A stretch of 36,868 bases of DNA, from positions 1-36,868 of the forward strand of contig JAISUL010000101.1 in NCBI GenBank assembly GCA_031272145.1. Reading direction: 5' to 3'. A model generated the notes under the pieces. That model was not told the DNA's origin. It made no database searches and saw only the letters and a list, made by a program, of their open reading frames with translations. Shown here piece by piece: positions 1 through 36,868 of this stretch. How positions within the stretch are numbered: the stretch's first letter is position 1; each line of letters opens with the position of its first letter. Source of the stretch: Synergistaceae bacterium. Its GTDB lineage: Bacteria > Synergistota > Synergistia > Synergistales > Aminobacteriaceae. The translations under genes were made by a program, and so were the position numbers.

Positions 1-729
1 GACGGCCGAGTCGGTCATGTTGACGTGCTGCCCGCCGGCCCCGCTCGACCTGTAGGTGTCGATCTTCAGGTCTTCGGGCTTTATCTCGACCTCGACGTCC
101 GAGGCCTCCGGCAAAACCGCGACGGTCGCCGCCGACGTGTGTATGCGCCCGCTCGCCTCCGTCACCGGAACGCGCTGTACGCGGTGGACGCCGCTCTCGA
201 ACTTCAGAACGCTGTAGGCTCCCTCGCCGTCGATTCGGAATATTATCTCCTTGTAGCCGCCGATGCCGGTCTCGTTCACGTCCATGACCTCCATGCGCCA
301 GCGCCGCCGCTCGCAGAAGCGCGCGTACATGCGGTAGAGGTCAGCCGCGAACAGTGCCGCCTCGTCGCCGCCAGTCCCGGCGCGAAGCTCGACTATGACG
401 CTCTTCTCGTCGTTGGGGTCCTTCGGCAAGAGCAGCAGCCTTAGCTCCCCCTCGAAGCCGTCGATCTCGGGCTCGAGCTTCTTAAGTTCCTCCTCGGCCA
501 GCTCCGCCATGTCCGGGTCCTTCAGGAGGGCACGCGCGTCCTCCGCCGCCCTGACCGCCTTCTGATAGGAGCGGAACATCTCCACGACCGGCTCAAGCCG
601 CGCCAGCTTCTTCCCCAGCACCTGCAAGTCCTTGGGCCCGGCGGACGGGTCGGCCATCTTCTCGCCCGTCTCGATGTATTCCAGCTCGATGGCCTTGAGC
701 TTGTCCTCCAGGTTGACGCTAATGTTCAT
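1..729 (-). CDS. prfA: Peptide chain release factor 1 (3' end outside window)
   Basis: RF1 recognises UAA and UAG in the ribosomal A site and triggers peptidyl-tRNA hydrolysis. About 243 N-terminal codons are visible and the rest is cut off by the left edge. The sequence [16 protein letters not shown] close to the edge holds the universal GGQ catalytic tripeptide. Upstream are the conserved [20 protein letters not shown] block and the GVHRVQRVP segment typical of RF1/RF2. The start ATG at 729 gives [11 protein letters not shown]; its Shine-Dalgarno is weak (AAGAAG). It overlaps the end of thyX by 11 nt, so translational coupling is likely. It is the last visible gene of the leftward rpsO-rpmE-thyX-prfA operon. 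I call RF1 rather than RF2 because the single ATG-initiated frame has no internal stop and the neighbours (rpmE, thyX) are usual for prfA. I do not see the anticodon-like tripeptide clearly enough to quote it. Confidence 0.95.
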
Positions 730-1435
730 GGTCTTCTTGAAGCAAATCTTTCATATCTATATAGGGTTTGCCGCAGGGACGCTGCTCGCGGCAGCCTTGC
801 TCTCCGCCGAACACGCAGGGCGGCCCGGCCAGCTCGAAGAGCAGCGGCGCGGCGGGACGGCAGTGTTTAAGCATCCGGCGCGCCAGCTCTCGTATCTCCC
901 ACTGGGCGCGCCGGCACAGCCTAAGCGAGAAGAAATGGTGAAGCTCGCGGGCGTTCATGGTGAAGACGAGCGCGGTCTCGAGGCCGTGGGGGAGTATGAA
1001 CCTGGCGTCCTCGGCCGGCACGCCCATCGCCACGAGCTCGGAGTAGGCACGCTTGGCCTGCTCCGCCGCTCGCGTGAAGACCGCCGTTGCGTCCGGCCTT
1101 TCTTCCACCGACTTAGGCACGACAACAATCGCCTCGTACATGCTGACGTAGCGCTGGCTGCGCTGGCTGTAGCTGGCGAGGCGGTGTCGAACCAGCTGGT
1201 GCGAGGCGACGCGGCTCAGCCCCTCGACCCCGAAAGTGAAGGACGCGTGCTCAAACGGCGACATATGCCCGCTCCGCCTAAGCCGAGCTATAAAGCGCCC
1301 CGCGCCCTCCCCTTGGGGAGCAAGCCCCCCAAGGGAAGCGAGCTCCCCGAGGGGGATGTTCGAGTAGCACAGCCGCGCCGCCCCCGCTACGACGGAGTCC
1401 GGGTCAGGGGTATGGGCTAGAAGCGCGACCTGCAT
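719..1435 (-). CDS. thyX: Flavin-dependent thymidylate synthase ThyX, with a palindromic element in frame
   Basis: ThyX makes dTMP from dUMP using FAD, NADPH and methylene-tetrahydrofolate, independently of ThyA. The signature RHRxxSxxQxSQRY is seen as [28 protein letters not shown] before it and the C-terminal [13 protein letters not shown] block also match the family. The protein is 238 aa from ATG 1435; a GTG six bases upstream (1441) is an alternative, and neither has a strong Shine-Dalgarno. It lies 14 nt after rpmE. Residues 28-46 ([19 protein letters not shown]) are encoded by a GC-rich palindromic repeat and sit where relatives have an acidic or charged variable stretch. They look like an in-frame insertion between the N-terminal strand and the SPFEH helix, a spot that tolerates length changes. 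Confidence 0.95.
1308..1355. repeat. GC-rich palindromic element, copy A (inside thyX)
   Basis: Three CCCC-nn-GGGG units lie side by side (CTCCCCTTGGGGAG, then CCCCCCAAGGG, then CCCCGAGGGGG) joined by AGC/AAGC spacers. The right 40 bases match copy B at 4199-4238 at nearly every position, although the two lie in unrelated genes and in opposite orientation relative to the reading frame. Confidence 0.75.
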
Positions 1436-1449
1436 TGACACTGGCGTGG

Positions 1450-1680
1450 TTAGACCTCGGTCTTCTGGCCGTAGTTGATGCCGGCGTACTTCTTCTTGAA
1501 CTTCTCTAGGCGGCCGGCCTCGGTCAGCACGCGTCCGCCGCGCTTTCCGGCGTAGAACGGGTGGCACTGGGAGCAGACTCCCACGCGTATCTCCTTCTTG
1601 GTGGAGCGGGTGACGAAGGAGTTCCCGCAGGCGCAGGACACCTTGCACTCGACGTAGTCCGGGTGAATTTCCTTCTTCAT
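1450..1680 (-). CDS. rpmE: 50S ribosomal protein L31 (zinc-binding type)
   Basis: This 76-aa ribosomal protein has the L31 start [20 protein letters not shown] and the paired cysteines of the zinc-binding (C+) form: C-x3-C-x-C near residue 12 and CSQCHPFY near residue 37. The tail [11 protein letters not shown] is typical. The ATG at 1680 follows GGAGG with 8-nt spacing, and the gene begins 12 nt after rpsO stops, so both belong to one operon. Retention of the cysteines implies a zinc-dependent protein; no zinc-free L31 paralogue is present in this window. Confidence 0.97.
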
Positions 1681-1692
1681 TGCACTGCCCTC

Positions 1693-1959
1693 CTAGTGGC
1701 GCAGGCCGAGGCTGTCGACTAGGCCGCGGTAGCGGTTGAAGTCCTTCTCGCGGAGGTAGCGCAGCAGGCGCCGCCTCTGCCCGACCATCTTGAGCAGCCC
1801 GCGGCGCGAGTGGAAGTCCTTCACGAAGCGCTTGAGGTGCTCCGTGAGCTCGCGGATGCGTTCCGTCAGGACGGCGACCTGAACCTCAGGCGAGCCCGTG
1901 TCGGACTCGTGCACGCGGTAGTTCGCGATGATTTCCTGTTTCTTCTCCTTGCTTATCAT
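1693..1959 (-). CDS. rpsO: 30S ribosomal protein S15
   Basis: S15 binds the central domain of 16S rRNA early in 30S assembly. The 88-aa product has the hallmark [35 protein letters not shown] and [10 protein letters not shown] segments. I use the ATG at 1959 ([11 protein letters not shown]), which has GAGGTGA eight bases upstream; longer versions of the frame would add unrelated residues. A short hairpin (GGGG..CCCC) lies directly before the Shine-Dalgarno and resembles the palindrome family of this window, so S15 leader control is possible but unproven. First gene of the leftward operon. Confidence 0.97.
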
Positions 1960-2072
1960 AAAAACCGTCACCTCAGGGGACATAACCCCCAATAAAATCG
2001 GCAGCCCAGTAAAAAAGACCGCCGCGGCGCTAGAGGGTAAAACAAAACAACTCCGGCGCCGGGTCGACATTC

Positions 2073-2081
2073 ATAATAGCA
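2073..2081 (-). promoter_or_regulatory. Extended -10 promoter for rpsO operon
   Basis: Read leftward, TGCTATTAT is an extended -10 (TGn plus TATTAT) about 115 nt before rpsO. No good -35 is seen at the usual distance. It lies back to back with the argS promoter, which also has a TGC-extended -10. Confidence 0.5.
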
Positions 2082-2101
2082 CGAATCCGTGCCGCTTTAG
2101 T

Positions 2102-2129
2102 TTGCATCCCACGAAAATTCTGCTATACT
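2102..2129 (+). promoter_or_regulatory. Sigma-70-type promoter for argS operon
   Basis: TTGCAT (2102-2107), a 16-nt spacer and TATACT (2124-2129), with TGC in front of the -10 giving an extended -10. The predicted start near 2136 leaves a leader of about 36 nt to the argS start. Confidence 0.75.
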
Positions 2130-2171
2130 CCTTTTCGATGGAACGCCGTTTTCACTATGGAGGGGTTTGGG

Positions 2172-3914
2172 TTGTCTTTGATTCAAAACAGCTGTGGGGG
2201 CTCGCTCCCCGGTATCGTTGCCAGCGACGTGGATTCCCGCTTGGAGAGCATCCTGCTTCGGGCATCCGAGGACGCGGCCCAGAGGCGCGGGTGCTCCGTG
2301 CCGGAACTTGCGCAGCTGGTCCAGATCGAGAGGCCGAAGCGCGAGGGGCAGGGCGACAGGGCCTCGGGCGTTGCCATGCGCATAGCCAAGGCGCTCAGCG
2401 CGTCCCCGCGCGAGCTTGCGGAGGAGATCGTAGCCTCGGTCTCGGAGCAGGGGCATGGGCACAGCCCGTCCTGCGCTATCGCCAAGGTCGAGGTCGCAGG
2501 GCCGGGGTTCATAAATTTTTTCCTTTCTGACAAATGGAGAGAGAACGTCGTCGCCGAGGTGTTGGCGAAGCGCGAGAGCTACGGCGCCAGCGATAGGGGA
2601 GCCGGGCGGAGGGTTCAGGTCGAGTTCGTCAGCGCCAACCCGACAGGCCCCCTGCACATCGGCCACGGGCGCGGCGCAGCGGTCGGCGACGTCCTGGCCA
2701 ACCTGCTGGCCTTCACCGGCTGGAACGTCGAGCGCGAGTACTACATAAACGACGCCGGCCTCCAGATGGAGATTCTGGGCAAGTCAGTCCAGGCGCGCTA
2801 CCTAGAGCTTCTGGGGCAGCCCGCCGCGTTTCCGGAGAACGGATATAAAGGAGAGTACATAGTCGACCTGGCCCGAGCCGCCAAGGAGGGGGGGCAGGTT
2901 CCCCAACAGGGAGACAGCCTGCCATGGTTCAAGCGCTACGCGGCAGACTCCATCCTCGGCGGGATCAAAGACGATCTCGCGCGCTTCGGCGTCAAGTTCG
3001 ACGTCTGGTTCCCGGAGTCGGAGCTGTACAAGCGCGGTCTGGTCGCGGAGGCCATGCAGCAGCTGAAGGACGGAGGCCACGCGTACGAGGCCGACGGGGC
3101 GCTCTGGTTCAAGACCTCCGACTTCATCGGCGCCTCCGACGAGGACGACGAGAGCAAGAAGGACCGAGTGCTCATCCGTGCCAACGGCGTCCCGACCTAC
3201 TTCGCCTCGGACATCGCCTACCACAGGGATAAATACGAGCGCGGCTTCGACAGGGTCATAGACATCTGGGGTGCAGACCACCACGGGTACGTCCCCAGAA
3301 TGAGGGCCGCGGTGGAGTCCATCGGCAGGAGCAGACAGGACTTCGACGTGATCCTGATTCAGCTCGTGAGCCTGCTTCGGGACGGGGTTCAGGTCGCGAT
3401 GTCGACCCGGGCCGGGGAGTTCGTCACGCTGCGCGACGTCCTGGACGAGGTCGGCACGGACGCGACGAGGTACTTCTTCCTGACGCGCAGGGCAGACAGC
3501 CAGCTCGAGTTCGACCTTGAGCTCGCCAAGCGCGAGGGCAGCGACAACCCTGTGTACTACATCCAGTACGCCCACGCGCGTATTTGCAGCGTGATGAGGG
3601 AGGCGGCGGAGCGCGGAGTCCGGGCCGCGGCGAGCGCGGAGGTCTTTGCCGACCGCGACGCCCGCGCGCTGCTGGACAGCGTGTCGGCCTTCCCAGCGGA
3701 GATAGACGGGGCCTCAAAGGATTTGGCCCCTCACGTCCTGACGGCGTACGCGCTCTCTCTGGCGGGGCGCTTCCACGCCTTCTACAACACCAACCGTATT
3801 TTGGGCGAAGCACCGAGCATGGAAGCCGGACGCCTTGCACTTGTCGAGGCCGTTAAGGTCGTTCTCTCGAACTGCCTTAGACTGCTTGGTGTGACTGCGC
3901 CGGAAAAAATGTAG
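2172..3914 (+). CDS. argS: Arginyl-tRNA synthetase
   Basis: Class I aminoacyl-tRNA synthetase charging tRNA-Arg. The N-terminal Add1-type domain is followed by the HIGH motif in ANPTGPLHIGHGRG, the YYINDAGLQ block, the DIWGADHHGY segment, and a degenerate KMSKS loop seen as VQVAMSTRAGEFVTL. The C-terminal helical anticodon-binding region ends in RLLGVTAPEKM. I choose TTG 2172 as the start because GGAGGGG sits 8 nt before it; an upstream in-frame ATG at 2157 would place that Shine-Dalgarno inside the gene and has none of its own. About 580 aa. Codons near the N-terminus (SCGGSLPG) are encoded by GGGGGCTCGCTCCCC, a small relative of the palindrome family. It starts an operon with the ftsB-like gene and lysS. 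Confidence 0.96.
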   Translation: MSLIQNSCGGSLPGIVASDVDSRLESILLRASEDAAQRRGCSVPELAQLVQIERPKREGQGDRASGVAMRIAKALSASPRELAEEIVASVSEQGHGHSPSCAIAKVEVAGPGFINFFLSDKWRENVVAEVLAKRESYGASDRGAGRRVQVEFVSANPTGPLHIGHGRGAAVGDVLANLLAFTGWNVEREYYINDAGLQMEILGKSVQARYLELLGQPAAFPENGYKGEYIVDLARAAKEGGQVPQQGDSLPWFKRYAADSILGGIKDDLARFGVKFDVWFPESELYKRGLVAEAMQQLKDGGHAYEADGALWFKTSDFIGASDEDDESKKDRVLIRANGVPTYFASDIAYHRDKYERGFDRVIDIWGADHHGYVPRMRAAVESIGRSRQDFDVILIQLVSLLRDGVQVAMSTRAGEFVTLRDVLDEVGTDATRYFFLTRRADSQLEFDLELAKREGSDNPVYYIQYAHARICSVMREAAERGVRAAASAEVFADRDARALLDSVSAFPAEIDGASKDLAPHVLTAYALSLAGRFHAFYNTNRILGEAPSMEAGRLALVEAVKVVLSNCLRLLGVTAPEKM

Positions 3915-3916
3915 CC

Positions 3917-4240
3917 ATGCCCCGCCTGCGATGGATGTTCGCGGCGGCTCTGGCGGCGCTGGCGTTCTCTATAGCCAGCACCGTCTACTGCTTCGAGATT
4001 CGCAAGATGCTCCACCTCCACGCCGTCATCGCCGAGCGCTCGGCAAAGCTGACCGAAAAACAGCGCCGCGTCGGCATATACCGCGACTTGGTGGAGTTCT
4101 ACAACACGGACGAGGGCATAGCGCACCTCGCACGTGATGAGTACAACATGACCTTCCCAGGCGAGCGGGTCTACATCATAATCACGTCCGGCGACGCAGG
4201 AGCCAGCCCCCCAAGGGGAGCTAGCTCCCCAAGGGGATAA
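3917..4240 (+). CDS. FtsB/DivIC-type septum formation initiator protein
   Basis: A 107-aa membrane protein with a short basic N-terminus, one transmembrane helix (about residues 7-26, AAALAALAFSIASTVYCF), a heptad-rich coiled coil (about 30-62) and the family motif region EFYNTDEGIAHLARDEYNM followed by PGE. FtsB/DivIC proteins link early and late divisome components through FtsL and FtsQ/DivIB. It begins 2 nt after argS and ends 19 nt before lysS. The last 15 or so residues (GASPPRGASSPRG) are not part of the family; they are encoded by palindromic copy B, which also supplies the stop region, so the tail looks like an element-driven extension. FtsB and DivIC cannot be separated by eye. Confidence 0.85.
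   Translation: MPRLRWMFAAALAALAFSIASTVYCFEIRKMLHLHAVIAERSAKLTEKQRRVGIYRDLVEFYNTDEGIAHLARDEYNMTFPGERVYIIITSGDAGASPPRGASSPRG
4199..4238. repeat. GC-rich palindromic element, copy B (3' end of ftsB-like gene)
   Basis: CCCCCCAAGGGG and CCCCAAGGGG units joined by AGCTAGCT. Near-identical over about 40 bases to copy A in thyX. The self-complementary core GGGGAGCTAGCTCCCC could form a cruciform or RNA hairpin just ahead of lysS. Confidence 0.75.
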
Positions 4241-4259
4241 ACAAAGGAGAGATTGTCTG

Positions 4260-5738
4260 TTGAGTGACGAAAACGAAATAGTCCGACAGCGGAAGGAAAA
4301 ACTGCTGCGCCTGCGCGACGAGGGCGTGAACCCGTACAGGGCCGAGAAGTGGGACAGGCGCGACACACTGATGGACGTCAGGGAAAGGTTCGACCGCCTC
4401 CAGCCCGAGGAGTCCGAGCAGGCGACGCTTCGCGTCGCCGGACGCCTGATGACGCTGCGCCGCCAGGGCAAGGCCACATTCGCCGACCTGATGGACGAGA
4501 CGGGGCGCATGCAGCTGTACTTTTTCGCGCGCCAGGACGGCGACGAAGCTTACGACTTCCTGAAGAAATGGGTGGACAGCGGCGACTGGATAGGCGTGGT
4601 TGGGCATCCCTGCCGGACGCGGCGCGGCGAGCTCACGGTGCAGGTCGACGAGTTCACGCTCCTTTGCAAGGCGCTGCGCCCCCTGCCGGAGAAATGGCAC
4701 GGCCTGACCGACACCGAGACCCGATACAGGCAGCGGTACCTAGACCTCATAGCCAACCCGGACGTCCGCGAGGTCTTCCGCAAGAGGGCGAAGATCATCG
4801 CCTCGCTGCGCCGCACGCTAGAGTCCCACGGCACGCTCGAGGTGGAGACCCCGACCCTGTCGTCCCTGGCGGGCGGGGCGGCGGCGAAGCCGTTCAAGAC
4901 ATTCCACAACGCCCTCTCCCTCGACATGTACCTCCGCATAGCGCCGGAGCTCTACCTCAAGCGCCTGGTGGCCGGCGGCATGGGACGCGTCTACGAGATA
5001 GGCAAGAACTTCCGCAACGAGGGCATAGACACGATGCACAACCCGGAGTTCACGATGATGGAGGTGTACTGGGCCTACGCCGACTACGAGGACATGATGG
5101 CCCTGACCGAGGAGCTGGTGCGCAACGCCGCCGCGTCCGTCGGAGCGTTAAAGATCGAGTGGCCCAGCGGAAGCGGCGCCGCCATCGATTTGGCAAAGCC
5201 GTTCCGCCGCGTGTCCATGACGGAGATAGTACAGGAAAAAACCGGCGTCGACTTCCGCCGCTTGACCGACGATGAGGCCCGTGCCATAGCCAAAGAAAGA
5301 AGCCTGGACGCCGGGCCCAGCCGCTTCGCCGTGCTGAACGCGATGTTCGAGGCCTTCTGCGAGGACGGCCTTACTACTCCGACGTTCGTCACTGGCCACC
5401 CGACGGAGATCAGCCCCCTGGCCAAGCGCGACCCCGAGAACCCTGACTGCACTCACCGGTTCGAGCTCTTCATGTGCGGACACGAGCTGGCCAACGCCTT
5501 CAGCGAGCTGAACGACCCGATTGACCAGCGCGCGCGCTTCGAGGAGCAGCTAGCCAAGCGAGAGGCAGGCGACGACGAGGCCCACGCCTTCGACGAGGAT
5601 TTTCTCAACGCAATCGAGACCGGCCTCCCCCCCACAGGAGGATTAGGAATAGGCATAGACCGCCTCGTAATGTTCTTGACCGGCTCATCAAGCATCCGCG
5701 ACGTGATCCTCTTCCCCACGATGAGGCCCAAAGAGTAG
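4260..5738 (+). CDS. lysS: Lysyl-tRNA synthetase, class II
   Basis: 492-aa class II synthetase. The N-terminal OB-fold anticodon-binding domain (about 55-150) is followed by the catalytic domain with motif 2 (GKNFRNEGIDTMHNPEFTMM) and motif 3 (GGLGIGIDRLVMFLTG, then SIRDVILFPTMRP). Start is TTG 4260, set by AAAGGAGA about ten bases upstream. Normal length for bacterial LysS. Third gene of the argS operon, followed by a bidirectional terminator. Confidence 0.97.
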   Translation: MSDENEIVRQRKEKLLRLRDEGVNPYRAEKWDRRDTLMDVRERFDRLQPEESEQATLRVAGRLMTLRRQGKATFADLMDETGRMQLYFFARQDGDEAYDFLKKWVDSGDWIGVVGHPCRTRRGELTVQVDEFTLLCKALRPLPEKWHGLTDTETRYRQRYLDLIANPDVREVFRKRAKIIASLRRTLESHGTLEVETPTLSSLAGGAAAKPFKTFHNALSLDMYLRIAPELYLKRLVAGGMGRVYEIGKNFRNEGIDTMHNPEFTMMEVYWAYADYEDMMALTEELVRNAAASVGALKIEWPSGSGAAIDLAKPFRRVSMTEIVQEKTGVDFRRLTDDEARAIAKERSLDAGPSRFAVLNAMFEAFCEDGLTTPTFVTGHPTEISPLAKRDPENPDCTHRFELFMCGHELANAFSELNDPIDQRARFEEQLAKREAGDDEAHAFDEDFLNAIETGLPPTGGLGIGIDRLVMFLTGSSSIRDVILFPTMRPKE

Positions 5739-5756
5739 AGTAGTAAGCAATAATAT

Positions 5757-5789
5757 AAAAAGCGCGGGGCTCCTAACCCCGCGCTTTTT
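5757..5789. terminator. Bidirectional terminator between lysS and the dehydrogenase
   Basis: AGCGCGGGG pairs with CCCCGCGCT around a 7-nt loop, with A-run and T-run on the two flanks, so it can stop both the rightward lysS operon and the leftward chemoreceptor/dehydrogenase transcript. Confidence 0.9.
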
Positions 5790-5802
5790 GCTTCTCCTGC
5801 TC

Positions 5803-6771
5803 TTAGTTCACCCGATTGACCGCATGGCCGGTCGTCAGGAACGTCTTCAGCCCTTCAACTGCCGAATCCATCAGGCGCTGGCGGCTCTCACGGGGTGCCC
5901 AGGAGATGTGAGGCGTGATGATGCAGTTCTTGGCGCGCAACAACGGGTTGTCGCCCCTGATCGGCTCGGACGAGACCACGTCCACGGCGGCGGCGTAGAC
6001 TTTCCCGCTGTTCAGCGCGTCGGCCAGGTCACGCTCGACCACAAGCTCCCCGCGCGAGTTGTTGATGATGATCACCCCGTCCTTCATCTTCTCAATGGAG
6101 GAGCGGTTGATGATGCCCCTGGTGTCCGGCAGGAGCGGGCAGTGCAGCGCGATTACGTCCGACCGCCGCAGGAGCGAGTCCATGTCCACGTATTCGGCTG
6201 TCCCTGCCGCCTCGGTCTTGTGCCTAAGTGCTATGACGTTCATGCCCATCGCCTGGGCTATGCGGCCCGTGACCTGGCCGATGCGCCCGAAGCCTATCAC
6301 TCCGAGCGTTTTGCCCGCGAGCTCGATCAGCGGGTAGTCCCAGAAGCACCAGTCCGGACATGACTCCCACCGCCCGGCCCTGACGGCCTCGGAGTGGTGC
6401 CCGACGTGGTGGCACACCTCCAGTAAGAGGGCTATTGCGGTCTGGCCGACCGCCGCAGTCCCGTACCCAGGCACGTTGCAGACCGGGATGCCCCGCTCCT
6501 TCGCCGCCTCCACGTCCACGATGTTGTACCCCGTGGCCAGCACCCCGATATAGCGGATGTTGGGGCACATATCGAAGACCTCGCGCCTTATCGGGGTCTT
6601 GTTCGTGAAGACGACGTCTGCCCCGCCTATGCGCGCCGCCACCTCGGGCTCCGGCGTGCGGGCGTAAACGGCCAGGTCGCCGAGCGCCTCGAGATCGCCC
6701 CAGCTTAAGTCCCCCGGGTTCTCGGCGTGGCCGTCGAGCACGACGATCCGCGTTGTCTCAGCGCGAGCCAT
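5803..6771 (-). CDS. D-isomer-specific 2-hydroxyacid dehydrogenase (glycerate dehydrogenase-like)
   Basis: 322-aa NAD(P)-dependent dehydrogenase that interconverts a 2-keto acid and a D-2-hydroxy acid. The substrate domain carries LATGYNIVD. The Rossmann fold is seen as [20 protein letters not shown]. The catalytic Arg lies in INNSRGELV, the Glu in VVSSEP and the His in ITPHISW. The PHISW ending and overall length suit the hydroxypyruvate/glycerate dehydrogenase group, but the substrate is not fixed by sequence alone. The ATG at 6771 overlaps the end of the upstream MCP gene by 14 nt, and the Shine-Dalgarno is weak, so it is probably translated by coupling. Why a metabolic enzyme rides on a chemoreceptor transcript is not clear. 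Confidence 0.9.
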
Positions 6772-8941
6772 TGCCCTGCGGCAGTGCCATGGCTGCCGGC
6801 GCCTTTTGCTTTGGCGTTAGCTTTGGCTTTGCTACTGACTCCTCGGAGATCAGGGTGAACCTCGACAGGACGTCGGTCAGGGTCTCGGAGCAGCCCTTGA
6901 TGTACTCGGCCTGCTCGCCCGTGACCTTGGCTGCGACCACCGTGTCGTCCACTATCTTGGTTATGCTCACGACGGTGCTGACCATCTCCATCGTGGAACG
7001 GGTCGCGTTGTCTATCCCGTTGGCGACCTCCTTGCTCGAGGCTGCCTGTTCCTCGGCAACAGCCGCGATGTTCTGAATAGAGTCGTTGGCCTTGTTGATC
7101 TCCTTCATCGCGGCGTCGAGGCCCTTCTGCGCCTCCTCGGCCTGAGTCAGGGTGTCCGCGAGCAGGCGCCCGGCCTCGGAGGTCGCGTCGATGCTCTCTT
7201 TCGCGCCGTTCTGGAGCTCGACTATGATGCCGCCGACGTTCTGCGCGGCCCGCGCCGACTCCTCGGCAAGCTTGCGCACCTCCTCGGCCACAACTGCGAA
7301 GCCCCGCCCGACCTCTCCGGCCCTCGCCGCCTCGATTGCCGCGTTCAGGGCCAGGAGGTTCGTCTGGTCGGCTATGCCGGTGATGACCGAGACGAAGCCG
7401 CTGACGTTCTCCACCGAGGCGACGAGCTGCTTGATCTTGTCCTCGCTCGCCTTGGAGTTCTTGTCCACCTCGTGCATGCCCTGTATCGCGTTGTTGACCA
7501 TCTGGATGGCCTTGTTGGACACGTCGGTGGTCTGGGATATGAAGGCCGCGCTGTCCGTCGCGGACTGGGCCACCGTGTCGGCGCCGGCGCTCATCTCCTC
7601 GATGCCGGCGTTGCACTCCTCGAGGGCGGCGCCGTTGTTCTCGCTCAGGGTCGACACCTGGTCTATCGAGGTCTTTATGTTTCCCATGGCGCTGTTGGCG
7701 TTCACCGCTATCTCGGAGAGCTTTACCGCCCCGTCAGCCAGGCTCTCGGAGACCGACACGACCTCCTTCAGCGTGGCCTCCTGCGCCGTGACCATGTTGG
7801 CTATGGCGTTGACAAGGACTCCCATCTCGTCCTTGCCCTCGTAGCCGAAGTCCTCCCTGTCGATGGTCAGGTCGCCTCCCTCGGCGCGCTTGGCTAGGCC
7901 GACTATCGTGTTCAGCGGCTTCGATATGCCGCTCGCTATGACCACAGCGATCAGCACGCCTATGACGACGCTTATCGCCGTCGCCACGAGCAGCATCTTT
8001 ATAACTGAGTCCATCGCGTTCTCGTTCTCGGTGCTCAGAGAGTCGGAGCGGTCTGTGCCCATCTTGGTCAGCTCGGAGGTCAGATCGCTCATGCTGGCGG
8101 TCAGAGGCGCGGCGTCCTTATTCACCTTGGCCTCGGCTGCCAGCACGGCGACGGCATCTCCCACCGCGGCGCTGAAGTGGTCGCACGCCGTCGTCACGGC
8201 GTTCAGCATGTTGCGGCGAACGTCGGCCCTCGTGACCTTCAGGACGGACTGAATCGTGGCCTTGGCCGCGTCGATGTCCTTTACGAGGGCCTGCAGGCCG
8301 TTGTAGTCCCGCGCGTCAAGGGCGATGTACGCGTCGCAGCGCAGCTTCTCCACCGCGCGGCTGAGGCTCGCGACGTGGTATAGCTGCGTCACCCTCCGCT
8401 CCATCTCGGACGTGTCGTTCCGCTTGACCTCATCGAGGGCTATCTCGTAGAAGGCCTCCGTGATCTTGCCCGACGAGTCGGCCATCTCCTTGGCGGCGTC
8501 GGAGAGCTTCTTCAGGGCGGCGGTCTTGTCGCGCACGACGCCGCTCAGACGGTCGATCACGACGTTGTAGTTTTTGAAAACCGGCATCACGTCGCTCTCC
8601 AGGCGCGCAGGGATGTTCAGCGCTGTGTGCGAGCGCCCGAAGACCACCACGTCGTCCATCAGCTTCTGCACGTCGGCCTTGCGCGCCTCGACCTCCTTGA
8701 TCGAGCTTTCGGTCTCGGCGAGCCGCTCGTTCTTGATCGCTACAATCAGCTCGTAAACGGCGCGCTCCACGTCCATAGTTTGTATGAGCCCGGGGATGAC
8801 GCTGTCCGAAAGGAATGCGGTTCTATCCTGAGCATCCGAAAGGGAACGCCAAACGAAAAAGACGGCGAGCACGAAAATAAAGAGAAGGCCGCCGAACCCG
8901 ACGAGAAGCTTGCCGGTGATTCTGAGATTCCTCCACGTCAT
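6758..8941 (-). CDS. Methyl-accepting chemotaxis protein (paralogue 1)
   Basis: 727-aa transmembrane chemoreceptor. TM1 is about residues 10-31; an extracytoplasmic helical sensor follows to about 312; TM2 is about 313-337 ([20 protein letters not shown]). A HAMP linker (about 338-392) leads into the MCP signalling domain, whose hairpin tip [20 protein letters not shown] (about 524-543) binds CheA and CheW. No C-terminal CheR pentapeptide is visible. It is the closest paralogue of the next gene (9122-11263) across the whole length, sensor included. It has its own promoter and is followed without a gap by the dehydrogenase gene. Ligand unknown. Confidence 0.95.
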
Positions 8942-9011
8942 TTAGAAAATCATCTCCCTAAGAATAAACGCCACGCTTAGCGGTGCCGTTTCTACTTCTA
9001 TAATAGGCGGT

Positions 9012-9056
9012 ATTATACATCGTGGTTAGCATATCTAAGCACAAATATTTAGTTCA
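9012..9056 (-). promoter_or_regulatory. Promoter of MCP paralogue 1
   Basis: Leftward TATAAT (+ strand 9012-9017) is preceded by an A/T-rich block (TAAATATTTGTGCTTA) that is also present before MCP paralogue 2. A convincing -35 at 17 nt is not seen, so the shared upstream block may bind a regulator or act as an UP element. Confidence 0.55.
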
Positions 9057-9064
9057 GGATATGG

Positions 9065-9112
9065 AAAAGCTCCGCCGTCCCCTCATGCTGAGGCGGCGGA
9101 GCTTTTTCTTTT
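9065..9112 (-). terminator. Terminator after MCP paralogue 2
   Basis: AGCTCCGCCG pairs with CGGCGGAGCT around a 16-nt loop, with T-runs on both sides (TTTTTCTTTTTT on the + strand, TTTT on the - strand). It lies just beyond the stop at 9122 and separates it from the MCP 1 promoter. Confidence 0.85.
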
Positions 9113-9121
9113 TTCTTAGGC

Positions 9122-11263
9122 TTACCCCCTAAGGGCCTTGGGCGGCGCTTTGCCTGCCGGCGTATCCGAGATCAGGGTGAACCTCGACAGGACGTCGGTC
9201 AGAGTCTCGACGTGGCCCTTTATATACTCGGCCTGCTCGCCCGTGACCTTGGCTGCGACCACCGTGTCGTCCACCATCTTGGTTATGTTCACGACGGTGC
9301 TGACCATCTCCATCGTGGCCTTGGTCGCGCTGTCTATGCCGGTGGCGACCTCCTTGCTCGAGGCTGCCTGCTCCTCGGCAACAGCCGCGATGTTCTGGAT
9401 CGAGTCGTTGGCCTTGGTGATCTCCTTCATCGCGGCGTCGAGGCCCTTCTGCGCCTCCTCGGCCTGAGTCAGGGTCTTGCCCAGCAGGCGCCCGGCCTCG
9501 GAGGTCGCGTCGATGCTCTCCTTCGCGCCGTTCTGGAGCTCGACTATGATGCCGCCGACGTTCTGCGCGGCCCGCGCCGACTCCTCGGCAAGCTTGCGCA
9601 CCTCCTCGGCCACAACTGCGAAGCCGCGCCCGACCTCGCCGGCACGCGCCGCCTCGATTGCCGCGTTCAGGGCCAGAAGGTTCGTCTGGTCGGCTATGCC
9701 GGTGATGACCGAGACGAAGCCGCTCACGTTCTCCACCGAGGCGACGAGCTGCTTGATCTTGTCCTCGCTCGCCTTGGAGTTCTTGTCCACCTCGTGCATG
9801 CCCTGGATGGCGCTGTTCACCATCTGGATGGCCTTGGTGGACACGTCGGTGGTCTGGGATATGAAGGACGCGCTGTCCGTGGCGGACTGGGCCACCGTGT
9901 CGGCGCCGGCGCTCATCTCCTCGATGCCGGCGTTGCACTCCTCGAGGGCGGCGCCGTTGTTCTCGCTCAGGGCAGACACCTGGTCTATCGAGGTCTTGAT
10001 GTTCGCCATCGCCCCGCTGGCGTTCACAGCCGCCTCGGAGAGCGTCGCCGCCCCGCCCGTCAGGCTGTCCGATACCGACACGACCTCCTTCAGCGTTGCC
10101 TCCTGCGCCGTGACCATGTTGGCTATGGCGTTGACAAGGACGCCCATCTCGTCCTTGCCCTCGTAGCCGAACTCCTCCTTGCTGATGGTCAGGTCGCCCC
10201 CCTCGGCGCGCTTGGCCAGAGTGACTATCGTGTTCAGCGGCTTCGATATGCCCCTCGCTATGACCACCGCCACCAGCACGCCTATGACGACGCTTATCGC
10301 CGTCGCCACGAGCAGCATCTTGATGACCGAGTCTATGGAGTCCTCGTTCTCGGTGCTCAGGGAGTCGGCCCGGTCTGTGCCCATCTTGGTCAGCGCGGAG
10401 GTCAGGTCGTTCAGGCTGTCGGTCAGAGGCGCGGCGTCCTTGTAGACCTTGGCCTCGGCTGCAAATATCTCGACGAACTCGTCCACCGCGGAGTCGAAGC
10501 GGTCGCATGCCGCCAGCACCACGCTCATCATGCCGCGGCGGGTCTCGTTGTCCGTCACCTTCAGGATGGACTGGATCGTCTCCTTGACGGTCTCGACGTC
10601 CTTGATCAGGGTCTGGAAGCCCTCGTAGTTCCGATCCGCCAGGTCGATGTAGGCGTCGCAGCGCAGCTTCTCCACCGCGCGGCTGAGGTTCGCCACGTGG
10701 TAGAGCTGCTCCACCCTCCGCTCCATCCGGGAAGTGTCCCCCTTCAGAATGTCGTCGCGCGCGACGTCGTAGAAGCTATCCGTCAGATTGCCGGCCGAGT
10801 CGGACATGTCCTTCGCGGCGGCGGAGAGCTTCTTCAGGGCTGTCCGCTTGTCGTGTATGACGCTGTTCAGTCGGTTGATCATGCCGCTGTAGTTCTTGAA
10901 GACCGGCATGACGTCGCTCTCCAGCCGCGCAGGGATGTTCAATGCCGTGTGCGAGCGCCCGAAGACCACCACGCCGTCCATCAGCTTCTGCGCGTCGCCC
11001 GCGCGCGCGTCGACCTCCTTGAGCGACTCGTCCGTCTCGGAGATGCGCGCGTTCTTGAGGGCTACGATTAGCTCGTACACGGCGCGCTCAACGTCCATAG
11101 TTTGTATCAACCCTGGTATGACGTCGTCCGAAAGGAAAGCGGTTCTATCCTGCGCGTCCGAAAGGGAACGCCAAACGAAAAATACGGCAAACACAAAAAT
11201 CGCGAGAAGGCCGCCGAACCCGACGAGGAGCTTGCCGGTGATCCTAAGGTTTCTCCACCACAT
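9122..11263 (-). CDS. Methyl-accepting chemotaxis protein (paralogue 2)
   Basis: 713 aa with the same architecture as paralogue 1: TM1 near residues 9-31, helical sensor, TM2 near 313-337, HAMP, signalling domain with the [20 protein letters not shown] tip. The N-terminal 120 residues and the HAMP-signalling half are almost the same as in paralogue 1, while the distal sensor (about 140-290) differs more. This points to a recent tandem duplication followed by divergence of the ligand-binding face. ATG 11263 has GGAGAT upstream. It has its own promoter and terminator. Ligand unknown. Confidence 0.95.
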   Translation of the reverse strand: MWWRNLRITGKLLVGFGGLLAIFVFAVFFVWRSLSDAQDRTAFLSDDVIPGLIQTMDVERAVYELIVALKNARISETDESLKEVDARAGDAQKLMDGVVVFGRSHTALNIPARLESDVMPVFKNYSGMINRLNSVIHDKRTALKKLSAAAKDMSDSAGNLTDSFYDVARDDILKGDTSRMERRVEQLYHVANLSRAVEKLRCDAYIDLADRNYEGFQTLIKDVETVKETIQSILKVTDNETRRGMMSVVLAACDRFDSAVDEFVEIFAAEAKVYKDAAPLTDSLNDLTSALTKMGTDRADSLSTENEDSIDSVIKMLLVATAISVVIGVLVAVVIARGISKPLNTIVTLAKRAEGGDLTISKEEFGYEGKDEMGVLVNAIANMVTAQEATLKEVVSVSDSLTGGAATLSEAAVNASGAMANIKTSIDQVSALSENNGAALEECNAGIEEMSAGADTVAQSATDSASFISQTTDVSTKAIQMVNSAIQGMHEVDKNSKASEDKIKQLVASVENVSGFVSVITGIADQTNLLALNAAIEAARAGEVGRGFAVVAEEVRKLAEESARAAQNVGGIIVELQNGAKESIDATSEAGRLLGKTLTQAEEAQKGLDAAMKEITKANDSIQNIAAVAEEQAASSKEVATGIDSATKATMEMVSTVVNITKMVDDTVVAAKVTGEQAEYIKGHVETLTDVLSRFTLISDTPAGKAPPKALRG

Positions 11264-11328
11264 TGCTGAAAATCATCTCCTAAAAATCAACGCCACGCTC
11301 CGCGAGGTCGCCAATCAAATGATAGGCC

Positions 11329-11374
11329 ATTATACAGCGGGTTATAACATAGGTAAGCATAAATATTTATTTTA
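11329..11374 (-). promoter_or_regulatory. Promoter of MCP paralogue 2
   Basis: Leftward TATAAT (+ strand 11329-11334) with upstream block TAAATATTTATGCTTA. The block, the TATG-TA-AACC stretch and the -10 are shared with the MCP 1 promoter, so the promoter was duplicated with the gene. Confidence 0.55.
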
Positions 11375-11380
11375 GGATAC

Positions 11381-11424
11381 GAAAAATCCCCCACCGCCTC
11401 CGCAACAGAAGCGATGGGGGAATA
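11381..11424 (-). terminator. Terminator after the 51-aa gene
   Basis: Leftward TCCCCCATCGC pairs with GCGGTGGGGGA (one G-T pair), followed by TTTTT. Confidence 0.85.
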
Positions 11425-11445
11425 TTAAAAGCGGGTGAGGCCGGG

Positions 11446-11601
11446 CTAGCTCTTCTTGTCCTCGCGGCGGCGGGCGGCGTCGGCTAGAAAGTCGCCCGTT
11501 ATGAGGTCGTCGATGCGGGCCTTGGCCGACTCCAGGTCGCCCGACGCGTCCAGGATCATCCGCACCATGCCGAGAATCTCACGGAACTGAAAGTCAGTCA
11601 T
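11446..11601 (-). CDS. Small conserved-looking helical protein between two MCP genes
   Basis: 51 aa from ATG 11601 (MTDFQFREILGMVRMILDAS); a GTG at 11616 with AAAGGAG ten bases upstream would add five residues. Codon use follows the neighbours, it has a Shine-Dalgarno on either start, and a terminator follows, so it is likely real. The sequence suggests two amphipathic helices: a hydrophobic one (FREILGMVRMILD) and a charged one (ESAKARIDDLI), with a basic tail RRREDKKS. It starts about 36 nt after MCP 3 ends and is probably co-transcribed with it. I do not recognise the family. Its place suggests a chemoreceptor accessory, which is only inference. Confidence 0.65.
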   Translation of the reverse strand: MTDFQFREILGMVRMILDASGDLESAKARIDDLITGDFLADAARRREDKKS

Positions 11602-11652
11602 GACGTCCGTCTCCACTGGCCAGCATCTCCTTTACCCCCTGCGTCCCCGGCG

Positions 11653-13827
11653 CTACGCCGCGGCCTTCTTCTTCGCCCCCGGCGTAAGGGCCTTGTTCGC
11701 CTTGGCGGGCGGGGCCGCGGTCTCCGCTGCGATGAGCTTGAAGCGCGAGAGGACGTCGTTCAGCCGGTCGACGTAGCCCGTGATGGACTCGGCCTGCTCC
11801 GCCACGCCGCGCGCTGCCTCGACGGTCTCCTCCGTGGCCTTGCCTATGTTGGACACGGTGCTGACCATCTCCATCGTGGCCTTGGTCGCGCTGTCGATGC
11901 CGCTCGCGACCTCCTTGCTCGAGGCGGCCTGCTCCTCGGCAACAGCCGCGATGTTCTGGATCGAGTCGTTGGCCTTGTTGATCTCCTTCATGGCCTCGTC
12001 GAGCCTCTTCTGGGCGGCCTCGGCCTGAACCAGGGTCTTGCCCAGCATGCGCCCGGCCTCCGCCGTCGCCTCGATGCTGTCGTGGGCGCCCTTCTGGAGC
12101 TCAACTATGATGCCGTTGACGTTCTGCGCCGCACGAGCCGACTCCTCGGCCAGCTTGCGCACCTCCGCGGCCACGACCGCGAAGCCGCGCCCGACCTCCC
12201 CGGCCCTCGCCGCCTCGATCGCGGCGTTCAGCGCGAGCAGGTTCGTCTGGTCTGCTATGCCAGTGATGACCGAGACGAAGCCGCTGACGTTCTCCACGGA
12301 GGCGACAAGCTGCTTTATCTTGGCCTCGCTCTCCTTGGAGTTCGTGTCCACGTCGTGCATGCCCTGGATGACGTTGTTCACCATCTGGATTGCCTTCGTG
12401 GCCACCTCGGTCGTCTGGGATATGAAGGACGCGCTGTCCGTCGCGGACTGAGCAACCGTGTCGGCCCCAGCGCTCATCTCCTCGATGCCGGCGTTGCACT
12501 CCTCAAGCGCCGCGCCGTTGTTCTCGCTCAGCACCGACACCTGGTCTATAGAGGTCTTTATGTTCGACATGGCGTTGTTGGAGGTCTCGGCTATGTTGGC
12601 GAGGCGCCCGGCCCCGTCGGTCAGGCTGCCGGAGACCGACACGACCTCCTGAAGCGAGGACTCCTGAGCCGTGATCATGTTGGCCAGCGCCTCCACCAGC
12701 ACGCCCATCTCGTCCTTGCCCTCGTACTTGAAGTTATCCCTCTCTATGGTCAGGTCTCCGCCCTCGGCGCGCTTGGTCAGAGTGACTATCGTGTTCAGCG
12801 GCTTCGATATGCCCCTCGATATGAAGACGGCCACGCCCACGCCGAGCACGATGCATATGGCAGTTGCGATGAACAGCAGCCTCAGCACATCGAACACGGC
12901 GCTCTGGGCGTCCTCGGCGATCTGGCCGGTGCGGTCTGTGCCCTTTCGGGTGAGCACGGAGGAGTCGTCGTTCAGCTTGTCCTGAGCGGACACAAGGCTC
13001 GCCTCGACCTTCTCCTTGTTGCTGAAGAGATCCACGAACTTGTCCGTGTAGCCGTCGAACGTCATAAACTTCGCCTGTATCTGGGAGGTGAGCTGCTGGC
13101 GCGTGGGGTCAGACGTGGAGTTCTTGAGGTCAGCTATGTCGCTCTTGAGCCTCTCGGTAATCTCCCCGACGGCTGTCAGCGCCTTCACGTCCTGATTCGC
13201 TATGGCCTCGTAGAGGTCGCGGCGCGCCGCCTCGAAGTTCTGCATCAGGAGGGCGACCTGGTAGAGCTGGTCTGTCCTCTCGTGCATCTTGGACTCGCTG
13301 TTCCTGCCGCTGGATATCTCAGCGGTGGCGGCCTCGTGGAAGCTCGTGACGAGCTCCCGCGCGGCGGTGGAGATCTCGTCGCCCAGCTTGTCGAGCGCCG
13401 CCATGCCCCTGGCCTTCTCGCGGATGAGGGCGATGATCTGGTCGCAGAGGGCGGTGTACTGCTTGATCTCCGGCAATAAGCTCTCCTTCATCATCTTCGG
13501 CGTGGAGAGCTCCGGCCTCGTGTTGCCGAAGGCGATGAGCTCCTCCGCCAGCTTGTTGACCACCGCCTCCTGTCCCTCGGAGGCCTTCATGTCCTCCTCG
13601 GCCTCGTTCATGCGGATCTTGTCGACGACCAGGAACAGGTCGTAGAGGGCGCGCTCGACCTCCATGTTGTTCACCGTGACCGGGACGACCTCGTCGGAGA
13701 GGAACTCGGCCTGGGTCTGCACGACGGAGAGGTTGCTCCAGACCATGCCCACAGCCAGCGCGAAAATCACCAGCACAACGCCGAAGCCCGCCAGCAGCTT
13801 ACCCGTGATCTTTAAGTTTCTCCACAT
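11653..13827 (-). CDS. Methyl-accepting chemotaxis protein (paralogue 3)
   Basis: 724 aa. TM1 is near residues 7-29 and TM2 near 316-340, then HAMP and a signalling domain with the same [20 protein letters not shown] tip. The sensor domain (about 35-310) is clearly more divergent from paralogues 1 and 2 than the cytoplasmic half, which implies a different ligand range but the same signalling array. The C-terminus is an Ala/Lys/Pro-rich tail ([19 protein letters not shown]) with no CheR pentapeptide. AAGGAGA lies upstream of ATG 13827. The 115 nt to MCP 4 contain no strong terminator, so read-through from paralogue 4 is possible. Confidence 0.95.
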
Positions 13828-13942
13828 TTCAAGACATCTCCTTAAAAAGTAAAGTAAACTACGAAACGCGGCTGGCCCGGCGTCTGCTGCGATCCCAAGC
13901 CGCTTTTGGAACCGCCCGAGGCCTCTGAGACCCCTCGCCTAG

Positions 13943-16126
13943 CTACGCTATAACTGCCGCTAGCGCCTTCCTCCCCGGTTTGGGGGCAGCGCTAGCCGAC
14001 TCCTTTATCTTAAAGTGCGCAAGGACGTTAGTCAAGTGTTCGACGTGGCCGTTGATGGCCTCTGCCTGCTCTGCGACGCTGCGTGCCGACGCCGCCGTGT
14101 CGTCCGTGGCGGCGCCGATGCCGCTCACCGCGCTGACCATCTCCATCGTGGCCTTGGTTGCGCTGTCGATGCCGCTGGCCACCTCCTTGCTCGACGCGGC
14201 CTGCTCCTCGGCGACCGCCGCGATGTTCTGGATCGAGTCGTTGGCCTTGTTGATCTCCTTCATGGCGGCGTCGAGCTGCTTCTGGGCGTCCTCGGCCTGG
14301 GAGAGCGTGCCGCCGAGCAGCCGGCTCGCCTCGGTCATGGCGTCGATGCTGTCGCGGGCGCCGTTCTGGAGCTCCCCTATGATGCCGTTGACGTTCTGGG
14401 CGGCCCGCGCGGACTCCTCGGCCAGCTTGCGCACCTCCTCGGCCACGACCGCGAAGCCCCGCCCGACCTCGCCTGCCCTGGCCGCCTCGATGGCGGCGTT
14501 CAGCGCGAGAAGGTTCGTCTGGTCGGCTATGCCGGTGATGACCGAGACGAAGCCGCTGACGTTCTCCACAGCGGACATGAGCTGCCTCGTCTTGCCCTCG
14601 GTCTGCTTGGCGTTTCGGTCCACGTCGCGCATGCCTGCGATGACGCCGTCCACCGTCTGGATGGCCTTGGCCGACACGTCCGTGGTCTGGGATATGAAGG
14701 AGGCCCCGTCCGTCGCGGACTGCGCCACGGTGTCCGCTCCGGCGCTCATCTCCTCGACCCCGGCGTTGCACTCCTGAAGCGCGGCCCCGTTGTTCTCGCT
14801 CAGCTTGGACACCTGCTCCACCGATGCCTTGATGCTGCTCATCGCGGAGTTGGAGCGCTCGGCCAGCGCTGCCAGCGTGGCGGCCCCTCCCGTGAGGTCG
14901 TCCGACACGGCGATCACCTCTACCAGCGCGGAGTTCTGCGCGGCGATCATGTTGAACATGGCCTCGACCAGGCTCCCCATCTCGTCTCGTCCGCGGTAGG
15001 TGAAGTCGTCCTCCCCTACTGTGAGGTCGCCGCCCTCGGCCCGCTTGGCCAGCCCGACTATGGCGGAGAGCGGCTTCGATATGCCCCGCGCGATCAGGAA
15101 CGCGATAAGCACGCCTATGACTATGCACGCCGCGGTCACCGAGAGCAGGAGCCTTATGACGCCCAAGACCGCCGCCTCGTTCTCCGAGCTTATCTCGTCG
15201 GCGCGCGATGTCCCCAGCCGCGACAGGGCGGACGTGCTGTCGTTCAGGGCCTTCTGTGCCGGCTCGGTATCGTGCGCCGCCACGTCGTCGTCGGCGAAGA
15301 TGACCGCGAACTCCTCCATCGACTGGTCGAACTTGTTGCAGTCGTCCAGCATCCGCGCCGCCAGCTCCTTGCGCTTCGGGTCGAGCATGGACTCGTTCAG
15401 CGTCTGTATTTCGTCCCTGATCTTGTCCGTGTTCTCGAGCAGCGTCTTGAAGCCGTCCACGTCCCGGTTGTAGAGGGAGAAGTAGACGTCCCGCCGGAGC
15501 TTCTCCACGTCGCGCATGATCCGCCCTGCCGCGTAGAGCTGGCCGAGCCTCCGCTTGACCTTGTCCACTTCGTCGTCGGAGTCCAATTTACCTAGGGAGC
15601 GGCTGGCCTCCAGCTCCTCGATCGACGAGCTGTAGAAGCTGGTTATCAGCTTCTCCGCCGATTCCGAAAGGGTGCTGGCCGTGGTGCGGAGCCGAGCCAT
15701 CGCGTCGGACTTCCTGCGCACTACGTCCTCGACGCGGCCGATGATGCCGGAGTACTGCTGCAGGAGCGGCATGACGTTGTGCTCGAGCATCTTCGGGGCC
15801 TGAAGCTTGTCGTTGGTCTTGCCCAGGTCGAGCAGGGACTGCACGTTTTTGTCCACGACCACCTGGTCGTCCTTTATGGCCTTTAGCGCGGCCTCGCTTC
15901 CGGTCAGCCGCGCGCTGTCCACCGCCAGGAACAGGTCGTATATCGAGCGCTCCACGTCCATGGCGTTCACCAGCACCGGCACGACCCCGTCCGACATAAA
16001 AACCGTGTTGCTCAAGGCCGACGAAAGGCTGAACCACACGGTACCCACCGCGCCCGCGAACATCGCGAGCAGCACTCCGAACCCAACCAGCAGCTTGCCG
16101 GTTATTTTCAAGTTCCTCCACCACAT
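13943..16126 (-). CDS. Methyl-accepting chemotaxis protein (paralogue 4)
   Basis: 727 aa from ATG 16126 ([17 protein letters not shown]), chosen because the other three paralogues begin with the same M-x-WRNL-I-TGKLL block and AAAGGA lies just upstream; the frame is open to 16210 but the extra residues match nothing. TM1, a long helical sensor, TM2 near 318-342, HAMP and signalling domain are present. The most divergent of the four in the HAMP and sensor, though the hairpin tip is the same. First gene of the leftward chemoreceptor block, divergent from folD across a 116-nt gap that contains a palindromic repeat. Confidence 0.94.
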   Translation of the reverse strand: MWWRNLKITGKLLVGFGVLLAMFAGAVGTVWFSLSSALSNTVFMSDGVVPVLVNAMDVERSIYDLFLAVDSARLTGSEAALKAIKDDQVVVDKNVQSLLDLGKTNDKLQAPKMLEHNVMPLLQQYSGIIGRVEDVVRRKSDAMARLRTTASTLSESAEKLITSFYSSSIEELEASRSLGKLDSDDEVDKVKRRLGQLYAAGRIMRDVEKLRRDVYFSLYNRDVDGFKTLLENTDKIRDEIQTLNESMLDPKRKELAARMLDDCNKFDQSMEEFAVIFADDDVAAHDTEPAQKALNDSTSALSRLGTSRADEISSENEAAVLGVIRLLLSVTAACIVIGVLIAFLIARGISKPLSAIVGLAKRAEGGDLTVGEDDFTYRGRDEMGSLVEAMFNMIAAQNSALVEVIAVSDDLTGGAATLAALAERSNSAMSSIKASVEQVSKLSENNGAALQECNAGVEEMSAGADTVAQSATDGASFISQTTDVSAKAIQTVDGVIAGMRDVDRNAKQTEGKTRQLMSAVENVSGFVSVITGIADQTNLLALNAAIEAARAGEVGRGFAVVAEEVRKLAEESARAAQNVNGIIGELQNGARDSIDAMTEASRLLGGTLSQAEDAQKQLDAAMKEINKANDSIQNIAAVAEEQAASSKEVASGIDSATKATMEMVSAVSGIGAATDDTAASARSVAEQAEAINGHVEHLTNVLAHFKIKESASAAPKPGRKALAAVIA

Positions 16127-16153
16127 GGTTTCCTTTTGCTCCTTGTAAAATAA

Positions 16154-16177
16154 TTTGGGGATAGCTGTCCCCTGAGG
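16154..16177. repeat. GC-rich palindromic element, copy D (MCP4-folD gap)
   Basis: GGGGATAGCTGTCCCCTGAGG. The same core, TTGGGG..TA..TGTCCCCTGAGG, occurs leftward in the rpsO leader near 1976-1996. It lies between the divergent starts of MCP 4 and folD. Confidence 0.5.
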
Positions 16178-16242
16178 AGTATTATTTGGGGAACGTTCGC
16201 GGCCTTTCAATGTCGTGAAAGACTTAGGGGGTTTTGATGTAG

Positions 16243-17163
16243 ATGAAGATAAACGTGTGGTTCACGCTGATAATGACGGGCGCGGAGGTGGTTCGGGGGA
16301 TGATGCCCGGGCTGGTCGAGACGCGCAGGGCTCTGGAGGCTCGCGGTATCACCCCGACGCTGGGGATAATGCGCGTCGGGAAAAAGTCGTCTCCGGATGG
16401 CGCGGGGGCTACTAGTCCCCACGAGGCCTACGAGAGGATGGCCGTCAAGCGCTGCGAGGAGGTCGGAGTGGCGGTGCGGCGCCTCAAGGTCGATCCCGAT
16501 AGCGACGTGGTGTCGGCGTGGCGCGAGTTCGAGCGGGACAGCGCGATTCACGGCGCGCTCCTGCTGCGTCCGCTGCCCAAGGCGCTGGCGGCCGCTGAGC
16601 GGGAGATATGCCTCACCGCCGACCCGAGCAAGGACGTGGACTGCATGACGCCCGCCAACCTGGGGCGGCTGCTGCGCGGGGACGGAGTATTTTCCCCCTG
16701 CACCGCGGGAGCCGTCATGGAGCTGCTGCAGCACTATCTCCCTATCGCCCCTCCCTCCGGGATGACCTTGGCTGGGAAGCGCGTCGTTATCGTCGGGCGT
16801 AGCATGGTGGTTGGGCGTCCTCTGGCCATGATGATGACGGCGGCCGACGCGACCGTCACGCTCTGCCACAGTCGGACGGAGGGTCTCGAGGCCATATGCC
16901 GCGAGGCGGACGTCCTAGTGGCTGCCGTGGGCAGGCCTGGCATGATAACCGCCTCGTTCGTCAAGGGGCGGAAGCCTCCTAAGGAGGGGGCGGTGGTGGT
17001 GGACGTTGGGATAAACGTTGGCCCGAGCGGAACGGTGCTGGGCGACGTTGACTTCAAGGCCGCGTCAGGGAAGGCGTCGATGATAACCCCTGTGCCTGGC
17101 GGCGTTGGAGTGGTGACGACGATGATGCTGGTGAAGCACACGCTGATCGCCGCGGGCGGCTAA
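16243..17163 (+). CDS. folD: FolD-type methylenetetrahydrofolate dehydrogenase/cyclohydrolase, variant active site
   Basis: 306-aa enzyme interconverting methylene-, methenyl- and formyl-tetrahydrofolate. Family motifs are DPSKDVDCMTPANLGRL, FSPCTAGAVMELL, the NADP-site VVIVGRSMVVGRPLA, TVTLCHSRT and MITPVPGGVGVVT. The usual catalytic Lys of the Y-x3-K motif is Ala here: YERMAVKRCEEVG has K two places later. A similar YERGAxKRC form is, to my memory, found in a clostridial FolD group, so this is probably a clade trait rather than a broken gene. About nine extra residues (PDGAGATSP) before this Tyr are encoded by a palindrome-like stretch. ATG 16243 has AGGGGG eleven bases upstream; ATG 16273 is possible. 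Followed by a bidirectional terminator. Confidence 0.9.
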   Translation: MKINVWFTLIMTGAEVVRGMMPGLVETRRALEARGITPTLGIMRVGKKSSPDGAGATSPHEAYERMAVKRCEEVGVAVRRLKVDPDSDVVSAWREFERDSAIHGALLLRPLPKALAAAEREICLTADPSKDVDCMTPANLGRLLRGDGVFSPCTAGAVMELLQHYLPIAPPSGMTLAGKRVVIVGRSMVVGRPLAMMMTAADATVTLCHSRTEGLEAICREADVLVAAVGRPGMITASFVKGRKPPKEGAVVVDVGINVGPSGTVLGDVDFKAASGKASMITPVPGGVGVVTTMMLVKHTLIAAGG

Positions 17164-17180
17164 GGCCGAAAGGCGCCATA

Positions 17181-17218
17181 AAAAATCCGGGGGATTTTCC
17201 ATCCCCCGGACTTCTTTT
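17181..17218. terminator. Bidirectional terminator between folD and the ncRNA gene
   Basis: TCCGGGGGAT pairs with ATCCCCCGGA around a 5-nt loop. The + strand exit is CTTCTTTTT; the - strand exit is a clean TTTTTT, so it fits the leftward RNA gene even better than folD. Confidence 0.9.
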
Positions 17219-17442
17219 TGGTGTCTCATAGAGGCGAGAGGCAGGCCTCCTTCTACTGCACGGGGATCTCCCGCAGACGTCACGCACCTCATGTTCGCGT
17301 GTGCCGCGCTTATTTGGGCGGTAGCGGACCTAGTCCGAGCGTTTAAATCATAACCTTCACCGAGGGCGCTACAGTCAGAGGTGAGGGAGTTCAGCCCTCG
17401 CTACAGAAAAGATTCGGCAGCCCTCATACCGCCTGCCTCTCA
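17181..17442 (-). ncRNA. Structured non-coding RNA of unknown family (6S-like terminal stem?)
   Basis: A leftward transcription unit without an ORF: strong promoter at 17449-17477, predicted start near 17442, and an intrinsic terminator at 17181-17218. The 5' end GAGAGGCAGGC (17441-17431) is perfectly complementary to GCCTGCCTCTC near the 3' end (17246-17236), giving an 11- to 13-bp closing stem. Inside are several local hairpins: CGGAC/GTCCG, CACGC/GCGTG, and CGAGGGC/GCCCTCG, the last competing with GAGGG/CCCTC. The long closing stem and size recall 6S RNA. I looked for tmRNA, RNase P RNA and SRP RNA core motifs on this strand and saw none. Family not assigned. Confidence 0.65.
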
Positions 17443-17448
17443 CTTCTG

Positions 17449-17477
17449 ATTCTATCACACCGTTCCCAAAAAATCAA
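17449..17477 (-). promoter_or_regulatory. Strong promoter of the ncRNA gene
   Basis: Leftward TTGATT (+ 17472-17477), 17-nt spacer, TAGAAT (+ 17449-17454). Confidence 0.75.
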
Positions 17478-17511
17478 CTACGGACGGCGAAAATCCTCCG
17501 CTTCCCTAAGA

Positions 17512-17640
17512 ATGGCAGGGGGGAGCGCTCTCCTTTCCCGTGCCTCCGCCGGTCGCGGCGAGCACTTGTCCGCACGTGCCGTCGGGGAAGAAGCAAGCGA
17601 AGTGGGCATACGGCGGGAGGCACGCTGCCCAACTCCACGG
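17512..17640 (-). pseudogene. Broken duplicate of a putative-Ig domain of the neighbouring surface protein
   Basis: One frame reads FPDGTCGQVLAATGGGTG, clearly related to LPDGTFKGRYSQVLAATGGD in the adjacent surface protein (17739-19007). At DNA level two blocks, GTCGCGGCGAGCACTTG and ACGTGCCGTCGGGGA, are the same in both, with a short deletion between them. Stops and frame changes on both sides show it is not a working gene. The rest of 17478-17738 holds a weak hairpin at 17704-17728 (ATAGGGG/CCCCTAT), which may end the surface-protein transcript, and nothing else I can support. Confidence 0.6.
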
Positions 17641-17738
17641 GGTTGCCTGATTCATCGGGGGTGGCAAGTTGGCCGAGCACGTGAGGGACGTGGCTCAGGG
17701 GAAATAGGGGGGTACTCTTCTCCCCTATCTCTTTGGGC

Positions 17739-19007
17739 CTACTGCCCTTTCCTGCGCCTCCGCACTCCTCGGTGTTTCCCGACCCACACCGCCAGCACCC
17801 AGGCCATAGCCGCGCTCCCGCCGGTCTGGCAGCCGAGCTGGCCGCAGTTGTAGACGCCGACGCTGAGGTCTTTCGTGTCGACTCCGACGCTGTTTCTTGC
17901 CGACACCGTGAACTTAAACTCTCCTATATCCGTTGGTGTGCCGGAAAGGCTGCCGCCGGGCGACAGGCTGATGCCTTCCGGCAAATTGCCCTCCACTAGC
18001 TCCCACGTCACATCACCACCAGTCGCGGCGAGCACTTGGCTGTACCGTCCCTTGAACGTGCCGTCGGGGAGGGAGTCGGTGGTTATATGGGGCGCTTCAA
18101 GAGGAGAGGTGATGGTTATACTCAACATAGCGTCGTCACTCCCAACGTCGTTAGAGACCATAACCGTGAAGCCGAACGAACCGGCCTCCGTCGGAGTGCC
18201 CCCAATAACAACTCCATGATCATCACTAAGCCTCTCAAGCACAAGGCCGGGCGGTAGAGAGCCGCCGCTCACTCTCCAAGTCATAGGCGAAGTGCCAGTC
18301 GCGTTTATCCGCGCATAGTACATTCCTTCCACTGTGCCGCTGGGAAGGCTGGTTGGGTTTATTATCGTGGGGGCATCGGCCGCTGGTGCCAGTATCCCAT
18401 CGCCGGAGTCGCCGCTGGCGCTCCACGTTATCGGCGGAGTGCCGTCTGCGGACAGCGGATACGAGTTAGACGGTTTGTCCACCGTGACCACACGAGGGGT
18501 ATCGGAGCTTATCACAGGAGGACTTGCCGCGGTGCGACGCCGTACCGACGCCGCGGCTGCCGTCGGTTTGCTGACGGGCGGAGAGTAGGCTGGCACGACT
18601 GGGGCGGCTGTCACATCATCTATCTCGTCGGCACCGTCGTCGTATGTGGCGATTTGGCCGTCCTCATTGTCGATATATCCTTCATCGATGTTGAGGAGCG
18701 TGCCGTGGTTCTCGATCAGGCCGTCGTTGTCGATCAGGCCGCGGTTCTCGATCGTGCCGAAGTTGGCCAGGATCACGCCCTCGCCGATCAGCAGGACGGC
18801 GCCCGGCGGCACGGCGAAGGTCTCGTCCTCCTCGATGAGCAGGTCGCTCGACAGGACAATGACGTCGCCGGACGTCACCGCGGCGGCGTCGATAGAGGCA
18901 GGGTTCGCGCGGCTGGCTAATGGGAAGGCGAAAATCGTGAGAAGTAGAAGCACACAATAGAACACTCCACGCCCGACGCGCGCGTTGCCATCCACCGCCG
19001 TAGCCAC
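17739..19007 (-). CDS. Secreted putative-Ig repeat protein with a Synerg-CTERM-like tail
   Basis: 422 aa. GTG start at 19007 with AAGGAGG eight bases upstream. An N-terminal signal peptide (hydrophobic YCVLLLLTIFAFPLASRA, cleavage near ANP) is followed by a short solenoid-like region of I-x-N-x-G repeats (TIENRGLIDNDGLIENHGTL, about 85-115), a Pro/Ala/Thr linker, and putative-Ig (He_PIG-like) repeats marked by LPPGL, GxPTEAGSFGFTV, LPDGT and SGTPTDIGEFKFTV. The end, GCQTGGSAAMAWVLAVWVG plus a basic RRRRKGQ, resembles the Synerg-CTERM sorting signal, so the protein is probably processed and displayed on the surface. It shares repeats, solenoid and tail style with the large protein at 30716-34507. 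Function unknown; adhesion is a guess. Confidence 0.8.
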   Translation of the reverse strand: MATAVDGNARVGRGVFYCVLLLLTIFAFPLASRANPASIDAAAVTSGDVIVLSSDLLIEEDETFAVPPGAVLLIGEGVILANFGTIENRGLIDNDGLIENHGTLLNIDEGYIDNEDGQIATYDDGADEIDDVTAAPVVPAYSPPVSKPTAAAASVRRRTAASPPVISSDTPRVVTVDKPSNSYPLSADGTPPITWSASGDSGDGILAPAADAPTIINPTSLPSGTVEGMYYARINATGTSPMTWRVSGGSLPPGLVLERLSDDHGVVIGGTPTEAGSFGFTVMVSNDVGSDDAMLSITITSPLEAPHITTDSLPDGTFKGRYSQVLAATGGDVTWELVEGNLPEGISLSPGGSLSGTPTDIGEFKFTVSARNSVGVDTKDLSVGVYNCGQLGCQTGGSAAMAWVLAVWVGKHRGVRRRRKGQ

Positions 19008-19066
19008 AGAGAAAACCTCCTTGAACTAACTAACTCCTTAGAGCGGCCTAGGATTCGGCAGTGATT

Positions 19067-19360
19067 CACAAGGTATATTATGCGACACGCCCTATTTCCT
19101 AGGGCCAGACCCCTAACTTTAGAGAATCGAAGTGACGGGATTTGTATGACACCTCCCGGAGCCCTAAAATCGCGGTCATCGATTTTACCCCTACCCACCT
19201 CAGGAGTAGGGGAGGGGTCCAGGCCCGCGCCGATTGGGCAGGCCAGAAAAAAGAGCGAGAAGCTCTGCCCGGGGGATTGCGTTTTCGACGGATTGGGTAT
19301 ACAATCCTCCGAGTCAACAAAATGGGGTGGCCGGGACGGAGTCGTATAATATACCTTGTG
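19067..19360. mobile_element. MITE-like element with 20-bp terminal inverted repeats
   Basis: The left end CACAAGGTATATTATGCGAC (19067-19086) is inverted at the right end (19341-19360) with 19 of 20 bases matching. The flanking GTGATT (19061-19066) is also inverted as AATCAC (19364-19369) after a 3-nt offset. The 294-bp interior has no credible gene but is full of perfect small hairpins: GCCCTA/TAGGGC, TAAAATCG/CGATTTTA, CCCCTAC/GTAGGGG, GGGCAG/CTGCCC and GGATTG/CAATCC. A promoter-like TTGCGT-N17-TACAAT (19277-19305) points right, antisense to nikO. No clear target-site duplication is seen. It lies in the upstream region of the surface-protein gene. It could also be a structured RNA gene or a regulatory site. 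Confidence 0.55.
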
Positions 19361-19430
19361 TACAATCACCAAGATCTAGTCGTGGCAAGGACTTCAAGGC
19401 TATCTAACGCGGCGGCGCTGTGAAATTTCC

Positions 19431-20141
19431 CTACATCCCGTTCGCCCTCAAGACCTCCTCGTCCCCCAAAATCCCCTTGCCTCTCGCCGCTATGGCGCCC
19501 TTGTTCATCAGGATCACGTCGGAGCACAGGCGGGACGCCATGTCGAGGTCGTGCGTCGCTATCACCATCGCTTGGGGCAGGCCGCTCAGGGTGTTTATGA
19601 GCAGGCGGCGGGATCGGGGGTCTAGCGAGGCGGAGGGCTCGTCCAGCGCCAGGATGCTTGAGCGTGCCGCCAGAACGCCGGCCAAGGCGGCCAGCCTCTT
19701 CTCACCGCCGGACAGCCTGTGGGGCGGACGATCGGCGATAGCCGCGATCCCCAGCGCCTCCAAGACCTCCATGGCCAGCGCCCTTGCCTCTGGCGCCCCC
19801 ATGCCGCGCGCTATGGGGGTGAAAGCCACGTCCTCCAGCACGCTCGGCATGAACAGCTGGTCGTCAGGGTCCTGGAAAACCAGCCCCACCGCCCGCCGCA
19901 GCCGCTCCTCGCAGCCCCTTTCCACCGGGGCGCCCGACAGCAGAATCGACGCCGGGTCCGTTATGCTGAAGCACCCGGCCATGTGCATGAGCAGCGTCGA
20001 CTTGCCTGACCCGTTTGCGCCCACTATGGCCAAACGCTCGCCCTCCAGCACGGACAGGCTCACGCCGTTCAGCGCGGGGCTTGTGGAGCCAGGGTAGGAG
20101 TAGCGGAGGCCGCGCAGCTCCAAAAGCACGTTAGGCCCCAA
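19431..20141 (-). CDS. nikO: ECF-type metal transporter ATPase (NikO/CbiO)
   Basis: 236-aa ABC ATPase that powers the ECF transporter. Walker A GANGSGKST, Q-loop VFQDPDDQLF (the PDDQ form typical of ECF ATPases), signature LSGGEKR, Walker B ILALDEP and switch His ATHD are all present. TTG 20141 overlaps nikQ by 11 nt; GTG 20129 with GGGG six bases upstream is an equally good start and gives MLLELRGLRYSYPG. Last gene of the leftward operon, with no clear terminator before the inverted-repeat element. Single ATPase, as expected for NikMQO/CbiMQO systems. Confidence 0.92.
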   Translation of the reverse strand: MGPNVLLELRGLRYSYPGSTSPALNGVSLSVLEGERLAIVGANGSGKSTLLMHMAGCFSITDPASILLSGAPVERGCEERLRRAVGLVFQDPDDQLFMPSVLEDVAFTPIARGMGAPEARALAMEVLEALGIAAIADRPPHRLSGGEKRLAALAGVLAARSSILALDEPSASLDPRSRRLLINTLSGLPQAMVIATHDLDMASRLCSDVILMNKGAIAARGKGILGDEEVLRANGM

Positions 20142-20694
20142 AACCGTCCATCCCGCCGCGGCACCTCATGGCCATGGCGACGCGCTCGCCTCGGTCGGCG
20201 TTGTGAACCAGAGTCGTGGCGAGCATATACCCGAACGTCCGGCAAAGAGGCAAGCCCCTCAGCCTTGGCGCGCGAAGGCGAATCGCAAGAGTCATAGTCC
20301 TTATCCTGTCCAGCCCGGTGAACACGCACCGCGCCATCAGCAGCAGCAGAACGCGGAAGGACGCCGGCACGCGGGCGCGCATCAGAACGCGGTTCAGCTG
20401 GACAACGCCCAAGCCAGCCACCAGGCGGAGCACCGCTATCGCCGCCAGGTTCAGCTTGACCGTTATCACGATGGCCGAGTGAACACCCCCGTCGGTGAAC
20501 GGCAGCGTCAGCCACACGAACAGCGTCCACAGGTTCAGGTGCAGCAGCGCGTGAAGCAGATGGGCGTTCACCAGCGGGAGCACCAGAGCGCAGCAGACAG
20601 TCATGGCCATCCACGACGACGACGCCGAGATGGCGATGACGGCGCAGAAAGCGCAGGCGACGCGGACACAGGGGTCTAACCGATCGACGTACAT
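20131..20694 (-). CDS. nikQ: ECF-type metal transporter transmembrane protein (NikQ/CbiQ)
   Basis: 187-aa membrane subunit that couples the ATPase to the substrate-capture protein. Several hydrophobic helices are seen (about 10-35, 35-60, 70-95). The C-terminal coupling motif, an A-M-x-x-R-G type, appears as ERVAMAMRCRGGMDGF. I choose ATG 20694 (MYVDRLDPCVRV), which has AAGGG upstream and matches the usual N-terminal D-P-R/C-x-K/R region; the frame stays open upstream but overlaps nikM. Shorter than many CbiQ proteins (about 220-260 aa), so the N-terminal helices may be trimmed. Confidence 0.88.
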   Translation of the reverse strand: MYVDRLDPCVRVACAFCAVIAISASSSWMAMTVCCALVLPLVNAHLLHALLHLNLWTLFVWLTLPFTDGGVHSAIVITVKLNLAAIAVLRLVAGLGVVQLNRVLMRARVPASFRVLLLLMARCVFTGLDRIRTMTLAIRLRAPRLRGLPLCRTFGYMLATTLVHNADRGERVAMAMRCRGGMDGFGA

Positions 20695-20720
20695 TTTTTT
20701 ACCCTTGCTTTTTACTCGCC

Positions 20721-21323
20721 TTACTCGCCCGCCAAAACATCCGGCGAGTGCCTCCTCAGGTAGCTGACCATAAAGAGCGTAACCACGCTCTCGATCACCG
20801 CGACGGGCAGGTGCAGTGCGACGAGCAGGGCCGCGGTGCCGGCCATGTTTGGATTGGAGAGCCACAGGAAAAGCCCGGCCATAGCCGCCGACATCAGCGG
20901 GGCGGTGAAGCCGGCGAAGAGCGCGGTAAGCATGGGGAGGCGCCCTTGTTTTATCCTGCTCGAGCACAGCGCGTACATAACGACGGCGGGAAATGCCATG
21001 TCCGTCGTGTTTACGCCGAGCGATAAGAGCCCTCCGAACTGGAACAGGACGGCCTGTAATAACAGCGCGGCCATGATCGCGGGGAAGGCACCCCACCCAA
21101 GAACAAGGCCGAGCGGCGCCGCGAGGGACAGGTGAACCGAGGCACCGCCGAACCTGATGTGCACCAGCGAGGCGAGGAAGAACGTCGACCCTAGCACGGC
21201 CGAGCGAGATATGGCCTTTTCGGATGCCAAGCTGGTCTTCGCCCCGATCGCCACCCCTATAGCCGCCGCCATCCAGCCCGCCGCCGCCGCCTGAGTAGAA
21301 AGAAAGCCGTCTGCTACGTGCAA
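20721..21323 (-). CDS. nikM: ECF-type nickel/cobalt substrate-capture protein (NikM/CbiM)
   Basis: 200-aa integral membrane protein. The N-terminus MHVADGFL matches the invariant Met1-His2-x-x-(D/E)-G motif whose free amino group and His2 bind the metal in NikM/CbiM. Later helices include the His-containing FLASLVHIRFGG and PLGLVLGWGAFPAIMAALLLQ. Start TTG 21323 (overlapping nikL by 10 nt) is fixed by the need for the MH terminus. Nickel is preferred over cobalt because the operon contains NikL- and NikK-like genes and no CbiN, and no cobalamin riboswitch was seen. That choice is inference. Confidence 0.92.
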   Translation of the reverse strand: MHVADGFLSTQAAAAGWMAAAIGVAIGAKTSLASEKAISRSAVLGSTFFLASLVHIRFGGASVHLSLAAPLGLVLGWGAFPAIMAALLLQAVLFQFGGLLSLGVNTTDMAFPAVVMYALCSSRIKQGRLPMLTALFAGFTAPLMSAAMAGLFLWLSNPNMAGTAALLVALHLPVAVIESVVTLFMVSYLRRHSPDVLAGE

Positions 21324-21757
21324 TTTGCCTTACGCCTCCTTATGATAAGAAGAACTGCCGCGGCGTTGAAAATGAGGCTGACGCCTAACGCCGCGCGCAA
21401 GTAAAGCGCCGCACCCATCGGAGAGCCGACACTCTCCATAGTGTACACCCCGCCCTGCTCCACGCCCACCTCGGCCTCGGCCATGTGGCCCTGATTGTCC
21501 TTGACGGCCACGCGCCACAGGCCGGGCGTGTTCGGAACGAACGCGAAGCACCCCTCGGCGTCAGTCCGCCCCGTCTGGAATGGGAACTCGGCGTCGTTCG
21601 GGGAAAACACCTCGGCCTCCATCCACGCCATCGCGTCCCCCGTGGAGTAGTAGAACGACAGAGCAACAGCTCCGTCTACTATTCGGTACCCCACCCCGTG
21701 CGCAAACGCCGGCGTGACTCCGAGCAGGAAGACCGTGAGCGCGGCAAGCCTGCGCAA
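21314..21757 (-). CDS. nikL: NikL-like nickel transport accessory protein
   Basis: 147 aa. Signal peptide (RLAALTVFLLGVTPAFA), mature part beginning AHGVGYRI or HGVGYRI, a beta-sandwich region with PFQTGRTDAEGCFAFVPNTPG and GLWRVAVKDNQGH, and one C-terminal transmembrane helix (about 118-140) followed by RRRK. This layout is known for NikL, a partner of NikM in some ECF nickel transporters. Cleavage after AFA would leave His as residue 1 or 2. TTG 21757, 2 nt after nikK; overlaps nikM. Confidence 0.8.
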   Translation of the reverse strand: MRRLAALTVFLLGVTPAFAHGVGYRIVDGAVALSFYYSTGDAMAWMEAEVFSPNDAEFPFQTGRTDAEGCFAFVPNTPGLWRVAVKDNQGHMAEAEVGVEQGGVYTMESVGSPMGAALYLRAALGVSLIFNAAAVLLIIRRRKANCT

Positions 21758-21759
21758 TT

Positions 21760-22518
21760 TTATTTAACCCCGAACGTCAGGACTGCGCGGAGGCTGCGCA
21801 CGTCGTAGCCGCCATCCTTCGGCGCCTGCTCCTCTTTAAGCGTCCGCACCATCCAGAGGCCGGGCTCCGTGAGCTTTATTTTCGCCACGCCGTCCGCGCC
21901 GCTCTCCGTGTAGTAGGCGTACGTGTTCGGGATGTCCGAGAACCCGTCCCTCGTCGCCCAGACCGGGGCGGAGAGGGGCTGCCCCCGGAGCAGGAGCTTC
22001 ACCTCGAACAGATCGCCTACCTTCGCCGTGGCCGGATTCCCCATGGGGACGATCTCAAGTTCATGCCCCACGACCGCGGAGAAGCCAGAATCGCCCTCCG
22101 ATGGGTTGACCACCATTTTGGCGTACTTGTCGTTCTTCGACGCGCGGAGCACCTTCAGTCCCCGTGACTCGAGCTCCCCGCGGCTGCCGGCCATGCCTCC
22201 CTCGTTGGTGACGCTCCAGATTCCTCCGTCCTTGACCGCCGTGATGATAGCCGTGCCCTTGGAGACGGGGGCGTCGAAGGCGAGCAAGCCGTCGCCCGGT
22301 GCAAGCAGCAGGTTGTCCGCCACGCCGAAGACGCCGGCGTTGATGCGCGACGCGTCCTCGACCTCCTCCTTCGCGATGAACACGTGAGTGGAGTACAGAG
22401 CCATCGGCAGCACGTCCCCTGACGCGCTCGTCGATGACGGCTTAATGATGAGCTCGTGCGCCTGTGCCCCTGCCAGGGACACCCACGCCAGAAACAACCC
22501 AAGAACCAACTTCTTCAA
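21760..22518 (-). CDS. nikK: NikK-like DUF4198 periplasmic nickel-uptake protein
   Basis: 252 aa. Signal peptide (LVLGLFLAWVSLAGAQA) and a mature N-terminus AHELIIKP/HELIIKP, followed by an all-beta DUF4198-like domain: GDVLPMALYSTHVFI, HELEIVPMGNPATAKVGD, FEVKLLLRGQPL, PGLWMVRTLKEE. DUF4198 proteins accompany NikM in ECF nickel systems and are thought to pass metal to the membrane subunit. TTG 22518 with AGGAGG eight bases upstream. First gene of nikKLMQO. Its Shine-Dalgarno/start unit is duplicated in tandem just upstream. Confidence 0.85.
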   Translation of the reverse strand: MKKLVLGLFLAWVSLAGAQAHELIIKPSSTSASGDVLPMALYSTHVFIAKEEVEDASRINAGVFGVADNLLLAPGDGLLAFDAPVSKGTAIITAVKDGGIWSVTNEGGMAGSRGELESRGLKVLRASKNDKYAKMVVNPSEGDSGFSAVVGHELEIVPMGNPATAKVGDLFEVKLLLRGQPLSAPVWATRDGFSDIPNTYAYYTESGADGVAKIKLTEPGLWMVRTLKEEQAPKDGGYDVRSLRAVLTFGVK

Positions 22519-22553
22519 AAAAATCTCCTCCTGTTCAAAAAAATCTCCTCCTG
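22514..22553 (-). promoter_or_regulatory. Tandemly duplicated ribosome-binding/start unit of nikK
   Basis: TTCAAAAAAATCTCCTCCTG (+ strand) occurs twice with no gap, 22514-22533 and 22534-22553. Read leftward, each copy holds CAGGAGGAGA, a T-run and TTG. The upstream copy opens a 7-codon ORF whose TGA overlaps the real nikK TTG, so it could couple or compete for initiation. Confidence 0.7.
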
Positions 22554-22566
22554 CTGTCCTATCCTA

Positions 22567-22573
22567 TATAATA
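22567..22573. promoter_or_regulatory. Overlapping divergent -10 boxes between nikK and dnaX
   Basis: CTATATAATAG is nearly symmetric: TATAAT (22567-22572) reads toward dnaX and TATTAT (22573-22568) toward nikK. No good -35 is seen on either side, so confidence is limited. Confidence 0.4.
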
Positions 22574-22635
22574 GAACAGTGCCGGGCATCGTAGCACATT
22601 TTACGAAAAACGTAACACGGGATTGGGGTTTATTG

Positions 22636-24348
22636 ATGGGTGTTTCACTCTATCGGCGGTACAGGCCGCGACGGTTCTCCGAGGTTACGGGGCAAGACAC
22701 GGCCGTGGGCGTTTTGACGCGGGCAGTGGCGCGCGGCAGCGTGGGGCAGGCGTATCTGTTTTCGGGGCCGAGGGGCTGCGGCAAGACCACGGTCGCCCGC
22801 CTGCTGGCGAAGGCGATCAACTGCACGGCGCGGGGGGCCGACCAGTTCGAGCCATGCTGCGAGTGCCAGAACTGCCTTGCGATCGCCGCCGGGGAGAGCC
22901 TCGACGTCATCGAGATAGACGGCGCGTCGAACAACAGCGTCGACGAGGTGCGCGAGCTCAAGAACCACGTCGGCCTCGCGCCGTTCGTCTGCCGCTGCAA
23001 GATCTACATCGTGGACGAGGTGCACATGCTGTCCATAGCCGCGTTCAACGCCCTGCTCAAGACCCTGGAGGAGCCGCCGGAGAACGTCGTGTTCATCCTA
23101 GCCACGACGGAGGCTCACAAGGTTCCCGTCACGATCCGCTCGCGGTGCCAGCACATACCGTTTCACCGCATAAGCGCTGCTGGCATCCGCGACCGTCTGG
23201 CTGAGGTCTGCGCCGCGGAGTCCATCCAGTACGACGGCGCCGCCCTGTGGGAGCTTGCGCGTCAGGCCGACGGAGCCCTGCGCGACGCCCTCTCCATGCT
23301 GGAGCAGGTCAGCCAGCTTAAATCAGAAAAGATAACCATAGCCGACGTAGAGGCATGCCTAGGCCAGGGAAGCCGTCCGGCGCTGGAGCGCTGGCTCAAG
23401 GCCAAACGGGACGGGGGCAGCGAGGAGACGTTCATCGCGCTGAACAAAATGCTGTCCAGCGGTGTCTCGCCTGTGCGCCTGCTGGAGGAGCTTTTTACCC
23501 TTGTGCGCGACCTATGGCTTGCCGCCCGCTGGGGCGAATCCGCCGTGTCTGCCCTCGACGCCTCCGACGAGGAGCGAGCATACCTGATGGCCGAAGCACC
23601 CCTGTGGGACGCAGGAGAGCTGTCGCGCCTGATGTCCTTCATAGCAGACCTGCTGCCCCAGGCCCGCATGGGCATGAGAGCCGACGTAATAGCCGGCCTC
23701 CTAACCCAGGCCAAGGAGTCACAGGCCAAGGAGGCGCAGTACAAGGAGGCGCAAGCGCCCCTTGAAAAGCAGATGCCTAGCGGGGCGCGGGTGCCGCGCG
23801 TAGGGCCTGCTCCCCGTGAGGAGCGGGCGCAGCGCGCAGAGCGCCCCTCGGCTCCCGCTGCTCCTGATTCGGATATGTGGGGGAAGATGCTCGACGTTCT
23901 GAAATCCAGCTCCTTCCTCCTGTACTGTGGCCTGTACGACGCCGAGGCGCTCTTCTCCGACACCGGCACCGTTGCTCTGATTCCCGCCGACCGCTACTGC
24001 TACGAGGTCTTGAAGCAGAGCCGGAACCACGCCCTCTTGCGAAAGCTGCTGGCGCCGTTTTGCAGCGATGTTGTCCTTAAATACCAGGGAGCAGACACCC
24101 CTGAGGAGGCAGACACCCCTGAGGAGGCAGTCGCCCCTGAGGAGGCAGTCGCCCCCGAAGATGCAGCCGCTCCCGAGGAGGCAGTCGCCCCCGAGGCCTA
24201 CCCAGCGCTGCCCGAGGCTGCTGCCGATGAAACGCCGTTCGCCGGGCTTGTGACGGAGGTCTCGCGTCTGCTGAACGGCGAGGTCATGCTGTTGCGAACC
24301 GCGAGCACCGTGAGCTATGACGGCGTCACGGAAGACTTCACGGACTGA
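22636..24348 (+). CDS. dnaX: DNA polymerase III subunit gamma/tau
   Basis: 570-aa clamp-loader subunit. [20 protein letters not shown] is the classic DnaX start. Walker A is [10 protein letters not shown], the zinc cysteines lie in [13 protein letters not shown], Walker B is IVDEVHML, and [20 protein letters not shown] and [14 protein letters not shown] follow. Domain III and a C-terminal tau-like region are present. ATG 22636 has GGGG seven bases upstream; the frame is open further upstream but unrelated. Two low-complexity stretches stand out: [15 protein letters not shown] (about 420) and a P-E-E-A/V/D-x repeat (about 482-515) built from near-perfect 18-nt units. No A-rich slippery heptamer for programmed frameshifting was noticed. 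Confidence 0.95.
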
Positions 24349-24395
24349 AGCCCGTCCGCATAGCGGCGGGGTATAATAGCCCAGCGGGAGGTAGT

Positions 24396-24433
24396 CCCCC
24401 CGAGGAGGTGAGGGGGTCTGAACCCCCAAGACA
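24396..24433 (+). promoter_or_regulatory. queD leader: Shine-Dalgarno separated from ATG by a perfect hairpin
   Basis: GGAGGTGA (24404-24411) lies 25 nt before the queD ATG, too far for initiation. Between them GGGGGT-CTGA-ACCCCC (24412-24427) forms a perfect 6-bp hairpin. With it folded, the distance from GGAGG to ATG is 9 nt. An upstream CCCCCC (24396-24401) can instead pair with the same GGGGG and put the Shine-Dalgarno in a loop, so two exclusive folds exist. The sequence belongs to the palindromic repeat family (copy F, about 24386-24427). A lone TATAAT at 24372-24377 may be a local promoter. Confidence 0.65.
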
Positions 24434-24787
24434 ATGCTGATTCGTAAGGAGTTCGCGTTCGACGCGGCGCACAACTTGGTTCACTACCGCGGGAAGTGCG
24501 AGGCGCTGCACGGGCACAGGTACAGGCTGGCGGTCGAGGTCGAGGGCGAGCCGGACGCGGATGGCATGGTGATGGACTTCGGCGACGTTGCCGATGTGGT
24601 CAGGCGGCGCGTCGTCTCGCGGCTGGACCACGCATATATAAATGAAATAATCGCATCCCCCACCGCCGAGAACATCGCGGCATGGACGTGGCGCGAGGTG
24701 GAGCCGGAGCTGCCCGGCCTGTCGCGGGTCGAGGTGTGGGAGACGCCGGAAAGCTGCGCGATTCTGCGTCGGGGGGACAGGCGTTGA
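24434..24787 (+). CDS. queD: 6-carboxy-5,6,7,8-tetrahydropterin synthase
   Basis: 117-aa T-fold enzyme converting dihydroneopterin triphosphate to 6-carboxytetrahydropterin for queuosine synthesis. The zinc histidines lie in FDAAHNL and LHGHRY, the catalytic Cys in GKCEALHGH, and the Asp-His pair in RLDHAYIN; SPTAENIA and WETPESCAI are typical of QueD. The gene is directly followed by folE2 with a 4-nt TTGA overlap, which fits a pterin supply route: FolE2 makes the substrate of QueD. No other que genes are in the window. Confidence 0.93.
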   Translation: MLIRKEFAFDAAHNLVHYRGKCEALHGHRYRLAVEVEGEPDADGMVMDFGDVADVVRRRVVSRLDHAYINEIIASPTAENIAAWTWREVEPELPGLSRVEVWETPESCAILRRGDRR

Positions 24788-25605
24788 TTGACGTCCAGAA
24801 CGAGCCCGACCACCGCGGCCTCCCGATCGACCGAGTCGGGGTGCGAAACGTGAGCTACCCGGTGTTCATAGCCGGAGATAGAGCAAACCCAGGGCGCAGC
24901 GCTGATGCAACTTTTTCTATGTCAGTGGCGCTGCCGGCTGAGCGCAGGGGCGTGCACATGAGCCGCTTCATCGAGACGATCGAGGAGTACGCCGCCTCCA
25001 TCTCCCCCGCGTCGGTGAGGGCTATGACCGAGAGTCTGCGCGTGCGTCTCTCCTCCTCCTCCTCCGAGGTCGAGGTGCGCTTCCCCTACTTCGTCCGCAG
25101 GAGGGCGCCCGTGTCGGGGAAGGAGAGCCTCACGCGGCACGACGCAGTATTTAAGGGCACGTCATTTGGGGACTCGTTCGGCCTAATCGCCGGAGTCGAC
25201 GCACACGTCCACACCCTATGCCCCTGCTCAAAGGCCATATCCGAGTTCGGGGCGCACAATCAGAGGGCAGTCGTCCGCATAAGGGTGCAGCCGCCCAACA
25301 CCGATCCGCCGGACCTTTCTGATCTTATTAACGCCGCCGAGCACGCCGCCTCCGCCCCGTTATACTCGCTTATGAAGCGCGAGGACGAGAAGCGCGTGAC
25401 CGAGGCCGCTTACGAGAGGGCGCGCTTCGTGGAGGACGTGGCGCGTGACGTGGCCTTGGCCATGAGCCGCGACGCGCGCGTGGCGTGGTACGACGTAACG
25501 GTCGAGAGCATGGAGAGCATCCACAACCACGACGCCTTCGCGCACATTGCTGGGGGCTCCCTCAAATGGGGTTCCCCCGACGGGGGCGAGGAAAATAGCG
25601 GTTAG
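24784..25605 (+). CDS. folE2: GTP cyclohydrolase FolE2 (type IB), with element-derived tail
   Basis: 273-aa enzyme making dihydroneopterin triphosphate from GTP. LCPCSKAISEFGAHNQR contains the catalytic/metal Cys region of type IB cyclohydrolase, and ESMESIHNHDAFAHI the C-terminal His motif. Start TTG 24784 overlaps the queD stop (TTGA) and has GGGGGGAC upstream. FolE2 can work with metals other than zinc, so its presence, with no FolE in view, suggests zinc-independent pterin synthesis. The last 17 or so residues (GGSLKWGSPDGGEENSG) lie beyond the usual family end and are encoded by palindromic copy G. Confidence 0.93.
   Translation: MIDVQNEPDHRGLPIDRVGVRNVSYPVFIAGDRANPGRSADATFSMSVALPAERRGVHMSRFIETIEEYAASISPASVRAMTESLRVRLSSSSSEVEVRFPYFVRRRAPVSGKESLTRHDAVFKGTSFGDSFGLIAGVDAHVHTLCPCSKAISEFGAHNQRAVVRIRVQPPNTDPPDLSDLINAAEHAASAPLYSLMKREDEKRVTEAAYERARFVEDVARDVALAMSRDARVAWYDVTVESMESIHNHDAFAHIAGGSLKWGSPDGGEENSG
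25552..25590. repeat. GC-rich palindromic element, copy G (3' end of folE2)
   Basis: GGGGGCTCCC, then GGGGTTCCCC, then CCCCCGACGGGGG. It encodes the extra tail of FolE2 and lies just ahead of the next gene's start. Confidence 0.55.
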
Positions 25606-25621
25606 CGACGTTGCGGCGGTT

Positions 25622-26527
25622 TTGAAGAAGACCGTCTATATTTTGGTGGTGGTGCTGCTTGCCCTGTTGGTGGGGCAGGGCTACGTTCTGTGGCTCGCCC
25701 GCTACACGGCTGTGCACCCGGAGGTGGTTCAGGCCACGGCGATGGGATACGTGGAGGAGATGCCGATGGACGGCGCCCTGATATGGGACGAGGCCGTGGT
25801 GCTGGCCCCGCGTGAGGGCGTCCTGACGTACCCGTCGCTGGCGCCGCGCCGCGTGGCCAAGGGGGACGTGATAGCCGCGCTGGACGGCGTGCCTGTGCGA
25901 GCCGCGTATGAGGCGTACTTCACGCCCAAGCTCGACGGGGCGGAGGGCATCTGGGTCTACGCGAAAATCTGGGCTGAACACGATCGCCCCCCCGTGCGCG
26001 ACTCCGCACCCATCGGCGGCGGTGCCGGTTCCTCAAGCCTGCGCGTGCCGGTCGGCGCTCCGCTGGGCAAGCTGGTGCCACAGCCGCAGGACCTGCGCCT
26101 CATAGCCTATCTAGACAGCACCGCGTCGCTCTTGCGCGACGTCAAGGGCGGCTACGTCGAGATAAGGACGCGGGATGACGGCAAAGTCCGGCGTGCCGAG
26201 GTGCGCGCGTTCGACCCCAGCGAGGGCAAGATAAAGGTGTACGTGACTCTGCCGTTCTTCCCGCCGTCGATGCTGAACAGCCGCGAGTTTTCGTGCGTGG
26301 TGATGAGCGGCGAGAAGCAGGGCGTGGCGATCCCGAACTCCGCCGTGATCCTGCGCGACGGCCGCCTGCTGACCCTGATGGTTCAGGGCAACACGGCGAA
26401 GCTTACGGAGGTAGAGGGATTCCCCGCGGACGAGGAGTACTTTTTGGCGACGAAGGGTCTGCCGCTAGGAAGCATGGTGGTGCGCTACGCCGCCTACGCC
26501 GAGGAAGGGGCTGTGATACTGTGGTGA
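25622..26527 (+). CDS. HlyD-like membrane-anchored periplasmic adaptor protein
   Basis: About 301 aa. One N-terminal transmembrane helix (VYILVVVLLALLVGQGYVLWLA), then a region like biotinyl-lipoyl adaptor domains (GALIWDEAVVLAPREGVLTYP, VAKGDVIAAL), and a beta-barrel/membrane-proximal part (GVAIPNSAVILRDGRLLTLMV, GLPLGSMVVRY). This resembles single-anchor HlyD-family proteins of Gram-positive and Synergistete genomes. The start is uncertain: TTG 25622 (MKKTVYIL) has a poor Shine-Dalgarno, and TTG 25547 would overlap folE2 by 59 nt. No partner transporter gene is adjacent. It ends in a GTGA overlap with the Uma2 gene. Confidence 0.7.
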   Translation: MKKTVYILVVVLLALLVGQGYVLWLARYTAVHPEVVQATAMGYVEEMPMDGALIWDEAVVLAPREGVLTYPSLAPRRVAKGDVIAALDGVPVRAAYEAYFTPKLDGAEGIWVYAKIWAEHDRPPVRDSAPIGGGAGSSSLRVPVGAPLGKLVPQPQDLRLIAYLDSTASLLRDVKGGYVEIRTRDDGKVRRAEVRAFDPSEGKIKVYVTLPFFPPSMLNSREFSCVVMSGEKQGVAIPNSAVILRDGRLLTLMVQGNTAKLTEVEGFPADEEYFLATKGLPLGSMVVRYAAYAEEGAVILW

Positions 26528-27180
26528 AGGCAGAAGTTCCGGCAGTGAACGGCGGCGAATCCTACACCTACGGGGACTACAAGACGTGGGGCGACGGACG
26601 CTGGGAGCTGATCGACGGCTCGGCGTTCGACATGTCCCCGTCGCCCGGCGCCGCGCATCAGTCCGTGCACTCCAACCTCATGGCGGCGCTGCTGCCGTAC
26701 TTTATCGGCGCTCCTTGTAGGGTCTTTTCTGCTCCGTTCGACGTGCTGTTCCCCGTCGGCGACCTGTTCCCCCTTGGAGGGGAAAACCCCGACGATATTG
26801 CTACCGTGCTTGAGCCGGACATAATGATACTCTGCGACATGTCCAAGCTGAGGCCGTACGGCATCCTGGGCGCGCCCGACGTCGTGTTCGAGATTTTGTC
26901 CCCGTCGACCTCCGCGCGCGACTTAAACGACAAGCTGCTGGTCTACGAGCGCGGCGGCGTGAAGGAGTACATCGTGGTCGACCCAGACAATAGAATCGTG
27001 ACGGCCTACAGGAGGGGAGACGGCTCCCCTTCGTTTAATACTCGTGCCGTCTATCGTGAAAGCGACATGCTGGATTTCCGCACGTTCCCCGCTCTTAATA
27101 TCCGGCTCGCGAACGTGTTTGACGTGCCAGTTTTCTCACAAACTTTACAAAGGAGAACCAAATGGACTTCAACAAACTGA
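26524..27180 (+). CDS. Uma2-family PD-(D/E)XK nuclease-like protein
   Basis: 218 aa from GTG 26524, overlapping the previous stop (GTGA). Uma2 motifs: [28 protein letters not shown]-x2-V near 56, the acidic PD in VLEPDIMIL, then [20 protein letters not shown] and [10 protein letters not shown] with the catalytic Glu/Lys pattern. Uma2 proteins are abundant in cyanobacteria and some anaerobes; their role is not settled. Two palindrome-like pieces lie in frame: TTCCCCCTTGGAGGGGAA (26768-26785, encoding FPLGG) and GGGGAGACGGCTCCCC (27015-27030, encoding RRGDGSPS). The stop overlaps the clpB start by 19 nt, so the clpB Shine-Dalgarno is inside this gene. Confidence 0.85.
26768..26792. repeat. GC-rich palindromic element, copy H (inside Uma2 gene)
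   Basis: TTCCCC-CTTGGA-GGGGAA is a perfect inverted repeat, followed by AACCCC. It encodes FPLGGENP at a place where relatives have a short acidic loop before the EPDI motif. Confidence 0.5.
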
Positions 27181-29768
27181 CTCGGAAGAGCCAAGAGGCC
27201 GTGTCCGAGGCGCAGAGCATCGCGGTCTCTTACAAAAACCAGGAGGTGGATGTGGAGCACCTGCTGCTAGCCCTCCTGCGCGACGAAAACGGCCTTGTAC
27301 CGCGCATGCTGGAGCGCATGAACGTGGAGCTTCCTGCCCTGACCCGCCTGGTCGAGGACGAGCTATCCCGCAGGCCAAAGGTCTCCGGCGGCGGGGTCGA
27401 GGCCGGACGGGTGTACGTCACGCAGCGCCTAAACGCCCTGCTCGCCCGCGCCGAGGAGAAGGCCAAGGGGCTCAAGGACGAGTACGTCTCGGTCGAGCAC
27501 CTGTTCATGGCCATGCTGGACGAGGGAACGGGGACGAACCTCGGAAAAATTCTCTCCCGCCTCGGCCTGACGTCGGAGCGCTTCTTGAAGGCCCTGACCG
27601 AGGTGCGGGGCTCGCAGCGCGTCCAGAGCGCCGACCCGGAGGCGACGTACGAGGCCCTCGAGAAGTACGGGCGCGACCTCGTCAGCATGGCGCGCGACAA
27701 CAAGCTCGACCCGGTGATAGGCCGCGACGAGGAGGTACGCCGTGTCGTGCGCATCCTGAGCCGCAAGACCAAGAACAACCCAGTCCTGATAGGCGACCCC
27801 GGCGTGGGCAAGACCGCGATCGTCGAGGGCCTGGCCCAGAGGATCGTCCGCGGCGACGTTCCGGAGGGCTTGAAGGACCGCACCGTGTTCGCGCTCGACA
27901 TGGGCGCGCTCGTCGCGGGGGCGAAGTTCCGCGGCGAGTTCGCGGAGCGCCTGAAGGCCGTGCTAAACGAGGTCAAACAGAGCGACGGAAGGATAATACT
28001 TTTCATCGACGAGCTCCACACGATAGTGGGAGCCGGGGCCGCCGAGGGCGCGGTGGACGCCGGCAACATGCTGAAGCCCATGCTCGCGCGCGGCGAGCTC
28101 CACTGCATCGGCGCGACCACCGTGAACGAGTACCGCAAGTACATCGAGAAGGACGCGGCCCTGGCGCGGCGCTTCCAGCCGGTTCAGGTCGAGCAGCCGA
28201 GCGTGGAGGACACCATCTCGATCCTGCGCGGCATACGCGAGAAGCTGGAGGTGCACCACGGCGTCAAGATACGAGACAACGCCTTGGTGGCCGCCGCCGT
28301 TCTGTCGAACCGCTACATCACCGACCGCTTCCTCCCCGACAAGGCCATCGACTTGGTGGACGAGGCCTGCGCGATGATCCGCACCGAGATAGACTCGCTG
28401 CCGACGGAACTGGACGCCGCGTCGCGCCGCGTCATGCAGCTTGAAATAGAGGAAAAGGCCCTGACCAAGGAGGGGGACACCTCGTCGCAGGAGAGGCTTG
28501 ACGCGCTGCGCCGGGAGCTTCAGGAGGCGCGCACCGAGGCCGACGCCCTGCGGGCCCGCTACGAGGCCGAGAAGGGGGCCATCTCCGGCATCAGAGGGCT
28601 GCGCGTCGAGATAGACGACGTGAAGGCGCAGATCGCCAAGGCCGAGCAGGAGTACGATCTGAACAAGGTGGCGGAGCTCCGCTACGGCAGGCTCCAGAAG
28701 CTTGAGGAGGAGCTCCGGGTTAAAGAGGACGAGGCGAAAAGCGCAGGCAGCACCGGGGGAAAGCTTCTTCGTGAGGAGGTCACGGAGCAGGAGATCGCCG
28801 ACATCATAAGCCGCTGGACTGGCATACCGGTGACGAGGCTGGTCGAGGGCGAGCGGGAGAAGCTGCTCAATCTGGACTCGATACTGCACAGGCGCGTGGT
28901 TGGGCAGGACGAGGCGGTTGACCTCGTGGCCGACGCAGTGCTTCGCGCGCGCAGCGGCATAAAGGACCCGCGCCGCCCGATAGGGTCGTTCATATTTTTG
29001 GGCCCGACCGGCGTGGGCAAGACCGAGCTTGCCAAGGCGCTTGCCGAGGCGCTTTTCGACAGCGAGGAGAACCTGATACGCCTTGACATGTCCGAGTACA
29101 TGGAGAAGCACTCCGTCTCGCGTCTGGTCGGCTCGCCCCCGGGCTACGTGGGGTACGAGGAGGGAGGCCAGCTCACCGAGGCCGTCAGGCGCCGCCCCTA
29201 CTCGGTCATCCTGTTCGACGAGGTGGAGAAGGCACACCCTGACGTGTTCAACATCCTGCTGCAGGTTCTGGACGACGGGAGGATAACGGACAGCCAGGGT
29301 CACGTGGTGGACTTCAAGAACACCGTGGTGATCATGACGAGCAACATCGGCGCTGCCACGCTTCTGGAGGGCATCACGCCGGACGGAGAGGTCACGGAGG
29401 AGGCAAGGAAGAGCGTGATGGACGCGCTGCGCTCGTCGTTCCGCCCCGAGTTTCTGAACCGCGTGGACGACGTGGTGCTGTTCAAGCCGCTGCGCAAGGA
29501 CGAGATTCGGGACATAGTGCGGCTCTTGCTGAAGGGACTTTCCGATCGTCTGGCCGACCGTAGGATAACTCTGACGTTCGACGCCGCCGCGGTGGACTTC
29601 ATAGCGGACGCCGACTACGACCCGGTGTACGGGGCCCGGCCGCTGAAGCGCTACATCGTGCGCAACGTGGAGACGAAGCTGGCGCGCCGGCTTGTGTCGG
29701 ATAACATCCCCGACGGCACCGAGGTCAAAGTCGGGGTGAACAACGGCGAACTGACGGTCACAGTATAA
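27162..29768 (+). CDS. clpB: ATP-dependent disaggregase ClpB
   Basis: 868-aa AAA+ chaperone that pulls proteins out of aggregates together with DnaK. N-terminal repeat domain (1-145), NBD1 with [13 protein letters not shown] and [20 protein letters not shown], the long middle coiled coil (about 400-525, the ClpB hallmark absent from ClpA), NBD2 with [39 protein letters not shown], and the C-terminal domain ending [15 protein letters not shown] 27162 has AAAGGAGA upstream. Last gene of the dnaX-clpB run, followed by a terminator. No sigma-32 or CIRCE-type site was recognised nearby. Confidence 0.97.
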
Positions 29769-29770
29769 GG

Positions 29771-29823
29771 AAGGCGGGGGTTTTACCAGCCCCCAGCCCC
29801 CCGCCTCCGCCCCCCGCCTTTTC
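29771..29823. terminator. Terminator after clpB, shared with the leftward small gene
   Basis: AAGGCGGGGG pairs with CCCCCGCCTT, followed by TT on the + strand; C-rich interior. The end of the leftward small gene abuts it. Confidence 0.8.
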
Positions 29824-30061
29824 AGCGCGGCGTCCCGCTCAATCCGAAGAGCGTGCGGTTCACCTGGTCTAGGTCGCTCCTCACCAGCGCGATCTGTCCG
29901 CCGAGGTCACTCTTCACCAGCGCCAAATCGCTGCTTAACGAGTCGACCTTGCGGTCTATGGCGTTGATCTTCGGGCTGAAGATCGCCCACATAGCGCCCA
30001 CGGTGGCGACGAACTGGATGACCGGCACCCCGAACTGCTTCAGTACCTCCATTGCCTCCAT
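29822..30061 (-). CDS. Small membrane/coiled-coil protein
   Basis: 79 aa from ATG 30061 (MEAMEVLKQFG); ATG 30079 would add six residues but its first codons include TATAATG, which looks like a -10 box, so the message may be nearly leaderless. One hydrophobic helix (about 12-28, VIQFVATVGAMWAIF) followed by heptads IDRKVDSLSSDLALVKSDL-GGQIALVRSDLDQVN, whose V-x-S-D-L pattern repeats. Such short TM-plus-coil proteins occur among phage holins and small membrane organisers; I cannot assign it. A degenerate relative lies at 30417-30542. Confidence 0.6.
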   Translation of the reverse strand: MEAMEVLKQFGVPVIQFVATVGAMWAIFSPKINAIDRKVDSLSSDLALVKSDLGGQIALVRSDLDQVNRTLFGLSGTPR

Positions 30062-30090
30062 AGTGCCCACATTATACATCTACATCTATA

Positions 30091-30420
30091 TCATCGTCGC
30101 TGGGGCGCAAGCGCGCGGCAGAGCGTGACGCTGCCGGCGCGGGTGGACGCGGTTAGGGTTACGCGGACCAGCCCGTTCTCGCCGTTCTCGACGTGCCAGT
30201 CGAACGAGGCGCTGGGCATGAACCTAGGCATAGAGTCGAGTGCCTCCACGGACGCCCTGTTGAGCCACCACTCGGCGTAGGAGGCGGCCCGCACCTTCTC
30301 GCGCGTCTGAAACTCCGTCAGCACCATCGAGGCGAACGCCTCGATCACAATCGGAGCGCACGCCGCGAAGATCGCCAGGGCGACGGCCGTCTCCAGCATG
30401 GCATACCCCCGCCTTTTCAA
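30091..30420 (-). CDS. Prepilin-type N-terminal cleavage/methylation protein
   Basis: 109 aa from TTG 30420 with GAGGTG about 8 nt upstream. MKRRGYAMLETAVALAIFAA has the type IV prepilin motif: a short basic leader, Gly at -1, aromatic residue at +1, Glu at +5, then a hydrophobic helix. The rest (about 75 residues, EFQTREKVRAASYAEWWLNR, VENGENGLVRVTLTAS) fits a minor pseudopilin. No prepilin peptidase or secretion ATPase is in the window, so it is an orphan here. Its TTG overlaps the stop of the upstream 41-codon ORF (TTGA). Confidence 0.7.
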   Translation of the reverse strand: MKRRGYAMLETAVALAIFAACAPIVIEAFASMVLTEFQTREKVRAASYAEWWLNRASVEALDSMPRFMPSASFDWHVENGENGLVRVTLTASTRAGSVTLCRALAPQRR

Positions 30421-30542
30421 CGCGACACCTCGCTCGGCCTTGCGAGCGCGCAGCTCACATGGCCGGCCTCGCCGCTCAACGAGTCGACCTCGCGGCCTAC
30501 GGCGCCAATCCTCGAGCCGAAGACCATCCACATGACGACCAT
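30417..30542 (-). CDS. 41-aa ORF, degenerate paralogue of the small coiled-coil gene
   Basis: MVVMWMVFGSRIGAVGREVD followed by SLSG parallels MWAIFSPKINAIDRKVDSLS in the gene at 29822-30061; the DNA identity is clear over about 70 nt. It has a strong AGGAGG eight bases before ATG 30542, and its stop overlaps the prepilin start, so it may serve as a coupling leader even if the protein has lost function. Its second half (HVSCALARPSEVSR) no longer resembles the coiled coil. It may be a pseudogene. Confidence 0.5.
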   Translation of the reverse strand: MVVMWMVFGSRIGAVGREVDSLSGEAGHVSCALARPSEVSR

Positions 30543-30629
30543 ATCGTTCCCCTCCTCAGGGTCAGAGTGGCCTCAGTGTACCACGGACAATCGCCACCGC
30601 TTCGATCGAAATTAAGCTGCCCTACCCCC

Positions 30630-30658
30630 TTGCCAAAAACGCGAGCGCGTGCTATAGT
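30630..30658 (+). promoter_or_regulatory. Sigma-70-type promoter of the 1263-aa surface protein
   Basis: TTGCCA (30630-30635), 17-nt spacer, TATAGT (30653-30658) with a TGC extension. Predicted start near 30665; AGGAGG at 30702-30707 precedes ATG 30716. Confidence 0.8.
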
Positions 30659-30715
30659 GCATCCAATAAATTTTTGGCAGCTTTCTATCTCACTTGAGGC
30701 CAGGAGGTACAAAAT

Positions 30716-33700
30716 ATGTTGCGTACCATGAAGCACCACCCGACGCCCCCGTGCGTCGGCCGACTCGTTCCCCGACTCCGAGACGGCAGTCCTGCCGTCG
30801 CGCCGCTTCTGCTCGTCTTAGCCCTAACGCTGTGCGCCATCTTGCCCACCCCAACAGCCGAGGCGAGCAGCGTGGAGCAGCTGCCCTGTGGCCTCACCAT
30901 ATCGAGCGCAGCGGAGCTCTCGTCCGCTCACTACTCCTACACCGCCGGCAGCCCGGGCGTCCTGACCATCAAGAGCGCGACCCCGGTGACCATCTCCGGC
31001 GCCACCACCGCCGCGTACATCGTTGTGGACCCGACCAGCGGCAGCGCTGACGTCACCCTAGACGGCGTCAACATAGACCTAACCGGTCAGTCGATCCCAG
31101 TCTTTCGGCTTAATCTGGGGAAGAAATCATATCTGACTTTGTTAGGGGACAACAGGCTAAAGGGCGGCGGCCCCTCGGGCCAGATGGTGTACGATGGGAT
31201 TTGGCTGCAATCCGGCCAACTAGGTGCAGGTACGGAAACGGAACTGCACATCAGAGGTGCGGGTTCGTTGTACGCCTATGGCAATAGTGCTGCCGGCATC
31301 GGCGGCCCTGGTACCGTCACTATCACGAGCGGCGTCATCAGCGCCGATGGTACCGGTACATACGGCCAAGGCGTTAATACCGACGCGTTCACCCTGAACG
31401 GCAATGCCGTCCTGTACGCTAAAAGCGTTGGCGGGATTAAAACGCTCACCAAGGGCGTTCTGTTCACCGGCACGTCCGGCTACGTCTACGGGACGGGCGT
31501 AACGATCTCCTCGTACGATCTGACCGTGCCGGCCGGCTACACCCTCACGGTGTCGAATGACCTGACGATCGGCGAGGGGTGCTCGCTGGTCAACAACAAC
31601 GACGTCAACGTCAACGCCGGCGGGACGATAAACAACTATGGGACTATTGCCAACGCCGCCGATAGCCAGATCGAGGTCAACCCTGGGGGGCAGATCGATA
31701 ACCGCGGCAGGATCGACGACTATGGCACGATTCACACCTACGAGACTGGGAGAATCACGAATCGCCGTCTCGACGGACAGATATACATCTATAATCCTCC
31801 ATACGGCGGGATAATCATCAGCGACGGTAGTCTGCACAACGAGTACCAGTACAGCCTCGTCGACGGTGTCTACGCTAACATCTTCAGCGGAGACGCGGGA
31901 GTCGACGGCGAGGTGATCGCTGCGCCCCTGATTCTGACCGAGCCCGACCTTCCCGACGGCACGGTGAGAGTACCGTACTCCGCGCCTCTGACCGCCGGCG
32001 GCAACGGGACGATGACATGGGAGAGGGTGTCCGAGGCCACTTCCCTTCCGGGCGGCCTTGCCCTTGAGCAGGCGGAGGAGTTCTGGGTAATCTCTGGTGA
32101 TCCCACTACGGAGGGCACATTCTCCTTCACCCTCTCGGTGAACAACGAAATAAACTCCTACCCCGACGAGCGCGACTTCACACTCACCATACTCCCCCCG
32201 CTCTCCTCGCCGGACTTCGTAACGAATAGCGCCCTCGCTCAGGCTTGGGTTGGAGAGAACTACGAGGCAGTTATCGAGGCGATCGGCAATCCAGCGCCGA
32301 CCCTGAGCCTAACCAGCGGTACCCTTCCGGCGGGCTTGGTCTTCACATCGGGGGACGGAAAAATCTCCGGCACTCCGTCAGAGCCCGGCCTGTTCGAGAT
32401 CACGATCAAGGCGGAGAACACGGTAGGCCAGGCCGATAAGACGTTCACCCTAGAAGTGCGGAAGGCGCCCACTGTGATAACGCCAGCCGTTGGAGAGCTC
32501 GAACACGCCACGAAAGGCTCCGACTACTCCGTGACCTTCTCAGCCGACAGCTACCCGGCGCCGACGTCGTGGAGCCTAACCGGCTCTCTGCCGGACGGCT
32601 TGGCCTTCGCGGACGGGACGCTCTCCGGCACGCCGAAGGATTCCGGGGTGTTCAGCTTCTCGGTGACGGCTTCGCTCGGCGAGGCCCCCAGCGTCACGTC
32701 GAATTTAACCCTCGAGGTGTACGAGGCGCCGTCGTCGATACTTCCCGTCAATATGCCGGATGGCACGGTCGGGAAGGAGTACCCCGATACCCACCTGACG
32801 GTGGAGCCCGGTTACCCTGAGTCGATTAGCTGGACACGGAGCGGCACCATCCCGCCAGGTCTGGCTCTCTCGGAGGGCGGAGTCATCTCTGGCACGCCGA
32901 CCGCGGCGGGGACGTTCAACTTCACGGTTACCGCTACGAACACCGCTGGTAGTGCTCATCAGGGCCTCACGATCATCGTTGAGGCCACCACTCCGGGTGC
33001 TCCGACGATCGGCACCGCCGTGCCTGGCGACGGGACGGCTACCGTTTCCTTCACCGCTCCGGAGTTCACCGGCGGCTCACCGATAACTGGCTATAGCGTG
33101 TACACGTCCGATGACGCTAGGGTGGGCGAGGGCACCAGTTCGCCCATCACCGTCCGCTCTTTGACGAACGGCACGTCCTACCGGTTCAAGGTTAGGGCGG
33201 AAAACGAGAGCAAAAAAGAAGGCGCGTTTTCGGCTCTGTCGAACGTGGTCACGCCCGTTGCCGCTGTGGTGCCTGTGAAGCCCGTGATAGGCGGCACAGG
33301 CGAGCTCCCGCTCGCCACGCTGGGCAGGCAGTACTTCGTGTCGCTCGACATAACGGGCAGTCCAACGCCGACGGTCGCGCTGCTTAAGGGCACGCTGCCG
33401 CCTGGCCTGACGCTCTCGGAAAATGGGGTTATCTCCGGCACGCCGACCACCGCAGGGGCGTTCAGCTTCACGGTTAACGCCGAGAACGCCGGCGGCTCGG
33501 TCTCGAAGGACTTCACCCTCACCGTCGCGACCGTCCCCAACGCCTCTATGGACGTGACAGCGACGGCATCGGCAGATGGGAGCGTGGTGATTGAGTTCAC
33601 CCCGCCGCTCGGCACGGGCGGCAGTGAGGTCTTGTTCTACACCGTCACGCCCTACCCGTACAGCAACGGCGTGCGCGGCGACCCTAAACCTGGGGTTGTC

Positions 33701-34507
33701 GGAGTCGCAAGTCCGATCACTGTCTCCAACCTGCCGGCAGGAGACTATGTCTTCGCGGTCGCCGCGACCAACGAGAGCGGCAGGAGCGATTCGGCTTGGT
33801 CGAACGTGGTGACCGTGGCGGCTATTGAACATGGCGACCAGCCGGTGGTGCGTCCGCTTGTGCCTGACCCGCCTAGCGATCCGACGCAGCCGTCTTCCTA
33901 TGCACTAGAGTACGCACCGCAGGCGAACGGCCGCGTGGCGGTGCTTTTGAGGATACCGTTGGAGCTGCCTGAGAAGATAACGACCCTGCAGGCGTCCTTC
34001 ACAGGTCTTGACCTGCTGGCCGACTTCAAGTACGTGCTGGTCAGCAATGGCCAGAGGACGACGCTCAGAGACGGCTTGGCTTTCTCGTCGTCGGCGTCGC
34101 GCTTGCCCGCGGCGGCAGCGTCCAGTTCGGAGTCGGCATCTGACGCCGACACGTATCTTGAGATAACGTTCAAGGCCGAGAATGCGGACGCCATGGACAA
34201 AGTGTACCTGGAAAAGCTTTCGTACCAGCTGGATGGCGACGACACGGAGTACGTCCAGGAGTTCTCGAAGCCCATAGCGCTGTCGCTGACCGGCACTACC
34301 CTGCCGGTTGCGGAGAATGACGCGCTGGCGGATCAGTCGGATTCGGATAAGCCTGACACATCCAACCCAACCGATCCAGGCACCGCCAACCCAACCGATC
34401 CAGGCACCGCTGGGCAGTCCGGGTCCTGCGACGCGACTGGTCCGTTCGCGATGTTTGCCCTTGCCCTTGCGCCGGGTCTGCTGTTTGCGAGGCGGCGCCG
34501 GAAGTAA
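30716..34507 (+). CDS. Large surface protein with solenoid, putative-Ig and Fn3 repeats and a Synerg-CTERM-like tail
   Basis: 1263 aa. Long signal peptide (hydrophobic VAPLLLVLALTLCAILPTP, cleavage near AEA). About 55-390: a solenoid-like carbohydrate-binding type region (LHIRGAGSLYAYGNSAAGIG, VTITSGVISADG) ending in N-x-G repeats (TINNYGTIAN). About 400-760: four putative-Ig repeats with LP-x-GL and SGTP-x-x-x-G-x-F-x-F marks. About 760-850: fibronectin III (TPGAPTIGTAVPGDGTATVS). About 855-940: a fifth putative-Ig. About 945-1040: second Fn3. Then a unique domain, a duplicated 24-bp repeat giving NPTDPGTA twice, and the sorting-like end SGSCDATGPFAMFALALAPG plus FARRRRK. Likely exported and displayed; a carbohydrate-binding adhesin is the best guess. 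Own promoter and terminator, so monocistronic. Confidence 0.85.
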   Translation: MLRTMKHHPTPPCVGRLVPRLRDGSPAVAPLLLVLALTLCAILPTPTAEASSVEQLPCGLTISSAAELSSAHYSYTAGSPGVLTIKSATPVTISGATTAAYIVVDPTSGSADVTLDGVNIDLTGQSIPVFRLNLGKKSYLTLLGDNRLKGGGPSGQMVYDGIWLQSGQLGAGTETELHIRGAGSLYAYGNSAAGIGGPGTVTITSGVISADGTGTYGQGVNTDAFTLNGNAVLYAKSVGGIKTLTKGVLFTGTSGYVYGTGVTISSYDLTVPAGYTLTVSNDLTIGEGCSLVNNNDVNVNAGGTINNYGTIANAADSQIEVNPGGQIDNRGRIDDYGTIHTYETGRITNRRLDGQIYIYNPPYGGIIISDGSLHNEYQYSLVDGVYANIFSGDAGVDGEVIAAPLILTEPDLPDGTVRVPYSAPLTAGGNGTMTWERVSEATSLPGGLALEQAEEFWVISGDPTTEGTFSFTLSVNNEINSYPDERDFTLTILPPLSSPDFVTNSALAQAWVGENYEAVIEAIGNPAPTLSLTSGTLPAGLVFTSGDGKISGTPSEPGLFEITIKAENTVGQADKTFTLEVRKAPTVITPAVGELEHATKGSDYSVTFSADSYPAPTSWSLTGSLPDGLAFADGTLSGTPKDSGVFSFSVTASLGEAPSVTSNLTLEVYEAPSSILPVNMPDGTVGKEYPDTHLTVEPGYPESISWTRSGTIPPGLALSEGGVISGTPTAAGTFNFTVTATNTAGSAHQGLTIIVEATTPGAPTIGTAVPGDGTATVSFTAPEFTGGSPITGYSVYTSDDARVGEGTSSPITVRSLTNGTSYRFKVRAENESKKEGAFSALSNVVTPVAAVVPVKPVIGGTGELPLATLGRQYFVSLDITGSPTPTVALLKGTLPPGLTLSENGVISGTPTTAGAFSFTVNAENAGGSVSKDFTLTVATVPNASMDVTATASADGSVVIEFTPPLGTGGSEVLFYTVTPYPYSNGVRGDPKPGVVGVASPITVSNLPAGDYVFAVAATNESGRSDSAWSNVVTVAAIEHGDQPVVRPLVPDPPSDPTQPSSYALEYAPQANGRVAVLLRIPLELPEKITTLQASFTGLDLLADFKYVLVSNGQRTTLRDGLAFSSSASRLPAAAASSSESASDADTYLEITFKAENADAMDKVYLEKLSYQLDGDDTEYVQEFSKPIALSLTGTTLPVAENDALADQSDSDKPDTSNPTDPGTANPTDPGTAGQSGSCDATGPFAMFALALAPGLLFARRRRK

Positions 34508-34540
34508 GGTGGCTCGCGCCGTGCAGGCGCGTGAGGAGTG

Positions 34541-34587
34541 AAAAAGAGCGCGGAGGGCATGATCGCCCTTCGCGCTCTTTGTTTTAA
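34541..34587 (+). terminator. Terminator of the large surface protein gene
   Basis: AAAGAGCGCG-GAGGGC pairs with GCCC-TTCGCGCTCTTT, followed by GTTTT. Confidence 0.88.
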
Positions 34588-34606
34588 TGCGGTGCGGCGT
34601 GTGGAG

Positions 34607-34816
34607 TCATTGAGCAAACCGCGGCGGTGCCGGACGCGCCAGACCACGAGGAGGGCAGGCGCAAGGCCGCGCCTCGTGCTGGACGGCGGTGGAGACCTGC
34701 TTGTCGTGCCGCTCGCGGGCGGCGGTCATGGTCAGGACGGGGTACTCGCCGAGGGAGAGGGTGTGGGCTTTGCCGACGCGCATCCAGCGGAAGACAGTGT
34801 GGGAGAGTGGGGGGAG
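34607..34816 (-). pseudogene. Integrase remnant (Arm-binding domain) beside tRNA-Arg
   Basis: Leftward frame VFRWMRVGKAHTLSLGEYP followed by TMTAARERHDK matches the core of the DUF4102/Arm-DNA-binding domain of P4-type tyrosine integrases (W-x-Y-R-x-x-GK-x-x-TLSLG-x-YP, then AR-x-RRD). It starts right after the CCA end of the tRNA-Arg gene on the same strand and stops at 34607. The first 60 or so residues and the whole catalytic domain are missing. Confidence 0.65.
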
Positions 34817-34817
34817 G

Positions 34818-34894
34818 TGGCGCGGTAGGCAGGATTCGAACCCACGACCTAAGGTTCCGTAGACCTTCGCTCTATCCAGCTGAGCTACTACCGC
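34818..34894 (-). tRNA. tRNA-Arg (anticodon ACG)
   Basis: 77 nt. Acceptor GCGGTAG/CTACCGC, D-arm GCTCAGCTGGATAGAGC, anticodon stem AAGGT/ACCTT with loop CTACGGA (anticodon ACG, read as inosine-CG after editing), T-arm with TTCGAAT, discriminator G, and CCA encoded in the DNA. Confidence 0.96.
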
Positions 34895-34903
34895 GTGCCT
34901 TAT

Positions 34904-34932
34904 ACTCTAACACCTTCCGGCCGGTTTGTCAA
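34904..34932 (-). promoter_or_regulatory. Promoter of tRNA-Arg
   Basis: Leftward TTGACA (+ 34927-34932), 17-nt spacer, TAGAGT (+ 34904-34909). Confidence 0.8.
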
Positions 34933-34953
34933 GAAGGAATGCCCCCAAAGAGC

Positions 34954-34982
34954 TTGACAAATCTCGCCGCTTTGTGTAGAAT
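34954..34982 (+). promoter_or_regulatory. Promoter of tRNA-Ala
   Basis: TTGACA (34954-34959), 17-nt spacer, TAGAAT (34977-34982), about 54 nt of leader before the tRNA. The two -35 boxes of the divergent tRNA promoters are 21 bases apart. Confidence 0.85.
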
Positions 34983-35042
34983 AAAGAAACTTCGCGCCGT
35001 TCTTTCCGTCTCGCCGCCTAGCGGTGCGAATGCCGAAGTGTC

Positions 35043-35118
<76 letters not shown>

Positions 35119-35124
35119 ATTTTT

Positions 35125-35341
35125 CAGCCCACCGCGTTCGCTGGGTAGCTCCCCGGAGATCACCATGGACGACGCACGGAAGAAGGCTCTCGCTCTCCGA
35201 TGCTGGGTCGCGTCCTGGGTCAGCCCGATGGAGCGGAAACGCGCCGAACAAGCGGCAGCCCAAGCCGAGGCGGAGAAGACCATGACTTTCGTCCACGCAG
35301 CCGTGTTTATCGCGGGCCTGTTTCCGCCTCGAAGGGCATAA
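35125..35341 (+). pseudogene. Integrase remnant (Arm-binding domain) beside tRNA-Ala
   Basis: The rightward frame beginning just after the tRNA-Ala reads RSLGSSPEITMDDARKKA, then VSPMERKRAEQAAAQAEAEK and TMTF. This follows the integrase Arm-domain consensus (SLG-x-YPE-x-SL-x-DAR, then GIDP-x-x-x-RK-x-x-K-AA, then TF) step by step. An ATG at 35165 with GGAGAT in front makes a 58-aa ORF to 35341, but the frame breaks there and the catalytic part is lost. A hairpin (CAGCAGG/CCTGCTG, 35345-35373) follows. Confidence 0.7.
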
Positions 35342-35397
35342 AAACAGCAGGAAGCCGACTTCGCCCCCTGCTGACTCTACTATTTAGATGTAGCTCC

Positions 35398-35565
35398 TTA
35401 AAACCAACGATAATACGCGACGGCGTCCTCGACGCTCATCACGTCTATTCCAACCTCGTCCCCAACGGTAAAACTGACAAAGTCAGTTTTGGTACCCCCG
35501 CCCCAGCCGATGTACACGGCCCAGTCATCGGCGACGTCATCATCATAAATCTCGCTCGTCATCAT
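35398..35565 (-). CDS. 55-aa acidic ORF, unknown
   Basis: MMTSEIYDDDVADDWAVYIG begins this acidic product, which ends VEDAVAYYRWF. ATG 35565 overlaps the stop of the preceding integrase fragment (TGATG) and has GGGGG directly upstream. Aromatic-rich and acidic, one beta-rich core likely. No family recognised; it could be a small accessory-island protein such as an inhibitor, but nothing in the sequence proves it. A short direct inverted pair, AAAACTGAC/GTCAGTTTT, lies inside the gene. Confidence 0.4.
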   Translation of the reverse strand: MMTSEIYDDDVADDWAVYIGWGGGTKTDFVSFTVGDEVGIDVMSVEDAVAYYRWF

Positions 35566-35895
35566 CACCCCCTCGCCGGAACCGGCTTCCCGTCTCGCAG
35601 CGCGTCAAGGCAGTCAGCCCAGAACGCCATCATCGCCCTACGCTCCGGCAGGTATTGCGCGTGACTGTAGGCGGCGCGAATAGCGTTATCGCTCAGACAC
35701 TCGGCGTGCCGTACCTCGCCCTGCCTCTGGAATACGTATGCCGAGAAGAGCATGGCCGCCCGAACGTGACTCTATGGCCTTCAAGGGAGAGCATCTCAGC
35801 GGAACCGAGGATCGACGCCCACGGCCAGCTTCGCCTTGTACTCATCCCGTCTCTACACCGCTTCGCGCGACGCACTATAGCACAAAATGGAACAA
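35565..35895 (-). pseudogene. Integrase pseudogene with internal deletion
   Basis: Two leftward pieces are in the right order. Near 35805-35880, SREAV-stop-RRDEYKAKLAVGVDP-RFR-stop matches the end of the Arm-binding domain. At 35565-35753, an open frame ending NAIRAAYSHAQYLPERRAMM then FWADCLDALRDGK matches the very C-terminus of P4-type integrases (N-x-VR-x-AY-x-x-x-x-YL-x-ERR-x-MM-x-x-WAD-x-LD-x-L). The core-binding and most of the catalytic domain, including the Arg-His-x-x-Arg region, are deleted, and at least two stops interrupt the first piece. Confidence 0.7.
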
Positions 35896-35944
35896 CCCGA
35901 AACGCGAGAGCGCCCTAAAATTCGCTATTTTCTGGGATCGTCTG

Positions 35945-36076
35945 ACGGTAAAAAAACAAATGGAAATATGCCTCTGGCGGATCGGTTTGCCCAGTTCTGC
36001 ATCATCCGCCGACGCTCCGAGGGTGCGTCAGGGCATGGGGAGCCGTGCGCGTATCGCTCCTCTGGATCTTCTTCGT
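35945..36076 (-). pseudogene. Second integrase C-terminal fragment
   Basis: Leftward frame RYAHGSPCPDAPSERRRMMQ then NWANRSARG resembles the C-terminal ERR-x-MM-x-x-WA-x-x-L-x-x-G end of P4-type integrases, as in the neighbouring fragment. It begins just after the stop of the GIY-YIG gene. Shorter match, so lower confidence. The remaining bases up to 35895 hold nothing I can support. Confidence 0.4.
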
Positions 36077-36081
36077 GGGCT

Positions 36082-36868
36082 CTAGCTCTTGCCGCTTTCA
36101 ACCTCTTTCAGAGACTTCCCCTCAGCGGTCTTCCACTCCGTATTACCGTTTGTGGGTGCACCGAGCACGAAAGACGATGCGCCGGACGGTGAGCTGAAAA
36201 AGATGTCTTTCACGACCGTGCAACTCTCGTCGATATTCTTTTTATTTTTCTTGCGGGAAGTCTTTACCGAGTCCGGTACGCTTTTCACAAGCTCTTTGCG
36301 AATGACGCTCCCGGCGAGTACCACAAAGCCTTCACTGGTCAGCATCCCCTTGGCATCTGCATTGCTCCTCTTGATCGAGAATATTTGGCCAGCCTCGGAT
36401 ACTGATTCATCCGCAGTCGACAAAGCAGATGTTGACCCACGCAACGGCTCTAATACCTTGTGGCCGAGCGTGCCCATCACGATTTTCGCATTGTCCACGA
36501 ATCCCTCGAGCTCGCACTTTTTCTCTTCGGTGACATGCCCAGGAGACGGGTCATTATCGTTTTTCACGACATAACGGTCAGCCTTCTTGGCAATGTTGCA
36601 GAATTGGTTCTCGAGCCAGCTTATCTCCGTGGGGCCGAAGGAATTGTCGGACGTGATGAAGATCACTGCCTCCGTCCAGTAGTCCTTTTCGGGGTTGCTG
36701 CGGTGCTCCATCAGGCGGTATAGGATTCCCTCACCGCTCTTGTGGGTTCCAGCCTGCCCGATATAGACGGCGGCCTCTTCGCCGACATCTTCGCCGCTGC
36801 TTTCGACCGTGCCGAACAGGAAGTAGACGCCACTCTGTGTGAGATGTGCGTGTCCCTTAAACCTGTCA
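36082..36868 (-). CDS. GIY-YIG nuclease-family protein with DUF4357-like C-terminus (5' end outside window)
   Basis: The leftward frame is open to the window edge; about 260 residues are visible. Near the edge, SGVYFLFG and AAVYIGQAG form the GIY-YIG core, followed by RLMEHRSNPEKDYWTEAV, where the Arg and later residues fit the nuclease helix, and SFGPTEISWLENQF with the conserved Glu. The C-terminal part, AKGMLTSEGFVVLAGSVIRK, is DUF4357-like. Such two-domain proteins are common in accessory regions next to integrases, and some belong to restriction or defence settings; the actual role is not known. The apparent ATG at 36711 is internal. Lower GC and different codon use than the core genes agree with transfer. 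Confidence 0.8.
   Translation of the reverse strand, partial: DRFKGHAHLTQSGVYFLFGTVESSGEDVGEEAAVYIGQAGTHKSGEGILYRLMEHRSNPEKDYWTEAVIFITSDNSFGPTEISWLENQFCNIAKKADRYVVKNDNDPSPGHVTEEKKCELEGFVDNAKIVMGTLGHKVLEPLRGSTSALSTADESVSEAGQIFSIKRSNADAKGMLTSEGFVVLAGSVIRKELVKSVPDSVKTSRKKNKKNIDESCTVVKDIFFSSPSGASSFVLGAPTNGNTEWKTAEGKSLKEVESGKS

Follow-up and report, generated by a model that had tools for sequence, protein, structure and literature searches.

What is the transcription unit that follows folD (16243-17163, plus strand, by Pfam) in the window, meaning the whole 36,868-nucleotide stretch of Synergistaceae DNA that was analysed? To a reader with the letters before them it looks like a complete gene for a structured RNA recalling 6S RNA. 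The evidence set out below makes it probable, in our judgement, that the locus belongs instead to a new Synergistaceae family of type I toxin-antitoxin-like elements with a full-length overlapping antisense RNA, and that it is a decayed copy, toxin-dead and antitoxin-retaining.

The structured RNA beside folD

On the minus strand, TTGATT-N17-TAGAAT at 17449-17477, with a TG before the -10 that makes it of the extended -10 type, is the sole site resembling a promoter within 1.4 kb of scanned sequence (shuffles expect 0.3). The putative antitoxin RNA to which it would give rise is structured, antisense and of ~262 nt (17181-17442, minus strand), the family alignment and covariation considered below being further evidence for it; at -108.9 kcal/mol (z = -3.8) its fold is equalled in stability by 0 of 200 shuffles. 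An inverted repeat pairs its ends at 11 of 11 positions, the 5′ arm GAGAGGCAGGC (17431-17441, minus strand) starting 8 bases past the -10 and the 3′ arm GCCTGCCTCTC (17236-17246, minus strand) being located also by alignment with intact copies. Downstream is a terminator, a hairpin TCCGGGGGAT..ATCCCCCGGA followed by T6 (17180-17210, minus strand). There is a T-rich tail on the plus strand too, and the terminator can therefore be shared with folD.

Promoter, 11-bp end pairing and terminator had all been pointed out in a sequence-only reading of the stretch and are borne out here. So too are its alternative pairings (GAGGGC with GCCCTC, and GAGGG with CCCTC), which exist and correspond to helices, outer and inner, that the family conserves. 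That reading was right in seeing a structured, self-contained non-coding unit and overlooked the multi-copy family, the peptide gene on the opposite strand and the decayed state. Its comparison with 6S RNA, which has a closing stem and a length of ~180-260 nt in common with the element, fails. A search of the window region against Rfam gave no family at gathering thresholds (6S, tmRNA, RNase P and SRP included), RF00013 had no match there up to E 10, and the genome's 6S RNA is elsewhere (C68:324-512, 48.6 bits with a cut-off of 46.4). Sub-threshold Rfam matches to His_leader, sraA and MIR529 resemble chance or terminator likeness and were set aside.

Copies in the same genome and the broken coding side

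When the 297 bases of the element were used as a query against the genome from which the window comes, they gave nine further places at which the ends are conserved and the middle is divergent. In total ~15 copies or relics are present, the count being what the searches recovered. Intact copies are on contigs C16, C17, C33, C35, C37 (two), C49, C78 and C93, and decayed or partial ones on C2, C13, C28, C38, C65 and, for the window itself, C47. On the strand opposite the antisense RNA, intact copies have a -10 of their own and the same repeat arm where the transcript is predicted to begin; a strong Shine-Dalgarno then precedes an ORF of 23-31 codons, e.g. MKTAIHIFRALAAICTAIAEIISAVARE (C35) and MTDVTQLLFAIAAVLFAAADFIRALKL (C33). 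The window's arm GCCTGCCTCTC, read on the plus strand, is GAGAGGCAGGC, the same start as that of the peptide mRNA of intact copies.

What is left of the peptide gene in the window is DVTHLMFACAALIWAVADLVRAFKS, in frame to its stop (17276-17353, plus strand). This remnant is the last 25 codons, and it matches positions 3-27 of the peptide profiles at E 1.1e-9 and 2.2e-9. Alignment with C33, C35, C49, C78 and C93 places a deletion scar at 17264-17276 (plus strand), and copy comparison reveals a ruined peptide-gene -10 at 17224-17229 (plus strand), TCTCAT for the TATAAT of C35. With Shine-Dalgarno and start codon deleted and the -10 lost, the toxin half is dead and at most an orphan antitoxin RNA would be made. 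The lesions are confined to the coding side; closing stem, terminator and antisense promoter, the last kept also in C33, C35 and C78, are intact. A small (under 60 aa), hydrophobic or amphipathic peptide with a ribosome-binding site, as in type I systems, is accordingly a feature of the family and not of the window copy, its start being deleted. The family RNA model did not recover the window copy at E <= 1, and its membership derives from 73% identity with C33 and from the peptide profile match. Another deletion of a similar kind is carried by the C13 copy.

Two other arrangements in this genome are pertinent. The intact copy on C33 has, at a distance of ~220 bp, a second toxin-side end (GAGAGGCAGGC and the next ~35 nt; L002:1950-2000, minus strand), which is a partial duplication. 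The two tandem copies of C37 (L204, 1300-2800 of that contig in G000), found with the RNA model, represent a second and more remote subfamily of the peptide (MKKLATFAKRALAFLKLALAIAELIRLFM and its sister).

Distribution of the family

Relatives within the bacterial family were first picked up with a six-peptide profile, and a 29-sequence profile was then built. At E <= 0.01 the latter matches 52 of the 83 genomes sampled from that family; among the other Synergistota, 3 of 105 have a match, which is near the ~1 expected by chance. A covariance model built solely from the sequence that follows the ORF, with a written structure, is independent of the peptide profile, and alone it finds 49 of the 83 and one of the 105. 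The one strong match of this model outside the bacterial family (L221, G153:C169:476-575; E 4.9e-14) has kept only the last peptide codons and reflects either horizontal transfer or a contaminated assembly. Only the peptide and RNA profiles reach across genera, a nucleotide search of 60 relatives having given no matches, and no relatives of the family were found in viral contigs and plasmid collections. The four named loci belong to deer-rumen genomes classed as Synergistaceae or Synergistales.

Tandem arrays with a spacing of ~300-400 bp are frequent. There are six copies in L066 (G089, contig C99), and L067, L070, L074 and L076 are further arrays. Of 122 loci collected, 107 were complete enough for measurement. 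More than half of the genomes sampled from one Synergistota family have an element, often in tandem, that none of Rfam, Pfam, NCBIfam and PADLOC recognises.

The peptide

Peptides of the family are of 23-38 aa, typically ~27 residues (a typical sequence is MERIIKLVKALTELIRALAELIRIFKS), and in nearly all of the 107 copies they are preceded by a Shine-Dalgarno. Values of pN/pS of 0.25-0.42 between copy pairs place the peptide under purifying selection. Its character is that of a cationic amphipathic helix with a hydrophobic moment of 0.70 (0.39 in shuffles) and a mean net charge of +3. Most likely the peptide is a membrane-acting toxin.

A cationic amphipathic helix would also suit a secreted antimicrobial, signalling or surface-active (phenol-soluble-modulin-like) peptide whose translation is under overlapping antisense control. 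Tandem multiplication of copies is in keeping with such a role, as is a weak match to PSMalpha in Pfam (E 0.038, sub-threshold), nothing significant having been found for the peptide in Pfam, NCBIfam, PADLOC, PHROGs or PDB. However, antisense coverage of the entire message, present in almost all copies, is a type I hallmark, orphaned antisense copies are recurrent, and no pattern of export or modification genes was noticed. A secreted product is therefore judged unlikely.

The antisense gene and its persistence

A perfect antisense TATAAT is present 75-130 nt past the stop in 94 of the 107 copies (expected, 3.1; sense direction, 0), and a recognisable antisense -10 accompanies 101 of the 102 intact ORFs that have enough sequence. 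The sense and antisense promoters alike belong to the extended -10 type and have no conserved -35. By these counts conservation of the antisense gene equals that of the peptide. The antisense extended -10 and the covarying antisense domain point, at the sequence level, to an RNA antitoxin overlapping the toxin mRNA.

Toxin copies that lack the antisense promoter are nearly absent, and antisense domains with a destroyed ORF are present, in several genomes, at no fewer than eight loci besides the window copy (L208, L209, L210, L212, L216, L217, L219 and L221). This asymmetry of decay, with antisense outlasting ORF, is in the direction expected of toxin and antitoxin, the counts being from two different searches and compared informally. 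At L216 and L217 (G024) and at L210 (G084:C136) the promoter and covarying antisense hairpins are present and the peptide gene is without trace, making these loci candidate stand-alone antitoxin RNAs. Two neighbouring ORFs of the four in array L070 (814-1310, plus strand) are frameshifted early with Shine-Dalgarno and antisense promoter intact. Dead-toxin copies constitute a natural series for asking whether antitoxin RNAs outlive their toxins.

RNA structure and covariation

RNAalifold recovers the closing stem unprompted from 45 aligned elements. When five helices are specified, pairing holds in 90.9% of cells (at most 50.1% when slid), both-side changes are in 92 cells (as against 29 for shuffles) and none of 500 shuffles comes up to any of the measures; in the closing stem there are double changes in 5 of 6 pairs and, over 96 copies, its own arms score 18.5 as against 16.4 for permuted arms (sd 0.27; best of 2000 permutations, 17.2), all of these being figures that the shared history of related sequences prevents from being read as probabilities, though the sliding control does preserve relatedness. 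Compensatory changes in the closing stem among relatives, on which the sequence-only reading had staked its proposal, are present and many. Besides the closing stem, there are more covarying hairpins past the stop codon, and within the ORF synonymous codons covary (Ala GCC with Arg CGG, 16 of 17; Ala GCG with Arg CGC, 9 of 12; Thr ACG with Arg CGT, 9 of 13). Copies from genomes other than the window's mostly have the 3′ arm of this stem within the loop of the mRNA's final hairpin, and in them the antisense RNA opens with a hairpin complementary to that final hairpin. The >100 diverged copies provide an unusually deep alignment, which separates peptide selection, RNA structure and antisense control.

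A strong fold, covarying helices that in part involve synonymous codons of the ORF, and retention of the RNA part in orphan copies would be understandable if what is selected were an independent structured regulatory RNA, whether like 6S or not, with the peptide secondary. We regard this as very unlikely given that a coding form with a strong Shine-Dalgarno and purifying selection is present in 52 of the 83 family genomes, that Rfam has no match and that 6S RNA is encoded elsewhere in the genome.

Inverted-repeat ends, many copies per genome and the occurrence of fragments also bring to mind a MITE-like non-coding repeat, the inverted repeat being a transposon end and the promoters and ORF accidental. 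But conservation reaches past the repeats into both promoters, the repeat arms co-change between copies, and there is the purifying selection on the peptide, for which three reasons the mobile-repeat reading, scarcely credible in our view, was dropped. Copies in the same genome are, further, strongly divergent mid-element, unlike recently moved elements.

Proposed mode of action

From the copies, promoters, Shine-Dalgarnos, coding selection, covariation and lesions documented above, the following may be presumed of transcription, toxicity, duplex formation between mRNA and antisense, and action in trans. In an intact copy of the toxin-antitoxin-like element, two convergent extended -10 promoters flank, from just outside, the short inverted repeat. 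One would direct synthesis of an mRNA with a strong Shine-Dalgarno and the ~27-aa amphipathic peptide, and the other that of an antisense RNA spanning the whole mRNA. As the repeat is inverted, both RNAs would start with the same 7-11 nt and either could close end to end; full complementarity of the two follows from their overlap. First contact would be that of the loop of the mRNA's final hairpin with the opening hairpin of the antisense RNA, leading to a duplex over the message, a block to translation and decay of the duplex.

Control by the closing stem itself, of the sort associated with AapA, is a different matter. The predicted probability of the Shine-Dalgarno being unpaired is 0.19 at full length, 0.20 without the 3′ end and 0.28 when shuffled. 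Its accessibility is thus independent of the closing stem in the predictions, and AapA-like gating by that stem is unsupported.

The first 30 nt of the window's antisense RNA are identical to those of its C33 counterpart, and so the window RNA could pair in trans with the C33 message and might act on that copy. The orphan RNA may be functional or may merely be decaying. A more far-reaching proposal, that of a mirror-symmetric, lineage-wide type I family with loop-to-loop contact and with orphan antitoxins selected as trans guards against active copies, is speculative and, taken whole, rather doubtful.

Relation to known type I systems

An mRNA for a small peptide together with a covering antisense RNA that starts past its 3′ end is the anatomy of a type I pair. 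That anatomy, with database matches absent, is why the family is filed as new and the window copy as a toxin-dead member of it. The Fst/Ldr superfamily likewise pairs a short peptide toxin with an antisense RNA, and the Ldr loci of E. coli are tandemly repeated, but the Synergistaceae peptides have no Pfam match.

Like the Synergistaceae loci, those of the Ibs/Sib (ibsC/SibC) type in Escherichia coli are multi-copy and tandem, with a very short hydrophobic peptide and a cis antisense RNA over the toxin gene (in part from PMC8309996). In contrast to Ibs, the Synergistaceae peptide is longer and amphipathic, and each of the two RNAs has a closing stem by virtue of the inverted repeat at the ends. 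No sequence relation is apparent, the Ibs toxin domain PF13956 having no match in the genome at E <= 1.

AapA/IsoA of Helicobacter (Campylobacterota) has in common with the present family a toxin mRNA with 5′-3′ end pairing, hairpins in leader and ORF, a full cis antisense RNA and several loci per genome (PMC6733600). End pairing covaries here, but removal of the 3′ end leaves the Shine-Dalgarno closed in predictions, i.e. the closing stem is not predicted to hide it; peptide and phylum differ, and the Synergistaceae RNAs share their 5′ ends through the inverted repeat. TisB of E. coli, a 29-aa amphipathic helical toxin (PMC8309996), is comparable in size and character. Its antitoxin IstR-1, in contrast, works in trans at a standby site and does not overlap the message in full. 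The TisB domain PF13939 had no match in the genome at E <= 1, and weak matches in 3 of 14 controls, E. coli included. The mode of action is most likely like that of Ibs/Sib, with the likeness to AapA/IsoA being in end pairing and ORF hairpins, and neither likeness being one of sequence.

According to a 2025 paper (PMC12390103), type I systems were identified, prior to its own cyanobacterial case, only in Proteobacteria, Firmicutes and Tenericutes. In the literature no paper was found that joins type I toxin-antitoxin systems with Synergistetes or Synergistota.

Surroundings of the window copy

With the remaining copies being on other contigs, the location next to folD is probably incidental. 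Adjoining the element is an ORF of 422 aa (17739-19007, minus strand) with putative Ig domains (He_PIG, E 5.8e-15), the product of which is likely a surface or secreted protein. Elsewhere in the window (9300-14250, minus strand), near-identical stretches beginning ATCAACAAGGCCAACGACTCGATCCAGAACATCGCGG near 9376, 11937 and 14209 look like tandem chemoreceptor genes.

Follow-up and report, generated by a model that had tools for sequence, protein, structure and literature searches.

The leader of queD in this window (the whole 36,868-nt stretch of DNA analysed) is probably a split ribosome-binding site of the type described for T4 genes 38 and 25, created by the insertion of a short palindrome that would loop itself out of the mRNA. 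This mechanism is already known; what is new is the proposed origin from a dispersed repeat that allows the ribosome to bypass it. If this explanation is true, the leader represents a split ribosome-binding site on a bacterial chromosome that arose from a mobile repeat, and shows why hairpin-shaped repeats are tolerable even at the point where a leader is most sensitive. The genome (G000) is 2.05 Mb long and 98% complete, and the window corresponds to its contig C47. The relatives mentioned below are Synergistaceae bacteria, mostly MAGs, whose isolate names suggest a termite-gut habitat.

Structure of the queD leader

The following features were identified in and around the leader.

22726–24348, + strand: dnaX, upstream of queD (start approximate)
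24372–24377, + strand: TATAAT, candidate −10 box of a queD promoter, with no good −35 and no TG extension
24396–24401, + strand: CCCCCC run, putative partner of the G-run in a competing fold, judged from the sequence and fold energies
24404–24411, + strand: Shine-Dalgarno (SD) sequence GGAGGTGA, an 8-nt match to the canonical anti-SD
24412–24427, + strand: perfect hairpin GGGGGT-CTGA-ACCCCC with a 6-bp stem and a 4-nt loop; member of the GGGGTCTNAGACCCC family minus one base, probable insertion
24434–24787, + strand: queD, 117 aa, PTPS/6-carboxytetrahydropterin synthase family (Pfam PF01242, E 8e-37)
24784–25605, + strand: folE2, GTP cyclohydrolase, GCHY-1 (PF02649, E 1e-82, match from profile position 1)

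The order SD, hairpin, and ATG, described in an earlier note on this DNA, was reproduced with each element at its position. The distance of 25 nt to the queD ATG was measured from the GGAGG core and becomes 22 nt if counted from the end of GGAGGTGA; the stretch between the hairpin and the ATG at 24434 is AAGACA. Since GGAGG-to-start spacing in the whole genome peaked at 7–9 nt (based on rough gene calls), the value for queD was an outlier. Subtraction of the 16-nt hairpin gives a spacing of 9 nt (6 nt from the end of GGAGGTGA), in agreement with the earlier calculation. The ATG was fixed as the start by two observations: an in-frame TGA is located upstream at 24419, and queD of relatives has its start at this same codon, the protein beginning M-L-[IVL]-x-K-E-F. 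An alternative queD start was thus ruled out, and a different start codon in relatives, which the earlier note had named as an outcome against its reading, did not occur.

The candidate −10 box was not picked up by a sigma-70 consensus scan; TATAAT or TGTAAAAT was present approximately 40–60 nt 5′ of the queD start in many relatives. Read-through from dnaX into queD is also possible. Downstream, a possible TTG start of folE2 overlaps the queD stop (TTGA, 24784–24787), and both this start codon and translational coupling of folE2 to queD via the overlap are plausible from the sequence.

In the leader, a strong SD is too distant from the real start to be functional, and a stable hairpin is located wholly between the SD and the AUG; removal of the hairpin restores a normal spacing. 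According to PMC3014915, hairpins were experimentally shown to bring the SD–AUG distance from 22 to 5 nt in T4 gene 38 and from 27 to 11 nt in T4 gene 25; for T4 split ribosome-binding sites, PMC3014915 cites Nivinskas 1999 and Malys and Nivinskas 2009. The queD leader resembles both genes, as a strong SD lies too far away and the intervening hairpin changes the distance from 25 to 9 nt (or 22 to 6 nt). Distant T4-like phages are described in PMC3014915 as being without the gene 25 arrangement, and the relatives compared here are likewise without that of queD. Unlike the T4 genes presented there, queD is a chromosomal bacterial gene, its hairpin is one member of a dispersed repeat family, a competing fold is possible, and the case is known in silico.

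We propose that a copy of the dispersed GGGGTCTNAGACCCC palindrome was inserted between the queD SD and the ATG, and that one base was lost from it afterwards. At the mRNA level, the insert would fold into the 6-bp hairpin and take 16 nt out of the path, and the ribosome would meet GGAGG at a distance from the AUG that is normal in this genome. Translation of queD would continue and the insert would be tolerated because it loops itself out. We infer that the palindrome is an insertion and not the ancestral state; ribosomes would be expected to start across the folded hairpin.

The leader comparison proposed in the earlier note covered approximately 20 Synergistaceae queD leaders, all from outside the genus. 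These were plain leaders with starts at the same codon: the hairpin was found in none of them, and most had an SD-like purine stretch 4–12 nt from the queD start. The leader of the closest relative (locus L038, 70% queD protein identity) was GGAGGTTAAGGCAA-GTG, that is, GGAGG followed by 9 nt, and the queD leader minus its hairpin, GGAGGTGAAAGACA-ATG, resembles it. Alignment of the two with a 16-nt deletion gave 11/18 identical positions, which does not by itself prove a 16-nt insertion because some 8-nt deletions score equally. The assembly containing L038 (G022, 9% contamination) holds two different queD genes, L038 and L039, with GGAGG + 9 nt and GAGGAG + 10 nt, respectively.

A dispersed family of palindromes

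The claim that the hairpin belongs to a palindrome family was borne out. GGGGTCTNAGACCCC was found in 99 copies at ≤1 mismatch and 160 copies at ≤2 mismatches in the genome; the reversed control gave 0 and 9 copies, respectively. The family palindromes were 15–17 nt in length and their copies were arranged in 17-nt tandem arrays. Compensatory changes in the arms were observed in some copies (GGGGCCTGAGGCCCC, GGGGGCTCAGCCCCC, and GAGGTCTAAGACCTC); among the two-mismatch copies in G000, 5/21 were compensatory (chance, approximately 1/39), although the copies are not independent.

The 16-mer of the queD hairpin occurred exactly once in the genome and corresponded to the consensus minus one base. 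For the census, we used a sample of 257 kb, consisting of the stretches around all 53 exact copies and the window, with genes called roughly by codon usage. In 20 Markov resamplings of this sample (>5 Mb in total), the expected number of one-deletion variants of the consensus was 0. Read as a two-substitution copy, the queD hairpin was less exceptional, with a Markov expectation of 1.75 per 257 kb and 21 observed. The latter expectation would allow a GC-rich leader to contain a short perfect palindrome by chance, unrelated to the repeat family. We regard this as extremely improbable in view of the result for the one-deletion reading, the perfect stem, and the position adjoining the SD, as in many family copies.

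Family copies were widely spread and also present inside genes, indicating that insertions can be merely tolerated, and the AAGACA before the ATG is without an SD. These observations would suit a passive, mildly harmful insertion, after which queD is poorly translated from the AUG without its SD, or after ribosomes have opened the stem from an upstream standby site. However, a single stem fills exactly the excess spacing, which fits loop-out better; moreover, the stem is still perfect after the base loss and queD is otherwise intact. Hence, we consider a passive insertion unlikely and the insertion with loop-out the better explanation.

The search was extended to 80 other genomes of the taxonomic family. 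The palindrome was abundant only in the two genomes belonging to a single sister genus (G007, 105 copies; G022, 35 copies), and the remaining genomes had 0–10 copies each. In G007, the palindrome was the core of a MITE-like repeat of approximately 110 nt with inverted ends GGAAGCACTGATTAA / TTAATCAGCGTTTCC. This repeat (loci L166–L205) contained GGGGCCTGAGGCCCC and GGGGTCTGAGACCCC as internal hairpins. The full repeat was found only in G007 and G022; in G000 the hairpin core alone matched, and a MITE with terminal inverted repeats was therefore rejected for this genome.

The family was also compared with REP, the GTAG- and CGTC-tagged palindromes with RAYT transposases, which are 20–40 nt long and located mainly 3′ of genes (PMC3733652). 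Both systems consist of short dispersed palindromes in more than 100 copies, form tandem groups, and give transcribed hairpins (PMC3733652). In contrast to REP (PMC3733652), the GGGGTCTNAGACCCC family has palindromes of 15–17 nt without a GTAG/CGTC tag, is often located 5′ of genes at the SD, and is accompanied by no Y1_Tnp gene that we could find. Inspection of 136 flanks of 8 nt from 68 copies yielded GTAG once and CGTC twice, and assignment to REP was rejected. A search for RAYT (Y1_Tnp, PF01797) gave no match in the 98% complete genome, while controls matched in 5/14. No match to the tandem units was obtained in a scan of viral sequences. Small GC-rich or palindromic mobile sequences that also occur inside genes are represented by the GC clusters of yeast mitochondria and the Rickettsia palindromic elements. 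These belong to other organisms and have other sequences; they are likened to the GGGGTCTNAGACCCC family by general description, mechanisms aside.

Predicted competing folds of the leader

The isolated hairpin (24412–24427) had a predicted energy of −10.0 kcal/mol. The earlier note had also pointed to an upstream C-run that could pair with the same G-run, and this pairing does exist in the predictions. Taking 24384 as the transcript start, an assumption inferred from TATAAT, the forced competing fold and the hairpin were ≤0.2 kcal/mol apart (−21.0 vs −21.2 kcal/mol for 24384–24450 and −29.4 vs −29.2 kcal/mol for 24384–24464). In the longer transcript 24341–24480, the competing fold was much weaker (−50.9 vs −54.2 kcal/mol), and the probabilities were 0.008 for the competing fold and 0.99 for the hairpin. 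For transcripts from 24384, the hairpin probability was 0.36–0.59, and the competing structure took 40–64% in the short-transcript folds and 80% for the leader alone. In the competing fold, the SD would be located in a loop, well away from the AUG. In the longer folds, part of the SD was paired with other upstream bases. The competition between folds thus appears real on paper, and would depend on the assumed 5′ end.

These folds bear on a bistable translational switch, in which C6 and ACCCCC compete for one G-run. queD, and folE2 by coupling, would be on with the downstream hairpin and off with the upstream one enclosing the SD. The near-equal energies of the folds in the transcript from 24384 are in favor of such a switch, as are the predictions that the competing fold would precede the hairpin during transcription and that the winning fold depends on the transcript start. 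On the other hand, the arrangement was found in no relative, there was no Rfam match, and no ligand or protein is suggested. The hairpin was strongly dominant in the longer transcript, and a CCCCC run at this distance is no rarity (within 30 nt in approximately 5% of the noncoding stretches of this genome). The switch is speculative, and we judge both the competition for the G-run as a control device and the two states assigned to it to be quite improbable. For the switch suggested earlier, we found nothing beyond arithmetic and energy estimates. The earlier note had left a choice between a repeat insertion surviving by looping itself out and its adoption as a switch; the former is the best explanation of the data, and the latter is quite improbable.

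Two other classes were tested for this region. Rfam covariance models, including riboswitches such as preQ1, gave only two sub-threshold, chance-level hits in 24300–24500. An intrinsic terminator was also rejected, as the hairpin is followed by AAGACAATG with no T-run and was absent from the terminator scan.

Family copies at ribosome-binding sites

The positions of the copies relative to ribosome-binding sites were investigated in the census sample. An SD and a start codon within 14 nt of an edge were observed for 15/53 clusters, compared with 3.2% of random positions (p 7e-11). With the same measure, the noncoding clusters gave 11/40 compared with 4.8% (p 2e-6). The usual order in G000 was element, AAGGAGG, and start, with a gap between element and SD as small as 0 nt. 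In G007, 0/48 palindrome clusters were located at a ribosome site. A strong positional preference for the upstream edge of the SD was therefore observed in G000 and not in the sister genus. Examples of palindromes touching this edge within loci L132–L165 of the same genome were L132:2846, L137:3113, L148:3936, and L155:2151.

In queD this order was reversed to SD, element, and start, and queD was the sole clear case of an element between the SD and the start. A second SD–element–start arrangement, also with a spacing of 25, was observed at a cytidylate-kinase-like gene (L147). It was set aside and not counted as clear because the AGGA at this site probably represents a tandem-array spacer. If the insertion with loop-out is true, the family copies, which are located at numerous ribosome sites of a single genome, provide a test set for the loop-out idea. 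A further conjecture is that an SD-preferring palindrome family supplies ready-made elements for control at the RNA level, the queD copy and the C-run together forming a bistable on/off leader whose state is set by transcript start or elongation; we regard this as very improbable.

Other repeats were observed in the same genome. GGGGAGCNAGCTCCCC represents another palindrome family, which has tandem units of 18 nt, is located at 1302–1353 and 4199–4237 of the window, and occurred at approximately 20 genomic places at ≤1 mismatch. The window also contains a direct repeat, TTCAAAAAAATCTCCTCCTG, in two perfect 20-nt copies (22514–22553), and, close to the 3′ end of dnaX, a tandem repeat of 18 nt (24098–24196, PEEAVA units). 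At L158:3504–3555, a predicted coding region contains the GGGGTCTNAGACCCC palindrome three times in tandem, with a GAGGGC-type repeat after it.
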